NCBI GenBank assembly: GCA_902599575.1
Contig: CACKFS010000002.1
Location: 1-64,000 of the forward strand
Length of the DNA: 64,000 nt
Direction of reading: 5' to 3'
Origin: an uncultured Pelagibacteraceae bacterium
GTDB lineage: Bacteria; Pseudomonadota; Alphaproteobacteria; Pelagibacterales; Pelagibacteraceae
The translations under genes were made by a program, and so were the position numbers. The notes below the pieces were generated by a model. That model ran no database searches and was not told the origin of the DNA. It saw only the letters and a program-made list of their open reading frames with translations. Positions 1 to 64,000 of this stretch are shown piece by piece (position 1 is the first letter of the stretch; each line of letters starts with the position of its first letter).

Positions 1-4
1 TTTT

Positions 5-313
5 ATGAGTTCATTCGAAGATAGAAAAAAAAATTTTGAAAATAAGTTTGCTCATGATGAAGAGCTTAAATTTAAAGTAAACTCAAAAAGAAACAAATAT
101 TTAGGTGAATGGGCCGCAGAAATTTTGGGAAAAAAAGATCAAGAAAAAGAACAATATATATTAGAAGTAATAAAATCTAATTTTAGTGAACCAGGTGATG
201 AAGATATAATTAAAAAATTGTGCCAAGATTTGAAAGGTAAAAATATTTCAGAAAATGATGTTAGAGAAAAATTAAATGAACTGCTGCAAACCGCAAAAAA
301 AGATTTTTTATAG
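5..313 (+). CDS. DUF1476 family protein (F1-ATPase inhibitor zeta-like)
   Basis: 102 aa; MSSFEDRKKNFENKFAHDEELKFKVNSKRNKYLGEWAAEILG is typical of DUF1476/ATPase zeta. Confidence 0.85.
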   Translation: MSSFEDRKKNFENKFAHDEELKFKVNSKRNKYLGEWAAEILGKKDQEKEQYILEVIKSNFSEPGDEDIIKKLCQDLKGKNISENDVREKLNELLQTAKKDFL

Positions 314-794
314 TTTAATTATTTTTTTTTTTTTAATTTCAAAACCTATTCATTCATTAGAGGTTGAGGGATTTGCAAAAGTTATTGATGGTGACACAAT
401 AATTATAGATAAAAAAAAAATCCGATTATTAGGAATAGATGCACCTGAAATTGAACAATACTGTAAAAAACCCTGGATACAATTTAATTTTATTACTCTA
501 AATAAAAAATACAAATGTGGTTTAGTAGCAAAAGAAAGATTAGATAAAATTATTTCAAAAAACAAAATAAAATGTAAAGGTGAAAAGTATGATCGCTATA
601 AAAGATTAATTGCAATTTGTTATAAAAAAAAAATAGATTTAAACAATTGGATGGTTAAAAATGGGTTAGCATTAAATTACACCAAGTATTCAAAAAAATA
701 CATTAGTTCTGAAATACAAGCTAAAAGAGAAAAATTGGGATTATGGAAAGGTCAATTTGATAAACCATGGGAATGGAGAAAAAAAAATAAATAA
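276..794 (+). CDS. Thermonuclease (SNase-like) family secreted nuclease
   Basis: Signal peptide then VIDGDTIIIDKKKIRLLGIDAPE; overlaps the upstream ORF by 38 nt. Confidence 0.85.
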   Translation: MNCCKPQKKIFYSLIIFFFLISKPIHSLEVEGFAKVIDGDTIIIDKKKIRLLGIDAPEIEQYCKKPWIQFNFITLNKKYKCGLVAKERLDKIISKNKIKCKGEKYDRYKRLIAICYKKKIDLNNWMVKNGLALNYTKYSKKYISSEIQAKREKLGLWKGQFDKPWEWRKKNK

Positions 795-808
795 ATTATA
801 ATTCTGAA

Positions 809-1405
809 GTGATTCATTTTAAAAAAACTTGGGTAATTTTTTTCTTTTTTTTAATAAATTGCTCATCGATACCAAAAAATACATCTGATGGCTGTTCAAT
901 ATTCTCTGAAAGATATTTATGGTACAAGCATTCAAAAAAAACAGAGCAAAAATGGGGTACACCAATTTATATACAATTAGCAATAATTAAAATGGAGTCT
1001 GATTTCGATTGGCTTGCTAAACCCGAGAGAAATAAGATTTTTAAAATAATTCCTTATAAAAGACCTTCATCTTCTTTTGGGTATTCTCAAGCAGTCAAGG
1101 GTACTTGGAAACAATACAAAAAAGAAACAAACAATCCGCTAGCAATTAGAAACAGGTTTAAAGATAGTGTAGATTTTATAGGATGGTATACAAACAAATC
1201 CTCAAAAATATTAAAAATTTCGAAAGAAGATCCTTTTAGACAATACATTGCTTACCATGAAGGGTGGGGCAATTATAAACACTATAAAAAAAATAAAAAG
1301 GTTATTAATTTAGCTAAAAAAGTAAAAGGTTACTCTGAAATATATAAAAAACAATTAACGAAGTGTAAAAAAAAATTAAGTCGAAAGAAATTTATAATTT
1401 ATTAA
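809..1405 (+). CDS. Putative lipoprotein with lytic transglycosylase-like domain
   Basis: Lipobox-like N-terminus (FFFLINCSS); MESDFDW and SSFGYSQAVKGTW motifs. Confidence 0.65.
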   Translation: MIHFKKTWVIFFFFLINCSSIPKNTSDGCSIFSERYLWYKHSKKTEQKWGTPIYIQLAIIKMESDFDWLAKPERNKIFKIIPYKRPSSSFGYSQAVKGTWKQYKKETNNPLAIRNRFKDSVDFIGWYTNKSSKILKISKEDPFRQYIAYHEGWGNYKHYKKNKKVINLAKKVKGYSEIYKKQLTKCKKKLSRKKFIIY

Positions 1406-4400
1406 CTTAACTCTTTATTTAATTTTTCCTCAATATAATTAATACTTTTAGTATTTTTTCCAATTATCAAATAAATTACTGGTATCACATACAATGTAAA
1501 AAATGTTGAAAAAAACATACCTGCAAATATCGTTATACCAACAGTTAATCTACTTGCCTCGCCAGGACCGCTGCTAATTATTAATGGTAAAACTCCAAAT
1601 ATAGTAGAGGAAGATGTCATTAATATTGGTCTTAATCTAATGCTAGCCGACTCCATAACAGCTGTTTTAATATTCTTTCCTTCGGCTCTTAATTGATTTG
1701 CAAATTCAACAATCAATATTCCATTTTTTGTGGCTAAACCTATAAGAATAATTAATGCTATCTGACTATAAACATTTATTGAACTTCCTACTAATAACAA
1801 ACCGACCAAACCACCTAAAATAGCTAGTGGAACTGTTAACATGATGGTTAACGGATGTTTGAAACTTTCAAATTGGGCAGCCATTACTAAATAAGCAGTT
1901 ATTAATGCTAAAACAAATATTAAATATATTTGATAACTAATTTCCTTTATTTGCTCACTTTCACCCTTGAATTCAACCCTGGCTTCTGGGGTATTCTTCT
2001 TTACAACATCTTCCAAAAAATTAAGTGCTGATACTAACGTGTAATCACCAATAATATTCGCAGATATTGTTACAGCTTTTTGTCTATTATATCTCGATAA
2101 AAATGGAGCAGTGCCTTCCTCATCAATTGTAACGAAATTAGAAAGTGAAATAAGCTTATTAGTATTTTTTGATCTTACATAAACTTTATTTAAACTTGAT
2201 GGCTCATTTCTATTAGATATATCACCCTGCAATATTATAGAATATTCTTTTCCATCTTTAGTAAAGTTAGTAACATTTTTTGAACCAAAAATTGTTTCAA
2301 TAGTTTTTCCTATCTCTACAGTCGAGATACCTAAGTCAGAGGTTTTTTTTTGATCAATCTTTACATTTAAAATTGGTTTATTTAGTTCAAAATCATCCTC
2401 AATATTAGTCAGATTTTTATTTTTTCTTGCCTCCAATTTTATTATTTCTTTCCATCTTATTAATTCTTCATAAGTATTTCCTTGTATTACAAATTGAATA
2501 GGTTTTTCTACACCACCAGTTCTAATTCCTTGTGGCATTATTGGAAAAGCTAAAACTCCAGGCACTTTAGAAATTTCTTTAAAAGACTCCATCATAATTT
2601 TTTGACCACTTCTGTCTCTTTTTTCCCAACTCTCTAGTAAAGCTATTATGAATGCAGAGTTTACTTGTTTACTACTTTTTCCAAACCCAGGTACTCTTAA
2701 TATCACTCTTCTGTACTCACCTTTGCCAATTTTAGGAAGGAGAAATCCTTCAATTTCTTGTGCTTTGTTCGATGTAAAATCAAAGCCAGAACTTTGTGGT
2801 GCTTTTACAATTACAAAAAAAGCTCCTCTATCTTCTTTTGGAATTAGTTGTTTGGGAGCATAAAGAAATGCTGTTATCGTTAATATTAATACAGAAAACA
2901 AAAAAAATATAACTGTCTTTTTCTTATCGATCCAGTATGAAAGTGAGTTCTTATAAAATATTTTAAAATCTTTCATTTTTTTTTCAAAACTGTGAGTTAA
3001 TTTATTTTTTTTATCATTTTGCCCTAGGACCTTACTTGCTAGCATAGGGCTAAGGGATAAAGCTACAAAACTAGAAATTATCACTGCAAAGCTTAAGGTA
3101 ACGGCAGTTTCCATATAAAGAACACTTGATAATCCCTTAACAAAAATTAAAGGAATAAAAACAGCCACAAGAACTAATGTTGTTGCAATAATTGCAAATG
3201 AAACTTGTTTCGAGCCCTTGTAAGCCGCAACTAATGGTGAATCTCCAAGCTCAATTCTTCTTACAATATTCTCTAACATTACTATGGCGTCGTCTACTAC
3301 AATTCCAATGGCAAGTACTAGTGCCATTAATGTGAAAAGATTTATTGAGAAATCGAAAAAATATATTGCTAGAAACGTAGAAATTAGTGAAACGGGCAAA
3401 GCAACAAGAGGTACTATTAATGACCTAAAATTACCCAAAAAAGAATAGATTATAAATGACACAAGTATTAAGGCTACAAAAAGAGTTTTGTAAACCTCTT
3501 TAATTGCACTAGAAATGTAATTACTCCTATCAAAAGAAACTTCTAATTTTGTTCCATCTGGTAGACTAGGTTCAATTTGTTTTATTTTTTTCTTAATTCT
3601 GTTTGCTACTGAAATAGTGTTTGCATCTGAGTTTTGATAAATACCTATACCCACTACTTGTCTACCATTTCCTTTAAATAATGTTCTCGTTGATACTGGA
3701 CCGAATTCTATTCTTGCAACATCTTCAAGTTTAGTAATAGATCCGTCTATCGATTTTTTTAACGGCAATTTTTTAAAAGATTCAAGTGATTCATATGCAT
3801 TTTCGAGTTTAATTGTTAAATCAATATCTTTAGACTCTATTTTTCCAGCAGGAAATTCTACATTTTCCTGCCTGAGGACATTTTCTATATCTTGAGTTGT
3901 AAGATCTCTAGCTGCTAATGAGAGTGGATCTAACCAGACCCGAAGAGATAGTTCCCTCTCTCCACCCAACCTCACTCTTCCAACACCTTCAACTGTTGAA
4001 AAATAGTCGGTTAAATACCTATCCGCGTAATCTGTCAATTCAAGATCAGACATAAAGTCAGAACTAAAACTTAACCACATGGTTGTTCTAAAACCAGCTG
4101 ATTGTTTGAATATTTCAGGTGCATCTGACTCAGTAGGTAAATTATCTAATACTCTTGCAATCGAACTTCTCACGTCATTTGCCACATCATCAATATCAAG
4201 ATTATCTTTGAATGTTAGATCAATTCTTGACCTTTCATCTTCACTCATTGATTCTATAGAGACTAACCCGGCAGTACCTCCAACAAAGTCCTCAATTTTT
4301 TGAGTAATTTGTTTATCAACAACATTTGCAGATGCGCCTTTATAATCTGTTTGTATTGATACTACTGGTCTATCAATATCTGGAATTTCATTAGTAGGGA

Positions 4401-4494
4401 TATCAAAAAAAACTAGACCTCCAAATATTACTAATACCAAACTCATCACTGAGGCAATGACAGGTCTTTTAATAGATAAGTCAGTTAGAAACAT
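1402..4494 (-). CDS. RND efflux transporter permease (AcrB/MexF-like)
   Basis: 1030 aa; FLTDLSIKRPVIASVMSLVLVIFG N-terminus and RND repeats. Confidence 0.93.
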   Translation of the reverse strand: MFLTDLSIKRPVIASVMSLVLVIFGGLVFFDIPTNEIPDIDRPVVSIQTDYKGASANVVDKQITQKIEDFVGGTAGLVSIESMSEDERSRIDLTFKDNLDIDDVANDVRSSIARVLDNLPTESDAPEIFKQSAGFRTTMWLSFSSDFMSDLELTDYADRYLTDYFSTVEGVGRVRLGGERELSLRVWLDPLSLAARDLTTQDIENVLRQENVEFPAGKIESKDIDLTIKLENAYESLESFKKLPLKKSIDGSITKLEDVARIEFGPVSTRTLFKGNGRQVVGIGIYQNSDANTISVANRIKKKIKQIEPSLPDGTKLEVSFDRSNYISSAIKEVYKTLFVALILVSFIIYSFLGNFRSLIVPLVALPVSLISTFLAIYFFDFSINLFTLMALVLAIGIVVDDAIVMLENIVRRIELGDSPLVAAYKGSKQVSFAIIATTLVLVAVFIPLIFVKGLSSVLYMETAVTLSFAVIISSFVALSLSPMLASKVLGQNDKKNKLTHSFEKKMKDFKIFYKNSLSYWIDKKKTVIFFLFSVLILTITAFLYAPKQLIPKEDRGAFFVIVKAPQSSGFDFTSNKAQEIEGFLLPKIGKGEYRRVILRVPGFGKSSKQVNSAFIIALLESWEKRDRSGQKIMMESFKEISKVPGVLAFPIMPQGIRTGGVEKPIQFVIQGNTYEELIRWKEIIKLEARKNKNLTNIEDDFELNKPILNVKIDQKKTSDLGISTVEIGKTIETIFGSKNVTNFTKDGKEYSIILQGDISNRNEPSSLNKVYVRSKNTNKLISLSNFVTIDEEGTAPFLSRYNRQKAVTISANIIGDYTLVSALNFLEDVVKKNTPEARVEFKGESEQIKEISYQIYLIFVLALITAYLVMAAQFESFKHPLTIMLTVPLAILGGLVGLLLVGSSINVYSQIALIILIGLATKNGILIVEFANQLRAEGKNIKTAVMESASIRLRPILMTSSSTIFGVLPLIISSGPGEASRLTVGITIFAGMFFSTFFTLYVIPVIYLIIGKNTKSINYIEEKLNKELS

Positions 4495-4495
4495 T

Positions 4496-5359
4496 TTAAT
4501 TTAAAATTTTTATTTTAATTTTGTCTCTTACCTTTGATATTCCTTCGGTAACTATTTTGTCTCCTAAAGATAATCCATCAATTATCGAAACTTTACCAAA
4601 GTTTCTCTTTCCAATTTTCACTTTGATCTTATTCACCGTATTATCTTCTAGAACTTTGTAGACAAAAGCAGCTTCACCTTGAATTAAAAGCGAATTTTCA
4701 GGAATTCCTAATTGTTCTTTCTTATCGTAAATAATTTTTATATCTAAAAGCATGCCTGGAATTAACTTTAAGTCTTTATTTTCAACAATTATACTTGCAA
4801 GTACAGATCTTGTACTGGGGTCTACCCTTGAACTGACAGACTCTATAGTACCGTAAAATTTTTTTTCAAACGAATCTGATTTAACTTCAGCTGAAAGCCC
4901 AGGTTTTAATATGTTTAAATATATTTCAGGAACTTTAATATTTAGTAATATTGATGTTGTATCATCCAAAGTTAATATAAAAGATTCAGTTCCCAAAACT
5001 CCTTGTGCTATTTCTCTTTTTCCTAAAATACCTTTAAAAGGTGCAACAATTTTTTTATCTGAAGTTTCAAAAATAACCTCTCCCTCTTCAACAACCTTAC
5101 CTATAATTATGTTTTCGTTTAATATTTCACTTTTTTTAATTCTATAATTTTTATTTTTAAGAGATAATGCAGTTCCAAAAGTTTCTATACTTTCATAAAA
5201 TGTGGACTTGCTTACAGCGTTAACGATTACACCTGGTGGCGGCATCTTAGAAAATTTCTTTACAAAGTGTTTAGTAACAAAATGTCTACCAACTATTACT
5301 GAAATAATAATAATTAATAAAACTATTAAAAAAAATTGAATTTTTTTCGATTTAATCAT
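4496..5359 (-). CDS. RND efflux periplasmic adaptor subunit
   Basis: Single N-terminal TM, membrane-fusion domain, adjacent to RND permease. Confidence 0.88.
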   Translation of the reverse strand: MIKSKKIQFFLIVLLIIIISVIVGRHFVTKHFVKKFSKMPPPGVIVNAVSKSTFYESIETFGTALSLKNKNYRIKKSEILNENIIIGKVVEEGEVIFETSDKKIVAPFKGILGKREIAQGVLGTESFILTLDDTTSILLNIKVPEIYLNILKPGLSAEVKSDSFEKKFYGTIESVSSRVDPSTRSVLASIIVENKDLKLIPGMLLDIKIIYDKKEQLGIPENSLLIQGEAAFVYKVLEDNTVNKIKVKIGKRNFGKVSIIDGLSLGDKIVTEGISKVRDKIKIKILN

Positions 5360-6180
5360 GGTGAATACTTACCATATTCACTCCAAGATCCATCATAAAT
5401 AATTGGCTGGTAGTCTTTATTTACTATCTTATAAGCATATGCTAGCACTGAGGCAGTGACTCCTGATCCACAAGTAAAAACAAATTTATTATTGTTCTTT
5501 GTTTTTATTATTTTTTCAAAAATTAACTTAAGTTCGTCCTTGGTTTTTAATTCGTTTGTAATTTGATTTATACATTCTCCATAAGGCAAACATAAAGAAT
5601 TTTTGATACTTCCTCTTCTTAATCCTTTTCTAGGTTCATCTATTTCTCCTTTAAATCTTTTAAGACTTCTTGCATCAACAACTGCAAAATTATTTGTATC
5701 AATATTTTCATTTATTTGGCTCATATTAAAAACATAATTTTCTTTTTTAATTGCTTTGTAATTTGAAGTTACGATATTGGTTTTCTCATCAGTTAAAGCT
5801 TTATTTTCTTGTTTCCATTTTTTCAATCCTCCGTTTAAAATATATAATTTTCCAATGTCATGCCCAAAATACAATAAGGAAAACCAACATCTGCAAGCAG
5901 AATATAATCTTGAGTTATCGTAAATAAGAATTTTATCATTGTTAGAAATGCCTAACTTAGAAATACTTTTGCTCCATTGATCCTCAGAGGGTAACATGTG
6001 AGGGAGATCAGTATTTTTTTCAGATGTATTGTCTAGGTCGAAAAAAACGGAGTTAGGAATATGACACTCCTTATATTCTAAATAAGGATCCCTATTTTCA
6101 GTTGGTAAATGCCATGAAGCATCAATTATTTTAAATTCTTTTAAATTTTTTTCAGCAAAGTCTGTTGATATTAGGCTCAT
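5356..6180 (-). CDS. sseA: Sulfurtransferase (3-mercaptopyruvate/thiosulfate type)
   Basis: Two rhodanese domains; CGSGVTA active-site loop. Confidence 0.88.
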   Translation of the reverse strand: MSLISTDFAEKNLKEFKIIDASWHLPTENRDPYLEYKECHIPNSVFFDLDNTSEKNTDLPHMLPSEDQWSKSISKLGISNNDKILIYDNSRLYSACRCWFSLLYFGHDIGKLYILNGGLKKWKQENKALTDEKTNIVTSNYKAIKKENYVFNMSQINENIDTNNFAVVDARSLKRFKGEIDEPRKGLRRGSIKNSLCLPYGECINQITNELKTKDELKLIFEKIIKTKNNNKFVFTCGSGVTASVLAYAYKIVNKDYQPIIYDGSWSEYGKYSP

Positions 6181-6623
6181 AGATTTTTTATAAGATATTT
6201 TTGATGATATTCCTCTGCCTTACAATAATTTAAAACCTCAGTTATTTTTGTAACAATCCTGCCTTTAAAATCTAAATTTCTCTTATCTAAAACTTTTCCA
6301 GCTACTTTTTTTTGAATTTCATTTAAATAGAAAATTTCACTTCTATACTGAGTTCCTATATCTGGACCTTGTCGGTCAAGAGTTGTTGGATCATGAAAAT
6401 CAAAAAATAGATTTATTATTTTTTCGTATGAAATGATATTTTCATCAAACTCAATTTTTACTACTTCAGCATGTCCAGTGGTACCAGTGCAAACTTCTTG
6501 ATAATTTGTATCTTTATTTTTTCCACCGCAGTATCCTACTTCAGTATTAGTTACACCGTCTATTTCACCAAATTTTCTTTCTGGTCCCCAAAAACATCCT
6601 AAACCTAATATTGCTATTTCCAT
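6177..6623 (-). CDS. msrA: Peptide-methionine (S)-S-oxide reductase
   Basis: GLGCFWGPERKF and GHAEVVKIEFD. Confidence 0.93.
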   Translation of the reverse strand: MEIAILGLGCFWGPERKFGEIDGVTNTEVGYCGGKNKDTNYQEVCTGTTGHAEVVKIEFDENIISYEKIINLFFDFHDPTTLDRQGPDIGTQYRSEIFYLNEIQKKVAGKVLDKRNLDFKGRIVTKITEVLNYCKAEEYHQKYLIKNL

Positions 6624-6667
6624 TGATTATTAAATTAAAGTATCTAAAAGTATGTTGAGTAAATCAT

Positions 6668-7549
6668 ATGCTCAGTAAAAATCAATTAGGTTTTTTGTAC
6701 ATGTTTCTATCAGTGTGCGCCTTCTCACTAATGGATTTAATAATAAAATGGACTGCAGATTACCCACTTGGTCAAGTCGTTTTTTTTAGAGGTTTTTTTG
6801 GGATAGTATTTTATTTTTTTGTAATACCTAAAAATAGATTAAATAATTTCTATCGAACAAAAAGAGCATTTTTACATTTTTTAAGGTGTTTTGTGGGTCT
6901 TATAGCAATGGTAGCAATATTTATTGCACTAAGAAATTTACCTTTAGCTACAGTAGTTAGCATATCATTTGCTGCACCTATATTTACAACTATTTTTTCA
7001 ATATTTTTTTTAAGTGAGAGGGTTGGTATCTATAGATGGCTCGCTGTAGTAATTGGATTTGTAGGAATTCTAATTATTACAGAACCAGGTTTTGAAAGTT
7101 TAAATATTTATTACATCTTCCCAATAATTTTTTGTATTGGTCTTTCATATGTTGCAATTGCAATAAGACAGCTTTCTTCAACTGAACCAGTTTGGTTAAT
7201 TTCATTAAATTTTTCAATAGCAATCACAATAGCTGGATTATGTACTTTACCTTATGGTTGGAAAATACCTTCCTTTTTTGATTTTTTCGTTTTGTCTCTA
7301 GTTGGTTTGTTTGGTGGTGTTGCAAACCTCTGGCTAAGCCAATCTTATAAATTTTCTGAGGTATCTTTAGTTACTCCATTAAAATATTTAGGATTAGTAT
7401 TTGCTATTTTTTTTGGTTATTTAATATGGGGCGAAGTTCCATCTTTGAAATCATTAATTGGTGGATTATTAGTAATCTTATCTTCAATTATAATTTTTAG
7501 ACGTGAAATAATAATTAAAAAAGTACCCACAATACAAAGACATGACTAA
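6668..7549 (+). CDS. EamA/DMT family transporter
   Basis: About 10 TM helices in two EamA repeats. Confidence 0.88.
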   Translation: MLSKNQLGFLYMFLSVCAFSLMDLIIKWTADYPLGQVVFFRGFFGIVFYFFVIPKNRLNNFYRTKRAFLHFLRCFVGLIAMVAIFIALRNLPLATVVSISFAAPIFTTIFSIFFLSERVGIYRWLAVVIGFVGILIITEPGFESLNIYYIFPIIFCIGLSYVAIAIRQLSSTEPVWLISLNFSIAITIAGLCTLPYGWKIPSFFDFFVLSLVGLFGGVANLWLSQSYKFSEVSLVTPLKYLGLVFAIFFGYLIWGEVPSLKSLIGGLLVILSSIIIFRREIIIKKVPTIQRHD

Positions 7550-8168
7550 AAAACCGCATTATTGGAATAAAGCAATAAAAGTTTTATCAAAAAAAGATAA
7601 AATAATGAAAGGGTTAATACTAAAATACCCTGATAAAACCTTAACAACCCGTAAAGATTTGTTTTATTCTTTATGTAAAAGCATTATTGGTCAACAAATA
7701 AGTGTCGCAGCCGCTAACTCGGTTTTTAAAAAATTTTCGAAAGCATGTAAAGGCAAAATAAAGCCTGGTAATGTTGCAGTGTTAAATAAATTAAAACTTA
7801 AAAAATGTGGTTTAAGTAGACAAAAGATAAAAGGTATTCAAGAACTTGCAAAAAAAATTAAGAATAAAACCTTTGACGCAAAAAAAATTAAATATATGAG
7901 TGACGAAGAAGCAATTGAATACCTCTCTGATTTACGTCAAATTGGGAGATGGTCTGCGGAAATGATATTAATTTTTAATTTAAATAGATCAAACATTTGG
8001 CCAATACAAGATATTGGCCTTTTAAGAGCTATTTCAAATAACTATAAAAAAAAATATCATCCTCCAAAAAATTTTGTAAATAAGCTAAATAAAAAATTTA
8101 CTCCTTATTGTACCGTAGCTACTTGGTATTTATGGAGATCAATAGATGATGAACCAATACAATATTAG
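7542..8168 (+). CDS. DNA-3-methyladenine glycosylase II-like (HhH-GPD)
   Basis: SIIGQQISVAAA, HhH-GPD region LRQIGRWSAEMILIF. Confidence 0.88.
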   Translation: MTKKPHYWNKAIKVLSKKDKIMKGLILKYPDKTLTTRKDLFYSLCKSIIGQQISVAAANSVFKKFSKACKGKIKPGNVAVLNKLKLKKCGLSRQKIKGIQELAKKIKNKTFDAKKIKYMSDEEAIEYLSDLRQIGRWSAEMILIFNLNRSNIWPIQDIGLLRAISNNYKKKYHPPKNFVNKLNKKFTPYCTVATWYLWRSIDDEPIQY

Positions 8169-8217
8169 AAAAATATCTTTACTTTTTATGAATTTTTTCA
8201 TGTAATAAAATTTTCAA

Positions 8218-8748
8218 ATGTCAAAAAAACTTATTATTGATTGGGATACATACAATAAGTCCATAGATAATCTGGCTGTCCAAATTAGTGATAGCGGCTT
8301 CAAACCTAGTTTTATAATATGTATTGCTAGAGGTGGTCTTAGAGTAGGTGATATTTTAAGCAGAATCTTCAATGTAAAATGTGGATATTTAGGGGTTGAG
8401 AGTTATTCAGCAGAAAAAAATAATCAAATTGCTGATAAACAAAATGAATTGACTTTTGCAAGAGATTTGTCAACTACATCAAGGAGTTATGGAGAAAATA
8501 TATTAGTAACTGACGACCTAATTGATACAGGTGTAACTCTAGAAAAAACTTTGAAATGGCTAGAAAATTATAAAGACTTCAAAGATAAAAAAATTAACTT
8601 CAAATCAGCTGTGCTTTATAAAAAAGAAAAATCTAACTTTAAATCAGATTATATAGTTCACAATTTACAAGATAATCCTTGGATTGTGTTTCCTTACGAA
8701 TTAAGAGAATTAATTTCTATAGAAGATCTAAAAAAAGAATTGAAGTAA
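8218..8748 (+). CDS. Purine phosphoribosyltransferase (xanthine-guanine type)
   Basis: PRPP-binding motif ILVTDDLIDTGVTL; CIARGGLRVGD. Confidence 0.85.
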   Translation: MSKKLIIDWDTYNKSIDNLAVQISDSGFKPSFIICIARGGLRVGDILSRIFNVKCGYLGVESYSAEKNNQIADKQNELTFARDLSTTSRSYGENILVTDDLIDTGVTLEKTLKWLENYKDFKDKKINFKSAVLYKKEKSNFKSDYIVHNLQDNPWIVFPYELRELISIEDLKKELK

Positions 8749-8749
8749 G

Positions 8750-8773
8750 GGGGCTAGTTTATTGGCTAGCCCC
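8750..8773. terminator. Hairpin between convergent genes, candidate bidirectional terminator
   Basis: Perfect 8-bp stem GGGGCTAG-TTTATTGG-CTAGCCCC just after the stop codon; no strong U tract. Confidence 0.5.
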
Positions 8774-8782
8774 TCGTAAATT

Positions 8783-10093
8783 CTACGCTACAAGAAAACT
8801 TATTACACTTAAAACTGCAATTAACCAAATAGCAGGAGAAGTGTTAGATATTTTTCCAGTAAATATTTTAATCAAAGCATAAGATATAAAGGCTAAAGCA
8901 ATTCCATTACTAATACTATAAGTAAGTGGCATTGTTATCATTGCTACAATTGAGGGAGCAGATTCTGCTATATCATTCCACTCAATATCCGTAATGTTTC
9001 TTACAAAAAGAACAGCAACATATAGAAGTGCAGCCCCATCGATTTCCTTCGGCAAACTTGTTGCAAGAGGAGAAAAGAATAAGCATGATAAAAACAAGAT
9101 TCCAATTACTAAAGAGGTCATACCTGTTCTTCCACCCGCTTTAACACCAGCACCTGACTCTACATAACTTGTTACAGTTGTTGTGCCCATCATAGCACCA
9201 GCAACTGTAGCAACACTGTCAGACATCATGGCTTTATTTATATCTGTAACTCTACCTTTGCTATCTACTTTTCCGGCAACATTAGCAACAGATGTTAATG
9301 TTCCTGCAGTATCAAAAAAATCAATAAATAATAATGTAAAGACCACAGTTGACATACTTGCTGATAACGCCGCTTTTAAATCAAAATCAAACAAATATGT
9401 CATTGGAGGAGGTGAGCTTACTACTCCATTAAATTTTGCTAAGCCCGTTACCCATGCAATTACACTAAAAGCAATTATTCCAATTATAATATTTCCTTTA
9501 ACTTTAAGTTTCTCAAGAACAACCATAGCAACAAAAGCCAAGCACCCTAATAGCACTAAAGGATTTTTTAAATCACCGAGAGTTACTAAAGTAACTGGAT
9601 GATCTCCAACAACTCCCATAATTTCCAATCCTATTATGGCTAAAAACAATCCTATACCTGCTCCAATTCCTAATTTTAAACTTTTTGGAATTGAGTTTAT
9701 TAACCATGCTCTTAAAGGTGTAAGAGAAATAATTAAAAATAATATTCCAGCTACTAGAACTGCACCTAAAGCAGCTTGTGGAGTGTAACCCATACCCGCA
9801 ACTACACCAAAAGCTACAAAAGCATTTATTCCCATGCCTGGAGCAAGTCCTATTGGCCAAGTTTTTCCATAAAAAGCCATTATGAAACAAGCAAGAGCGG
9901 TTGCTAAAATTGTGGCTGTAAATACTGCACCAAAATCAAAAAAACCTTTTTCAGGTCCAGCGAATTCTCCCGATAAAATAAAAGGGTTTAGGAACATTAT
10001 ATAGGCCATTGTTAAAAATGTAGTTACACCCGCAATAACCTCAGTTCTAAAATTTGTTTTATGTTTTTTGTATTCGAAATATTTGTCTAGCAT
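8783..10093 (-). CDS. NCS2 family purine permease (AzgA-like)
   Basis: 436 aa polytopic; NPFILS and GLAPGMGINAFVAF motifs; SD GGGAGG upstream. Confidence 0.9.
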   Translation of the reverse strand: MLDKYFEYKKHKTNFRTEVIAGVTTFLTMAYIMFLNPFILSGEFAGPEKGFFDFGAVFTATILATALACFIMAFYGKTWPIGLAPGMGINAFVAFGVVAGMGYTPQAALGAVLVAGILFLIISLTPLRAWLINSIPKSLKLGIGAGIGLFLAIIGLEIMGVVGDHPVTLVTLGDLKNPLVLLGCLAFVAMVVLEKLKVKGNIIIGIIAFSVIAWVTGLAKFNGVVSSPPPMTYLFDFDLKAALSASMSTVVFTLLFIDFFDTAGTLTSVANVAGKVDSKGRVTDINKAMMSDSVATVAGAMMGTTTVTSYVESGAGVKAGGRTGMTSLVIGILFLSCLFFSPLATSLPKEIDGAALLYVAVLFVRNITDIEWNDIAESAPSIVAMITMPLTYSISNGIALAFISYALIKIFTGKISNTSPAIWLIAVLSVISFLVA

Positions 10094-10218
10094 AATTCCT
10101 CCCGATAAAAAAAAATTATCAGATTAATAAAATAATTCCTTAATAAAATATTCTTTATTCACAATATTCAACTATAAGTTTATTTTTAATAATTTCTTCT
10201 ATGCTAATATTCAATCTA

Positions 10219-10530
10219 ATGAAAAAAATAATTAATATATTTTTGATTTTGTCATTTGTTTCATTATCGTCCTGTAAAACGGTACAGAATAAAGCTGATG
10301 AAGTTATTCAAAAAGAAGATAAGTATTTAATGAAATTTCTAAACAAAAAAAAAGATTTGTTGATTGCAGAATTTGGATACCCAGATTTAACAATGCCAAA
10401 TGATGGAGAACCACCTGGTTCAGGAAAAATTATATATATTTCAAAAAAATACGGGATTAAATGTCAAAGAAGTTTTGAAATTGATGAAAGTGATTTTGTT
10501 GTAGGTTATTCATCAAAAGGATGTTTTTAA
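10219..10530 (+). CDS. Small hypothetical lipoprotein
   Basis: MKKIINIFLILSFVSLSSCK lipobox; ORF track starts at 10201, internal ATG at 10219 preferred. Confidence 0.65.
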   Translation: MKKIINIFLILSFVSLSSCKTVQNKADEVIQKEDKYLMKFLNKKKDLLIAEFGYPDLTMPNDGEPPGSGKIIYISKKYGIKCQRSFEIDESDFVVGYSSKGCF

Positions 10531-10553
10531 CTTGTGGGGCTTTACCCCACAAG
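10531..10553. terminator. Hairpin between convergent genes, candidate terminator
   Basis: Perfect 9-bp stem CTTGTGGGG-CTTTA-CCCCACAAG immediately after stop. Confidence 0.6.
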
Positions 10554-10564
10554 CAAGGTTTAGT

Positions 10565-11011
10565 TTATTTAATTTGAATTAACTTCTTTTTCTTAAAGTC
10601 TGGAACTATTCTTTCACATTCAATAGTTAAAAGCCCGTCTTTCAAATTAGCTTCACCAACTTTTACGTCTTCAGCAATTTTAAATGATCTAGTAAATTGT
10701 CTTTGAGATATTCCTTTGTGTATAATCTCTCCATTTTCGACAGTGTTATCAGATTTTTCAACTTGCTTGGTTCTTACAGTTAAAAGATTGTCTTCATATT
10801 CTACTTCAACATCTTTTTTGTTAAATCCCGCAAGAGCTACCTCAATTGAGTATCTGTCTTTACCAGTTTTCCTAATGTTATATGGTGGATAATTTGACTG
10901 AGTTGTCAAACTTCCATTCCCTAACATGTTTTCAAATTGCTCAAACATATCATCAAAACCAACAGAAAATGGTCTTAATGAATTAAAGATTGATAGATCC
11001 TTACTTGTCAT
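10565..11011 (-). CDS. Small heat shock protein Hsp20/IbpA family
   Basis: Alpha-crystallin domain; preferred start MTSKDLSIFNSLRPFSVGFD with AAGGAGG SD just upstream. Confidence 0.93.
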   Translation of the reverse strand: MTSKDLSIFNSLRPFSVGFDDMFEQFENMLGNGSLTTQSNYPPYNIRKTGKDRYSIEVALAGFNKKDVEVEYEDNLLTVRTKQVEKSDNTVENGEIIHKGISQRQFTRSFKIAEDVKVGEANLKDGLLTIECERIVPDFKKKKLIQIK

Positions 11012-11014
11012 TTT

Positions 11015-11066
11015 TCCTCCTTTGTTAGCAAGGTTATTTAGTGTCCCATTAGGCAACACCTAAAGT
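11015..11066 (-). promoter_or_regulatory. Candidate ROSE-like RNA thermometer in hsp20 leader
   Basis: Minus strand CCTTGCTAACAAAGGAGG: UUGCU-containing arm opposite the SD, preceded by hairpin TTAGG-TGTTG-CCTAA. Confidence 0.4.
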
Positions 11067-11067
11067 T

Positions 11068-11094
11068 ATATGGTATCTATTTTAAAATTTTCAA
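11068..11094 (-). promoter_or_regulatory. Candidate sigma32-type promoter for hsp20
   Basis: Minus strand TTGAAA (11089-11094), 15 nt, CCATAT (11068-11073). Confidence 0.4.
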
Positions 11095-11105
11095 TATGTA
11101 ATTTT

Positions 11106-12029
11106 TTATTTATTTTGCTGTAATGCTTTAACATGCTCGTCAGCACTTTCTGCTAGAGCGTTTAAATCATAACCACCTTCTAAGATTGAAACTACTTTTC
11201 TATTATTATACTTATTTGTTGCAAGAAGTGTTCTTCTCGTAATTTCATAAAAATCTTTCGATTTTAATTTAAATTGTGCAAGAGGGTCATCCTGGTGTGC
11301 ATCGAAACCTGCCGAAAAAATTAAAAACTCAGGTTTAAATTCATCTAACTTTTTTAACACATGATTATATGCATCAAAGTAATTTTCAGAAGATGTGCCA
11401 GCTGGCAAAGGTATATTGAATATGTTATTAAACTTGCCCTTCTCATTCTCAGATCCAGTTCCAGGATAAAAAGGATACTGATGAGTTGATATATATAAAA
11501 CTTTTTTATTATCGTAAAAAATGTCTTGGGTGCCATTACCATGATGAACATCAAAATCTATGATACATACTTTATTGTAATTATATTTTTCAATTAAATA
11601 TTGAGCCCCTATTGCTGCATTATTAAAAATACAAAAACCCATGGCTTTATTTTTTTCACAGTGATGCCCAGGAGGCCTTATAGCACAAAATACATTATTA
11701 AATTTTTTACTCTCTACACCATCTATTGCTTTAATTATAGAGCCAACTGCGTCGTATGTTGCCTTCTTACTTCCGGGAGATATAACTGTGTCTCCATCTA
11801 AAAATTTTAAACCGCTAGACGGAAATGAATTTTGTATGCTATCAACATAATCAGACCCATGAACTTTTTTTAATATTTTTAGGTCAAACTTTTCTGACTT
11901 AACCCATAATAGATTTTTCCTCTTTTTTAATCTCCTAACAACTGCCGAAACTCTTTTTGGTTGTTCTGGATGACCATCACCAGTAATGTGATCCTCTGAT
12001 GTATCGGATGTTACTATTGCAGTACTCAC
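11106..12029 (-). CDS. Histone deacetylase/acetoin utilization family protein
   Basis: RPPGHHCEKNKAMGFCIFNNAAIGAQ, DFDVHHGNGTQDIFY. Confidence 0.92.
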   Translation of the reverse strand: MSTAIVTSDTSEDHITGDGHPEQPKRVSAVVRRLKKRKNLLWVKSEKFDLKILKKVHGSDYVDSIQNSFPSSGLKFLDGDTVISPGSKKATYDAVGSIIKAIDGVESKKFNNVFCAIRPPGHHCEKNKAMGFCIFNNAAIGAQYLIEKYNYNKVCIIDFDVHHGNGTQDIFYDNKKVLYISTHQYPFYPGTGSENEKGKFNNIFNIPLPAGTSSENYFDAYNHVLKKLDEFKPEFLIFSAGFDAHQDDPLAQFKLKSKDFYEITRRTLLATNKYNNRKVVSILEGGYDLNALAESADEHVKALQQNK

Positions 12030-13183
12030 TTAAAGTATTCTTCTAATATTTCTGCATAAATTTTAGTTAAATTTTTTAAATCTTTTAAGGACACTGCCTC
12101 ATCTATTTTATGCATAGTTTTGCCAACTAAACCAAACTCAAGGCAAGGTGATATCTTTCTTATAAATCTTGCATCAGATGTACCACCCGATGTTGATAGT
12201 TTCGGTTTAATTTTCGTATTTTTTTTAATAATATTCTGAATTTTATAAACAAAACTACTCGGTTCACATAAAAATGCCTCTCCAGATACTTTATATTCAA
12301 TTTCATATCTAGATTTTTTCTTCCCACATATCTTTGAAAAAATGGTATTTAGTTTTTTCTTTAAAGATTTTGATGTATGTTTATTGTTAAATCGTATATT
12401 AAATATGGCCTTCGCAGAACCAGGAATAATATTATCTATATTGTTATTTATATTTATACTTGTAACTTCTAAATTAGTTGGCTGAAAATTCTTTGTACCA
12501 CTATCAAATTTTATATCTTTTAATTTCTTTAAAATTTCTACTATAGTTGTAGATGGATTATTGGCTCGGTGTGGGTATGCAACATGCCCTTGAACACCAT
12601 TAATAACTAACTTTCCAGTTAAACTACCCCTTCTACCAATTTTAACCATTTCACCTAATTTATTAGGATTGGTTGGTTCCCCAACTAAACAAAAATTTAT
12701 TTTTTCTTTTTTCTTTTTTAAATAATCTACTAGCTTTTTTGTTCCATTAATCGCATCGCCTTCTTCATCCCCTGTAATCAAAAAGCTTATTGAACCTTTT
12801 AAATTTTTATTTTTTGTCAAAAAAATACTTACAGCAGATACAAAAGCTGCAATTGAACTTTTCATATCATTAGCGCCCCTGCCAATTAGATGACCATTTT
12901 TAACTTTTGGTTTAAATGGGTTCACAGTCCAGTCATTTAAATTACCTGGAGGCACAACATCCAAATGTCCAGCATAACAAAAATTTGAACCTTTATTTCC
13001 TAATCTTGCATACAAATTTTTTACGGGTTTATGTGTTTTATCTTTAAAGGTAATTATCTTAGTTTTGAAACCTAATTTAGTTAATTTTTTTTCAAGAAAA
13101 CTCATCACCCCTGCGTCTATAGGTGTAATAGATGGAAATCTAATTAGCTCTTTAGCTAACTCAAGCTCATTTATTTTTTGCAT
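12026..13183 (-). CDS. dapE: Succinyl-diaminopimelate desuccinylase
   Basis: M20 peptidase motifs; adjacent to dapD. Confidence 0.92.
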   Translation of the reverse strand: MQKINELELAKELIRFPSITPIDAGVMSFLEKKLTKLGFKTKIITFKDKTHKPVKNLYARLGNKGSNFCYAGHLDVVPPGNLNDWTVNPFKPKVKNGHLIGRGANDMKSSIAAFVSAVSIFLTKNKNLKGSISFLITGDEEGDAINGTKKLVDYLKKKKEKINFCLVGEPTNPNKLGEMVKIGRRGSLTGKLVINGVQGHVAYPHRANNPSTTIVEILKKLKDIKFDSGTKNFQPTNLEVTSININNNIDNIIPGSAKAIFNIRFNNKHTSKSLKKKLNTIFSKICGKKKSRYEIEYKVSGEAFLCEPSSFVYKIQNIIKKNTKIKPKLSTSGGTSDARFIRKISPCLEFGLVGKTMHKIDEAVSLKDLKNLTKIYAEILEEYFK

Positions 13184-13185
13184 TT

Positions 13186-14013
13186 TTATTCTCTTAAAAG
13201 ATCGTTTACCGAAGTTTTAGATCTTGTTTTTTCATCAACTTGTTTAATTATTACTGCGCAGTATAGCGATGCAGCTGATGAATTATTTTTATCTGGTAAA
13301 GTTCCTGGTACAACAACTGAGTAAGGAGGTATTTTACCATAAGATATTTTTCCTGACTTCCGATCTACAATTTTAGTTGATTGACCAATGTACATTCCCA
13401 TGCTCAAAACCGATCCTTCACCAACGATCACTCCTTCAACTACTTCGGACATTGCACCTAAAAAAACGTTATCTTCAATAATTGTAGGCAATGCTTGAGC
13501 CGGTTCCAAAACCCCACCAACGCCAGACCCTGCGGATATATGACAATTTTTTCCAATTTGACAACAACTGCCAGCTCTTGCAAAGGTGTCTATCATCGTG
13601 CCTTCATCAATGTATGCACCTATGTTTACATAGCAAGGCATTAATACAGCATTTTTACCGACGAAAGATCCTTTTCTAACTGGAGAATTAGGAACCATTC
13701 TAAAGCCAGCTTTTTCATGATCTTCTTTAGACCATCCAGCAGTTTTACCTTTTAACAAATGAGCTTTGTCATACCAACTACTATAAGGACCATTTAAATT
13801 TTCCATTGGATATATTCTAAAACTAAGCATTATTGCTTTCTTAATGTGTTGGTGAGCAATCCATTGACCATTAATTTTTTCAGCGGCTCTAACTTTTCCA
13901 CTATCCAAGTCCGCAATTATTTGATTAATTGCATCTTTAAGCTTTGGATCTGAGCTAGGACTAATTTGATCCTTAATTTCCCAGGAATCGTTAATAATTT
14001 TTTTTAAAGACAT
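13186..14013 (-). CDS. dapD: Tetrahydrodipicolinate N-succinyltransferase
   Basis: Left-handed beta-helix hexapeptide repeats; AGFRMVPNSPVRKGSFV. Confidence 0.93.
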   Translation of the reverse strand: MSLKKIINDSWEIKDQISPSSDPKLKDAINQIIADLDSGKVRAAEKINGQWIAHQHIKKAIMLSFRIYPMENLNGPYSSWYDKAHLLKGKTAGWSKEDHEKAGFRMVPNSPVRKGSFVGKNAVLMPCYVNIGAYIDEGTMIDTFARAGSCCQIGKNCHISAGSGVGGVLEPAQALPTIIEDNVFLGAMSEVVEGVIVGEGSVLSMGMYIGQSTKIVDRKSGKISYGKIPPYSVVVPGTLPDKNNSSAASLYCAVIIKQVDEKTRSKTSVNDLLRE

Positions 14014-14016
14014 AAT

Positions 14017-14709
14017 TTACTTGTTTTTTAATAGCCTTATTTCTTTAAGAAATAAAGACAGATTTTCTATTTTATGAGAAATATAATCTTTATTAGAGTC
14101 TATCTTGCCAAAATGCTCATCATTAATTAGCCAAACTGTATAACATCCTCTTTCGTGACCAATACCTAAATTTTTTGCAATATCTTCAATATAGATCGTT
14201 TCTTTTGGATTTATCTTAAATTTATTGAGCATTAGATCAAATGTCTTTGCCTCAGGTTTTGGGACATATCCAGCGTCTTGAATATCGAACACTTTATCTC
14301 TCCCAAAAAGATCATACACTCCAAGATGTGATAATATGTTTTCAGCGTGTTCAGCACTCCCGTTAGTGAAAATAAACTTCTCCATATCTAAATTAATTAA
14401 TTCATCTCTCATAATTTTATCTTCTTTCATAAAAGAGAGATCGATTGTGTGAACATATTTCAAAAATTCTTGAGGTGGTATGTCATGATGTATCATCAGC
14501 CCATTTAAACTTGTGTTATACTTATAAAAATAATCAGTTTGTAATTTTTTAGCTTCATCTCGATTTATTTTAAGTCTTTCAGAAATAAATTGTGTCATAC
14601 GATAAGATACTTGACCAAATACTTTTTCTAACGAATAATTGTTATGTTTTCCATAACATACCCCATCAAGATCTAACAATAGATATTTCATTTTTTTTAA
14701 ATCTTTCAT
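14017..14709 (-). CDS. HAD-family pyrimidine 5'-nucleotidase-like hydrolase
   Basis: LLLDLDGVCYG, FTNGSAEHA, PKPEAKTFD. Confidence 0.82.
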   Translation of the reverse strand: MKDLKKMKYLLLDLDGVCYGKHNNYSLEKVFGQVSYRMTQFISERLKINRDEAKKLQTDYFYKYNTSLNGLMIHHDIPPQEFLKYVHTIDLSFMKEDKIMRDELINLDMEKFIFTNGSAEHAENILSHLGVYDLFGRDKVFDIQDAGYVPKPEAKTFDLMLNKFKINPKETIYIEDIAKNLGIGHERGCYTVWLINDEHFGKIDSNKDYISHKIENLSLFLKEIRLLKNK

Positions 14710-15554
14710 TTTCTAATTAAAGTTCCTGATCCTTTATCTGAAAAAATTTCAAATAATATTGAATGTTTTTTTCTACCATCAATTATCGCAACAGCAGTTA
14801 CCCCATTATTAATAGCGTCTAAACATGTATTTATCTTTGGTATCATTCCTTCAGTTATTGTTTCATCTTCGATCATCTCCAAAATTTTGGAAGAGGAAAC
14901 TTCTTGTATTAGCTTTTTATTTTTATCTAAAACTCCCTCTACATTTGTCATTAAAAGCAATCTTCTTGATTTGAGCGATTTTGCTATTGCCCCTGCAGCA
15001 GTGTCCCCGTTTATATTATAAGTTTGCAGATCTTTTCCTAATCCTAAAGGAGAAATTACAGGAATTAAATTTTCATTTAATATCTTATTAATGATATCAG
15101 AATCAATTTTTTTGGGCACACCTACAAAGCCCAATTCACTCGACTCTGGATCAACATGAATAACATTGTTATTTTTTGTATTAATTGAAACTCCTTTTGT
15201 CCCTTTTTCTTCTAATGATTTAACAATGTCATTATTAAAATCTATAAGAACATTTTCTACAATATTTATTATTTTTTTGTTGGTCACTCTTAAACCTCTT
15301 ATAAACTTTGATTTGATGTTTGATTTATCTAATTCTCTTTTTATTCTAGGACCTCCACCATGCACAACAATAATAGAAAGCCCTAACTTATTTAATATTT
15401 TTAAATCAGATATAAAATTATTAAAAATTTCTCTGTCAATAAATACGTTACCACCGTATTTTATTACTATTAATTCATTTTTATATTTCTGAACGTATTT
15501 GTGAACTTCATCAATAGGAGGACCATCTTTAGGTAAAATTTTTTCTATTTCCAT
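14706..15554 (-). CDS. argB: Acetylglutamate kinase
   Basis: VIKYGGNVF, VVHGGGPRI, NGDTAAGAIA. Confidence 0.94.
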   Translation of the reverse strand: MEIEKILPKDGPPIDEVHKYVQKYKNELIVIKYGGNVFIDREIFNNFISDLKILNKLGLSIIVVHGGGPRIKRELDKSNIKSKFIRGLRVTNKKIINIVENVLIDFNNDIVKSLEEKGTKGVSINTKNNNVIHVDPESSELGFVGVPKKIDSDIINKILNENLIPVISPLGLGKDLQTYNINGDTAAGAIAKSLKSRRLLLMTNVEGVLDKNKKLIQEVSSSKILEMIEDETITEGMIPKINTCLDAINNGVTAVAIIDGRKKHSILFEIFSDKGSGTLIRK

Positions 15555-17231
15555 TTAAGAGGCGGTTTTAACAGTAGTTCTTTTCATAATTACATACTGT
15601 TGGGCCATAGTAAGAATATTGTTTGCGGTCCAATACAGCACAAGTCCAGATGGAAAAGGAGCTAAAATTATTGTTAAAAATAATGGAAAGAACATAAAAA
15701 TTTTTTTTTGTATCTCGTCCTGAGGGGCTGGATTTAGTTTCTGCTGCAGCCACATTGTGAAACCCATCATTACAGGAAGAGCCCCAATAATCATGAAAGA
15801 TGGTGGATCCCATGGTATTAGGCCAAATAAATTAAAAATTGAAGTTGGGTCCTTTTCAGACAAATCTTTTATCCATCCAAAAAATGGCTGATGTCTCATT
15901 TCAATTGTTACAAATAACATTTTGTAAATTGCAAAGAAGAAGGGTATAGAAATCAAAATTGGCAAACAGCCTGATACTGGGTTAATGCCTTCTTTCTTGT
16001 ATAGTTGCATCATTGCTTGTTGTAATTTCATTTTATCGTCTTTGTGAATTTCTTTTAAACGAGCCATCTCAGGTTGAACTAACTTCATACGGCTCATTGA
16101 TTTAAAGGCATAATTGTTTAATGGAAAAAATGCTAATCTTAAACAGACAGTTATTAGTATAATTGCAATTCCATAATTACCTGCGAGTTTAAAGAAATAA
16201 TCATTTAAAAAAAATAGAGGTTTAACTATCCAATAAAACCAACCCCAATCAATTACAAGATCAAACTTTTTAAGACCTAAGCTTTCATTATAACTATCAA
16301 TAACATTTACTTCTTTTGCTGCGACAACCACATTAACAATATTGCTAATTTGGGCATTAGGTTTAGAATCGTATGAGTCTGTTTCTATGTAGTTTACTTT
16401 GAATTTTTGATTATATTCAAAGTCAGCTCTAAATTTTTTATTTTTTTGAGGAATTATACTTGTTAGCCAATATTTATCAGTTATTCCTAAAAAACCATTA
16501 TTAGCATTTTTTGAGTATTTTTTGTCTAAGATATCTTTGTAATCTTTTTCGATCAGTTGATCATCTAAAACTCCAAGAGGTCCCTCATGTAAAATAAAAA
16601 AGTCTATAATCTCTGGAATTTTAGTTCTAATAATTTGTGCGTATGGGTAAAAACTATAAATCTTATCTGAACTATTCTTAATTTTTTGTTCAATGGTGAA
16701 TAAATATTGATTGTCAATTTTTATAATCTTCTCAAAAGTTAATCCCTGATTATTTTTCCAAATAAGAGTCACATCATCATTTGGCGTAAGTTTTGAATTA
16801 CCTTCAATTTTCCAAATTGTTTCATTATTAGGAATATCTATATTTTTATTGTTAGATGCCCAACCAGACTCAATATAATAACCATTTGAAGTTGATTTGG
16901 GATTTAATAAAGTTACGAATTGATCAGATTCAAGTTGAGTTCTATATTTTTTGAAAATTAAATCATCTATTGTTGCACCCTTTAATGAAATTGAGCCCTT
17001 AATACTCTCATTTTCGAAATAAAATCTATCATCTAATTTTAATGCTTCTTCTCTAGAGAGATTGGTAATTTTTTCAGTAGTGTCTATATTTGGAGCGTCA
17101 TTACTATTAACAATTTTTTCTTTTTCTTTTCTTTTTTTTATTTCTTCCGGCGATGGTTGAAAAAATAAGCTCCACATTACTATGATAGCTAAACTAAGCG
17201 ATATAGCGGCTATTATATTTTTTGTATCCAT
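15555..17231 (-). CDS. yidC: Membrane protein insertase YidC
   Basis: 558 aa; C-terminal YidC core; downstream of rnpA/yidD. Confidence 0.95.
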   Translation of the reverse strand: MDTKNIIAAISLSLAIIVMWSLFFQPSPEEIKKRKEKEKIVNSNDAPNIDTTEKITNLSREEALKLDDRFYFENESIKGSISLKGATIDDLIFKKYRTQLESDQFVTLLNPKSTSNGYYIESGWASNNKNIDIPNNETIWKIEGNSKLTPNDDVTLIWKNNQGLTFEKIIKIDNQYLFTIEQKIKNSSDKIYSFYPYAQIIRTKIPEIIDFFILHEGPLGVLDDQLIEKDYKDILDKKYSKNANNGFLGITDKYWLTSIIPQKNKKFRADFEYNQKFKVNYIETDSYDSKPNAQISNIVNVVVAAKEVNVIDSYNESLGLKKFDLVIDWGWFYWIVKPLFFLNDYFFKLAGNYGIAIILITVCLRLAFFPLNNYAFKSMSRMKLVQPEMARLKEIHKDDKMKLQQAMMQLYKKEGINPVSGCLPILISIPFFFAIYKMLFVTIEMRHQPFFGWIKDLSEKDPTSIFNLFGLIPWDPPSFMIIGALPVMMGFTMWLQQKLNPAPQDEIQKKIFMFFPLFLTIILAPFPSGLVLYWTANNILTMAQQYVIMKRTTVKTAS

Positions 17232-17233
17232 AA

Positions 17234-17476
17234 TTATTTTTTATTTTTTAAAGGCCTATAACCCTCTCCTCCACCTAAAAATTTAATTGGGTGGCAAGTT
17301 ATTAGTCTTAGAAACCCTTTAATAGATCCTTTCAAAGGTCCATAAGTTTTTAAACAATCAATAAAGTAATCCGAACAAGATGGAAAATATCTACAGTTAT
17401 TTCCTAGTATCGGAGAAATTAGATATTGATATAATTTAATAAATTTTATTAGTGTTATATTAATAAATTTAATCAT
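17234..17476 (-). CDS. yidD: Membrane protein insertion efficiency factor YidD
   Basis: YQYLISPILGNNCRYFPSCSDYF. Confidence 0.95.
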   Translation of the reverse strand: MIKFINITLIKFIKLYQYLISPILGNNCRYFPSCSDYFIDCLKTYGPLKGSIKGFLRLITCHPIKFLGGGEGYRPLKNKK

Positions 17477-17814
17477 AAAATTTTTTTAAAATTTAGAAGC
17501 ATTGTTTCTTTAATATCACTGTACTTACTATCTAAAACATTTTTTTTAGCAATAATTAAGTATGAATATTTTAAATTTATTTTTGTAGTTTTTAGAATAT
17601 AATTAATTATATTTTTTAATCTTCTTTTAATTTTGTTTCTTTGAAATGCTCTTCCAAGTTTTCTTTTAGTAATAATACTTAAATTTAATCTATTGTTGTT
17701 TTTATTTGTCAATTTTTTAAAAAAAATTGTAGAATAATGATTATTTATTTTCTTACCAGATAAAATTTTTTTGAAATCTTCATTTTTAGAAAGACTTAAA
17801 ATTTTAATACCCAT
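17473..17814 (-). CDS. rnpA: Ribonuclease P protein component
   Basis: RKLGRAFQRNKIKRRLK motif; follows rpmH. Confidence 0.93.
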   Translation of the reverse strand: MGIKILSLSKNEDFKKILSGKKINNHYSTIFFKKLTNKNNNRLNLSIITKRKLGRAFQRNKIKRRLKNIINYILKTTKINLKYSYLIIAKKNVLDSKYSDIKETMLLNFKKIL

Positions 17815-17948
17815 TATACGGTTAGTTTTTTTCTACCCTTTTTCCTTCTTCTTGATAGTAGTTTTCTACCACCTTTTGTTTTCATTTTAGATCTGAAACC
17901 GTGACGCCTTTTTCTAACAAGTCTGCTTGGTTGATATGTTCTTTTCAT
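17814..17948 (-). CDS. rpmH: 50S ribosomal protein L34
   Basis: 44 aa, below the ORF-track cutoff: [44 protein letters not shown]; stop overlaps rnpA start (TAATG). Confidence 0.96.
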
Positions 17949-18033
17949 AGGTAATATTAAATATTAAAATTTTTGGGTAGTTATAGAAAATATATATGTA
18001 TAAGTACAGAAAATTTTTATAATACTTCAGCAT

Positions 18034-18750
18034 ATGGAAAATACAAAAAAATTAAAAATTTATTTGGGTATTTCTTATATAATTTTGATATCCACATTTT
18101 TATATTATTTTTTTAGTAAATTTTCTTTACAAGAGGTATCAAGTTATGAGTTTATAAAAAACAATGTTGACTACTTTTCCAATCTAAAAAATAAGAATTA
18201 CTTTACATTAATCATAACTTTTTTTTTCTTTGTAGTTATCTGGGTTTTGCTGTTGGGATTTGGCTCACCAGTCGCTTTAGCATCAGGTTTCATATTTGGA
18301 AAGTGGATTGGCACAATCCTAATTACGGTATCTTTATCTATTGGTTCTTTATTACTATATTTGATTACTATTTTCTTTTTTAAAGATTTGGTTCACCAAA
18401 AACTTGGCAATCGGATGGTTTTCTTAAAAGAATTATTTAACAAAAATGAATTTTTATATTTTTTAGTATATAGATTTATTGGAGGAATACCTTTTTTTAT
18501 AGCTAATACACTCCCTGTAATATTTAATATCAAAATAAAAAATTATTTTTTCGGAACTCTAATCGGGATGATTCCTCAATTGTTTATTATGGTTTCAATT
18601 GGGAGTGGTCTTGAAAAAATTATTGATGCTAATACTACTCCACCCTCATTCTTTGAAATAATTTTTTCTAAAGAGATATATTTACCTCTTATAGCTTTCT
18701 TGTTCATAGTAATAATTAGCGTTTTTTTAAAAAAGAAATTGTATAAATAA
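18034..18750 (+). CDS. TVP38/TMEM64 (DedA-like) membrane protein
   Basis: FGSPVALASGFIFGKWIGT motif, polytopic. Confidence 0.82.
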   Translation: MENTKKLKIYLGISYIILISTFLYYFFSKFSLQEVSSYEFIKNNVDYFSNLKNKNYFTLIITFFFFVVIWVLLLGFGSPVALASGFIFGKWIGTILITVSLSIGSLLLYLITIFFFKDLVHQKLGNRMVFLKELFNKNEFLYFLVYRFIGGIPFFIANTLPVIFNIKIKNYFFGTLIGMIPQLFIMVSIGSGLEKIIDANTTPPSFFEIIFSKEIYLPLIAFLFIVIISVFLKKKLYK

Positions 18751-18756
18751 AATAAT

Positions 18757-18832
18757 TGGTGCCCCTTGCCCGACTTGCACGGACGGCTTTTTCCTTACCA
18801 TGGAAATACTCTACTACCTGAGTTAAAGGGGC
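18757..18832 (-). tRNA. tRNA-Thr (anticodon GGU)
   Basis: GCCCCTT TA ACTC AGGTAGTA GAGT A TTTCC ATGGTAA GGAAA AAGCC GTCCG TGCAAGT CGGGC AAGGGGC A CCA; full cloverleaf, encoded CCA. Confidence 0.93.
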
Positions 18833-18931
18833 TTTTAAGGAATGATAAATTTACTGTATAAAATTAATTTTTTCAAATTATTGCCTTATTTTTTTTTTTT
18901 AATATAAGTATAATTTTTGTTAAAGAAATTT

Positions 18932-19126
18932 ATGGGAATTCATTACGATTATAAATCTACAAGAGGTGCCAAGGCTATGGAGAAGCAAGCTAAAAGAGAA
19001 AAAAAGCTTGCCGAGAAAAGAGCAAAAAAACAACTTAAGTCTGGCTTAAATAAAAAAGAGGAAGAAACAATTCCTATTGATCAAGTAGTCACATTAGAAC
19101 ACTTAACAAATCCTGAAAAAAAATAA
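18932..19126 (+). CDS. Small conserved hypothetical protein, Lys/Glu rich
   Basis: MGIHYDYKSTRGAKAMEKQAKREKKLAEKRAKKQ; ORF track start 18917. Confidence 0.6.
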   Translation: MGIHYDYKSTRGAKAMEKQAKREKKLAEKRAKKQLKSGLNKKEEETIPIDQVVTLEHLTNPEKK

Positions 19127-19131
19127 CAAGA

Positions 19132-19242
19132 ATGAATAACAAAAGAAAGCCCTCAAAGCTTGATCTTGAAAGGGCTTTACGTCAAAACTTAAGAAAAAGA
19201 AAAATTTTTAAAAAACCAAAAAAAAAAAATGATACTAAATGA
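19132..19242 (+). CDS. Very small basic protein (36 aa)
   Basis: MNNKRKPSKLDLERALRQNLRKRKIFKKPKKKNDTK; stop overlaps the dcd start by 14 nt. Confidence 0.5.
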   Translation: MNNKRKPSKLDLERALRQNLRKRKIFKKPKKKNDTK

Positions 19243-19780
19243 TAAACAAATAAAAAAGTTATCAGAGGAGGAAGAAATGATAACACCTTTCGTCTCAGAA
19301 AGTATATCAAAAGGTATAAGTCACGGACTTAACTCTTTTGGTTACGATTTAAGATGTGGCTCAGAATTTAAAATATTTACAAATATAAAAGGTGCTACAG
19401 CTGACCCAAAAAATTTCAGTGAGGATAATTTCGTGACAGTTAAAGGTGAAGAGTTCATATTAATACCTCCAAATTCATTTGCATTAGCGAGTAGTTTAGA
19501 ATATTTTAAGATGCCAAGAAATGTTACAGGACTTGTTACAGCTAAATCTACTTATGCAAGATGCGGATTGGGTACCCCTCCAACAGTTTTAGAAGCCGGA
19601 TGGCATGGAAATTTAGTTTTAGAGTTTTCTAATCACACAAGTAATTCCATAAAACTTTATGCCAATAGTGGAGCTGCACAGATATTATTTTTTAAAGGAG
19701 ATCACCCGGAGGTTTCTTACTCAGATAGAAAAGGTAAGTATCAAGGTCAAGTTGGAATTACGCTAGCAAAATCAAAATAA
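19229..19780 (+). CDS. dcd: dCTP deaminase
   Basis: LNSFGYDLRCG, TAKSTYARCGL, GWHGNLVLEFSN. Confidence 0.94.
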   Translation: MILNDKQIKKLSEEEEMITPFVSESISKGISHGLNSFGYDLRCGSEFKIFTNIKGATADPKNFSEDNFVTVKGEEFILIPPNSFALASSLEYFKMPRNVTGLVTAKSTYARCGLGTPPTVLEAGWHGNLVLEFSNHTSNSIKLYANSGAAQILFFKGDHPEVSYSDRKGKYQGQVGITLAKSK

Positions 19781-21049
19781 ATGAAAAGATTTTTAATAAA
19801 TGGCCCTAATAAAGGAGTTAAGGGTGAAATTAACGTAAGTGGTGCTAAAAATTCTTGTTTACCTTTAATGGCAGCTTCAATTTTGTTTAAGAAAAAGGTT
19901 ATTTTAAGAAATGCACCTTTTGTTAAGGATGTTTTGACCATGAAAGATTTGCTTATATCTTTAGGTTCAAAAGTCGAGCTCATAAAAGAAAAAAAAATTA
20001 TTAAAATAACAAATAATAAAAAACATAAATTAATTGTTCCATACAACTTAGTTTCAACTATGAGAGCGGGCGTTTTAACAATGGGACCTTTATTAGCTAG
20101 ATATCCAAAAAGTAAAATTAGAGTAGCTTTAGGTGGAGGTTGTGCTTTGGGTGTTAGAGACACTTCTTGGCATCTTTCAGGATTTAAAAGTCTTGGTGCA
20201 GATAATACTCTTAACAAAGGTTATGTGAACATTTACTCAAAAAACGGTTTAAAAGGAAAAATTTTTAAATTTCCAAAAGTTACTGTTACAGGAAGTTCAA
20301 ATTTGATTATGGCATCAGTGCTTATAAATGGAGAACATATAATCAAAAATATTTCAATAGAACCTGAAGTTAAAGATTTGATTAAATTTTTAAATAATTC
20401 CGGGGCACAAATAAAGTTTATAGGAAAAAGATCTATAAAAATTCAAGGGGTTAATGAACTTGTAAATGGCGATCATACTATTATTGGAGATAGGATTGAA
20501 GCTTTTAGTTACTTATGTGTTGCAGCGATAACGAATGGGAAAGTAAAGGTAAAAAAAATTGATCCCAGACACTTAAATACAGAATTAAGAATATTAAAAA
20601 AAATTGGATACAAAATAGAAATTAATTACAATTCAATCATGATTTCACCAGGTAAAAAAACAAAACCTGTATCAATTAAAACTGGTCCTTGGCCACAATT
20701 TGCCACCGACAACATGCCAATTATTCTTGCTGTTTTAACAAAGGTTTCTGGAAAAAGTGTAATTGAAGAGACAATATTCTCAAATAGATTTATGGCAGTT
20801 CCAGAGTTAAAAAGAATGGGCGCAAAAATATCGATAAAGAAAAATAAGGCATTTATTTTTGGACAAAAAAAATTAAATGCTGCAGATTGTATTTCATCAG
20901 ATTTAAGAACTACATTTTCAATAATTTTAGGAGCAATATCGGCCGAGGGATCCTCTACAATATCTAGGATTTATCATGGTTTAAGAGGTTATGAAAACTT
21001 ACAAATCAAGCTCAAAAAATTAGGTATTAAAATTAAATTAAAAAAATAA
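19781..21049 (+). CDS. murA: UDP-N-acetylglucosamine 1-carboxyvinyltransferase
   Basis: KGEINVSGAKNSCLPLMAASIL; MRAGVLTMGPLLAR. Confidence 0.95.
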   Translation: MKRFLINGPNKGVKGEINVSGAKNSCLPLMAASILFKKKVILRNAPFVKDVLTMKDLLISLGSKVELIKEKKIIKITNNKKHKLIVPYNLVSTMRAGVLTMGPLLARYPKSKIRVALGGGCALGVRDTSWHLSGFKSLGADNTLNKGYVNIYSKNGLKGKIFKFPKVTVTGSSNLIMASVLINGEHIIKNISIEPEVKDLIKFLNNSGAQIKFIGKRSIKIQGVNELVNGDHTIIGDRIEAFSYLCVAAITNGKVKVKKIDPRHLNTELRILKKIGYKIEINYNSIMISPGKKTKPVSIKTGPWPQFATDNMPIILAVLTKVSGKSVIEETIFSNRFMAVPELKRMGAKISIKKNKAFIFGQKKLNAADCISSDLRTTFSIILGAISAEGSSTISRIYHGLRGYENLQIKLKKLGIKIKLKK

Positions 21050-21450
21050 TGTCCAAAAAATATTTAGCTAAAATTTTAGCAAGAGATTTGAATGGATTAA
21101 ACCTAATTTCTTTATATTGTCATAAATCAATTTTAAAAATATCAGATATTAAATTTCTAAAAGAAAATAAGATTTTTCTACTATCTCTACAAAGAAACTC
21201 AATTAAAATAAAAAATAAAAATAAAGTATTGAGCATATGTAAATTCGAATTTATTGATCAAGCTAAGTCAAAAAATATAAATCAATATTCATTAAAAAAA
21301 GATTTATCACTTCTTGCTATAGATACTATTAAAACAAAAAAAGGCTTCGAATTTAATTTGTTATTTTCTAATAATGGCTTTATAACGTTATCCTCAGAAA
21401 TTATAGAAGTTACACTTGAGGATTTAAAGGAAATTAAAAATGATTTATAG
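21049..21450 (+). CDS. DUF2948 family protein
   Basis: Pattern and conserved position between murA and hisD. Confidence 0.75.
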   Translation: MSKKYLAKILARDLNGLNLISLYCHKSILKISDIKFLKENKIFLLSLQRNSIKIKNKNKVLSICKFEFIDQAKSKNINQYSLKKDLSLLAIDTIKTKKGFEFNLLFSNNGFITLSSEIIEVTLEDLKEIKNDL

Positions 21451-22720
21451 ATTAAATGCAAATAGTAAAAATTTTCAAAGGGATCTAATAAAAAAGGTAA
21501 ATAAGAGGTCAGTTTTTTCTGACAGGGATTATAATATTGCAAAAAAAATCGTTTTAGATGTAAAAAGAAATGGGGATAAAGCAGTACTTAAATATGAAAA
21601 AAAATTCAATAAAAATAAGAAGCTTAAGTCAAGCTACGAAAATATAATTAGAAATATTAAAAGATTAAATCCAAAAGTTAAAAAATCTATAGATTTCGCA
21701 TTCCAGAGAATTTTATCATTTCATAAAAATCAAAAGTCGAAAGATATTAAATTTTCAGATAGTTTGAATAATAAAATTGATTACAAGTACAAACCTTTGA
21801 ATTCAGTTGGGATTTATATACCCGGTGGCAATGCAAGTTTTCCATCTACAGTTTTAATGAACGCAATTCCTGCTATGCTTGCAGGTGTCAAAAGAATTGT
21901 TATTGCAAATCCTGTAAGAGATAAAGATCAAAGTGCTGCTGTTTTATACGCAGCTAAAAAATGTGGTGTAAGAGAAATTTATAGAATAGGTGGAGCACAA
22001 GCAATAGCTGCACTTACTTATGGAACTAAAACAATTAAACGAGTAGATAAAATAGTTGGACCTGGAAATATTTACGTTGCAGCAGCGAAAAAAATAGTTT
22101 TTGGTGAAGTTGGTATCGATATGATTGCCGGCCCATCAGAAATAACTGTCGTCGCAGATAAAAGCTCAAATATAAAATGGGTTGCAGCAGATTTAATTGG
22201 TCAAGCAGAACATGATATTAATGCTCAATGTATCCTTATCTCAAAAAATAAAGAACTAATTGATAAAGTTCAAAAGGAATTAAAAATACAGTTGCAAAGT
22301 TTACCACGTAAAAAAATTGCATCAGGAAGTTTAAAAAAAAATGGTTTATTAATTTTTGCAAATTCGGATAAAAAAATTTCTGATATTATTAACATTATAG
22401 CGCCAGAACATTTAGAACTTAGTTTGGACAAATATAAATCTATTTTAAAAAATGTAAAAAATGCGGGTTCGATATGCACTGGAAAATATTCAGCAATGGC
22501 TGTAACGGATTATTGTGCGGGTAGTAATCACACTTTACCAACTCACTCTTCTGCAAAATTTTTCAGCGGACTGTCTGTTTTCGATTTTTTTAAAAGAATT
22601 TCTTATATAAATTTATCAAAAAAGGGTATTGAAACTATTGGTGAAAAAGTTATAAATCTTGCAACTTATGAAGGTTTAGATGGACACGCTAGATCAGTTA
22701 AATTAAGAATAGGAGAATAA
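21440..22720 (+). CDS. hisD: Histidinol dehydrogenase
   Basis: GIYIPGGNASFPSTVLMNAIPA; HTLPT. Confidence 0.96.
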   Translation: MIYRLNANSKNFQRDLIKKVNKRSVFSDRDYNIAKKIVLDVKRNGDKAVLKYEKKFNKNKKLKSSYENIIRNIKRLNPKVKKSIDFAFQRILSFHKNQKSKDIKFSDSLNNKIDYKYKPLNSVGIYIPGGNASFPSTVLMNAIPAMLAGVKRIVIANPVRDKDQSAAVLYAAKKCGVREIYRIGGAQAIAALTYGTKTIKRVDKIVGPGNIYVAAAKKIVFGEVGIDMIAGPSEITVVADKSSNIKWVAADLIGQAEHDINAQCILISKNKELIDKVQKELKIQLQSLPRKKIASGSLKKNGLLIFANSDKKISDIINIIAPEHLELSLDKYKSILKNVKNAGSICTGKYSAMAVTDYCAGSNHTLPTHSSAKFFSGLSVFDFFKRISYINLSKKGIETIGEKVINLATYEGLDGHARSVKLRIGE

Positions 22721-22723
22721 AAT

Positions 22724-22939
22724 TTGTCAAAGCAAGACTCTTTAGAATTTAAAGGAAAAGTTATAGATCTTTTACCCAATGCAATGTTTAGAGTAAAGCT
22801 GGAAAACAATCATATTGTAACTGCACACACTGCAGGAAAGCTAAGAAAAAACAGAATTAGGGTTTTGCAAGGAGATAACGTTACAGTAGAGGTTACTCCC
22901 TACGATTTAACAAAAGGGCGTATCATATTTAGATTTTAA
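22724..22939 (+). CDS. infA: Translation initiation factor IF-1 (TTG start)
   Basis: 71 aa [51 protein letters not shown]. Confidence 0.95.
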
Positions 22940-22940
22940 T

Positions 22941-23015
22941 GGCCTTGTAGCTCAGTAGTAGAGCAGTACCCTGAAAAGGTATGTGTCGTAAGTGCGATTC
23001 TTACCAAGGCCACCA
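22941..23015 (+). tRNA. tRNA-Phe (anticodon GAA)
   Basis: GGCCTTG TA GCTC AGTAGTA GAGC A GTACC CTGAAAA GGTAT GTGTC GTAAG TGCGATT CTTAC CAAGGCC A CCA. Confidence 0.94.
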
Positions 23016-23077
23016 CCAAAGTGACATTAAGTCAATTTAAATTACTTGCATTAAATTTAGAAATCTAATAACAACCT

Positions 23078-23098
23078 CTTAAGCTTAACAAGCTTAAG
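23078..23098. promoter_or_regulatory. Palindrome abutting the -10 of the csp promoter
   Basis: CTTAAGCTT-AAC-AAGCTTAAG, directly followed by TATAAT (23099-23104). Confidence 0.55.
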
Positions 23099-23122
23099 TA
23101 TAATAACTAACGAAAGAGTAAA

Positions 23123-23332
23123 ATGAGTCTAAAAGGTAAAGTAAAGTGGTTTAATGGAAAAAAAGGTTATGGTTTCATTGAGCGAGAAGACAAAGAAAAA
23201 GATGTATTCGTACATGCTTCAGCTGTAAGAGAAGCAGGTTTAAGATTCTTAAACGAAGGTGACGAGCTTACATTTGAAGTTGAAGACGGAGAAAAAGGTC
23301 CTGCCGCAGTAAAACTGCAAAAAACCTCTTAA
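23123..23332 (+). CDS. Cold shock protein (CspA family)
   Basis: [31 protein letters not shown]. Confidence 0.95.
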
Positions 23333-23350
23333 TTCTAATTCATCAAAATA

Positions 23351-23399
23351 ATTGTATAGGGATAAGCAAGCTAAAAAGCTGATTTTATTCCTATACAAT
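23351..23399 (+). terminator. Long hairpin downstream of csp, possible terminator or structured 3' element
   Basis: ATTGTATAGGGATAA ... TTATTCCTATACAAT, 15-bp stem with one G-U, inner AGCT-AAAA-AGCT. Confidence 0.5.
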
Positions 23400-23566
23400 C
23401 AACTGTTGATTTTTTTAATTAAACTGTTAGTTAATTCGCGATGATTATAATTATTAAAAGTTTAATATTATCTCACAGACACCATTTTCATGCTGGCTGC
23501 AAGCTAGCTATTTAATCATTATATAAATTTAAAAATATCCACAATTAGTATACAACAAAGATAGGA

Positions 23567-23643
23567 GCACGGGTAGCTCAGTTGGTTAGAGCAGCGGTTT
23601 GTGGAACCGAAGGTCGACAGTTCGAATCTGTCCCCGTGTACCA
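23567..23643 (+). tRNA. tRNA-His (anticodon GUG)
   Basis: GCACGGG TA GCTC AGTTGGTTA GAGC ... TTGTGGA ... GACAG TTCGAAT CTGTC CCCGTGT A CCA. Confidence 0.94.
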
Positions 23644-23648
23644 AAAAA

Positions 23649-24983
23649 ATGGAAAAACAAAAAAAAATAAAACCTTTAAAGGAATTACCTTCAGGTTTTG
23701 AAGACAGAAAAGAAAAAGAGCTTTTAATCAGAGACTTCATAATTTCAAAGATTAAAGAGGTAATGGTTAAGTATGGCTTTCAATATCTTGAAACCCCAAG
23801 TTTTGAATATACTGAAAGTATAGGTAAATTTTTACCTGACAAAGAAAGGCCTGGAGAAGGTGTATTTTCTTTTAAAGATGAAAATAGATGGTTATCTTTA
23901 CGTTATGATTTAACAGCACCCTTGGCGAGATACGTTGCAAAAAATTTTAACGAAATACCAAAACCGTTTAAACGCTATCAATTAGGAACCGTTTGGAGGA
24001 ATGAAAAGCCAGGACCAGGAAGATATAGAGAGTTTCTTCAGTTCGATGCTGATTATGTTGGCACAAAAAATTTGCAGGCAGACGCAGAACTATGCGTAAT
24101 GATATCAGAAATCTTAGAAAACTGCGGCTTAACTAAAAATGATTATACAGTCAAAATATCATCTAGGAAAATTACAGATGAATTATTTAAAAAACTAAAA
24201 ATTCAGTCTCAGAAAAAAATTTCTATAATTCTTCGAGCTTTAGATAAAATAGATAGACTAGGGTGGACAGAGGTAAAAAAATTACTGGGCGAAGGCAGAA
24301 AAGATAAATCAGGAGATTATACAAAAGGAGCAGAATTAGACGTTGAACAAATAAAAGCTATAGAAAGCTCTTTGAATGTAAACTCACCTCAGAGCGAGGA
24401 TTTAAAACAAATAATAAAGATCTTTAAAGATTATAAATTTGATAACTATAAGTTTGATTCTTCGGTAATAAGAGGTTTAGAGTACTACACAGGCCCAATA
24501 TTTGAAGTTAATCTAAATTTCAGTGTAAAAAATTTAAAGGGACAAGTTATTCAATTTGGATCAATAGGTGGTGGAGGGAGATACGATAATTTAGTAAGCA
24601 ATTTTGGTAATCTTGATTATCCAGCAACTGGCATATCAGTGGGTATAGATAGACTTGTATTTGCATTGATGCAAAAAAAGGAATTTGATTTAAAAGTTAC
24701 CCGCCCTGTAATGATTAGTGTCTTTGATCAAAATAATATGAAAAAATATATAGAAATACTTAAGAAACTAAGATCAGAAAATATTAGTTCAGAGATTTAT
24801 CCTGGTGAGGGTAAAATAAAAAAACAAATGGAATACGCTAATAGAATTAGTTCTCCATGTGTAATTTTTGCCGGCGAAGAAGAAATTAAAAACTCAGAAG
24901 TCAAAATAAAAGATCTTAGAACTGGGAAGGAAACTAATATTAAAAATGAGAGCATGGTTAATGAAATCAAAAAAATTATCTGA
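23649..24983 (+). CDS. hisS: Histidyl-tRNA synthetase
   Basis: Class II motifs; ORF track start 23601 lies inside tRNA-His, so ATG at 23649 is preferred. Confidence 0.95.
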   Translation: MEKQKKIKPLKELPSGFEDRKEKELLIRDFIISKIKEVMVKYGFQYLETPSFEYTESIGKFLPDKERPGEGVFSFKDENRWLSLRYDLTAPLARYVAKNFNEIPKPFKRYQLGTVWRNEKPGPGRYREFLQFDADYVGTKNLQADAELCVMISEILENCGLTKNDYTVKISSRKITDELFKKLKIQSQKKISIILRALDKIDRLGWTEVKKLLGEGRKDKSGDYTKGAELDVEQIKAIESSLNVNSPQSEDLKQIIKIFKDYKFDNYKFDSSVIRGLEYYTGPIFEVNLNFSVKNLKGQVIQFGSIGGGGRYDNLVSNFGNLDYPATGISVGIDRLVFALMQKKEFDLKVTRPVMISVFDQNNMKKYIEILKKLRSENISSEIYPGEGKIKKQMEYANRISSPCVIFAGEEEIKNSEVKIKDLRTGKETNIKNESMVNEIKKII

Positions 24984-26013
24984 AAATATATTAAAATTAA
25001 TAAAATCAGAAGGTTTTAAGTATATTAATTTAGATACTGTAATAGAAACTAATCATATCGTTGAAAGATCTGGTGAGTCTTTTAGACGTTTCATTTTCTC
25101 TTTTAATGATCAGAAAGGTAATGAAATTTGTCTCAGACCAGACTTAACAATTGCATCGTGTCTAAAATATTTAAATCAGAAAAGTAAAGCATCCAAAAAA
25201 GTGTTTTACAGTGGACAAGCTTTTAGAAAAACTCAAAGATTATCAGATAATATAATAAGAAATCAAATTGGTTTTGAAATTATCGGTTCTAACAAGGAAA
25301 AAGATGATGATAAAAAAATTATTAACACAGCAGTTAGATCATTATCAAAAGTAAAATTTTCATCGGGTGTTTTGACTATCGGAAATATCGAAATATTTAA
25401 ACTTCTATTGAATAAATTGGATATTCCTAAAAGATGGAGATTAAGACTACAAAGACATTTTTGGAGAGAAAAATATTTTAACGATTTGTTAAAAAGACTA
25501 GAAACTAATTCTGATGTAGATCCAACTATTGTTGAAATAGATAAAAAAAAATATGAAGTAATGCTTAAACAAAAACAATCAAAAATTATTGCTGGAAGGT
25601 CACTAAATGAGATTCTAAACAGATTTAATAATAAGATAAATGACCCAAGAAGGCCCCAAAAAGGCAAAAATGTCGTAAAAATAATAAAAGAGTTTCTTAA
25701 AATAGATTGTCCAATCAGTGAAGCATTTAACAAATTAAATCTTTTTTTTAAAAAATATAAAATTAATTTAAGAGTAGAAAAAAATTATTTCCCAATCTCT
25801 AAAAATAAATTTTCAAGATTAAATGTAAAATATTCAGCTTCTTTTGGAAGACAATTAGAATATTACACAGGTTTAGTCTTCAAAATTGATATTAAAATTA
25901 AATCAAATAAAATTAACATTATTAATGGTGGACGATACGATAATCTTATTGGTGATCTTGGATCGAATAAAAAAATACCAGCGGTTGGAGCAGCTATAAA
26001 TTTAAATGATTAA
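24961..26013 (+). CDS. hisZ: ATP phosphoribosyltransferase regulatory subunit
   Basis: HisRS paralog lacking the full catalytic set, followed by short-form hisG. Confidence 0.88.
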   Translation: MKSKKLSENILKLIKSEGFKYINLDTVIETNHIVERSGESFRRFIFSFNDQKGNEICLRPDLTIASCLKYLNQKSKASKKVFYSGQAFRKTQRLSDNIIRNQIGFEIIGSNKEKDDDKKIINTAVRSLSKVKFSSGVLTIGNIEIFKLLLNKLDIPKRWRLRLQRHFWREKYFNDLLKRLETNSDVDPTIVEIDKKKYEVMLKQKQSKIIAGRSLNEILNRFNNKINDPRRPQKGKNVVKIIKEFLKIDCPISEAFNKLNLFFKKYKINLRVEKNYFPISKNKFSRLNVKYSASFGRQLEYYTGLVFKIDIKIKSNKINIINGGRYDNLIGDLGSNKKIPAVGAAINLND

Positions 26014-26689
26014 TATTGGAATTCCCAGTAAAGGTAGATTAAGAAAAGATATATTACAAATTTTTTCTAAAAATAATTTAAAACTTATATCCGAAAGAGG
26101 AGAGAGAGACTTATTAGGATCATTAAAAGGATATAAAAATATAAATATTACTTACTTACATGCAAGAGAAATTGTTGAAAGATTAGGAGATGGAACTTTG
26201 GATATTGGTTTTTCAGGGTTTGATTTATTAAAAGAAAGTACAATTAATGTGCAAAAAAAAATAATAGTGAAAAAAAAATATACTTTTGGTAAAGCCAACT
26301 TAGTAATTGCTATTCCTAATGATTGGATTGATGTTCAAACGATAGCTGATTTGGAAGAAATTGCATTTGAGTTTAAAGAAAAAAAAAAAAATAGATTAAG
26401 AGTAGCAACAAAGTATCCAAATTTAACTACAAATTTTATGTTTGAAAGGGGTGTTACACAATTTAAAATTGTAAAAAGTCTTGGTGCAACGGAAATATAT
26501 CCATTCACAGGTTCTTCAGAAATTATAACAGATATAACATCTACAGGTGAAACTTTAAGAGCAAATAATTTAAGAATATTAAAAGACGGAGTAATACTTA
26601 AATCTCAAGCATGTTTAATGATTTCCCAAAAAAGTCAAAAAAAGAAAGGTGTTTTTAATATTATAAATAAACTTAATAAAATAGTATAA
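26006..26689 (+). CDS. hisG: ATP phosphoribosyltransferase catalytic subunit (short form)
   Basis: GIPSKGRLRKD; 227 aa short form. Confidence 0.94.
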   Translation: MINIGIPSKGRLRKDILQIFSKNNLKLISERGERDLLGSLKGYKNINITYLHAREIVERLGDGTLDIGFSGFDLLKESTINVQKKIIVKKKYTFGKANLVIAIPNDWIDVQTIADLEEIAFEFKEKKKNRLRVATKYPNLTTNFMFERGVTQFKIVKSLGATEIYPFTGSSEIITDITSTGETLRANNLRILKDGVILKSQACLMISQKSQKKKGVFNIINKLNKIV

Positions 26690-26696
26690 TTTGGGC

Positions 26697-27746
26697 ATGG
26701 ATTCGTTACTTACAATTTTAATTATTATCTTGCTTCTTGCTAATTTTTTAGCAATTTTATTTTTAATCAAGCGTAAACATCCTGATCCAGTTAATAACGA
26801 GCAAATTTTTAAAGATGAATTAAGTTCTTTAAAAAATACATTTAGTCAATCTTTTGGGTCGATGAGTAAAGAAATAGCAAAAGATATGACAGGAGCTCTG
26901 ACAAAAGTTGATGAAAAAGTATCAGTTTTTAATCAACAAGTAAGCGAATTAAATAAAAGCCAAGATAGCTTTAGTAGAATTTTAAGTGGGGTAAAATCAT
27001 ATGGAACTCTTGCGGAATTTGGATTAGGTGCACTCCTAAAAGATTTGTTACCAGCATCTCAATATATCGCGAATGCTAAAATGAAAGAGGACACTTCAGA
27101 AACAGTAGAGTTCGCTATTAAACTTCAAGATGTAATGTTGCCAATTGATAGTCACTGGCCCGTTGAAAAATATAAAGCTATTGATGATGCATATAATGCT
27201 AATGACAAAGATGCACAAGCAGAGGCAAGAAAAGATTTAGCTTCAGCTTTTAGATTGAAAGCTAAAACTGTTAACGCGAAATATATAGCCCCACCGAAAA
27301 GTACAGATTTTGCAATAGTTTATGTTCCAACTGAGGGATTATTTTCAGAACTCTCTAGCTACAGAGATCCTAAAACTAAAGAGCTGCTTTTACAGGAATT
27401 AAGAACCAAATATAAGGTTACAATTTCTGGCCCTAACACTTTGTCTGCTTTATTACAATCCTATCATTTAGGATTTCAAACACTAAAAGTTCAGCAACAT
27501 GCTACACAAATTTATAGTGATTTAAGAAATATAAGCTCAAGATTTGAAAAACATTTTGATGGAATAAAAGAACTTAGAAAAAAATTAGAACAAGCTATGC
27601 AAGCAACTGATAGTTTTGGAAGAGATGCAAGATCTATAATGAATACCTTAGGAAATATCAAAGATCCCGAACAAGTTGAAATAGCGTCAAAAAATGAGAA
27701 TGTTGAAAAATTTAATATACCAAATTCAAAACAAGCTAAAAACTAA
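26697..27746 (+). CDS. rmuC: DNA recombination protein RmuC
   Basis: N-terminal TM; RmuC core LPIDSHWPVEKY, FAIVYVPTEGLFSEL. Confidence 0.9.
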   Translation: MDSLLTILIIILLLANFLAILFLIKRKHPDPVNNEQIFKDELSSLKNTFSQSFGSMSKEIAKDMTGALTKVDEKVSVFNQQVSELNKSQDSFSRILSGVKSYGTLAEFGLGALLKDLLPASQYIANAKMKEDTSETVEFAIKLQDVMLPIDSHWPVEKYKAIDDAYNANDKDAQAEARKDLASAFRLKAKTVNAKYIAPPKSTDFAIVYVPTEGLFSELSSYRDPKTKELLLQELRTKYKVTISGPNTLSALLQSYHLGFQTLKVQQHATQIYSDLRNISSRFEKHFDGIKELRKKLEQAMQATDSFGRDARSIMNTLGNIKDPEQVEIASKNENVEKFNIPNSKQAKN

Positions 27747-27781
27747 TTTAAATTATTTTAAATAGCTCTATAAATGACTTG

Positions 27782-28465
27782 ATGAAGTGGAACACCAAAT
27801 TTTCTTATCCAAAATCAACAAGATCTTTGATAAATGGTTCAAGACATTACTCTCTAGATGGATCAAGTTTACCCTCTGTAACAACAATTTTATCAGCCAC
27901 TAAAAGCGAGGAAGACAAAGCTGCGATTCTTGCTTGGAAGCAAAGAGTAGGGACTGTTGAAGCAGAAAGAATTAAGAAAGAAGCCTCAGCAAGAGGAAGT
28001 TCTATGCATTCTTACATAGAACAGTTTTTATACGGAAAACTAAATCAAGAACTATTAGAAGATAACAATAAGTCAAAAAAAATGGCAGAAGAAATTATTG
28101 ATAATGGTTTGAAAAATAAATTATTAGAGATATGGGGGTCCGAAGCTACTATATATTATCCTGGCAAATATGCAGGTACTGCAGATTGTATAGGAGTTTA
28201 TGAAGGCAAAGAATCAATTTTAGATTTTAAACAAAGTAATAAACCAAAAAAAGTGGAATATATAGAAGATTACTTTTTACAAATTGGAGCTTATTCTTTA
28301 GCTCATAATACTGTTTATAATTCTAATATTACCCAAGGCGTAATTTTATTGTGTACTGTAGATAGATTGTTTCAGGATTTTAAAATTGAAGGTAATGAAC
28401 TAATAAATTTTCAGAATAAATTTCTTGAGAGAGTTGAAAAATTTTATCACCTAATTAATAAATAA
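27782..28465 (+). CDS. PD-(D/E)XK exonuclease, MGME1-like
   Basis: LPSVTTILSATKS...LAWKQR...GTADCIGVYEGKESILDFKQSNKPKK...DYFLQIGAYSLAHN. Confidence 0.75.
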   Translation: MKWNTKFSYPKSTRSLINGSRHYSLDGSSLPSVTTILSATKSEEDKAAILAWKQRVGTVEAERIKKEASARGSSMHSYIEQFLYGKLNQELLEDNNKSKKMAEEIIDNGLKNKLLEIWGSEATIYYPGKYAGTADCIGVYEGKESILDFKQSNKPKKVEYIEDYFLQIGAYSLAHNTVYNSNITQGVILLCTVDRLFQDFKIEGNELINFQNKFLERVEKFYHLINK

Positions 28466-28563
28466 TTATTTGACTTTATTCAAAATTAATATATTACGAA
28501 ATTACTTGCTACTTGTTTAGATGCGAGCTCTCATACTTTTCAATTAGCATTAATTAATAATTT

Positions 28564-29994
28564 ATGAACATAGTAATTTGGGACATAGAATCCTCAAGCT
28601 CTAGCACAGACTTTGGAAGTATTATTGAAATAGGTGGAATTTTAGTAGATCAAAACTTAGTAGAAAAAGAAAGATTTAATTTAAGATGTAGACTTCCAGA
28701 AGGAGAAATTCCTCAATGTATGGCTCTTCTTGTTAACAAAACTGATGTTAACATGCTAACAAAAGCAAATCTAAGTCATTATCAAATGTTATCTCAAGTT
28801 GAGATGATTTTTAAAAAGTGGAGCCCAGCAATATTTTTAGGGTGGTCTAATATAGGTTTTGATGATGAAATGATAAGAAAAGAGTTTTTTAAAGGATTAA
28901 GATATCCATACATCACAAATGCATCTCCCAACAAAAGACATGATGGGCTAAACATTGCTCGCGGTGCTTTTGCTTTAGATAATAATATATTTAAAACTGA
29001 GACTAACGAAAAAGGTAATGCTGTAATGAAGCTAGAGTCTTTAGCTAGAATGAACGGTTTTGAGACTAAAGGAGCTCATAGTGCATTATTCGATGCAGAA
29101 CTAACCCACAAAGTTTTAGGTCTAATAAAGAATAGACAACAAGATACATGGGGCAATTTTTTAAACACTTCAAATAAGCTTGATACAGAGACAATAATTA
29201 AAAAAGAAAAGATAATTACTCTTAATGAATATTTTTATGGAAAATCAAGACTTTATCTTTGTGCTCCTCTTCATCCAAAATTTTGTATTCATCCAATATA
29301 TCAATGGGGGCAGGCTGTCGATCTAAGAGTTGATGTAGAACCTCTCCTAAAAATGTCTATCAATGAGCTAAAATCTGAAATGAAAAAAACACCAAAATTT
29401 TTAAGAACTATTAGGTCAAATAAAGCACCAATAATAATAGGTAAAGAATATGGCATGAAAGTTGAGCCTTATAGCGCTATGGATGTCTCTTTGATTAATA
29501 AAAGAGCAGAACTTGTAAATACTAATGAAAAATTTTCTAAGAATATCTTAATTGCATTAAGAGAAATTGCTGAAGAAAAAGAGCAATCAAAATCTCAAGA
29601 AGATATAGAGCCAGAGGAAAGTATTTATGTAAAATTTACGCCTAACAAAGATACTAATTTATTTCAAAAATGGCATGAAGCACCATGGAATGATAAGTTA
29701 AGATTACTAGATAAATTCGAAGATCAAAGAATGGTAGGATTTGGAAAAAAGATAATATTTCAAGAAGCTCCTCATGTTTTACCAGAATCTATGTTGAAGA
29801 AAATTAAGATGGAAATTGCTAAACGAATTTTAAGTGAAAAAAAAGAAAAATGGTGGACTTGTAAAGAATTTTATCATGAATGCGACAATCTTAGAGATAA
29901 ATTTACCAATGATGGCAACGAGCCAAATTTAAAATTTCTTGATCAATTAAATAATTACGTAATGTCAATTGAAAAAAAATATAAAAATATTTGA
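28564..29994 (+). CDS. sbcB: Exodeoxyribonuclease I
   Basis: DEDD exonuclease motif IVIWDIESSS, FLGWSNIGFDDEMIRKEFF; ExoI-like C-terminal region. Confidence 0.85.
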   Translation: MNIVIWDIESSSSSTDFGSIIEIGGILVDQNLVEKERFNLRCRLPEGEIPQCMALLVNKTDVNMLTKANLSHYQMLSQVEMIFKKWSPAIFLGWSNIGFDDEMIRKEFFKGLRYPYITNASPNKRHDGLNIARGAFALDNNIFKTETNEKGNAVMKLESLARMNGFETKGAHSALFDAELTHKVLGLIKNRQQDTWGNFLNTSNKLDTETIIKKEKIITLNEYFYGKSRLYLCAPLHPKFCIHPIYQWGQAVDLRVDVEPLLKMSINELKSEMKKTPKFLRTIRSNKAPIIIGKEYGMKVEPYSAMDVSLINKRAELVNTNEKFSKNILIALREIAEEKEQSKSQEDIEPEESIYVKFTPNKDTNLFQKWHEAPWNDKLRLLDKFEDQRMVGFGKKIIFQEAPHVLPESMLKKIKMEIAKRILSEKKEKWWTCKEFYHECDNLRDKFTNDGNEPNLKFLDQLNNYVMSIEKKYKNI

Positions 29995-30060
29995 TGTGGA
30001 TAAAACTATTTAAATTATTTAAGAACTTGAATATAAAAATAAATTTTATATAAGAAATAC

Positions 30061-30378
30061 ATGGCAACATTAAACGTCACAGATGAAAATTTTGAGTCAG
30101 AAGTTATCAAGGCTGGAAAACCAGTTGTTGTTGATTTTTGGGCAGAGTGGTGTGGACCTTGTAAACAAATCGGACCCATACTAGAAGAAATTTCAAACGA
30201 AATGTCCGAAGTGATAATTGCCAAACACAATATTGATAATGAACCTAATACACCTACTAAGTATGGAGTAAGAGGAATTCCTACCATGTTACTATTTTCA
30301 GGTGGTGAACTTAAAGCAACTAAAGTTGGAGCAACCACAAAATCTAATATTGTATCTTGGATTAAAGAAAATATTTAA
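30061..30378 (+). CDS. trxA: Thioredoxin
   Basis: VDFWAEWCGPCKQIGP. Confidence 0.96.
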   Translation: MATLNVTDENFESEVIKAGKPVVVDFWAEWCGPCKQIGPILEEISNEMSEVIIAKHNIDNEPNTPTKYGVRGIPTMLLFSGGELKATKVGATTKSNIVSWIKENI

Positions 30379-31643
30379 TTAAGATTTAAAACTTCACCAG
30401 CTAAATAAAGACTTCCTGCACATAAAAAGATGCAATTTTTATCTTTATTATTCATTAATAAAGACTCTTCAATACTTTCAGCAGTAAGAATATTTTTGTT
30501 ATTAAGTTTCTTTTTAAATTCCTCTTTTGAGATGGAACCCTTTTGATTAGGTATATCTATAAGAGTTATTGAATTTACATAATTCTCAAATTGATTAACA
30601 AACTCTTTATGAGGTTTGTCATTCATCATGCCACAAATAAGATGTACTTTTTCGTTTTGTTGTTTAACCCAATTAGAAATTGAAATTGCTGAATTAATAT
30701 TATGTCCCCCATCTATTATTAGCCTATTTTCACCTATTAAATTTTTTAATTTACCTGATTTTATTTCTTCTAAACGTCCTTTTAATCTCATTTTTTTCAT
30801 ACTATTTTTGATATTAGCATCAGATATATTGAATATTTTTCTAGCAGCTGCAATTGAAGTGCTGATATTATAGATTTGGTGATCACCAATCAAATTGGGT
30901 TGAGGTAGCATTATTTCTCCTAATTCATCCTGATAATGAATAAAACTGTTTTCAGATTTTGCCACGTTAAAGTCATCTCCAAAAAAATATTTTTTAGATT
31001 TATTTTCTGTTAAAGATTCTTTAATTTTTATCTTTATTTCTGAATTAATTTGATTGTTAATAAATATATTAGATGTTGGTAATGCGCTAGTTTTTTCATA
31101 AATTACACCATCAATTGTTTTATTATCCAACCAATTTAAATGATCTAAGTGAATTACTCCTAAAAGTGTAAGCAAATTTTTTTTAAATACATTTGTACTA
31201 TCAAATCTGTGAAATAGACCAGCCTCTATAATATTTACATTATCTTTGAAATTCTCAGCATATTTTATAAATGCACATGTTAATATTTCAAAAACTGTTG
31301 CATTATCATTTGCTAATATTCTATCAACATCTTCTAACAAAATGGCAAGATTATTTTCATCAATTTCTTCGTTATTAAAAACAAATCTTTCTGTGTACGA
31401 TTGTAAATGAGGAGACGTATATAAGTTATATTTGAATCCAGCTGTTTTCAAAATTGCGCTTAAAGCAGTAGCCATAGAAGCTTTGGAATTTGTTCCAACT
31501 ACAGTTACAATATTTTTTATTTTGTTTTGTGGATTACCTAATTTATTTAACAGATTAAAGGTTCTGTCTAGAGAGAGATCAATCTTCTTACTATGACGCT
31601 TCTCTATTTTCGATATTATCTTCTGAAGTTTTGTCACCATCAT
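30375..31643 (-). CDS. folC: Folylpolyglutamate/dihydrofolate synthase
   Basis: IDLSLDRTFNLLNKLGNPQ, TVVGTNSKAS. Confidence 0.9.
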   Translation of the reverse strand: MMVTKLQKIISKIEKRHSKKIDLSLDRTFNLLNKLGNPQNKIKNIVTVVGTNSKASMATALSAILKTAGFKYNLYTSPHLQSYTERFVFNNEEIDENNLAILLEDVDRILANDNATVFEILTCAFIKYAENFKDNVNIIEAGLFHRFDSTNVFKKNLLTLLGVIHLDHLNWLDNKTIDGVIYEKTSALPTSNIFINNQINSEIKIKIKESLTENKSKKYFFGDDFNVAKSENSFIHYQDELGEIMLPQPNLIGDHQIYNISTSIAAARKIFNISDANIKNSMKKMRLKGRLEEIKSGKLKNLIGENRLIIDGGHNINSAISISNWVKQQNEKVHLICGMMNDKPHKEFVNQFENYVNSITLIDIPNQKGSISKEEFKKKLNNKNILTAESIEESLLMNNKDKNCIFLCAGSLYLAGEVLNLN

Positions 31644-32520
31644 CTACTTTTACCTCAGATTGTTTCTTTAGCAAGATAGATAACAAAACACCAATTTTTT
31701 CTGGCAAATCTTTTCTTTGAATTATTGTATCCACAAAACCACAAGCTTGAACATGTTCTGATTTTTGAAAATTTTCTGGTAACTCTTCTTTAACAGTTCC
31801 CTCAATTACCCGTCTTCCTGCAAAAGCAATTAAAGTACCTGGCTCAGCAATTTGAATATCACCAAGCATTGCATATGAAGCAGTGATGCCTCCTGCGACG
31901 GGATCAGCAAATAATACAATATATGGAATTTTATTTTTCTTAAGTTCATTTATAGCCAGCGTTGTCCTAGTCATTTGGTTTAACGAAATAATGGACTCTT
32001 GCATTTTCATTCCTCCACCTGTTGCAACAACTAAAAGAGGTTGTTTATTTGAAATAGAATTTTGTGCTGCAAATAAAAATGCCTCACCCTCTGCTGCTCC
32101 AATGCTAGCTCCCATATAATTAAAATCAGATGCGATGGCTGTTAACTTTATATTATTTAAAGAACCATCGGCAACTACCATGCTACAATTTAAACCAGTT
32201 TTTTTTCGAGCACTACTAAGCCTATCTTTATATGATTTCGTATCTGTGAAATTTAAAGGATCATCTGGTGGCATTGGTGTTTTTAGAATCTGGTAATTAT
32301 CTTTTCCGAATAATAAATCAAATCTTTGCTTAGGATTAATTCGATGATGTTTGTTACAGTCAGGACAAACCCATAAATTATTCTCTAAATCTTTTTTTAA
32401 AATTGGACCTTTGCAACAAGATGTCCAATCACTCTCCTCCATATCCTTACGAGACGGTCTTTTTTTAAGAAATCTTTTAATTTTTTCACCAAAATCTAGT
32501 GTTTTTTTTAACCAATTCAT
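31591..32520 (-). CDS. accD: Acetyl-CoA carboxylase carboxyltransferase subunit beta
   Basis: Zn finger C..C...C..C and GGGMKMQESIISLNQM. Confidence 0.95.
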   Translation of the reverse strand: MNWLKKTLDFGEKIKRFLKKRPSRKDMEESDWTSCCKGPILKKDLENNLWVCPDCNKHHRINPKQRFDLLFGKDNYQILKTPMPPDDPLNFTDTKSYKDRLSSARKKTGLNCSMVVADGSLNNIKLTAIASDFNYMGASIGAAEGEAFLFAAQNSISNKQPLLVVATGGGMKMQESIISLNQMTRTTLAINELKKNKIPYIVLFADPVAGGITASYAMLGDIQIAEPGTLIAFAGRRVIEGTVKEELPENFQKSEHVQACGFVDTIIQRKDLPEKIGVLLSILLKKQSEVKVDDGDKTSEDNIENREAS

Positions 32521-33317
32521 AAAATTTTATTTTTCAATTTTTTTACCATATTGCTAACCTTTGTGACAGGATTTTGTCCATTATTTAAACTGCTAGTTAT
32601 TTCTTTGCAAATCGCACTCCCTACAACTAGTCCATCTGCAGTTTTCAATTTTGAAATAGATTTTTCAGTAATACCAAAACCAATAACGCATTTTTTTTTT
32701 GGATCGATTCTTTTTATTTTTTTATAATTTAAAATAATTTTCTTAGGTGAAACTTTAAGCTTACCTCCTGTTGTAGATAGCATTGAAATGTAATAAATCA
32801 TGTTGTGTGATTCTTTTATTATTGAATTCAATCTATGTTTCGATGTAGTGGGTGAAATAAGCTGAACAAAAGAAATAGATTTTTTTTTACACTCGTTTGC
32901 AAATTTTTTATTTTCTGGCCAAGGTAAATCAACTATTATTAAACCATCTATTTTATTTTTCTTGCAATCATTTAAAAACTTATTTTGACCATACTGTAAT
33001 ACCATATTAAAGTATCCCATTAAAATAACTGGCTTCGAAAATTTACTTAATTTAAAATCTTTAACAATTTTGAAAACATCCTTAATTTTAGTGCCATTCT
33101 TTATTGCTCTAAAAGAGCTAGTTTGAATCTGGCCCCCATCAGCAATTGGTGTATTATGTGGAAATCCAACCTCACAAATATCAGCGTACTTAGATATAGC
33201 TTTTAAAATTTTCAAAGAATTTTTTTTTGTGTTGTCTCCAGCGACTGTATAAGTAAGCAACGCTGGTCTACTTTCTTTTTTTGCGAAGTTAAAAGCTTTA
33301 GAAATTGCATTTATCAT
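32517..33317 (-). CDS. trpA: Tryptophan synthase alpha chain
   Basis: EVGFPHNTPIADGGQIQ; DGLIIVDLPW. Confidence 0.94.
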   Translation of the reverse strand: MINAISKAFNFAKKESRPALLTYTVAGDNTKKNSLKILKAISKYADICEVGFPHNTPIADGGQIQTSSFRAIKNGTKIKDVFKIVKDFKLSKFSKPVILMGYFNMVLQYGQNKFLNDCKKNKIDGLIIVDLPWPENKKFANECKKKSISFVQLISPTTSKHRLNSIIKESHNMIYYISMLSTTGGKLKVSPKKIILNYKKIKRIDPKKKCVIGFGITEKSISKLKTADGLVVGSAICKEITSSLNNGQNPVTKVSNMVKKLKNKIL

Positions 33318-34546
33318 AGTTTTACACCTAATTTTTTTTTTAAAATTTTCCTATCTTTATAAGCATCTCCACAACTATTAACTATAACTATTGTATTTTT
33401 AGAAAGTTTTTTAGCCTCTGAAATTGCAACTGAAAAGGCATGACTTGGTTCTAACGAAGGTCTTATGCTTTCATACTTTGATACAATTTTGAAAGCTTTT
33501 AGAGCATCCTCATCACTTGCTGCAGTATATCTTGCTCTCTTAGTATCTTTTAAAAAACAGTGAAGCGGAGATACTCCTGGATAATCCAGACCAGCTGAAA
33601 TTGACTTTGTTTCTTCAATTTGACCTTCTGAGTTTTGATTTACATATTGTGCAGCTCCATGTAAAATACCTATCTTAGACCCGTAAGTTAATGGTGCAGC
33701 ATGTTTTTTGCTTTTAGATGGCCCACCTGCCTCAACTCCTATAAACTCAACTTGCTTTTTATCATAATCCATAAATTCATTCCAAAAACCAAAACTTGAG
33801 CTCCCTCCTCCAACACAATTATAAAGTTTTAATCTTTTTGGTATCTTTCCAAATTGTTCAAGTATTTGTATTTTTAATTCTCTTGAAATTTGACTTGTAG
33901 ACCAGCCACAAATCTTAACAAATATATTAGGCCCAACTGTTGAACCTACACACATTGCTGTTGTATCACAATTAGCCACCCAAAATCTCATACATTCTGA
34001 GACGGCATCTACTAGGGTTTGACTGCCTGAATAAACTGGCACAATTTCTGCACCATTACTTTTAATTGCTTTAACGTTTGGTTGTTGTCTTTCGATATCT
34101 TTTGCACCCATAAAAATTTTACATTTTAAGCCAAATTTTTTTGCAGCCATGCTTAACATTTTCCCTGCATAACCAGCTCCTGTATCCCCACAAATAATTT
34201 TTTTACCTGATTTTTTTGCTAAAAGACAATGAACTGTAGCATTATAAATTTTGTGAGCACCTCCATTTGCATCAGACACTACTTTCGACCATATTTCAGC
34301 TCCACCCACATACTCTGTGAGGTTATTTAATTTTATAAATCTAGTAGGAGCTCCTACCCAATTTTTAAAATATTTATCTCTTTCACTTAAGAATTTTCTG
34401 TCTTTTTTGAGTTTATTAAATAAAATTTCTAAATCGCTAATAGGCTTTTTAAGAGTTTCAGGAACAAAATTTCCTCCAAATTTACCTCCCCAAAATCCTA
34501 ACTTGTCATGTTGATCTATAACAGAAATTTTTTTTTTTAATTTCAT
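33314..34546 (-). CDS. trpB: Tryptophan synthase beta chain
   Basis: GGAHKIYNA, CVGGGSSSFG. Confidence 0.95.
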   Translation of the reverse strand: MKLKKKISVIDQHDKLGFWGGKFGGNFVPETLKKPISDLEILFNKLKKDRKFLSERDKYFKNWVGAPTRFIKLNNLTEYVGGAEIWSKVVSDANGGAHKIYNATVHCLLAKKSGKKIICGDTGAGYAGKMLSMAAKKFGLKCKIFMGAKDIERQQPNVKAIKSNGAEIVPVYSGSQTLVDAVSECMRFWVANCDTTAMCVGSTVGPNIFVKICGWSTSQISRELKIQILEQFGKIPKRLKLYNCVGGGSSSFGFWNEFMDYDKKQVEFIGVEAGGPSKSKKHAAPLTYGSKIGILHGAAQYVNQNSEGQIEETKSISAGLDYPGVSPLHCFLKDTKRARYTAASDEDALKAFKIVSKYESIRPSLEPSHAFSVAISEAKKLSKNTIVIVNSCGDAYKDRKILKKKLGVKL

Positions 34547-35160
34547 GACTTGTTTACCTCGATTAAAAATTTATCAATTTTATTCATATCTTTTTTTCCA
34601 TAAAAATCCTCTAAAGCCCCGCTCACATCAATAATATATTCTTTGTTCTTAAAATTTATGACTTCATTAATTTTAATATTTCCAGCAATCATTTTTTTAA
34701 AATTATTAGGTATATCATCTAATAAACTGTGATCAAAAGCCATAGATTTTTCGTATCCTTTTGAATCAAATAATATAATTTCGGAAAAAGTTAAATAATC
34801 TTTATATTTTTTTATATCAATCTTGCTTTCTACGGTTATAGCTGAAATAATTTTTTTGTTATATTTTTCTTTAATACTTTTCACTTCTTGAGGAGTACAA
34901 TCGTAAATTTGATAATAATCGAAATTTAAGTCTTTTATATTTTCTAATATTTCATTATTAGGTTTGACTAATACTGCAACAAATTTTGTTTTTTTTTTAT
35001 CGTTAGAAAGCAAATTTTTCAGTTTTTCTATTTCAACAAAGCGTTTTGATTTAGTGTAGTTCACTATGAAGCCAACGAATTGAGCCGGGAATTTATGATT
35101 GATAATAAATCTTAAAATATTATTATCAGAAACGCCACATATTTTACATTGTAAGGTCAT
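34543..35160 (-). CDS. trpF: Phosphoribosylanthranilate isomerase (divergent)
   Basis: KICGVS N-terminus, FDSKG, VSGALEDFYGKKDMNKI; operon with trpBA. Confidence 0.8.
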   Translation of the reverse strand: MTLQCKICGVSDNNILRFIINHKFPAQFVGFIVNYTKSKRFVEIEKLKNLLSNDKKKTKFVAVLVKPNNEILENIKDLNFDYYQIYDCTPQEVKSIKEKYNKKIISAITVESKIDIKKYKDYLTFSEIILFDSKGYEKSMAFDHSLLDDIPNNFKKMIAGNIKINEVINFKNKEYIIDVSGALEDFYGKKDMNKIDKFLIEVNKS

Positions 35161-35828
35161 TGACGTAAATGATCAATTAAAATTTTAAAATTTTTTTTTA
35201 TGTTTCCTTTTGTTAAATCTCTTCCGATTACCAGCCAATCACTTCCCTGATTAAAAGCTTCCCTAGGTGACATAACTCTTTTTTGATCATGTATTTTCGA
35301 AGAAATTCTTATACCAGGTGTTATGATTTCTTTATTAAAAATTTTTTTGACAATTTTGACTTCTCGAGGACCACATACTAATGCATCAAGTTTAGCTTTT
35401 TTTGCTAACTTTGATTGCATCACAACTATTTCTTTTAATGATCTCTTATGTCCAATATCCTTCAAATCTTTACTATCTAAAGATGTTAAAGTAGTAACTC
35501 CTACTATCTTAATTTTTCCAGCAACTCTCTTAACTTCTCTCAGGGCTTTTAAACCTGAGGATATATGAACTGTGATATAATCTATCTTAAGGTCTTTCAA
35601 AGAATTTAAAGTAGAAGACATTGTATTTGGAATGTCATGCAGTTTTAAATCAATAAATATAATCTTATTTTTTAATTTTGATATAAAAATTCTTCCATTT
35701 TTTGAATTTAGAAACTCTAGGCCAAATTTATAACCAATCTTAAAATTTTTTAATTTACTTTGTAAAATAATTGACCTTGCTTTCTTAAGATTATTTGTAT
35801 CAACAGCAATAAAAATTTTATTTTTCAT
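35157..35828 (-). CDS. pyrF: Orotidine 5'-phosphate decarboxylase
   Basis: IFIDLKLHDIPNT; TPGIR; WLVIGRDLT. Confidence 0.93.
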   Translation of the reverse strand: MKNKIFIAVDTNNLKKARSIILQSKLKNFKIGYKFGLEFLNSKNGRIFISKLKNKIIFIDLKLHDIPNTMSSTLNSLKDLKIDYITVHISSGLKALREVKRVAGKIKIVGVTTLTSLDSKDLKDIGHKRSLKEIVVMQSKLAKKAKLDALVCGPREVKIVKKIFNKEIITPGIRISSKIHDQKRVMSPREAFNQGSDWLVIGRDLTKGNIKKNFKILIDHLRQ

Positions 35829-36105
35829 TTATAATTTTAAATAATTCTTTGCTCATTTTGAAATTTATATTCTTCTTTTCTGGAGTATAAACAATTTCAC
35901 CAGATTTTGGGTTCCTTGAATTTCTACTTTTTTGAATTTTTTGATGGAATATACCCCATCCTCTTAATTCTACTCTTTCACCGTTTTTTAAAGCTATTTT
36001 TATTTCATTTAGAAATATATCAAATATTTTTAAAAGATCTTTTTTTAATAAATTTGGGTAAATTCGTACTAATTGTTTTATTAAATTTGACTTAGATACT
36101 GGCAA
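35818..36105 (-). CDS. ihfB: Integration host factor beta subunit
   Basis: HU/IHF fold VELRGWGIFHQKIQKSRNSRNPKSGE. Confidence 0.9.
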   Translation of the reverse strand: MPVSKSNLIKQLVRIYPNLLKKDLLKIFDIFLNEIKIALKNGERVELRGWGIFHQKIQKSRNSRNPKSGEIVYTPEKKNINFKMSKELFKIINEK

Positions 36106-36120
36106 TTTACTTAGTAAATT

Positions 36121-37848
36121 TTATTTTTTTTCTTTTTTTTTTGTAAGTTTATCAGACAAAGTTGAAAAAGGTAAGTTTTTTCCTGACAATGGTGAACTAA
36201 ATTTGGATACAGCTTCCTTATTTTGAAGTTCTTCTAAAAGTTTAATGCTAAGTGAAACTTTTCTTTTGTCTATATTTAATTCTGAAATGGCAGCATCTAT
36301 CCTTTCACCCCCAACAAACCTTGAAGGTCTAGCGTCAGAAGATGACACAGCAATTTGTGACTTTTTTATTAACAAATTTAAACCACAGCCCTCCGGTTGA
36401 ACCATTAAACCTTTATTATCAGAGGAAAGCACTTTTACAGTAATCGTGTCATTAATTTTTTTGTTTTTAAAGAAATCAAAAGGATCCTTTTGAGTTTGCT
36501 TTAGGCCAACTCGAACTTTTTGCAAATCTTTTTTGATTTCAAGAACTTTAACTTTCATTTTATCTCTCAGTTTGAAATCTTTCGCAATTTCTTCAGGAAC
36601 ACCAGTATAACTCAAATCATTAAAATGAAGAAACGCATCAATCTCATAATCATCCAATTTTAGATAAATTGCATATTCATTCATGCTACTTATTGTACCA
36701 CTTAACTCCGATCCAACTGGGTTATTTTTTTGAATTTGATCAAAAGGATTTTCTTTAGTTAATCTGTAAGAAACTGCTATTCTCCTTTTGTCTTTATCAA
36801 TTTCAGTTATAACGCAATTAATTTTATCCCCAACTTTGAAAAATTTTTTTGGAGAAACATTTTTTCTAGTCCAGCTTATTTCGCTTGAATGTAATAATGT
36901 TGTTAATCCAGGCTCCAGTTCTGCAAACACACCAAAGTCCATTATTTTAATTACTTTAACCTCATATTTTTTATTTAATTCATAGTTTGAAATTTTATCA
37001 AAAGGATCAGGAGACAGTTGCTTAATACTACAACCAATTTGTAATTTTTCTTTATCAACATTAATTACTAGCAGATCATGTTTATCACCTATATTAAACA
37101 CTTCTTCTGGATGATTGACTCTTGAATAGCTAATTTCTTGCAAATGTACGAGGCAATCTAACTCATTATTAACATTAAAAAAACAACCAAAAGAACTGTA
37201 TCCTTTTACTACTGCATTTTTAATAATATCTCCCTCATTGTACTTCTCTATAATTTTTGCTTTATCTTCTTTTTTACCAGAAGAAATTATTTGTCTCCTA
37301 GACACACATGCATTACCTCTAATCTTATCCATTTTAATTAATGCAAATTTTTGTGGCTCGTTAATAAGGTGCGATATATCTTTTATTGGAATATCTGATA
37401 TTTGTGAACCTGGACAGAACATTAGAGAGCCAGTATCTATATGTTCAACAATTACTCCGCCTTTACATTTGCTTGTAATTTTACCCATAATAGGCTCGTT
37501 ATTTTCGAAAGCTTTAACTAATGTATCCCAACCCTTTATTTTTTGAGCCTTACTTGCTGAAACTATCACTTCACCATTTTTGTCTTCAATCCTTTCGAGC
37601 AATACTTGTATCTTTTCACCAACTTTTAATTTGCCTTCTTGACCTAAAGTTTTCAGCTCGTTTATGTCAACCAAAGGTTCAGATTTAAGGCCCTCAATAA
37701 ATAAAAATACATATTTTTCACCGACCTTTGTTACAGTACCCTCAATAATTTTACCCTCAGTAAGATTTTTTGTTTTAGAAATTTGATTATTAAGAAGTTT
37801 TTCAAATTCTTTAGATGCGTCTGTATTTGTATCTTTATATATTTCCAT
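36121..37848 (-). CDS. rpsA: 30S ribosomal protein S1
   Basis: 575 aa with multiple S1 domains. Confidence 0.95.
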   Translation of the reverse strand: MEIYKDTNTDASKEFEKLLNNQISKTKNLTEGKIIEGTVTKVGEKYVFLFIEGLKSEPLVDINELKTLGQEGKLKVGEKIQVLLERIEDKNGEVIVSASKAQKIKGWDTLVKAFENNEPIMGKITSKCKGGVIVEHIDTGSLMFCPGSQISDIPIKDISHLINEPQKFALIKMDKIRGNACVSRRQIISSGKKEDKAKIIEKYNEGDIIKNAVVKGYSSFGCFFNVNNELDCLVHLQEISYSRVNHPEEVFNIGDKHDLLVINVDKEKLQIGCSIKQLSPDPFDKISNYELNKKYEVKVIKIMDFGVFAELEPGLTTLLHSSEISWTRKNVSPKKFFKVGDKINCVITEIDKDKRRIAVSYRLTKENPFDQIQKNNPVGSELSGTISSMNEYAIYLKLDDYEIDAFLHFNDLSYTGVPEEIAKDFKLRDKMKVKVLEIKKDLQKVRVGLKQTQKDPFDFFKNKKINDTITVKVLSSDNKGLMVQPEGCGLNLLIKKSQIAVSSSDARPSRFVGGERIDAAISELNIDKRKVSLSIKLLEELQNKEAVSKFSSPLSGKNLPFSTLSDKLTKKKEKK

Positions 37849-37964
37849 TAATTATTTAAGTGAGAGCTTTTAGAGAAATTTTTTGAATTAATCAAGAAAC
37901 AAAACAAATTTAAACACCATAAAATTCAACAATTTTTAAGGTTAATTAATTAATGTTTTAAGAA

Positions 37965-39290
37965 TTACTGAAATTTGTATCCAATTTTTTTTAAAATACT
38001 AATAAAAGAGGGAAAAGAGCTTTTATGCGACTCCATATCTTCTATAGTCCACTTTCCGCCTAATGACAATGCAGCAATTACAGATGTCATAAATATTCTA
38101 TGATCTTTGTAGTAGTCTTTTATCAAAATATTTTTATTTAGGGTTAAATTTGGATTGCCAAAAATTTTAATTGATCCTTTTCCTAACTTTATTTTTACAC
38201 CTATTTTTTTTAATATTTGAGATGCTAATTTTAGTCTAGGGCTTTCTTTCTTGTCTAATTCCTCAAGTTTTTTAAAACTTGATGTACCAGAAGCCTTAGA
38301 TGCAAGCAGAAAAATTATTAAAAATTCATCTATAGCATTACTATTTAGCTCTACAGGGCAATTTATAGGTTTTAAATTTTTCTGGCTTTTTACATATATA
38401 TCTGCAATTTGTTCTCCATGAACTTTTCTTTTGTTTGTAAATTTCACTTTTGCTCCCATTTTATTTATTATCCTAATGAATCCTATTCTAGAGGGATTTA
38501 TATTAACGTCTTTAATTTTTAATTTAGAATTTTTTAAGAGAAGAGTTAAAACTATAAAAAAAGCACTTGAGCTGATATCTCCAGGAATTATATAATTAAA
38601 TGATTTAAACTGATTTTCACCAATTACTTCAATTCTATCAAATTGTTTTTTTTTGTATATTTTTATTGGTAATTTTAAGTATTTTAAAAATAACTCAGTA
38701 TGATCTCTTGATTTTTTTGCATTAATAATTGTTTTGCCAGGTGTGTTCATTGCAGCCAAAATAACTGAACTTTTACATTGAGCAGAACCTTTTTTTTCAA
38801 AATAATTTATTGGCCTAAGATAATCTGAACCAATTATTTTTAAAGGAAGGTTTTTTTTGTGATTTGAAAAAAACTTTGCCCCAAATTGCTGCAGTGGATT
38901 TATAATTCTTTGAAAGTCTCGCTTTGATAAGCTGTTATCTCCAATTATCTTTACCGAAAAGGGTGACTTGATCAAAAGACCAAGCAAAAGTCGAGCAAAT
39001 GTACCTGAGTTTCCTGCATTTATACTAATATTTTTTTTGTAACTAAATCCATTTAATCCATTACCATAAAGATAACAGTTTCTATTTTTAAAAATTATTT
39101 TAACACCTAATCTTCTAAGCCCTTTTATTGTACTTAATACATCCTCAGCCTTAGGTAAATTTTTTATTTTACATATTCCATATGATTGTGAACCAATTAA
39201 TAATGATCTTATAGATAGGCTTTTGTCACCATCTACATTAATTATTTTATTAAAATCTTTTATTTTCTTTTGAATAACTATTTTAACCAT
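37965..39290 (-). CDS. aroA: 3-phosphoshikimate 1-carboxyvinyltransferase
   Basis: GDKSLSIRSLLIGS, NAGNSGTFARLLLGLL; preferred start MVKIVIQKK. Confidence 0.92.
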   Translation of the reverse strand: MVKIVIQKKIKDFNKIINVDGDKSLSIRSLLIGSQSYGICKIKNLPKAEDVLSTIKGLRRLGVKIIFKNRNCYLYGNGLNGFSYKKNISINAGNSGTFARLLLGLLIKSPFSVKIIGDNSLSKRDFQRIINPLQQFGAKFFSNHKKNLPLKIIGSDYLRPINYFEKKGSAQCKSSVILAAMNTPGKTIINAKKSRDHTELFLKYLKLPIKIYKKKQFDRIEVIGENQFKSFNYIIPGDISSSAFFIVLTLLLKNSKLKIKDVNINPSRIGFIRIINKMGAKVKFTNKRKVHGEQIADIYVKSQKNLKPINCPVELNSNAIDEFLIIFLLASKASGTSSFKKLEELDKKESPRLKLASQILKKIGVKIKLGKGSIKIFGNPNLTLNKNILIKDYYKDHRIFMTSVIAALSLGGKWTIEDMESHKSSFPSFISILKKIGYKFQ

Positions 39291-39294
39291 TAGA

Positions 39295-40071
39295 TTAATT
39301 AAATTTAAAAGAGTCACCAAAGTATGCATTTATTGCATTTTCATTTTTTACTAACTCTGAAGGAGTTCCTTTTGCCACAACCTTTCCATCGGCTAAAACG
39401 ATTGCAGAGTCACAGACTCTAAGTAAATCAGCAGCTTGATGATCTGTAATACAAATACTTATTTTTCTTTCTGATTGTAAATTTATAATTATATCTTGTA
39501 ATGTTTTTATTGATTTTATATCTAGTGCACTAAAAGGTTCATCTAAAAGAAGTAATTCTGGATCGCCTAACAAAGCCATTGCTAGAATTAAACGTTTTTT
39601 TTGTCCTCCAGATAGAAAACGAGCTTTTATATCTCTTATATTTTCCAAATCAAATTTTGAAATTAAATAATTGATTTTTTCCTCTCTAGTTCTAGCTTCT
39701 TTAATTTGTATTTCTGCCACCGCTTTCAGATTTTCTTGTAAAGTTAAATCGAAAAAATAACCACCAATTTGTGGACAAATATTTAATTTAAATCTAGATG
39801 TTCTTACAAATATTGGATATTCATTAACGTTTTCATCTTTAATAATTATTTTACCTTTGTCGGGTTTTATAAGACCGGTGATCAAATTAAATATAGTTGA
39901 CTTTCCTACACCATTTGGTCCCAGCATGCCAAGTATCTCGCCATGATTTATTTCCAAGTTAATATTTTGTAATATAGGTCTATTTGCGAATGCTATGTTT
40001 ATATTTTCTAATTTCAAAAGTGGTTTTTTTTGCTTAAATTTTATTATTCGGAACTTTTTAATTACTGACAT
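39295..40071 (-). CDS. lptB: LPS export ABC transporter ATP-binding protein
   Basis: Walker A GPNGVGKST, LSGGQKKRLILAMALLGDPELLLLDEPF. Confidence 0.92.
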   Translation of the reverse strand: MSVIKKFRIIKFKQKKPLLKLENINIAFANRPILQNINLEINHGEILGMLGPNGVGKSTIFNLITGLIKPDKGKIIIKDENVNEYPIFVRTSRFKLNICPQIGGYFFDLTLQENLKAVAEIQIKEARTREEKINYLISKFDLENIRDIKARFLSGGQKKRLILAMALLGDPELLLLDEPFSALDIKSIKTLQDIIINLQSERKISICITDHQAADLLRVCDSAIVLADGKVVAKGTPSELVKNENAINAYFGDSFKFN

Positions 40072-40654
40072 TTTTTAAATTACTCCTCACCAGAATATTC
40101 TTCTTTTCATCATCCATTTGAATTTTTGTGTTTTTATTCACAAAATCTATAAATATCTTATCAGCACTTAGTTTAGTTAAACTACTGTTATAATTTACTT
40201 TATCATACAAAGTTGCTGTTTGGTCCTTAAAAGATAGGTCCATATACTCAGAATTTATTTTGTGATCACTATAGATCATTTTCACTGAGCCACTAAAAGT
40301 TGTATCATTGTTATTATCGTCATACTCAGCTTTGTTAGAACTGATAAAAACTTTCTCTCCTTTCAACATAAATATAACTGCAGAGACTTTTTCCATTAAT
40401 ATTAGATTTGATTTATTAGGATTAATAACTCCGTATTCAGATTTAATTTCATACCTGTTACCTTTATTATCTTCTGAATAATAGAACATTTCTGTAATTA
40501 AATCCTCAGATCCTTTGTTAATTTCAATATTAGTATTTTCTGACTGATTCAATTTTTTAACATTTATATTTCTAAAATAATCTAGATAAACAATTGTTAT
40601 GATAATCAATATTACAAAAACTATGAAAATTTGAATGTATGTTTTTTTATCCAT
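40058..40654 (-). CDS. lptC: LPS export periplasmic protein LptC
   Basis: N-terminal TM, LptC beta-jellyroll pattern, upstream of lptB. Confidence 0.75.
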   Translation of the reverse strand: MDKKTYIQIFIVFVILIIITIVYLDYFRNINVKKLNQSENTNIEINKGSEDLITEMFYYSEDNKGNRYEIKSEYGVINPNKSNLILMEKVSAVIFMLKGEKVFISSNKAEYDDNNNDTTFSGSVKMIYSDHKINSEYMDLSFKDQTATLYDKVNYNSSLTKLSADKIFIDFVNKNTKIQMDDEKKNILVRSNLKNVSN

Positions 40655-41647
40655 TTATTGAATATTATTTTCCAAAATATTATGGATATGAATTATACCA
40701 ATAGTTTTACTTCTCGAGATATCTTCATGAACACATAAAGATGTTATTCTTTTTGAATTCATTAACGCTAGAGCTTTTACGGCTAGAACTTCTTTATTTA
40801 TAGATATAGGATTTTTTGTCATTACATCTTTAACTACAAGATTATCTAAATTTCCCTTTTTTTCGTTTATTCTTCTAATCTGACCGTCAGTTATGATTCC
40901 ATTTGTTTTTTTGAGATTATTCTGAACAATTAAAACACCAAGTTTTTTTTTCGTAATAATTTTTAATGCTGCGCGCATTTTAATATTTTCATTAATAAAA
41001 GGGATTTTTTTACCTTTTAACATTAAATCTTCAACTGTTTTTAGTTTAGCACCAATACTTCCAGATGGGTGAAATTTTTTGAATTCTTTTTCACCAAAGT
41101 TTTTATACTTCATTGTTGATATAGCTATTGCATCTCCAATAGCAAGTTGCATTATAGTTGATGATGTTGGTACAATATTCCCTGGGCCAGCCTCTTTAAC
41201 TTCAGGCAATAAAATTTTTAAGTCAGAATTTTTATAAAGTAGTGAATTTTTTTTTGATACTATACCTATTAAAATTATATTTTTATTTCTATTAGCGTAC
41301 TGTATTATATTTTTTAATTCTGATGACTCACCGCTGTTACTGATTAGTATAAGAACATCATTAGATGTTATTTGACCTAAATCTCCATGAGAGCATGAGC
41401 TAGCATCTACAAAAAAAGATGGCGTCCCAACAGATGAAAGTGTAGAAGAAATTTTTTTTGCAATTATACCAGACTTTCCAACACCGGATAATATTATTTT
41501 ACCTTTTTTACAACTAATAATAGTTTCTATTACTTTATTAAAGTTTTTATCAACAGACGCTCTTAATTTTTTCAAAGAATTTATTTCAGATAAAATAACA
41601 TCTTGAGCTATTTTCTTAAATTTTTTACCACTCATTAGTGTGCCCAA
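40655..41647 (-). CDS. kdsD: Arabinose-5-phosphate isomerase (KpsF/GutQ, SIS plus CBS)
   Basis: SIS domain GVGKSGIIAKKIS, CBS pair. Confidence 0.92.
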   Translation of the reverse strand: MGTLMSGKKFKKIAQDVILSEINSLKKLRASVDKNFNKVIETIISCKKGKIILSGVGKSGIIAKKISSTLSSVGTPSFFVDASSCSHGDLGQITSNDVLILISNSGESSELKNIIQYANRNKNIILIGIVSKKNSLLYKNSDLKILLPEVKEAGPGNIVPTSSTIMQLAIGDAIAISTMKYKNFGEKEFKKFHPSGSIGAKLKTVEDLMLKGKKIPFINENIKMRAALKIITKKKLGVLIVQNNLKKTNGIITDGQIRRINEKKGNLDNLVVKDVMTKNPISINKEVLAVKALALMNSKRITSLCVHEDISRSKTIGIIHIHNILENNIQ

Positions 41648-42240
41648 ATATCATCCTGAAAACCCTCTAAGTCCAAATTTACTCTAGTGTTTAAATATCG
41701 CAAACAATCTTTATAAAGATTTATACGATTTTCTCTTTTTAACATCTTATTTAATGCATCATTAATCTTATGTAAAAACACAACATCGTGAGCACAATAT
41801 TTTAACTGAGCGGATGAAAGTTCACCTCCAAAATCAGAAGATTGATATTGTTTACTTATATCTATGCCAACGAATTCTTTCACAAGATCTTTAAGACCAT
41901 GTTTGTCAGTATATTTTCTTATTAATTTTGACTGCAACTTTGTATCCTCAACATTATCTATATCTATGTTTAAATATTTTTTAATAAATACTAAATCTGC
42001 CCTAGCATAATGAAATATTTTAATTATTGATTTGTTCGATAAAATTTTTTTCAAATTTGGCGCCTCGTATTTAGTTCTATCAAGTTGAATAATATGTGCA
42101 TCAGAATTACCAGCAGAAATTTGAACAAGACATAGCTTGTCTCTTAAAAAGTTTAAACCCATAAACTCACAATCTATTGCAATCTTATTGCCAAAATCTA
42201 AATCTTTTGGTAAATCGTTTTTGTGAAGCTTAATATCCAT
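41635..42240 (-). CDS. Ribonuclease D-like 3'-5' exonuclease
   Basis: IDCEFMGL...; HYARADLVFI. Confidence 0.87.
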   Translation of the reverse strand: MDIKLHKNDLPKDLDFGNKIAIDCEFMGLNFLRDKLCLVQISAGNSDAHIIQLDRTKYEAPNLKKILSNKSIIKIFHYARADLVFIKKYLNIDIDNVEDTKLQSKLIRKYTDKHGLKDLVKEFVGIDISKQYQSSDFGGELSSAQLKYCAHDVVFLHKINDALNKMLKRENRINLYKDCLRYLNTRVNLDLEGFQDDIWAH

Positions 42241-42265
42241 AAAATTTTTAAATAATAATATATAT

Positions 42266-43228
42266 ATGAAACCAAAAAATTGTCTAATTTTTGGCGCCAG
42301 TGGTCAAATTGGTCGTAACTTGATAAGAGGATTAACGCAAAAAAATTTAAAGGTGACTGCAGTTACAAGAAATCTTCATCAAAAGGGATATATTCTAAAA
42401 ACTCAGGCAAATCCAGGTTATCTTGAAATAGTGGAAACTAATATATTTGATCTTATAAAAATTGAGGAATTAATAAAAAAAGCTGACGTTTGTATAAATC
42501 TAGTTGGAATTTTATTTGAAAAGGGAGCAAGTAATTTTGTCAATATACATGAAAGGTTCCCCAGTATTATTTCAAATCTTTGTGACAAACATAAAATAAG
42601 TAAATTTATCCATCTTTCAGCACTAGGTATTGAGAATGCAAAAGACTCAAAGTATGCAATTAGTAAATTAAAGGGTGAAATCGAAGTTCGTAAAAACTTT
42701 AAAAATTCAATAATTTTAAAGCCATCTATTATTTATTCCGTAGATGACAATTTCACAACTATGCTTATGGGATTACTTAACTTGTCCCCATTTTTCCCTT
42801 TATATTACAAGGGTAAAACTAAATTTATGCCTTTGCATTGCGCTGATATTTGTAATTTGATTTTAGACATAATTGAAAGTGATGTAAGCAATCAAACAAT
42901 AGAATGCATTGGACCTGACGAACTAACATTTAAAGAAATAGTACAAAAGTTACTAAAATTAATTGAAAAAAAAAGATTTTTCATTCCAATTCCTCTATTT
43001 ATTGCAAATGTTATGGCAACCTTTTTTCAAATTTTCCCAAAACCTTTGATAACTAAAGACCAAATAAAACTACTTTACTATGATAATATTCCTTCAGGAC
43101 AGCATAAAACAAACCTAGATATTGGAAAAAAATTTGAACTAAACTTCGAAAACGAAGTGGAAAAATATTGTTATATGTGGAAAGAAACCGGAGAGTATGC
43201 AAAAAAAAATAGAAAATTTAAATTATGA
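42266..43228 (+). CDS. NDUFA9-like NAD(P)-binding complex I assembly protein
   Basis: IFGASGQIGRNLIRGL extended SDR fold. Confidence 0.8.
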   Translation: MKPKNCLIFGASGQIGRNLIRGLTQKNLKVTAVTRNLHQKGYILKTQANPGYLEIVETNIFDLIKIEELIKKADVCINLVGILFEKGASNFVNIHERFPSIISNLCDKHKISKFIHLSALGIENAKDSKYAISKLKGEIEVRKNFKNSIILKPSIIYSVDDNFTTMLMGLLNLSPFFPLYYKGKTKFMPLHCADICNLILDIIESDVSNQTIECIGPDELTFKEIVQKLLKLIEKKRFFIPIPLFIANVMATFFQIFPKPLITKDQIKLLYYDNIPSGQHKTNLDIGKKFELNFENEVEKYCYMWKETGEYAKKNRKFKL

Positions 43229-43467
43229 TAGCCTGGATTATTTACATTATTGTTGGATTGATATTATTTTTCATTTTATATTTAGCTGTCCTAGGAATTA
43301 ATAGGGGAGTAGAAGCAAAAAAAATTAATAATACAGAAAAGCTAAAAAATAAATTTAGATCTTCAAAAAATATTTCTAGTGAATTAAAAAAATTAAAAGG
43401 TCTTTACGAAAATGGAACAATCACTAGAAAAGAATTTACCGCTGCAAAAAAAAAACTACTAAGCTGA
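43225..43467 (+). CDS. Small membrane protein with SHOCT-like C-terminus
   Basis: N-terminal TM; ELKKLKGLYENGTITRKEFTAAKKKLL. Confidence 0.75.
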   Translation: MIAWIIYIIVGLILFFILYLAVLGINRGVEAKKINNTEKLKNKFRSSKNISSELKKLKGLYENGTITRKEFTAAKKKLLS

Positions 43468-43947
43468 CTTAATTTTCTTTTGTATAAATTTTGGAACTTC
43501 ACTATCTTTATCGACAACTTCTTCTTTTTTATTTTTCGGTTGAAACGCGTAAAGTAAATGTAGGCGGCAATATGAAAAATCTTTTAATGACGTTCTGCCG
43601 CAAAAATAAAAACCTTTTTCATTTGGATGACCTATTGGCCACTTACACGAATTTTCATCAAGCTCCTCTAGTTGCTTAGGGTTCTCGGGTTCAAAATCTT
43701 TTTCAATAACTAAAGACTTAAACTTTCCTTTTCTTACCTTTTTAACATTTAAATTTTGTGATTTATCATTTCTTTGGATAAGAGAACCTTTTTTTGCAAT
43801 AATTTTTCCCGATAGGTTTAGTCTATGAGCCTTTCCAATTACAGCATTTCTACTCACTCCACCTAATATCTCAGCTATTTGACTTGCAGTGCTGCCCTTT
43901 CCCCATAACTCTTTTAATTTAGCAACCTTCTCATCTGTCCAACTCAT
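43459..43947 (-). CDS. gcrA: GcrA cell cycle regulator
   Basis: MSWTDEKVAKLKELWGKGSTASQIAEILGGVSRNAVIGKAHRL. Confidence 0.93.
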   Translation of the reverse strand: MSWTDEKVAKLKELWGKGSTASQIAEILGGVSRNAVIGKAHRLNLSGKIIAKKGSLIQRNDKSQNLNVKKVRKGKFKSLVIEKDFEPENPKQLEELDENSCKWPIGHPNEKGFYFCGRTSLKDFSYCRLHLLYAFQPKNKKEEVVDKDSEVPKFIQKKIKSA

Positions 43948-44069
43948 AAACTATATTTTGTTGTTTAGCATTTATAAAATACAATATATAGCATAAATAA
44001 ATTTAATTTTTTAACAAGCATATTATTTTATTTTCTAACAGTTTTTTTAAATTATTAAGAATTATATTT

Positions 44070-44882
44070 ATGGTTGAATTAAATAATAAATACAAAATTG
44101 GAAAAAGAAGATTTGGATTAATAAATTGGATAGGTTTTTACTCTTTATATAAAAAAGAAACTTTACGATTTTTAATTGTATTTGGACAAACAATTTTAGG
44201 ACCTGTCTTAACTGGTATTCTATTTTTAATTGTAATCTCGATTGCATGGGGCGATGATAGGGGAGCGGTTTTAGGCTTACCTTTTGTAGAGTTCTTGGCT
44301 CCTGGACTTATATCCATGCAGGTAATCCAACAAGCATTTTCACATTCTTCATCATCAATATTAATGGGTAAAGTAATGGGAAACATCGTAGATTTAATTG
44401 GAAGCCCATTGTCTGCAGCAGAAGTTACCTTAGCTATTGTTTTGGCTTCAGTAACAAGATCATTTATTATTTGCATAGTGTCAATAATTTGCTTTAATTT
44501 ATTAGTAGATGTAAAAGTATTAAATTATAACTACTTTTTTACTTATTTATTTTCCTCCTCATTTTTAATGGGATCATTAGGTTTTATTGCTGGGATGTGG
44601 GCAGAAAAATTTGACAACATGGCAACTGTGACTAATTTTATTATAGTACCATTATCATTTTTATCGGGAACATTTTATTCAATTGATAGGCTGCCTGAGG
44701 TATTAAGAGAATTAAGCATTTATAATCCTTTTTTTCATATGATAGATGGATTGAGATTTTCAATGATTGGTATTAGCGATGGATCTATAATATTTGGATT
44801 GCTATATTTGTTATCTTTTAGTCTAATTTTGTGGAGTATTGCATATTATTTATACAAAAAAGGTTATAAAATAAAGTCGTGA
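44070..44882 (+). CDS. ABC-2 type transporter permease
   Basis: About 6 TM; FLSGTFYSIDRLPEVLR motif. Confidence 0.87.
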   Translation: MVELNNKYKIGKRRFGLINWIGFYSLYKKETLRFLIVFGQTILGPVLTGILFLIVISIAWGDDRGAVLGLPFVEFLAPGLISMQVIQQAFSHSSSSILMGKVMGNIVDLIGSPLSAAEVTLAIVLASVTRSFIICIVSIICFNLLVDVKVLNYNYFFTYLFSSSFLMGSLGFIAGMWAEKFDNMATVTNFIIVPLSFLSGTFYSIDRLPEVLRELSIYNPFFHMIDGLRFSMIGISDGSIIFGLLYLLSFSLILWSIAYYLYKKGYKIKS

Positions 44883-46045
44883 GTTATTTAGCAAAAAATT
44901 ATAATAGAAAAAAAATTTCATTTAAGTTAGGAAAAGGAAGCTACTTATATTCTTCTGATAACAAAAAATATTTAGATTTTGTTCAAGGTATAGCGGTAAA
45001 CTCTTTGGGTCATTCGCATCCAAAACTTATAAAAACTATTAAAGATCAATCAAAAAAACTATGGCACGTTTCTAATGCATTTCAAATTCCAGAAGGTGAA
45101 AAACTTGCAAAAAAGTTGTGTAATAAAACTTTTGCTGATTTTGTAATGTTCCAAAATAGCGGAACTGAGGCAACAGAGGCTGCGGTTAAAGTTGCGAGAA
45201 GATACTTTTATTCAATTGGAAAACCAAATAAAAACAGAATTTTGTGTGTTAAGAATTCATTTCATGGAAGAACGTTGGCTGCAATTTTTGCTAGTGGATC
45301 AAAAAAAATGACAGAAGGATTTGGCCCTAAAATACCAGGATTTGACCATTTTAATTTTGGAAATCACTCCTCATTAAAAAAAAAAATAAATAAAAACACG
45401 GCTGCAATAATGGTTGAAACAATCATGGGGGAAGGTGGGATTAAAGTAATACCTGATTGGTGTTTGAAAGAACTAAGACATTTGTGTAACAAAAAAAAAA
45501 TATTGTTGATTTTAGACGAAGTACAATGTGGCATTGCAAGATCTGGAGATTTTTTTGCGTTTGAGAAATCCAAAGTAAAACCTGACATTGTCCCAATTGC
45601 TAAGGGAATTGGCGGTGGATTTCCTATTGGAGCAGTTTTAATGAATAAAAAAGTTGCCTCTGGAATGGTTGCTGGATCTCATGGATCAACTTTTGGAGGA
45701 AACCCTTTGGCCATGTCTGTTGGTAATACAGTTATGGATATTGTAACTAAAAAAAGTTTTTTAAATAACGTAAAAAGACTATCTAAATATTTTTTAGAAC
45801 GTCTCAACTATATTAAGTCTAGACATCCAAAAACTATTAAAGAAATAAGAGGCAAGGGTTTATTAATTGGTATTCAACTTTATAAAGATCCAACAAAATT
45901 TATTCAAAAGTTAATGGATAACAGATTATTAACAATTCGTGCAGCAGAAAATGTCATTCGAGTTTTACCTCCATTAAATGTTAAAAAAAATGAAATAGAT
46001 GCCGCGTTAAAGATTATTTTAAAAGCATGTAATGATTTAAAATAA
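44879..46045 (+). CDS. argD: Acetylornithine aminotransferase (GTG start)
   Basis: Class III aminotransferase; NSGTEATEAAVKVARRY, FGGNPLA. Confidence 0.94.
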   Translation: MSYLAKNYNRKKISFKLGKGSYLYSSDNKKYLDFVQGIAVNSLGHSHPKLIKTIKDQSKKLWHVSNAFQIPEGEKLAKKLCNKTFADFVMFQNSGTEATEAAVKVARRYFYSIGKPNKNRILCVKNSFHGRTLAAIFASGSKKMTEGFGPKIPGFDHFNFGNHSSLKKKINKNTAAIMVETIMGEGGIKVIPDWCLKELRHLCNKKKILLILDEVQCGIARSGDFFAFEKSKVKPDIVPIAKGIGGGFPIGAVLMNKKVASGMVAGSHGSTFGGNPLAMSVGNTVMDIVTKKSFLNNVKRLSKYFLERLNYIKSRHPKTIKEIRGKGLLIGIQLYKDPTKFIQKLMDNRLLTIRAAENVIRVLPPLNVKKNEIDAALKIILKACNDLK

Positions 46046-46046
46046 T

Positions 46047-46976
46047 ATGAAACATTTTATTAATTTAAAAGATATTAAAACCAAAGATTTAAGAAATATT
46101 ATCTTAGATGCTAAAAAAAGAAAAAATTACAGAAGAAAATTAAATACTTTAGAGGTTGACAAAGGATCACCTCTTAAAGGCAAACTATTAATACAGATGT
46201 TCGAAAAATCAAGCTTAAGAACTCGATTAAGTTTTTATTTAGCAATCAAACAATTGGGTGGGGGCACAATCACTTTAAGATCAAACGAACTTCATCTTGG
46301 TCAAGGAAGTGAAAGTATAGCAGATACCGCTAAAATTTTGTCGACCTACGGTGATGGATTTATGCTTAGAACCGATGATGATAACAAATTAGAAAAATTC
46401 AAAAAATATCTATCAATCCCAGTAATTAATGGTTTAAGCCCATCTTCTCATCCAACGCAAGTACTGTCGGATATTTTTACAGTTGAAGAAATTAAAAAAA
46501 AATCTATTTCAAATTTAAATATCTGCTGGATTGGAGATTCAAATAATGTTTTAAATAGTTTAATTGCAGCATCTGTAAAACTTTCTTTTAATTTACGTAT
46601 AGGTTGTCCCAAAAAGTTTCAACCAAACTTAGAAGTTATAAATTGGGTAAAAAAAAATAAGAGAAAAATTAATATTTATAATGATCCTGTTAAAGCAGCC
46701 TACAATGCTGATGTAATATTTTCTGATAAGGTTATATCTCTTAATGATAAAGTTAATAAAAAAAAAAAATTAATTGAATTTAAAAAATTTAAAATTAATA
46801 AAAAATTATTTAGTCACGCAAAAAAAGATTGTATTTTTTTACATTGTTTACCTCGAGGTAATGAAGTTACGGATGAAATTTTTTTAGGAAAGAGATCATG
46901 TGTTTGGTTACAAGCTTTGAACAGAGTTCACGTTCAAAAAAGCATATTATTATATTGCTTTGGAAAATTAGGGTAG
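46047..46976 (+). CDS. argF: Ornithine carbamoyltransferase
   Basis: EKSSLRTRLSF, SSHPTQVLSD, FLHCLPR. Confidence 0.94.
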   Translation: MKHFINLKDIKTKDLRNIILDAKKRKNYRRKLNTLEVDKGSPLKGKLLIQMFEKSSLRTRLSFYLAIKQLGGGTITLRSNELHLGQGSESIADTAKILSTYGDGFMLRTDDDNKLEKFKKYLSIPVINGLSPSSHPTQVLSDIFTVEEIKKKSISNLNICWIGDSNNVLNSLIAASVKLSFNLRIGCPKKFQPNLEVINWVKKNKRKINIYNDPVKAAYNADVIFSDKVISLNDKVNKKKKLIEFKKFKINKKLFSHAKKDCIFLHCLPRGNEVTDEIFLGKRSCVWLQALNRVHVQKSILLYCFGKLG

Positions 46977-47513
46977 AGGAAGTGGGTTATCTGAATATTT
47001 ATTTAGATATAAAATAACTGAGGCTCTATCTTTTTCTTTCCTTAATCCTGCGTAAGCCATTTTTGTGCCCTTGATCCATTTTTGGGGCTTTATTAAAAAA
47101 CCATTAAGCTCTTCAAAAGACCAATTTTTTTCGTATTCGACTAATGCTTTTGAATATTTATAATCTTCCACAGCCGCAATTTTTCTACCTACCACATTAT
47201 ATAATGCTGGTCCGATTTTATTACCTCCTCCTGCTTCGATCGAATGACAAGCTGAACATTTTTTAAAAACCTTTTCGCCATGTGCAATATCACCTAATGC
47301 CATAAGAGCCGAGATATCAACTTTATCATCAGCTTTCATGGTGTTCTCCTCACTTATTTGCTTAGCATCATCATCAGGAAGCTCTACTTTATAAGCAGAA
47401 CTATCTAATTTATCTACTTTAAATATGATATTTGAAATTTTACTAATACCTATTATTAATAATGCTACGAGTAGTATTGAAGCTATGATTTTGTTTATCT
47501 CAAACGAGTCCAT
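46968..47513 (-). CDS. Membrane-anchored cytochrome c (c552/CycM-like)
   Basis: N-terminal TM; CSACHSIEAGGGNKIGPALYNVVGR. Confidence 0.92.
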   Translation of the reverse strand: MDSFEINKIIASILLVALLIIGISKISNIIFKVDKLDSSAYKVELPDDDAKQISEENTMKADDKVDISALMALGDIAHGEKVFKKCSACHSIEAGGGNKIGPALYNVVGRKIAAVEDYKYSKALVEYEKNWSFEELNGFLIKPQKWIKGTKMAYAGLRKEKDRASVILYLNKYSDNPLPLP

Positions 47514-47562
47514 TATTCTGTGTATAAATTACGTATAACATGTTAATTGAAAAAAATGCTAA

Positions 47563-47592
47563 CTAAAAAAAAGTTTGCGTCTCATAGACGCA
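47563..47592 (-). terminator. Minus-strand terminator-like hairpin in a divergent intergenic region
   Basis: Minus strand TGCGTCT-ATG-AGACGCA (47576-47592) followed by AAC and a T8 tract. Confidence 0.5.
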
Positions 47593-47607
47593 CAGATTTT
47601 ACAATTT

Positions 47608-48354
47608 ATGTCTAAAACTATCATTATAATACCATCAAGATTGAGTGCAACTCGCCTTCCTAATAAACCTTTGCTAAAAATAGGCAATTTATCAATAATT
47701 CAGCATGTTTATAAAAGAGCAATAGAGTCTAGGGTTGGCAAGGTTTATGTAGCAACAGGAGACAGGGAAATTGCTAATGAGATTTCAAAAATTAAAGGTA
47801 AATTTATTTTAACAAAAAAAAACCACAAAACTGGAACAGATAGAATATTTGAAGCATATAAAAAAATCAGTAAAAAATTGAATTGTGAATATATTATTAA
47901 CCTTCAAGGAGACGAACCTTTTATTGATCCTAAAGATATTGCTAATTTAAATAATAATATAATTTCAAAAAATTTAGATATTGGCACACTTGGAAATAAA
48001 ATTACTAAGGCTGATTTTATAGATAAAGGTATTGTTAAAGTAATTACTAATAACAATATAGAAAAAAAAAAAATATCTAGAGCTCAAAAATTTTTAAGAA
48101 AATGCAAACATCCAAAAAAAAATGCTTATGGTCATATTGGAATATATCAATTTAGGACATCCATTTTAAAAAAATTTGTAAATTTAAGACAATCCAAAAA
48201 TGAAATTAAGCATAGACTTGAACAATTAAGAGCTATTGAAAATGGTATTAATATTGATGTTGTATATAGTAAAAATAAGTCTTTTGGCATTGATACAGTT
48301 GAGGATTATGTGGAAATAAAAAAAATTATGGAATATAAAATCAAGAAATTATGA
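47608..48354 (+). CDS. kdsB: 3-deoxy-manno-octulosonate cytidylyltransferase
   Basis: IIIPSRLSATRLPNKPL, NLQGDEPF. Confidence 0.95.
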   Translation: MSKTIIIIPSRLSATRLPNKPLLKIGNLSIIQHVYKRAIESRVGKVYVATGDREIANEISKIKGKFILTKKNHKTGTDRIFEAYKKISKKLNCEYIINLQGDEPFIDPKDIANLNNNIISKNLDIGTLGNKITKADFIDKGIVKVITNNNIEKKKISRAQKFLRKCKHPKKNAYGHIGIYQFRTSILKKFVNLRQSKNEIKHRLEQLRAIENGINIDVVYSKNKSFGIDTVEDYVEIKKIMEYKIKKL

Positions 48355-49184
48355 AAATTGTTTATCAAGGATCTCCCGGCGCTTATTCCCATTTAGCTGC
48401 AAAGAAAATTTATCCAGAATATGATTTCATACCTTATAATACTTTTGAAGATTGTTTTAAGCATTGTAATGAAAATGAAGAACATAAAACAATAATACCA
48501 GTAGAAAATTCTATAGCCGGAAGGGTTGCTGATATTCAGTACTTGATTAATAAGTATAAACTACAAATTTACGCTGAACATTTTCAGGAAATAAAACACA
48601 ATTTAATGATTTTAAAAGATAATGAACTTAAAAATGTTAAGTCAGTAAGATCACATTCTCAAGCAATTTCTCAATGTCAAAAATTAATCAATTCTAACAA
48701 ATTTGAACCCATAATTGCTGCAGATACTGCTGGTAGTGCAAAGTATATAAGCGAAAAAAAATTAAAAAATGAGGCTGCTATTGCTTCTGAGCTTGCTGCT
48801 AAAATTTATGACTTGAAAATCGTGAAAAAAAATATTGAGGATAATCGAAGTAATGTGACCAGATTTTTAATAATGGGCAAGAAAAAATCTCATCCAGAAT
48901 TTGAAAATAAAAACTATATTACAAGTTGTATATTCAAGGTTAAAAATAAACCGGCGGCTCTTTATAAATGTCTTGGAGGTTTTGCCACAAATAATGTAAA
49001 TTTAAGTAAGTTGGAGAGTTTTTCAGACCAAAATAGTTTTGAGCAGTATCTATTTATTTGTGATATGTACGGTCATATAGAGGATCCAAAAATACAAAAG
49101 TCTTTAGAAGAACTAGGTTTTCATACTGTTAATTTAGATATACTCGGAGTTTATGAAGCAAGCGAGTATAGAAATATAAAATAA
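48351..49184 (+). CDS. pheA: Prephenate dehydratase
   Basis: YQGSPGAYSHLAA, VTRFL; ACT domain with LESF. Confidence 0.93.
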   Translation: MKIVYQGSPGAYSHLAAKKIYPEYDFIPYNTFEDCFKHCNENEEHKTIIPVENSIAGRVADIQYLINKYKLQIYAEHFQEIKHNLMILKDNELKNVKSVRSHSQAISQCQKLINSNKFEPIIAADTAGSAKYISEKKLKNEAAIASELAAKIYDLKIVKKNIEDNRSNVTRFLIMGKKKSHPEFENKNYITSCIFKVKNKPAALYKCLGGFATNNVNLSKLESFSDQNSFEQYLFICDMYGHIEDPKIQKSLEELGFHTVNLDILGVYEASEYRNIK

Positions 49185-49233
49185 TTAAAAACTTTTGTTG
49201 TAGACTAGAAAATATAACTGTTATAATAAACTT

Positions 49234-49319
49234 GGGGCCATCCAGGTGGTATTACCATAAACTCCCCCAGGCTTGAAAAAGAGCAAGGGTAATGAGTATT
49301 TTCCAGGTTGGCTGGTCCC
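49234..49319 (+). ncRNA. ffs: Small bacterial SRP RNA (4.5S)
   Basis: GGGGCCATCCAGG...CCCCCAGGCTTGAAAAAGAGCAAGGGTA...CCAGGTTGGCTGGTCCC: helix 8 with GNRA (GAAA) loop, closing 5'/3' stem, upstream of dnaX. Confidence 0.88.
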
Positions 49320-49324
49320 TAAAA

Positions 49325-51004
49325 ATGAGCATTAATAAAAAAGTACTAGCAATAAAATATCGACCTCAATTTTTTGATGAATTGGTTGGTCAAAAAATAA
49401 TTGTACAAGCCATTAAAAAGTCAATCGAATTAAATAAAATCCCTAATGCATTTTTATTTACAGGGATAAGAGGTGTTGGAAAAACTACAATAGCCAGAAT
49501 TTTAGCTAAGTCACTTAATTGTTTAAATTTAAACAAAGAAAATTGCGTCAATAACCAGTGTGATAATTGTAAGCAGATATCAGATTCTAGGCATATAGAT
49601 GTTCTTGAAATAGATGCGGCTAGCAAAACAGGTGTCGACGATGTTAGAGATTTGATCGAATTTTCAAGATATGGGCCCACATCATCAAAATATAAAATAT
49701 TTATAATTGACGAGGTTCACATGCTAAGCAAGCAAGCTTTTAATGCGTTACTAAAAACACTCGAGGAACCACCAGAATATTTGAAATTCATTTTTGCAAC
49801 AACAGAAGTAAATAAAATACCAATAACTGTACTATCAAGATGTCAAAGATTTGACCTAATGAGAATTAGTTATGATGAACTATTAATTTTTTTAAAGAGA
49901 GTGATCTCGATGGAAGAAAAAGTTTTAGATGAGGATATATTAAAATTAATAGTTAAAATATCTGAAGGTTCTGTTAGAGATGCGCTTTCTTTATTAGATA
50001 GATTACTACTTAGTGATAATGAAAATAATAAAAAATTAGATCTGGAGTCTGCGCAAGAAATATTTGGCTATTTTGACAAAAGTTACATTTTAGATCTAAT
50101 AACTGAATTATTGAAGGGCAATGAGAATAAAGTTCTAGAGTTTTATAAAAATATTTATAATCAGGGAGTAGAACCAAAATTATTCATAAATAATTTTCTA
50201 GAAATTATTTATTACTTAAAAAATCACAATAGTATAAACAGTTTAAGTTCATCAATAGAGTTTACAGAAACAGATTTCAAAAGAATTAAAAACTTAGCAA
50301 GCAAAATTGATAGTAAAACAATTTTATTATTTTGGGAATTTTCTGTAAATATTTTAAAAGAAATAAGTTTAGTTGCTAATCAACATTTAGCAGTAGAAAT
50401 GTTTTTGATTAGATTAATGTATTTAAAAAGAAAAACACCTGGAGAAATAGATACATTTGAAGACTTAAGTAACATAGGTTTTAGTGAAAAAGATGATTTA
50501 AAAAATGACGACTATACAAAAAAAAAAGAAAAGGATCTAAATAATAACAAAACAATAAATCAAATTAAATTTTCTTCACAGGAACAACAAAAAATTTCTC
50601 CAGAAAATGAAAAGATTTCTAATAAATCAAAAATAAACTCTTTCTCCGAACTAATATCAATGTGCATTTTAAAAAAAGAAATCAATTTAAAATATGAATT
50701 AGAAAATAATGTTAATTTGATTAGCTTTAAGAATAATAACATTGAAATCTCTTTCAATGAAAATCTTGATAAGGATTTTATTAAAAATTTGACTTCCAAA
50801 TTATTGGATTGGACAGGTGAAAGATGGATTATTTTGCTATCAAAAAAAATTGGATCAAAAACCATGAAAGAAATTCAGAATCAAGATAAAAAAAATAAAT
50901 TGGAGAATATAAAAAATTCGAATACATATAAAAAAGCAAAAGATCTATTCCCAGACTTAGAAATAATTAATATAAAAAATCTAGAGGAGGACTCTAATGA
51001 ATGA
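49325..51004 (+). CDS. dnaX: DNA polymerase III subunit gamma/tau
   Basis: YRPQFFDELVGQ, GVGKTTIARILAK; ORF track start 49292 lies inside the SRP RNA. Confidence 0.95.
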   Translation: MSINKKVLAIKYRPQFFDELVGQKIIVQAIKKSIELNKIPNAFLFTGIRGVGKTTIARILAKSLNCLNLNKENCVNNQCDNCKQISDSRHIDVLEIDAASKTGVDDVRDLIEFSRYGPTSSKYKIFIIDEVHMLSKQAFNALLKTLEEPPEYLKFIFATTEVNKIPITVLSRCQRFDLMRISYDELLIFLKRVISMEEKVLDEDILKLIVKISEGSVRDALSLLDRLLLSDNENNKKLDLESAQEIFGYFDKSYILDLITELLKGNENKVLEFYKNIYNQGVEPKLFINNFLEIIYYLKNHNSINSLSSSIEFTETDFKRIKNLASKIDSKTILLFWEFSVNILKEISLVANQHLAVEMFLIRLMYLKRKTPGEIDTFEDLSNIGFSEKDDLKNDDYTKKKEKDLNNNKTINQIKFSSQEQQKISPENEKISNKSKINSFSELISMCILKKEINLKYELENNVNLISFKNNNIEISFNENLDKDFIKNLTSKLLDWTGERWIILLSKKIGSKTMKEIQNQDKKNKLENIKNSNTYKKAKDLFPDLEIINIKNLEEDSNE

Positions 51005-51314
51005 TTTTAATAAAATTTTGGAAAAGGCTAAGGAAATTGAGTCAAAGGTTAAAGAAAGCCAAGAAAAAATAAGAAATATCAAAGTGGAAGGTACCTCTGG
51101 AGGAGGGGAGGTAAAAGTAGTTTTAAATGGTGACGGGGAAATTGACAGTTTACAAATATCTAACAGTGTTTTTAAAGAGGACAAGTCTTTGTTAGAGGAT
51201 TTAATAATTGCAGCTCACAATAACGCAAAAAATAACCTTAAATTAAAGACCTCTGACGAACTTTCTAAAGTCACCGGAGGTTTTGGTATACCAGGTTTTA
51301 AATGGCCACTGTAA
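50997..51314 (+). CDS. YbaB/EbfC nucleoid-associated protein
   Basis: GTSGGGEVKVVLNGDGEI; between dnaX and recR. Confidence 0.93.
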   Translation: MNDFNKILEKAKEIESKVKESQEKIRNIKVEGTSGGGEVKVVLNGDGEIDSLQISNSVFKEDKSLLEDLIIAAHNNAKNNLKLKTSDELSKVTGGFGIPGFKWPL

Positions 51315-51317
51315 AAT

Positions 51318-51911
51318 ATGATGGAAATTAGGGAAATTGAAGAACTTATAAAGGCTATATCTAAATTCCCTGGACTAGGACCAAAGTCTGCAAAAAGGAT
51401 TATCTTAAAATTAATAAATAATAAGGATGAGATAATGAAGCCCACAATTAATGCACTGGTAAATGTATATAAAAATATTTCGAGGTGCAATTATTGTGGA
51501 GTATTAAAGTCCTCAAAAGATGAATGTAATTGTAGTTATTTACAAAAAAAATTTTCAAAAATTTGTGTCGTAGAAACTATTGCAGATCAGTGGAGTATAG
51601 AAAGCTCAAATATTTTTACTGGCTATTTTCATATCCTTGGTGGAACTATCTCTGGATCAGTTGATAAAAGTCAAAAACTGCTAGTTGACTCACTTTTAGA
51701 TAGAGTAAAAAAGCAAAACATCGAGGAAGTTATATTAGCTACAAGCGCTACGGTTGAAGGGCAAACTACTGCCTATTACATTGAAGAAATCCTGAAAAAT
51801 ACTAATGTGAAAATTTCTAAATTAGCACAAGGACTGCCTGTGGGCGGCGAGATTGAAAATTTAGATGATGGCACACTATTTTCTGCTTTTAAAAATAGAA
51901 CCCAGCTTTAA
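51318..51911 (+). CDS. recR: Recombination protein RecR
   Basis: FPGLGPKSAKRI; Zn finger CNYCG..CNC; Toprim. Confidence 0.95.
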   Translation: MMEIREIEELIKAISKFPGLGPKSAKRIILKLINNKDEIMKPTINALVNVYKNISRCNYCGVLKSSKDECNCSYLQKKFSKICVVETIADQWSIESSNIFTGYFHILGGTISGSVDKSQKLLVDSLLDRVKKQNIEEVILATSATVEGQTTAYYIEEILKNTNVKISKLAQGLPVGGEIENLDDGTLFSAFKNRTQL

Positions 51912-54064
51912 TTTTTTTTTAAAAATCGGTTAGTGTGTAATAACGGTTCAGTGTAACCAGACGGTTGATCTTTTCCCTTGAATATTAAATCACAAGCAGT
52001 TTTAAAAGCAATAGATTTATCAAAGTTAGTAGACATCTTTTCGTAGCCTGGATCGTTTCTATTTTGATCATCTACAATTTTTGCCATTTTTTTTAAAGTT
52101 TCTAAAACCTGAAGAGTAGTACAAATATTGTGATGTAGCCAATTCGCAATATGCTGGGATGATATTCTTAAAGTAGCCCTATCTTCCATTAACCCAATGT
52201 TATTAATATCGGGTACCTTAGAGCATCCTATTCCATTATTAATCCATCTTACCACATAACCTAAAATTCCTTGGCAATTGTTCTCTAACTCATTTCTTAT
52301 TTCATCAATGTTCCATTTTGGTTTTGATATAATAGGTATTGACAATAATCTATCCAAATCAAATTTTATTTTTTTTTCTATTTTTCTATGAACATCAAAT
52401 ACATTTATTTTATGATAATGCATTGCATGAAGCGTTGCTGCAGTTGGCGAAGGAGTCCAGGCACAATTTGCCCCTGATTTTGGGTGATTAATTTTTTGGT
52501 TTAGCATATCTTGCATCTTATCTGGAGCTGCCCACATTCCTTTTCCAATTTGAGCTTTTCCAGAAAAACCACATTCTAAACCGATCTTTACATTATTATT
52601 TTCATATGCTGTTATCCATGCTGAATTCTTCATGTCACCTTTTTTAATCATTGGGCCTGCTTCCATGGAAGTATTCATTTCATCTCCAGTCCTATCTAGA
52701 AACCCAGTATTAATAAAAACTACTCTTTTTTTAACTCTTTTAATACATTGTTTAAGATTAGAGCTAGTTCTTCTCTCCTCATCCATTATTCCAATTTTTA
52801 TTGTATTTTTTTTTAGATTTAAAACTTCCTCAACTTTTGAGAAAATTTCATCAGCAAAAGCAACTTCATCTGGACCATGCATTTTGGGTTTCACAATATA
52901 AATTGAGCCAGTTCTTGAATTTTTTTTTCGCTTTAAATCGTGAAGACAAGCTGCTGAAGTTATGAATGCATCTAAAATACCTTCAGGTATTTGTGATTTA
53001 TCCGAAAAAAGAATGGCTGGAGTTTTCATTAAATGACCAACATTTCTATTCAGCAATAAAGCTCTCCCATGTAATTTAAGATTTTTACCATTTGAAGAAA
53101 TATAGTTTCTGTCAGAATTTAAAAATCTTTCATATTTTTTTCCAAGTTTTTCAAATTTTACCTTTAGATCTCCTTTCATTAATCCTAACCAATTCCTATA
53201 TCCCAAAACTTTGTCCTCTGCATCTACAGCTGCTACGCTATCTTCATGATCTATTATTGTGGAAACTGCTGACTCTATAACTAAATCGCTGAGACCCATA
53301 GGATCATTATTAGCACTAAAAGCATATGGATTTATTATTAATTCAACATGTAAATTGTTATTAACTAAAAGCACACCTTTTAATTTTTTATTATCAGATC
53401 TATAACCTTTATATTGTTTGGGGTTTTTAAGTTTAATATTTTTATCATTTATTTTTAAAACTAGTTTGTTCGAGATTATTTTTAAAGAATTAATTTTTTT
53501 CCAGGATCCATTTTTTAAAGGGAATACTTCATCAAGAAAATCTCTACAGTATCTAATTACTTTTCCACCTCTTACCGGATTATACCTATTATCTAATTTT
53601 TCTGAACCAATAGCATCAGTTCCATAAAGTGCATCGTACAAACTTCCCCATCTAGCGTTGGCTGCATTTAAAGCATATCTAGCGTTAGATACGGGAACAA
53701 CTAATTGTGGACCGGGTATTTTTGCTATCTCATCATCTACATCTTTAGTCTCAATTTTAAAATTTGTTACCTTTTTTTTTAAATACCCTATGTCTAAAAG
53801 AAATTTTTTATAATTAATTAAATTAAATTTTTTTTCTTTATTTTTTAAGTGCCATTTATCAATAGAATTTTTTAAATCTTTTCTGGTTTGTAATAGTTTA
53901 TTGTTTTTTTCTCTTAGATGATAAAGAGATTTATCAAGGCCAGACCAAAAATGTTTCGATTTAATTTTAGTTTTTTTTAAAAGTTCTTTATTAACAAAAT
54001 TGTACAAGATTTTATTGACATATAACCTTCCAACAGTTTGATATTGTTTTTTGATTTTATCCAT
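51908..54064 (-). CDS. glcB: Malate synthase G
   Basis: 718 aa; NARWGSLYDALYGTDAI, GPDEVAFADEIF, MEAGPMI. Confidence 0.95.
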   Translation of the reverse strand: MDKIKKQYQTVGRLYVNKILYNFVNKELLKKTKIKSKHFWSGLDKSLYHLREKNNKLLQTRKDLKNSIDKWHLKNKEKKFNLINYKKFLLDIGYLKKKVTNFKIETKDVDDEIAKIPGPQLVVPVSNARYALNAANARWGSLYDALYGTDAIGSEKLDNRYNPVRGGKVIRYCRDFLDEVFPLKNGSWKKINSLKIISNKLVLKINDKNIKLKNPKQYKGYRSDNKKLKGVLLVNNNLHVELIINPYAFSANNDPMGLSDLVIESAVSTIIDHEDSVAAVDAEDKVLGYRNWLGLMKGDLKVKFEKLGKKYERFLNSDRNYISSNGKNLKLHGRALLLNRNVGHLMKTPAILFSDKSQIPEGILDAFITSAACLHDLKRKKNSRTGSIYIVKPKMHGPDEVAFADEIFSKVEEVLNLKKNTIKIGIMDEERRTSSNLKQCIKRVKKRVVFINTGFLDRTGDEMNTSMEAGPMIKKGDMKNSAWITAYENNNVKIGLECGFSGKAQIGKGMWAAPDKMQDMLNQKINHPKSGANCAWTPSPTAATLHAMHYHKINVFDVHRKIEKKIKFDLDRLLSIPIISKPKWNIDEIRNELENNCQGILGYVVRWINNGIGCSKVPDINNIGLMEDRATLRISSQHIANWLHHNICTTLQVLETLKKMAKIVDDQNRNDPGYEKMSTNFDKSIAFKTACDLIFKGKDQPSGYTEPLLHTNRFLKKN

Positions 54065-54160
54065 AATTTATAATATTTTATTTAATTCTATATTTACAAG
54101 GTTTATTTCTGTCAATATTATCGCAATCATTTTATTGCCTTTTTTAAAATATAATGAATA

Positions 54161-55279
54161 TTGAGATATATGAAAAATTATTTAAATTTTGAAAATGATA
54201 TTAAAAGCATTGAGGCAGAGATAGACAAACTTAAAGACCCTTATAATAATGAAGGACTATCATCTGTGGATACTAGTAAAATTGATAAATTACAGAAAGA
54301 TCTCGACGAAAAGTTAAAAAACATTTATTCAAAACTTGATCCTTGGCAAACTACTTTAGTAGCTAGGCACGAGGATAGGCCAAAATCAAAATTTTTTATA
54401 GATAATCTTTTTGAGAATTTTTTTCCTTTATCTGGGGACAGATTATTTGGAGAAGATAAATCTACGATAGCTGGACTTGCGAATTTTGAAGGTCATTCTG
54501 TAATGGTTTTAGGACAAGAAAAAGGGGACGATCTTGAGACTCGAATTGAGCGAAATTTTGGAATGATGAAACCCGAAGGTTATCGTAAGTCCATAAGGTT
54601 AATGAAAATTGCTGACAAATTTGGTTTACCGTTGGTAATATTTATAGATACACCAGGGGCTTATCCAGGTGTTGGTGCTGAAGAGCGAGGCCAAGCAGAG
54701 GCAATAGCCAAATCAATTGAATGCTCATTGTCTTTGGGTGTACCAACCATTTCAATAATAATTGGAGAGGGTGGATCAGGAGGGGCAATTGCTTTAGCGT
54801 CTTCAAATAAAATTCTAATGTTTGAAAATGCAATTTACTCTGTAATTTCACCAGAGGGATGTGCTTCTATATTGTGGAGAGATCCAAAAAAAACCTTAGA
54901 AGCAGCTACCGCAATGAAACTTAGGTCTAATGATTTACTAGATCTAAAAATAATTGATGAAATAATTAAAGAACCAAGCGGTGGGGCCCATAGAGATAAG
55001 GATAAAATGCTTTTAGAATTAAGAAAATCCATAAGCAGACATTTGGGGGAACTAAACACAATGTCTAAACAGGATATAATTGACCACAGAAAAAATAAAT
55101 TTTTAAATATTGGAAGACAAAAAAGCCTTCCTAAAGAATTTTTGTCATCAGAGGAATTGTTTTCTAAAAGTGTAAAAAAAATATTTAGTGTAAATAATAG
55201 TCTTTGGAAAAATAAATATTTGATATCATCATTTGTTTTTGTTACTTTAATTTTATTATTATACTTACTATCGTTATAA
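54161..55279 (+). CDS. accA: Acetyl-CoA carboxylase carboxyltransferase subunit alpha with C-terminal TM extension
   Basis: Biotin carboxyltransferase core; extra C-terminus KYLISSFVFVTLILLLYLLSL. Confidence 0.93.
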   Translation: MRYMKNYLNFENDIKSIEAEIDKLKDPYNNEGLSSVDTSKIDKLQKDLDEKLKNIYSKLDPWQTTLVARHEDRPKSKFFIDNLFENFFPLSGDRLFGEDKSTIAGLANFEGHSVMVLGQEKGDDLETRIERNFGMMKPEGYRKSIRLMKIADKFGLPLVIFIDTPGAYPGVGAEERGQAEAIAKSIECSLSLGVPTISIIIGEGGSGGAIALASSNKILMFENAIYSVISPEGCASILWRDPKKTLEAATAMKLRSNDLLDLKIIDEIIKEPSGGAHRDKDKMLLELRKSISRHLGELNTMSKQDIIDHRKNKFLNIGRQKSLPKEFLSSEELFSKSVKKIFSVNNSLWKNKYLISSFVFVTLILLLYLLSL

Positions 55280-57802
55280 AGAACCACAGCAATGCTTGTA
55301 TTTTTTATTTGATCCACAAAAACAAAGTTCATTTCTACCAATTTTCTTTCTATTTGCATCGACCACTTTTTTGCTTTGATTAGTTGTAGCAACGTTCTCT
55401 GTGACTTTTAAATTTAATAATAATACTATTGTATCCTGTCTTATTTTTTCCAGTAATTTTTCAAAAAGTTCATAAGATTCTTTTTTATATTCAATCAGCG
55501 GATCTCTTTGTCCATAAGATCTTAAGCCAATCACTTGTCTTAACTGTTCCAAATATTGTATATGATTCTTCCAATTCATATCTATAATTTGTAAAAAAAT
55601 TTTTTTCTCAAGATCGTTATTACCAATATCGGATAAAAGTATTATTCTTTGTTTTCTTTTGTCCTTAAATTTTTCCTTAATGGCTCTATTAATCTCATTT
55701 TGATTAGATGAAAAAATTCCATCAAGATATTTTGAATCTTTATTTTGAAGTAAAATTTCGAATTTACCTTTCAAAACTTTATTTTTTTCAAGATTTAAAG
55801 ATTTGTTTTTTTCTTTAATAATTTCTTTAATCTCGTCATCTAACAGTTTGTCGATAATTTGTGTTATCTCTTTTGTATTTAAAATTTTGTTTCTTTGATT
55901 AAAAATTACTTGTCTTTGGTCATTAAGTACATTGTCGAATTTTAAAAGTGTTTTTCTTATATCAAAATTTCTTGCTTCTACTTTTTGTTGAGCTCTTTCA
56001 AGTGCTTTATTGATCCAAGGATGATCAATACTTTCTCCATCTTTTAAACCAAGCTTTTCAAGCATGTTATTAATGGACTCAGAGCCAAATATTCTCATTA
56101 AGTCATCCTCTAAACTTACAAAAAAAATTGAGCTACCCTCATCCCCCTGTCTACCTGATCTTCCTCTTGCTTGATTATCAACTCTTCTTGACTCCATTCT
56201 CTCAGTGCCTATTACATACAAACCACCAAGGGCTTTAACTTTGTCTTTTTCATTATTTTTTGTGTCACCAACGTTATCTATTTTTCCACCAAGTTGTATG
56301 TCTACACCTCTGCCAGATATACTTGTGGTTATTATGACTGAGTTTAACTTACCCGCATTAGCAATTATGTCTGCCTCTCTTTCATGATTCTTTGCGTTCA
56401 AAACTATATGTTCAATTTTTTCTTTTTTTAAAAGCTCCGAATATATCTCTGATTTATCTACACCTGATGTAAAAACTAAAACAGGTTGCGCTTTTTTATT
56501 GCAATCTTTTATTAGATTTATAATAGCACTTTGTTTTTCTTTTTCTGTTCTAAATATTTTGTCATTAAGATCTTTTCTAATCATTTTTTTGTTTGTTGGT
56601 ATTGAAAGAACTTTCAAATTATATATTTCAAAAAATTCTTGGCTTTCTGTTAATGCTGTTCCCGTGCACCCTGCGAGTTTCTGATATAACTTAAAATAGT
56701 TTTGATAGGTAATAGAGGCTAAAGTTTGATTTTCAATTTCTATTTTTACATTTTCTTTTGCTTCAATTGCTTGATGAAGACCGTCCGCATATCTTCTGCC
56801 CTCTAATATTCTACCAGATATTTCATCTATAATTTTCACTTTACCATCCATAAGAACATAATCTTTATCTTTTTTAAAAATGAAATTGGCTTTTAATGCT
56901 TGATTAACATGATGAACAATATGTAGGTTTATAGGATCGTAAAAATTGTTGTTTTTAAGTATTCCTGCCCTACTTAAAATTTTTTCCACACTATCTATAC
57001 CATCGTTTGTTAAAATTATAGATCTATCTTTTTCATCTATTTCATAATTAGAAGGTATTAAACTTTTTACAAATTGATTTACTGATTTATATTGTTTACT
57101 TATATCTTCAGCTTGACCAGAAATAACTAATGGAGTTCTAGCCTCATCTATCAGACAAGAGTCAATTTCATCCACTATTGCATAATATCTTTTTTTTTGA
57201 ACAATTTGATTTAAAGAAAGTTTCATATTATCTTTTAAATAATCAAAACCAAGCTCACTGTTAGTGGCATACGTAATATCGCAATTGTAATTTTTTAATC
57301 GTTCCTCATCGTCCTGGTTATTATTTATAAAGCCACAAGTCACCCCCAAAAAATTATAAATTTTTGACATGTTTTCACAATCTCTTTTGGCAAGGTAATC
57401 GTTTACAGTAACTATATGTACTCCATATCCGTAAAGTGAATTTAAATAGGCCGCAAGAGCAATTGTAATAGTTTTGCCCTCACCAGTTTTCATTTCTGCA
57501 ATTTTACCTTGGTGTAAAACTATTCCCCCAAGTATTTGTACATCAAAATGTCTTTCTCCTCTTTTTCTTTTAGATGCCTCTCTAACTAATGCAAAAGCTT
57601 CACATATTATTTCATCAGACATTTTTGCTTTAGCTAGTTTTGTTTTTAATTTGGCAGTTCTGTTTGGAAAATCTTTATCATCCAAGTCTGAAATTTCTTT
57701 TTCAAGGTTATTTATTTTTTTTACAAGATGTTGAATTTTGTCAATTTCATCCTGGTTGCTACTTTTAAAAATTTTACTTATAAAACTTAAAGGATTTAAC
57801 AT
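55274..57802 (-). CDS. secA: Preprotein translocase SecA
   Basis: 842 aa; MKTGEGKTITIALAAYLN; C-terminal Zn motif CFCGSNKKYKHCC. Confidence 0.97.
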   Translation of the reverse strand: MLNPLSFISKIFKSSNQDEIDKIQHLVKKINNLEKEISDLDDKDFPNRTAKLKTKLAKAKMSDEIICEAFALVREASKRKRGERHFDVQILGGIVLHQGKIAEMKTGEGKTITIALAAYLNSLYGYGVHIVTVNDYLAKRDCENMSKIYNFLGVTCGFINNNQDDEERLKNYNCDITYATNSELGFDYLKDNMKLSLNQIVQKKRYYAIVDEIDSCLIDEARTPLVISGQAEDISKQYKSVNQFVKSLIPSNYEIDEKDRSIILTNDGIDSVEKILSRAGILKNNNFYDPINLHIVHHVNQALKANFIFKKDKDYVLMDGKVKIIDEISGRILEGRRYADGLHQAIEAKENVKIEIENQTLASITYQNYFKLYQKLAGCTGTALTESQEFFEIYNLKVLSIPTNKKMIRKDLNDKIFRTEKEKQSAIINLIKDCNKKAQPVLVFTSGVDKSEIYSELLKKEKIEHIVLNAKNHEREADIIANAGKLNSVIITTSISGRGVDIQLGGKIDNVGDTKNNEKDKVKALGGLYVIGTERMESRRVDNQARGRSGRQGDEGSSIFFVSLEDDLMRIFGSESINNMLEKLGLKDGESIDHPWINKALERAQQKVEARNFDIRKTLLKFDNVLNDQRQVIFNQRNKILNTKEITQIIDKLLDDEIKEIIKEKNKSLNLEKNKVLKGKFEILLQNKDSKYLDGIFSSNQNEINRAIKEKFKDKRKQRIILLSDIGNNDLEKKIFLQIIDMNWKNHIQYLEQLRQVIGLRSYGQRDPLIEYKKESYELFEKLLEKIRQDTIVLLLNLKVTENVATTNQSKKVVDANRKKIGRNELCFCGSNKKYKHCCGSL

Positions 57803-57870
57803 TTTTTAATTTTTCATATACATTAATATCTAAATAATTATATAGTCATTAACTAAAAATTTTAAATATT

Positions 57871-59172
57871 ATGGCTATAAATTTGAGCAATTTTCTCTTT
57901 TCTAAAAAAGATGGGTCAAAAATGGCAGACTTTCAAGATTTAGACCACTTAGATGGATTATCAATTTCAGTCACATCTGCTAATCTATACAATAATAATA
58001 GAGATGACCTTGTTCTTTTTTATTTCAGAAATGGAGCTGAGTATGCCTCCGTTTACACAAAGTCAAAAGTAATTTCAGAGAATATTAAATGGAACAAATC
58101 TATTAAAAGTAAAAAAATAAGAGCTCTATTGGTAAATGCTCGTAATGCTAATTGTCTAACAGGCACAAAAGGTTTTAATTCATTAAAAGAAATCGCAGAT
58201 AAGATCGCAACCTTATTGACTGACAAACAAAAATTAGACGAAGACTCACCAAAAAAAATTAAATCTAATGAAATTATATTTGGTTGTACTGGGACAATAG
58301 GGGAAATTTTTCCTTTACAAAAAATTAAATCCTCAATTAACAATTTAGTAGACAAAATAAAATATACTCAAAATAAATATTTATGGATAAAAGCAGCTAT
58401 GAGCATTTTAACGACTGATTTAAAACCTAAATTAGCTATGGAGGAATGTAAAATTGGTAAAACAAAAATTAAAATTTATGGAATTGCAAAAGGTTCAGGT
58501 ATGATTTCTCCAAATATGGCAACTACACTGGCCTATCTTTTTACAGATGCAAACCTACCTTCACTAGTGTTGAAAAAAATATTGAACAAAAATATCAACA
58601 ATACATTTAACGCAATAACGTGTGATGGAGATACAAGCACAAACGATATGATTACATTTTTTTCTACTGCGAGTGCAAAAAACAAATATATAAAAAATTC
58701 AAATGATATTAATTTAAGAGAATTTGATAAATCTGTGAACAATGTATTATTAAATCTTGCAAAAAGAATAGTAAATGATGGGGAAGGTGCCTCAAAATTT
58801 ATAAAAATAGATGTGTTAAAATGTAAATCCGAAGAAGATGCTAAAAAAATTAGTTTCTCAGTAGCTAATTCTCTATTAGTAAAAACTGCTATTGCAGGAG
58901 AAGATCCAAATTGGGGTAGAATTATGATGGCAGTAGGAAAATCAGAAATAGATTTAAATATCAATTCAATAAATTTAACAATTGGTAACAATAAGGTAGT
59001 AGAAAAAGGTCAACTTTCGAAAAATTATTCAGAGCAAAATCTTAAAGAATACATGAAAGGTGGTCTGATAAATATTATTATAGAAATGAATTTGGGAAAA
59101 AAAAATTTTACTTGTTATACTATGGATTTAACAAAAAAATATTTAGAAATTAATTCAGATTACAGAACTTAA
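57871..59172 (+). CDS. argJ: Bifunctional glutamate N-acetyltransferase/ornithine acetyltransferase
   Basis: MATTLAYLFTDA cleavage site, DGDTSTND, EDPNWGRI. Confidence 0.94.
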   Translation: MAINLSNFLFSKKDGSKMADFQDLDHLDGLSISVTSANLYNNNRDDLVLFYFRNGAEYASVYTKSKVISENIKWNKSIKSKKIRALLVNARNANCLTGTKGFNSLKEIADKIATLLTDKQKLDEDSPKKIKSNEIIFGCTGTIGEIFPLQKIKSSINNLVDKIKYTQNKYLWIKAAMSILTTDLKPKLAMEECKIGKTKIKIYGIAKGSGMISPNMATTLAYLFTDANLPSLVLKKILNKNINNTFNAITCDGDTSTNDMITFFSTASAKNKYIKNSNDINLREFDKSVNNVLLNLAKRIVNDGEGASKFIKIDVLKCKSEEDAKKISFSVANSLLVKTAIAGEDPNWGRIMMAVGKSEIDLNINSINLTIGNNKVVEKGQLSKNYSEQNLKEYMKGGLINIIIEMNLGKKNFTCYTMDLTKKYLEINSDYRT

Positions 59173-59174
59173 GT

Positions 59175-59603
59175 ATGATAAAATACAAATTAAAGTGTAA
59201 TGATTGTGAAAGAGATTTTGATAGTTGGTTTTCATCATCCTTAGAATTTGAAAAATTAAAAAAAAAAAGTTTTTTAAATTGCCATTTTTGTGAATCAAAA
59301 AATGTGGTAAAGAATTTAATGGCTCCAAACATTCTAAATCAAAGTTTAAAGACAGAAGATAAAATTTCAAATAAAAAAAAATTAAATATAAAAAAAAGAA
59401 TTTTAAAATTTCAAAACTTCATCAAAAGGAATTTCGAATATGTTGGGGATGAATTTGCTTTTAAAGCAAGATCACTACATTACGATAACAAAAAAAATCA
59501 TAAAGGAATTTATGGAAGTGCATCTAAAAAGCAGATTAGAGATTTACAAGATGAAGGTATAGAAACCCAAACATTTCCATGGATTGAAGATAAAAATAAT
59601 TAA
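59175..59603 (+). CDS. DUF1178 family protein
   Basis: MIKYKLKCNDCERDFDSWFSSSLEFE...LNCHFCES. Confidence 0.9.
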   Translation: MIKYKLKCNDCERDFDSWFSSSLEFEKLKKKSFLNCHFCESKNVVKNLMAPNILNQSLKTEDKISNKKKLNIKKRILKFQNFIKRNFEYVGDEFAFKARSLHYDNKKNHKGIYGSASKKQIRDLQDEGIETQTFPWIEDKNN

Positions 59604-60313
59604 ATTTTTTTAAATCTTGTTATATAATTAACATCATCATTTTTTGAAAGATGCCAATTTCCGGAGAGGACATTGTATTTAACACCAAGTATTTCATCAA
59701 GATACAAAGAATTATTTTTACAAATTTTTATAAGGTCATCTGGTTTAACAAACATATTCCAATCATGTGTGCCGATAGGCAACCACCTAAGAACATACTC
59801 TGCCCCTATTATTGCAAAAATGTATGATTTTAATGTTTTATTTAAAGTTGCAATAAACATAATTCCGTTTTTTTTCAAAAATTTTGAACTTTCTTTTAAA
59901 AATAAATTTATATCTTTTACGTGCTCTACTATTTCCATATTTAATATTACATCAAATTTTTCTTTATGATAAAAATTTTCTGGAGACGCGCAGAAATAAC
60001 GGATTTTTAAATCATTTTCTCTTGCATGAGTTTTGGCTATTTTAATATTTTTTTCTGAAGCGTCTATACCAATCACATTAGCACCAAGTCTTGAAAGTGG
60101 CTCACATAGTAAGCCCCCACCACAACCAATATCTAAAATTTTTATATCTTTTATAGACCTGTTAAATTTTTTTGTAATACTTTCTTTAATATAACTAAGC
60201 CTTACAGGATTGAATTTATGAAGTGGTTTAAATTTTCCGTTAGGATTCCACCATTCTGATGCTAATTTTGAAAATTTGTCGATTTCTTTTTTATTAATTG
60301 TTATATTTTTCAT
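59600..60313 (-). CDS. ubiG: Ubiquinone biosynthesis O-methyltransferase
   Basis: ILDIGCGGGLLCEPLSRLGANVIGIDA; WWNPNGKFKPLHKFNPVRL. Confidence 0.94.
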   Translation of the reverse strand: MKNITINKKEIDKFSKLASEWWNPNGKFKPLHKFNPVRLSYIKESITKKFNRSIKDIKILDIGCGGGLLCEPLSRLGANVIGIDASEKNIKIAKTHARENDLKIRYFCASPENFYHKEKFDVILNMEIVEHVKDINLFLKESSKFLKKNGIMFIATLNKTLKSYIFAIIGAEYVLRWLPIGTHDWNMFVKPDDLIKICKNNSLYLDEILGVKYNVLSGNWHLSKNDDVNYITRFKKI

Positions 60314-60377
60314 TGATAGTTGACTTTTAACTTATGATAATATTTATCTGAATATAAAAATTTATTACAAATTATCA

Positions 60378-61598
60378 ATGAAAATTATAGTATTAAAATT
60401 TGGAGGAACATCAGTCGGTAGCCTAGAAAAGATTAAAAAAGTATCAAAAATAATAATCTCATACGTAAAAAAAAGATATAAAGTAATTGTTGTATCTTCA
60501 GCAATGAGTGGAGTTACTAACGAACTATTGTTAAAAACAAAAAAAATTGCTCAAAATTTTCCAAATGATGAAAAAGACGTTATCCTGTCGACAGGTGAAC
60601 AAATCTCCTGTGCTTTAATAGCAGGAAAATTGAGAGATGCCGGCTATAATTCTAGATCATGGCTTGGATGGCAATTACCGATCATAACTCAGGGCAGTTA
60701 TAGCTCATCAAGAATAATCAAAATTCAAAAAAACAAAATACTTAAATATTTGAAAAAAGGGGGAATACCAATAATTACCGGTTTTCAAGGGGTTAATAAT
60801 GATTTCAGAATAACTACACTTGAGAGAGGTGGTTCAGACACTAGCGCAATTTTATGTGCAAAATTTTTTAGTGCTGATAGATGTATAATCTATACTGATG
60901 TGAAAGGCGTATATACAACAGATCCAAATTTGATTAAAAATGCAAAAAAAATTAGCAAGATATCTTATGAAGAAATGTTAGAGATGGCTTCACTTGGAGC
61001 GAAAGTTATGCAGCCAGCATCCATTCAAGAAGCAAGACTAAACAGAATCGAGATTGACGTAAGATCGACATTTTCAAAAACTTCAGGTACGACAATAACA
61101 AAAAAGAAAAATATAATAAGCAAAAACACCATTAGAGGTATATCTTTTACTAAAAATGACGCAAAGCTAAGTTTAATTGGCGTAAAAGATAAGCCTGGTA
61201 TTGCTGCATCTATTTTTAAACCACTTTATGAAAACTCTATCAATGTAGACATGGTCGTACAAAATGTTTCAGCAGGAGGAAAGGAAACTGATTTGACTTT
61301 TACAATTAAATTAGATGATTTAAAAAAAACACAAAAATTAGTAGAAAATAATAAACAAATTAAATTTAAAAAATTAATTATAAATAAAAACGTGTCGAAA
61401 GTGTCAATAGTTGGTGTAGGAATGGTTACTACCCCTGGTATAACTTACAGAATGTTCAAAGCACTTGCCAAAAAAAATATAAATATCGAAGTTATTTCAA
61501 CCTCAGAAATCAAAATATCAGTTTTAATTAATAAAAAGAATCTCAAAAAATCTGTTGAAATACTTCATCAAGAATTTAAACTAAATAATAGTTTATGA
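60378..61598 (+). CDS. lysC: Aspartate kinase
   Basis: [11 protein letters not shown]-terminal ACT domains. Confidence 0.95.
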
Positions 61599-62695
61599 GT
61601 TTAAGACCATACAGAGATATAAATAAAAAAAAGACAAAAGAAATAAAGGTTGGGGCTGTTAAAGTGGGAGGTAACAATCCCATATCTGTTCAATCGATGA
61701 CAAATACTTTAACTACTGATGTACCAGCTACAATTAGTCAGATAGAGAGTCTTGCAAATGAAGGTGCCGATCTTGTCAGAGTTTCATGTCCTGATGAAGG
61801 TTCAACTAAGTCTTTAAAAGAGATCTGCAAACACTCAAAAGTACCGATAATTGCCGATATACACTTTCATTATAAAAGAGCTTTAGAAGCAGCTGATAAT
61901 GGTGCAAAATGTTTAAGAATAAATCCTGGGAATATTGGATCTAAAGATAAACTTAAAGAAATTATAAAATCTGCAAAATATAACGACTGCTCAATAAGAA
62001 TTGGTGTCAACGCTGGTTCATTGGAGCATGATATCCTTGAAAAATATAAAGAACCTTGTCCAGAAGCTTTAGTAGATAGTGCTTTGAGAAATATAAAATT
62101 GATTGAGGATAATAATTTTGATCAAATAAAAGTTAGCGTCAAATCATCTGATGTATTCCTATCAGTTGCTGCATATAGACAGCTGTCAAAAAAAACTAAT
62201 TATCCTTTACATTTAGGTATTACAGAGTCTGGAAGCTTTATACCTGGAAGTGTAAAATCTTCTATAGGTTTAGGTGTTTTATTATTAGAGGGAATAGGTG
62301 ATACTATCAGAGTATCGCTTTCAGATGATCCGGTTAAAGAAATAAAAATTGGGAATGAAATATTAAAGTCACTCAACTTAAGGTCTAGAGGAGTAAAAAT
62401 TATATCTTGCCCCTCTTGTGCAAGACAAGGATTTGATGTCATTGAAATTGTAAAAAAACTTGAAGAAAAATTATCACATATAAAAACGCCAATAACTCTG
62501 TCGATTATTGGGTGTGTTGTTAATGGACCAGGAGAAGCTTCCCAGACTGAAATTGGTATTACTGGTGGCGGCAAGGACAGTAGCATGCTTTATCTCAACG
62601 GAATTCAAAACAAGAAAATTAAAAACGATGAAATAATATCTAAAGTAGTTTCAATTATAGAAAAAAAAGAAGCTGAAATAATAAATAAAAAATAA
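61595..62695 (+). CDS. ispG: 4-hydroxy-3-methylbut-2-enyl diphosphate synthase
   Basis: [21 protein letters not shown]...CVVNGPGEA Fe-S cysteines. Confidence 0.95.
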
Positions 62696-62698
62696 ATA

Positions 62699-63775
62699 AT
62701 GATACCTGTTGATAAAGTAAGAGAGATCATCTCTAAACATAAAATATTAGAGAAAGAATTATCATCCGATAAAGTTGATAAAAAAAAATTTGCAAAAATT
62801 TCAAAAGAATATTCCGATTTAAATGAAATTTTGAATGACGCTAAACAATTTTTATCTTTTGATAAAACTGAAAGAGAATTAATCAAACTAATAGATGATA
62901 ATGAAACTGATCAAGAGATGAAAGAATTAGCAAAAGCTGAATTAGATGAACTTAATAAAAAAATAAAGATTAACGAAAAAAAATTAAAATTATTTTTACT
63001 TCCCAAAGATGATGCTGACAAAAAAAACGCAATTATAGAAATTCGAGCTGGTACGGGCGGCTTAGAAGCAAGTTTATTTGCTGCAGATTTGTTTAAAATG
63101 TATGAAAAAGTTAGCAACAAAAGAAAATGGTTATTAGAATTAATTAGTATTTCTAAAAGTGAGGCAGGTGGATTAAAAGAAGTTATAGCAAGTATCAAGG
63201 GACAAAATATATATTCATCATTAAAATTTGAAAGCGGAGTTCACAGAGTACAAAGAGTTCCTGAAACAGAAACTCAGGGAAGGGTTCATACATCAGCAGC
63301 TACTGTAGCAGTATTGCCTGAAGCAGAGGAAGTCGACGTTAAAATTGATGATAAGGATTTGAGAATTGATGTATTTAGAAGTAGTGGTCCTGGAGGCCAA
63401 AGCGTTAATACAACTGACTCTGCTGTTAGAATTACTCATATACCAACTGGCATAGTTGTAAGCCAACAAGATGAAAAATCTCAAATTAGAAATAAGGAAA
63501 AAGGTCTTAAAATCTTGAGATCAAGAATTTATGAATTTGAACGAAAAAAGTTAGAAGATGCAAGATCTAAAGATCGAAAAAATAAAATTGGCACTGGAGA
63601 TAGGTCTGAAAGAATAAGAACTTATAATTTTCCTCAAGGCAGGATAACCGACCATAGAATAAATTTAACTTTACACAAATTAGAAGAGTTTATGGAAGGT
63701 GAAATATTCGATGAAATTGTTGACAGCCTTAATTTACACGCTCAAGAGGAAGAACTTAAAGGTTTAGAAAAATGA
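62699..63775 (+). CDS. prfA: Peptide chain release factor 1
   Basis: GGQ motif ([17 protein letters not shown]). Confidence 0.96.
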
Positions 63776-64000
63776 ATCTAATACAGGCACTTAATACTGG
63801 TTACAATTTATTAAAATCAAGCAAAATAAACAGTTATAAAATTGATACTGAAATTTTGCTGTCTGCAAGCTTAAAAATTTCTAAAGAAAAAATGATACTC
63901 AATCTAAATAAAGAAATTAGTTTTGAAGACTATGAAAATTTTTTAACAAAAATAAAAAGAAGAAAAGCAAATGAGCCTATTGCTTATATATTAAAAAAAA
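63772..64000 (+). CDS. prmC: Release factor glutamine methyltransferase PrmC, N-terminal part
   Basis: [34 protein letters not shown]...[12 protein letters not shown]; overlaps the prfA stop by 4 nt; truncated by window edge. Confidence 0.85.

Follow-up and report, generated by a model that had tools for sequence, protein, structure and literature searches.

Can a tRNA that carries A at position 18 and G at position 55 still build its elbow and serve translation? A tRNA-Thr(GGU) gene raises this question in a window of 64,000 nucleotides of DNA from an uncultured Pelagibacteraceae (SAR11) bacterium, the window being the whole stretch that was analysed. In the known elbow, purine 18 slots between residues 57 and 58 and contacts residue 55, and pseudouridine at position 55 (Psi55) is called universal in reviews of this structure (PMC4810234, PMC7912444). 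G18 is likewise described as a universal tRNA residue. A role of the 18-55 pair in translocation has been reported (Pan 2006, cited in PMC4810234), and TruB, which acts on U55, recognises U54, C56 and A58 (PMC6850298). Judging from the genes, we put a probability of about 0.83 on the reading that the A18/G55 genes described here encode working translational tRNAs, in which A18-G55 would form an alternative pair between the D loop and the T loop.

The Thr(GGU) gene lies at 18757..18832 on the minus strand, encodes its CCA end and was recognised by ARAGORN and by the Rfam model RF00005 (53 bits, the lowest score among the 15 tRNAs of its genome). Its letters are GCCCCTT TA ACTC AGGTAGTA GAGT A TTTCC ATGGTAA GGAAA AAGCC GTCCG TGCAAGT CGGGC AAGGGGC A CCA. 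The D loop, AGGUAGUA, aligns as A14 G15 G16 U17 A18 G19 U20 A21, and the T loop UGCAAGU contains U54 G55 C56 A57 A58. Counted down from 18832, A18 and G19 fall at 18814..18815 (-), and gene letters 54-56 (U54 G55 C56) at 18777..18779 (-); where the canonical test expects G18 and U55, the residues are A18 and G55. An explicit pair check found standard pairs throughout all stems, with one U-G in the T stem, and the other tertiary partners U8-A14, G15-C48, G19-C56 and U54-A58 intact. Because an independent Pelagibacteraceae record (L172) carries an identical gene, and G093, G154 and G078 carry nearly identical copies, the Thr gene is not a sequencing error. In relatives it is kept at the same locus, where stem changes are compensated so that the stems covary. 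The earlier note on this DNA had read G55 in the T loop and A18 in the D loop, and the position count verifies both letters; its opinion that intact stems speak against a pseudogene is borne out by the pairing of all stems and by the same gene in other genomes. It located the gene rightly without stating the minus strand, and it handled a genuine A18/G55 elbow as one odd gene, overlooking a tRNA-Phe only 4 kb away.

ARAGORN found three tRNAs in the window. Besides Thr(GGU), these are tRNA-Phe(GAA) at 22941..23015 (+), which is also A18/G55 (D loop AGUAGUA, T loop UGCGAUU), and tRNA-His(GUG) at 23567..23643 (+), a canonical G18/U55 gene that serves as an internal control. Between the Thr and Phe genes, at 19229..22720 (+), lie open reading frames which, from general knowledge of these proteins, we take to be dcd, murA and hisD, together with a small ORF ahead of hisD; their synteny is conserved in relatives, and the dcd-murA-hisD order served to locate orthologous tRNAs and to build a tree. 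A small SRP RNA (RF00169, 44 bits) is located at 49230-49327 (+). In the genome to which the window belongs, which is 53% complete, 15 tRNAs were found, 12 of them G18/U55, three A18/G55 and none mixed. The A18/G55 trio consists of Thr-GGU, Phe-GAA, the sole tRNA for Phe detected in this incomplete genome, and Val-GAC, which lies elsewhere in the genome, outside the window. A Thr(UGU) tRNA is present too, and it could act as a backup for Thr(GGU) in translation. The Val(GAC) gene (L001:1375-1449) combines A18/G55 with A54/U58 replacing U54/A58, and the same combination (T loop AGCGUAA/AGCGUUA) was seen in L288 and other viral loci, in tRNA-Ile, Trp, Asn, Gly and Phe.

Positions 18 and 55 change together across the family. 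At 57 SAR11 loci, nearly all chosen by a match to a Phe pattern that leaves 18 and 55 both free, tRNA-Phe is A18/G55 in 32 cases, G18/U55 in 25 and mixed in none; the tRNA-Ile(GAU) rows returned by a pattern of this free kind were all G18/U55. In a HisD, MurA and Dcd tree covering 56 genomes, at least five changes of state are needed for Phe, and Thr(GGU) needs at least ten among four elbow types, in a scoring where the parser assumes G19, true 19-56 variants (the Thr genes of G051, G148 and G109) are mis-scored, and some register-shifted tRNAs are excluded by the quality filter. The earlier note had suggested a compensatory substitution from the change at both partners; the Phe counts and repeated switches strongly support this, and A18 and G55 do co-occur across SAR11.

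The A18/G55 Phe genes of SAR11 fall into at least two separate backbones, with the anticodon stem GAGCC or GUACC. The GAGCC type shares its anticodon stem with local G18/U55 Phe genes. The GUACC-type gene is identical across several SAR11 genera, and part of the pattern is therefore transfer rather than new mutation; in some SAR11 switches the tRNA or the locus looks to have been transferred. Thr(GGU) varies in other ways as well. The genes of G051, G148 and G109 (L510, L530, L540) join a D loop UAGUGUUA or UAAUGUUA to the T loop UUAGAUU, and U19-A56 appears to stand in place of G19-C56 as another matched elbow change. A large SAR11 Thr(GGU) group (L507, L511, L512 and others; G035, G140, G017 and others) has the T loop GUCAGUA, with G54 and G58 instead of U54-A58.

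A wider sample of about 2,060 tRNAs unselected for the trait, mostly from phage contigs, comprised 1898 G18/U55, 89 A18/G55, 7 A18/U55 and 0 G18/G55. For phage contigs fetched by a Phe pattern neutral at 18 and 55, the corresponding numbers of distinct tRNAs were 1172, 22, 3 and 0. By these counts the A18/G55 of the Thr gene is no chance combination. The Fisher p values of 6e-44 (neutral sample) and 3e-147 (pooled set) are not to be taken literally, the sequences being related, and the empty G18/G55 cell is striking despite this non-independence. When 2.9 million viral contigs were scanned directly at the DNA level for G18/G55, six raw matches came up, none of which passed the tRNA filter; by eye, two or three of them (L393, L394, L397) are tRNA-like, and G18/G55 may not be strictly forbidden. 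The viral scan for A18/G55 returned at least 120 stretches, with 106 tRNAs in those loci confirmed by ARAGORN, and that for A18/U55 returned 65. Within the collected loci, Phe tRNAs with A18/G55 tend to have A57 (50:21 versus 40:77). One viral contig, L062 (IMGVR_UViG_3300032397_000008), has A18/G55 in 13 of its 14 tRNAs, and mixed sets occur in other viral contigs.

Cellular genomes carry the same letters. A GTDB genome scan whose pattern was built to pass over the SAR11 genes for Phe and Val returned at least 112 A18/G55 stretches. The matches listed include Pelagibacteraceae, Omnitrophota, Elusimicrobia, Patescibacteria, Mycoplasmataceae/Ureaplasma, some archaea and others, and among them Phe and Thr predominate (57 Phe, 33 Thr-GGU, 12 Thr-CGU). 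In 387 sampled alphaproteobacterial genomes, only three pattern matches lay outside the family, none of them tRNA-like by eye. Altogether A18/G55 was seen with about 45 anticodons, the majority in viral contigs. As far as gene sequences can tell, A18/G55 recurs as a natural solution, with Phe and Thr as its hot spots.

We propose that A18 pairs with G55 where G18 would pair with U55 (normally Psi55), and that G19-C56 is retained. Purine 18 would remain sandwiched, with the U54-A58 pair on one side and purine 57 on the other, and A18 opposite G55 plausibly meets the same arrangement as the canonical elbow, in a hydrogen-bonded geometry that we infer. The two positions would change jointly because G18 with G55 is hardly tolerated, and the likelier stepping stone between the states would be the rare A18/U55 rather than G18/G55, since the viral scans gave 65 stretches of the former and six raw matches of the latter. 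Compared with the canonical elbow (PMC4810234, PMC7912444), the cloverleaf, G19-C56, U54-A58, purine 57, G15-C48 and U8-A14 are retained, whereas A18/G55 takes the place of G18 and U55/Psi55, with no pseudouridine possible at 55. TruB cannot form Psi55 in these tRNAs because residue 55 is G.

The distribution of TruB within SAR11 is sharply divided. TruB_N was found in 10/10 genomes of genera g5, g9 and g12 and in 0/58 of g1, g2, g3, g4 and g10, the latter group including seven single-contig g1 genomes; the window's genome (53% complete) and the 39 other g1 genomes yielded no TruB. The loss of truB from its operon is a clean deletion, with rbfA directly followed by rpsO in G078, G003 and G004 and truB sitting between them in G005 and G009 (genes named by sequence recognition and by TruB and RbfA models). 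The rbfA-rpsO loci lack truB in g1 and g4 (L563, L564, L566) and contain it in g5 and g9 (L569, L570). Psi55 may be wholly absent from the truB-less g1 and g4 cells, though most of their tRNAs keep U55.

This loss could itself be the cause of the switch: without Psi55, the advantage of G18-U55 would vanish, elbow changes would become neutral or favoured, and A18/G55 would be a consequence of streamlining. The split between genera and the clean deletion are in line with such a cause, as is the finding that all SAR11 A18/G55 Phe and Thr genes sit in truB-less genera (g14 is outside the truB test), but the tree holds one loss and hence a single event within SAR11, and most tRNAs of truB-less SAR11 are still G18/U55. 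Other lineages are divided. Among genomes of other lineages with A18/G55, whose completeness is not given, TruB is absent from most Patescibacteria and from 4/5 Mycoplasmataceae/Ureaplasma, yet nearly every Omnitrophota genome and every Elusimicrobia genome tested has it, and the truB-bearing SAR11 genera g9 and g12 have A18/G55 in His and Val, respectively. We consider a causal role rather unlikely and truB loss at most permissive. The earlier note's pointer to truB was apt in that the clade to which the window's genus belongs has lost the gene; as a requirement for A18/G55 the loss is rejected, TruB coexisting with this elbow in Omnitrophota, Elusimicrobia and SAR11 g9/g12. With truB gone in the window's SAR11 clade, the switch would cost no modification, which probably eased the Phe and Thr changes. 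The A18/G55 tRNA-His genes of G022 and G009 (L554, L555), from a truB-bearing genus, have the D loop AGUUAGUUA and the T loop UGCAACU.

A further possibility is that A18/G55 genes, common in phages and mobile arrays, displaced the native SAR11 tRNAs. Such an origin is improbable. Viral contigs do carry A18/G55 tRNAs of many isotypes, and identical Phe tRNAs occur in different SAR11 genera, but the Thr and Phe neighbours dcd, murA and hisD are the same in A18/G55 and G18/U55 genomes, and one A18/G55 Phe type still has the anticodon stem seen in the local G18/U55 Phe. Among GenBank phage tRNAs, the nearest have U55, not G55, and on this ground a phage donor of the SAR11 genes was rejected.

In one Planctomycetota MAG (G548), some 25 tRNAs are packed into an extra array of about 4 kb on contig C67 (JAHBXY010000159.1; L601, L176), with UGC in the T loop of nearly all tRNAs and A18/G55 wherever the D loop is readable. 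The 31 tRNAs read outside the array are all without G55, 26 of them clearly G18/U55, and TruB_N was not found in this MAG. It might be mobile, or else an artefact of binning. This array and the viral contig L062 make it conceivable, at similarly long odds to a phage origin, that A18/G55 marks a distinct tRNA class taken up as a whole set by some mobile or phage-borne arrays, perhaps to evade enzymes or defences by which the host recognises the standard elbow, with SAR11 then en route to the same state.

For the reading as working translational tRNAs, the complete, single-contig SAR11 genome G078 provides the evidence on Phe. Of its 32 tRNAs, 31 were read, and they include one Phe, which is A18/G55; the unread tRNA has a match 83 bases long, a size that fits a tRNA with a long variable arm, and is therefore not Phe. 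The sole Phe tRNA of this genome must therefore decode all Phe codons and works in translation, which rules out a pseudogene or a non-ribosomal role for it, and we infer that it functions normally on the ribosome. A specialised task outside the ribosome has a model in the staphylococcal cell-wall tRNA-Gly, which is non-ribosomal, has GUGC within its T loop and shares G55 and the letters U54 G55 C56 with the SAR11 genes, and the Thr(UGU) backup beside Thr(GGU) would suit it. However, the D-loop change of that tRNA-Gly is unlike the SAR11 one, the SAR11 A18/G55 Phe is not dispensable for translation, and the elbow recurs in some 45 anticodons; a role of this kind is highly improbable. A pseudogene or sequencing error, for which the low RF00005 score would speak, can be dismissed in view of the intact stems and tertiary contacts, the covarying Thr stems and the same or near-same genes in independent genomes.

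The pairing rule itself appears to be already known from selection experiments. Doyon, Zagryadskaya, Chen and Steinberg are said to have described, in J Mol Biol in 2004, a 'specific purine trap' in suppressor tRNAs selected in E. coli, in which purine 18 is reportedly G with U55 and A with G55, U54-A58 and purine 57 being kept. The Thr and Phe letters A18, G55, U54-A58 and purine 57, and the covariation, fit this reported rule, and A18 and G55 would pair accordingly; SAR11 Val(GAC), with A54/U58, falls outside it. The selection there was artificial, whereas the elbow described here is natural, recurrent, spread over many isotypes and phyla and present in an essential single-copy tRNA. A deviation from the standard D-T contact is also seen in those metazoan mitochondrial tRNAs that have no elbow (PMC4810234), but there the elbow is lost, whereas in SAR11 it is retained with a matched substitute. 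In the open-access literature, with subscription papers mostly outside this scope, we came across no account of naturally occurring A18/G55 tRNAs, how widely they are spread or how they relate to truB, and Amrine 2014, on SAR11 tRNA signatures, makes no mention of A18, G55, the T-loop, the D-loop or the elbow. We regard the natural occurrence of A18/G55, its breadth, its covariation and its link to truB loss as new, a claim that is solid but not certain.

For annotation, caution is advisable, as models give A18/G55 tRNAs low scores and searches for a TTC motif overlook them. The SAR11 genomes offer natural paired comparisons, with the same isotype and synteny, two elbow states, and truB present or absent, which are usable for the role of the 18-55 contact and of Psi55 in translocation, folding and the order of modification. 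On the reading preferred here, nature has a second way of building the 'universal' tRNA elbow, with a matched A18–G55 for G18–U55. An abundant ocean lineage would then be translating with tRNAs in which U55 is missing, among them the one Phe tRNA of a complete genome, and one of its clades would also be doing so without the enzyme that makes Psi55.

Follow-up and report, generated by a model that had tools for sequence, protein, structure and literature searches.

An A18/G55 variant of the tRNA elbow in Pelagibacteraceae, coupled at its two positions and recurrent in other lineages

In the usual tRNA elbow, U55, in the form of pseudouridine (Psi55), makes the U-turn of the T-loop; its pairing partner is G18 of the D-loop, which is inserted between R57 and A58. 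The pair has been described as resting on a universally conserved Psi55, and the T-loop fold as one in which the second residue turns and a foreign base enters between the fourth and the fifth (PMC4810234). Rapid translocation has also been linked to the 18-55 pair (Pan et al. 2006, as cited in PMC4810234). In the UGNRA lonepair triloop, the G commonly pairs with an A from outside the loop to give a composite GNRA (PMC2258182). The UGAAA T-loops of the FMN riboswitch hold an intercalated A (PMC3764141), and the aminopyrimidine of TPP lies between G42 and A43 of its riboswitch, bonded to G40 (PMC7824784).

We describe tRNAs in which A18 and G55 replace G18-Psi55, making pseudouridine at position 55 impossible. 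With the canonical elbow (G18-Psi55, G19-C56, T54-A58) they share the loop sizes, G19-C56, R57, U54-A58 and, probably, the intercalation site of residue 18. With the UGNRA loops of the FMN and TPP riboswitches they share U-G-N-R-A and an outside residue between positions 4 and 5 (A in FMN, the aminopyrimidine in TPP), but here the loop lies inside a tRNA and is joined to the D-loop with G19-C56; the common geometry is suggested by sequence. Natural covarying changes of a conserved pair in a subset of tRNAs are also found in eukaryotic tRNA-Ala (PMC7566577), but at 15/48 and 54/58, in combinations that bacteria and archaea reportedly lack; the text of that paper contains neither A18 nor G55 nor 18-55, and positions 18 and 55 are not mentioned in the SAR11 tRNA signature paper (PMC3937112). 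In the open literature that was searched, there was no report of an A18-G55 pair in a tRNA; artificial precedents are possible, for instance among the selected suppressor tRNAs of the Steinberg group.

Elbow residues of the tRNAs in the window

The window, a stretch of 64,000 nt from an uncultured Pelagibacteraceae bacterium, holds three tRNA genes, Phe, Thr and His (Table 1). A first-pass annotation had assigned A18 and G55 to tRNA-Phe from the loops AGTAGTA and TGCGATT, and had claimed the same change for tRNA-Thr and the canonical residues for tRNA-His. With the Phe gene placed by ARAGORN and Rfam, the sequence gave the same readings at all three genes, both changes being present in two of the three tRNAs and neither in the third.

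Apart from their lack of G18 and U/Psi55, tRNA-Phe and tRNA-Thr have the features of functional elongators, namely a full cloverleaf, paired stems (acceptor and T stems without a mismatch) and an encoded CCA, and the Rfam bit score of tRNA-Phe is slightly above that of tRNA-His. A decayed pseudogene was ruled out by the intact stems, the Phe score of 68 bits and the recurrence of the variant across the clade. The genome to which the window belongs is 53% complete and has 15 tRNAs, among which a third A18/G55 case was found outside the window: tRNA-Val(GAC), with loops AATAGTA and AGCGTAA, which also carries A54/T58. Phe, Thr and Val all retain G19 and C56, as in the canonical elbow. Chance was ruled out by this Val case in the same genome, together with the clade-wide occurrence of A18/G55, in which no mixed state was seen.

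Synteny of the Thr-Phe-His tRNA block is kept in most relatives. A putative infA-like open reading frame ends 1 nt before tRNA-Phe, a spacing at which the mRNA and the tRNA are probably cotranscribed.

Table 1. Position and elbow residues of the features discussed (window coordinates unless a contig or locus is named).
Feature	Position	Strand	Residues and remarks	Source
infA-like gene (presumed)	22724..22939	+		ORF list
tRNA-Phe(GAA)	22941..23015	+	A18/G55 elbow; CCA encoded	ARAGORN; Rfam RF00005, 68 bits; sequence
Phe D-loop	22954..22960	+	AGTAGTA; A14 (22954) G15 T16 A18 (22957) G19 (22958) T20 A21	sequence, parsed
Phe T-loop	22993..22999	+	TGCGATT; T54 (22993) G55 (22994) C56 G57 A58 T59 T60; T54-G55-C56-G57-A58 fits UGNRA	sequence, parsed; UGNRA as defined in PMC2258182
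tRNA-Thr(GGT)	18757..18832	-	CCA encoded; D-loop AGGTAGTA, A14 G15 G16 T17 A18 (18815) G19 T20 A21; T-loop TGCAAGT, T54 G55 (18778) C56 A57 A58 G59 T60	ARAGORN; sequence, parsed
tRNA-His(GTG)	23567..23643	+	canonical G18/T55; internal control	ARAGORN; sequence
tRNA-Val(GAC)	G000:C2:106454-106525 (L014), outside window		A18/G55; swapped A54/T58	
rbfA-rpsO junction without truB, G003 (clade I SAR11)	L680:2480-3200, about 1216380-1217100			

Distribution of A18/G55 in Pelagibacterales

Tiling of the whole genome of a complete relative (G003) allowed all 32 of its tRNAs to be read. A18/G55 was found in three of them, Phe, Thr(GGT) and Val(GAC), and G18/U55 in the other 29. Since the A18/G55 form is the only tRNA-Phe gene among the 32, this elbow must function in the decoding of UUU and UUC by the ribosome. 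Some Staphylococcus tRNA-Gly species that serve cell wall synthesis also lack the normal elbow residues, and A18/G55 tRNAs could by analogy be specialised for a non-ribosomal task. For Phe(GAA), this is refuted by the absence of a spare isoacceptor, and we regard the idea as extremely improbable. No A18/G55 tRNA was found among those read in two genomes of the second family of the order (G009 and G011).

We then surveyed up to 138 Pelagibacterales genomes with patterns that left positions 18 and 55 free, the totals being counted by hand. The A18/G55 and G18/U55 states were found, respectively, in 68 and 55 Phe genes, 88 and 25 Val genes, and 9 and 7 Thr genes. No mixed state was seen in any gene for which both positions were read (123 Phe, 113 Val and 16 Thr). 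These counts support the proposal of the first-pass annotation that the elbow change covaries within a subset of tRNAs. The combinations that it had named as arguing against coupling, A18/U55 or G18/G55 in many SAR11 tRNAs, were sought in dedicated searches of 138 genomes with patterns that cover roughly eight of a genome's 32 tRNAs; neither a non-G18 residue with U55 or C55, nor G18 with G55 or A55, was found. Its view of the extent was too narrow, as Val and occasionally His also have the pair, which extends to many other phyla and to viruses. The His gene, G18/T55 in the window, is A18/G55 in two relatives (G119 and G013).

Up to 14 kb of sequence around tRNA-Phe was taken from 40 relatives, and each tRNA of the Thr-Phe-His block was read. 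The minimum number of state changes, counted on a tree built from seven neighbouring proteins, was five for Phe, three for Val, two for His and nine for Thr, the last count spanning four elbow states. At least five changes in Phe indicate that the coupling is recurrent. The anticodon arm GAGCC CTGAAAA GGCTT is common to both Phe states, and the switch therefore happened within the same gene body. Identical A18/G55 Phe genes also occur in distant SAR11 branches at one syntenic site, as do near-identical Thr genes; because of these, some of the state changes in SAR11 were probably brought about by exchange of tRNA genes and not by mutation at the site. Whether by exchange or mutation, positions 18 and 55 move together. 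The same identical genes would be expected if the coupling were merely inherited, one odd tRNA lineage having been duplicated or exchanged so that A18 and G55 travelled together without structural cause. This explanation is unlikely, given that four SAR11 isotypes with different bodies carry A18/G55, that both Phe states share an anticodon arm, and that the pair is found in unrelated phyla, archaea and many viral isotypes.

Other elbow variants were seen in the Pelagibacter tRNA-Thr(GGT) genes (L547-L577). One has the T-loop GTCAGTA, with G54 and G58; another carries U19 together with A56, apparently a compensatory swap of the G19-C56 pair.

Loss of the Psi55 synthase TruB

The TruB family (PF01509) was found in none of eight tested near-complete genomes of g1, g7 and g8, and in all five tested genomes of g4, g5, g6 and f2; it was also not found in the window's own genome, at 53% completeness. 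In the whole of G003, no TruB homologue was detected with a SAR11 or an E. coli TruB query (best E 0.67), while TruA was found at 1e-41. The order infB-rbfA-rpsO-pnp is conserved in G003 but truB is gone, leaving rbfA and rpsO 7 nt apart (Table 1); truB is present at the same locus in G013, G017 and E. coli. One loss of truB is enough to account for its distribution on the tree, and the gene was apparently lost once. Queries for other modification enzymes in G003 gave no match for TrmA (E. coli query), a single match for MnmG and ambiguous TrmH-like matches.

The A18/G55 form of tRNA-Phe occurs only in the branch lacking TruB. TruB and an A18/G55 tRNA occur side by side in two genomes, G151 (Val) and G013 (His), and strict dependence on TruB loss was ruled out by these two lineages. 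A genome without TruB keeps U55 in 29 of its 32 tRNAs. We suggest that loss of TruB would have lowered the advantage of U55 and may favour the switch to A18/G55, without being required for it.

A18/G55 could alternatively be a sign of relaxed selection and elbow decay in small AT-rich genomes, with position 55 drifting after TruB loss; the absence of TruB in the clade and the unusual variability of its Thr(GGT) elbows speak for this. Drift predicts mixed states, A55 or C55, but none was seen in Phe, Val and Thr or in the mixed-state searches; moreover, the stems are intact and two lineages with TruB carry A18/G55. Decay of this kind is quite unlikely.

Recurrence outside SAR11 and a proposed elbow structure

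Of 386 genomes surveyed in the class, five belong to the SAR11 family; all G55 residues found in this set were in SAR11 and were accompanied by A18. In many other lineages of Alphaproteobacteria (L132-L161), Thr(GGT), Gly and a few other tRNAs had G18 with C55 (T-loop TCCGATT). These resemble the A18/G55 tRNAs in that some of the tRNAs, among them Thr and Gly, have lost U55 and hence Psi55, but with a pyrimidine at 55 they keep G18, and position 18 does not change.

In a collection of 85,000 species, the version of A18/G55 with an 8-nt D-loop gave 101 matches, in Patescibacteria, Omnitrophota, Elusimicrobiota, Mycoplasmatota, DPANN archaea and others. Phe and Thr appeared to be preferred outside SAR11, in a search whose pattern was biased by D-arm sequence; we attach no weight to this trend. 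The tRNA set of an Omnitrophota genome comprised one A18/G55 and 37 G18/U55 tRNAs, and that of a partial Elusimicrobiales genome one and 17, with no mixed state in either. The scored tRNAs of a Nomurabacteria genome were likewise unmixed (four A18/G55 and 24 G18/U55); one further G55 tRNA (Pro) was left open by the parser and has A18 by eye.

Viral matches to the patterns comprised at least 120 A18/G55, 39 A18/U55 and five G18/G55 tRNAs. When tRNAs outside the selection were read on 204 viral contigs, 38 were A18/G55, six A18/Y55, one G18/G55 and 578 G18/Y55 (Fisher p 3e-53 for coupling of 18 and 55, uncorrected for relatedness). All 38 A18/G55 tRNAs, which sit on 12 contigs, have a purine at 57 and C at 56, as UGNRA together with G19-C56 requires. 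In viral tRNAs, G55 is almost always accompanied by A18, whereas a minority of A18 tRNAs do without G55, so that the coupling is strong but not absolute. We conclude that A18/G55 is a real, coupled and recurrent natural variant of the tRNA elbow.

Some tRNA arrays were rich in the pair. It was present in seven of nine tRNAs in an array of Verrucomicrobium (L207:1760-4454), in 11 of 12 in an Akkermansia MAG (L226:756-3230) and in 14 of 15 on a viral contig (L279).

The residues suggest how such an elbow might be built. U54-G55-N56-R57-A58 would form a UGNRA-type T-loop in which G55 makes the turn, like the G of GNRA loops. A18 would intercalate between R57 and A58, where G18 normally does, and pair with G55, so that G55-C56-R57-A18 would make up a composite GNRA tetraloop, with the U54-A58 reverse-Hoogsteen pair closing it. 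The exposed face of the elbow, G19-C56, is retained. G18 would be unsuited to G55, and A18 would be a poor partner for U55; as both combinations should fit badly, intermediates would be disfavoured and positions 18 and 55 would change together. The new elbow would need no pseudouridine and could receive none at position 55, and its function is presumed to equal that of the usual elbow.

In agreement with such a structure, the UGNRA motif at 54-58 is present in Phe (TGCGA) and Thr (TGCAA), and the outside A covaries with the loop G in the SAR11 surveys and in viral tRNAs. Val (AGCGT) lacks the motif; its A54/T58 in place of T54/A58 departs from plain UGNRA and argues against the model. In the Phe and Thr sequences, an antiparallel mini-helix of G19-C56, U20-G55 and A21-U54, with A18 unpaired, could be formed instead, as all three pairs are possible. 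However, A54 of Val cannot pair with A21, the change of residue 18 to A is left without explanation, and U20 is dispensable, as array tRNAs such as the tRNA-Leu of L207 have C20 (AACAGCAG). We consider this contact very unlikely.

The UGNRA geometry was deduced from base identities. We think it probable that both tRNAs, Phe and Thr, serve translation in the ordinary way and that their elbow has adopted a second form, a UGNRA-type, A18-G55 composite GNRA. We also lean, if only slightly, towards a broader reading, that this is a second, general tRNA elbow, a pseudouridine-free composite-GNRA joint of the riboswitch type with many origins in bacteria, archaea and viruses, which has spread in TruB-less SAR11 and become near-universal in some tRNA arrays.

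Few features of tRNA are as highly conserved as the 18-55 contact, and few modifications are as universal as Psi55. The A18/G55 variant ties the elbow of tRNA to the joints that riboswitches build from T-loops. Both sites have been exchanged naturally in an essential tRNA of bacteria that are very abundant in the ocean, and the Psi55 enzyme has been lost in that branch, so that the role of the contact and of the modification can be tested directly.
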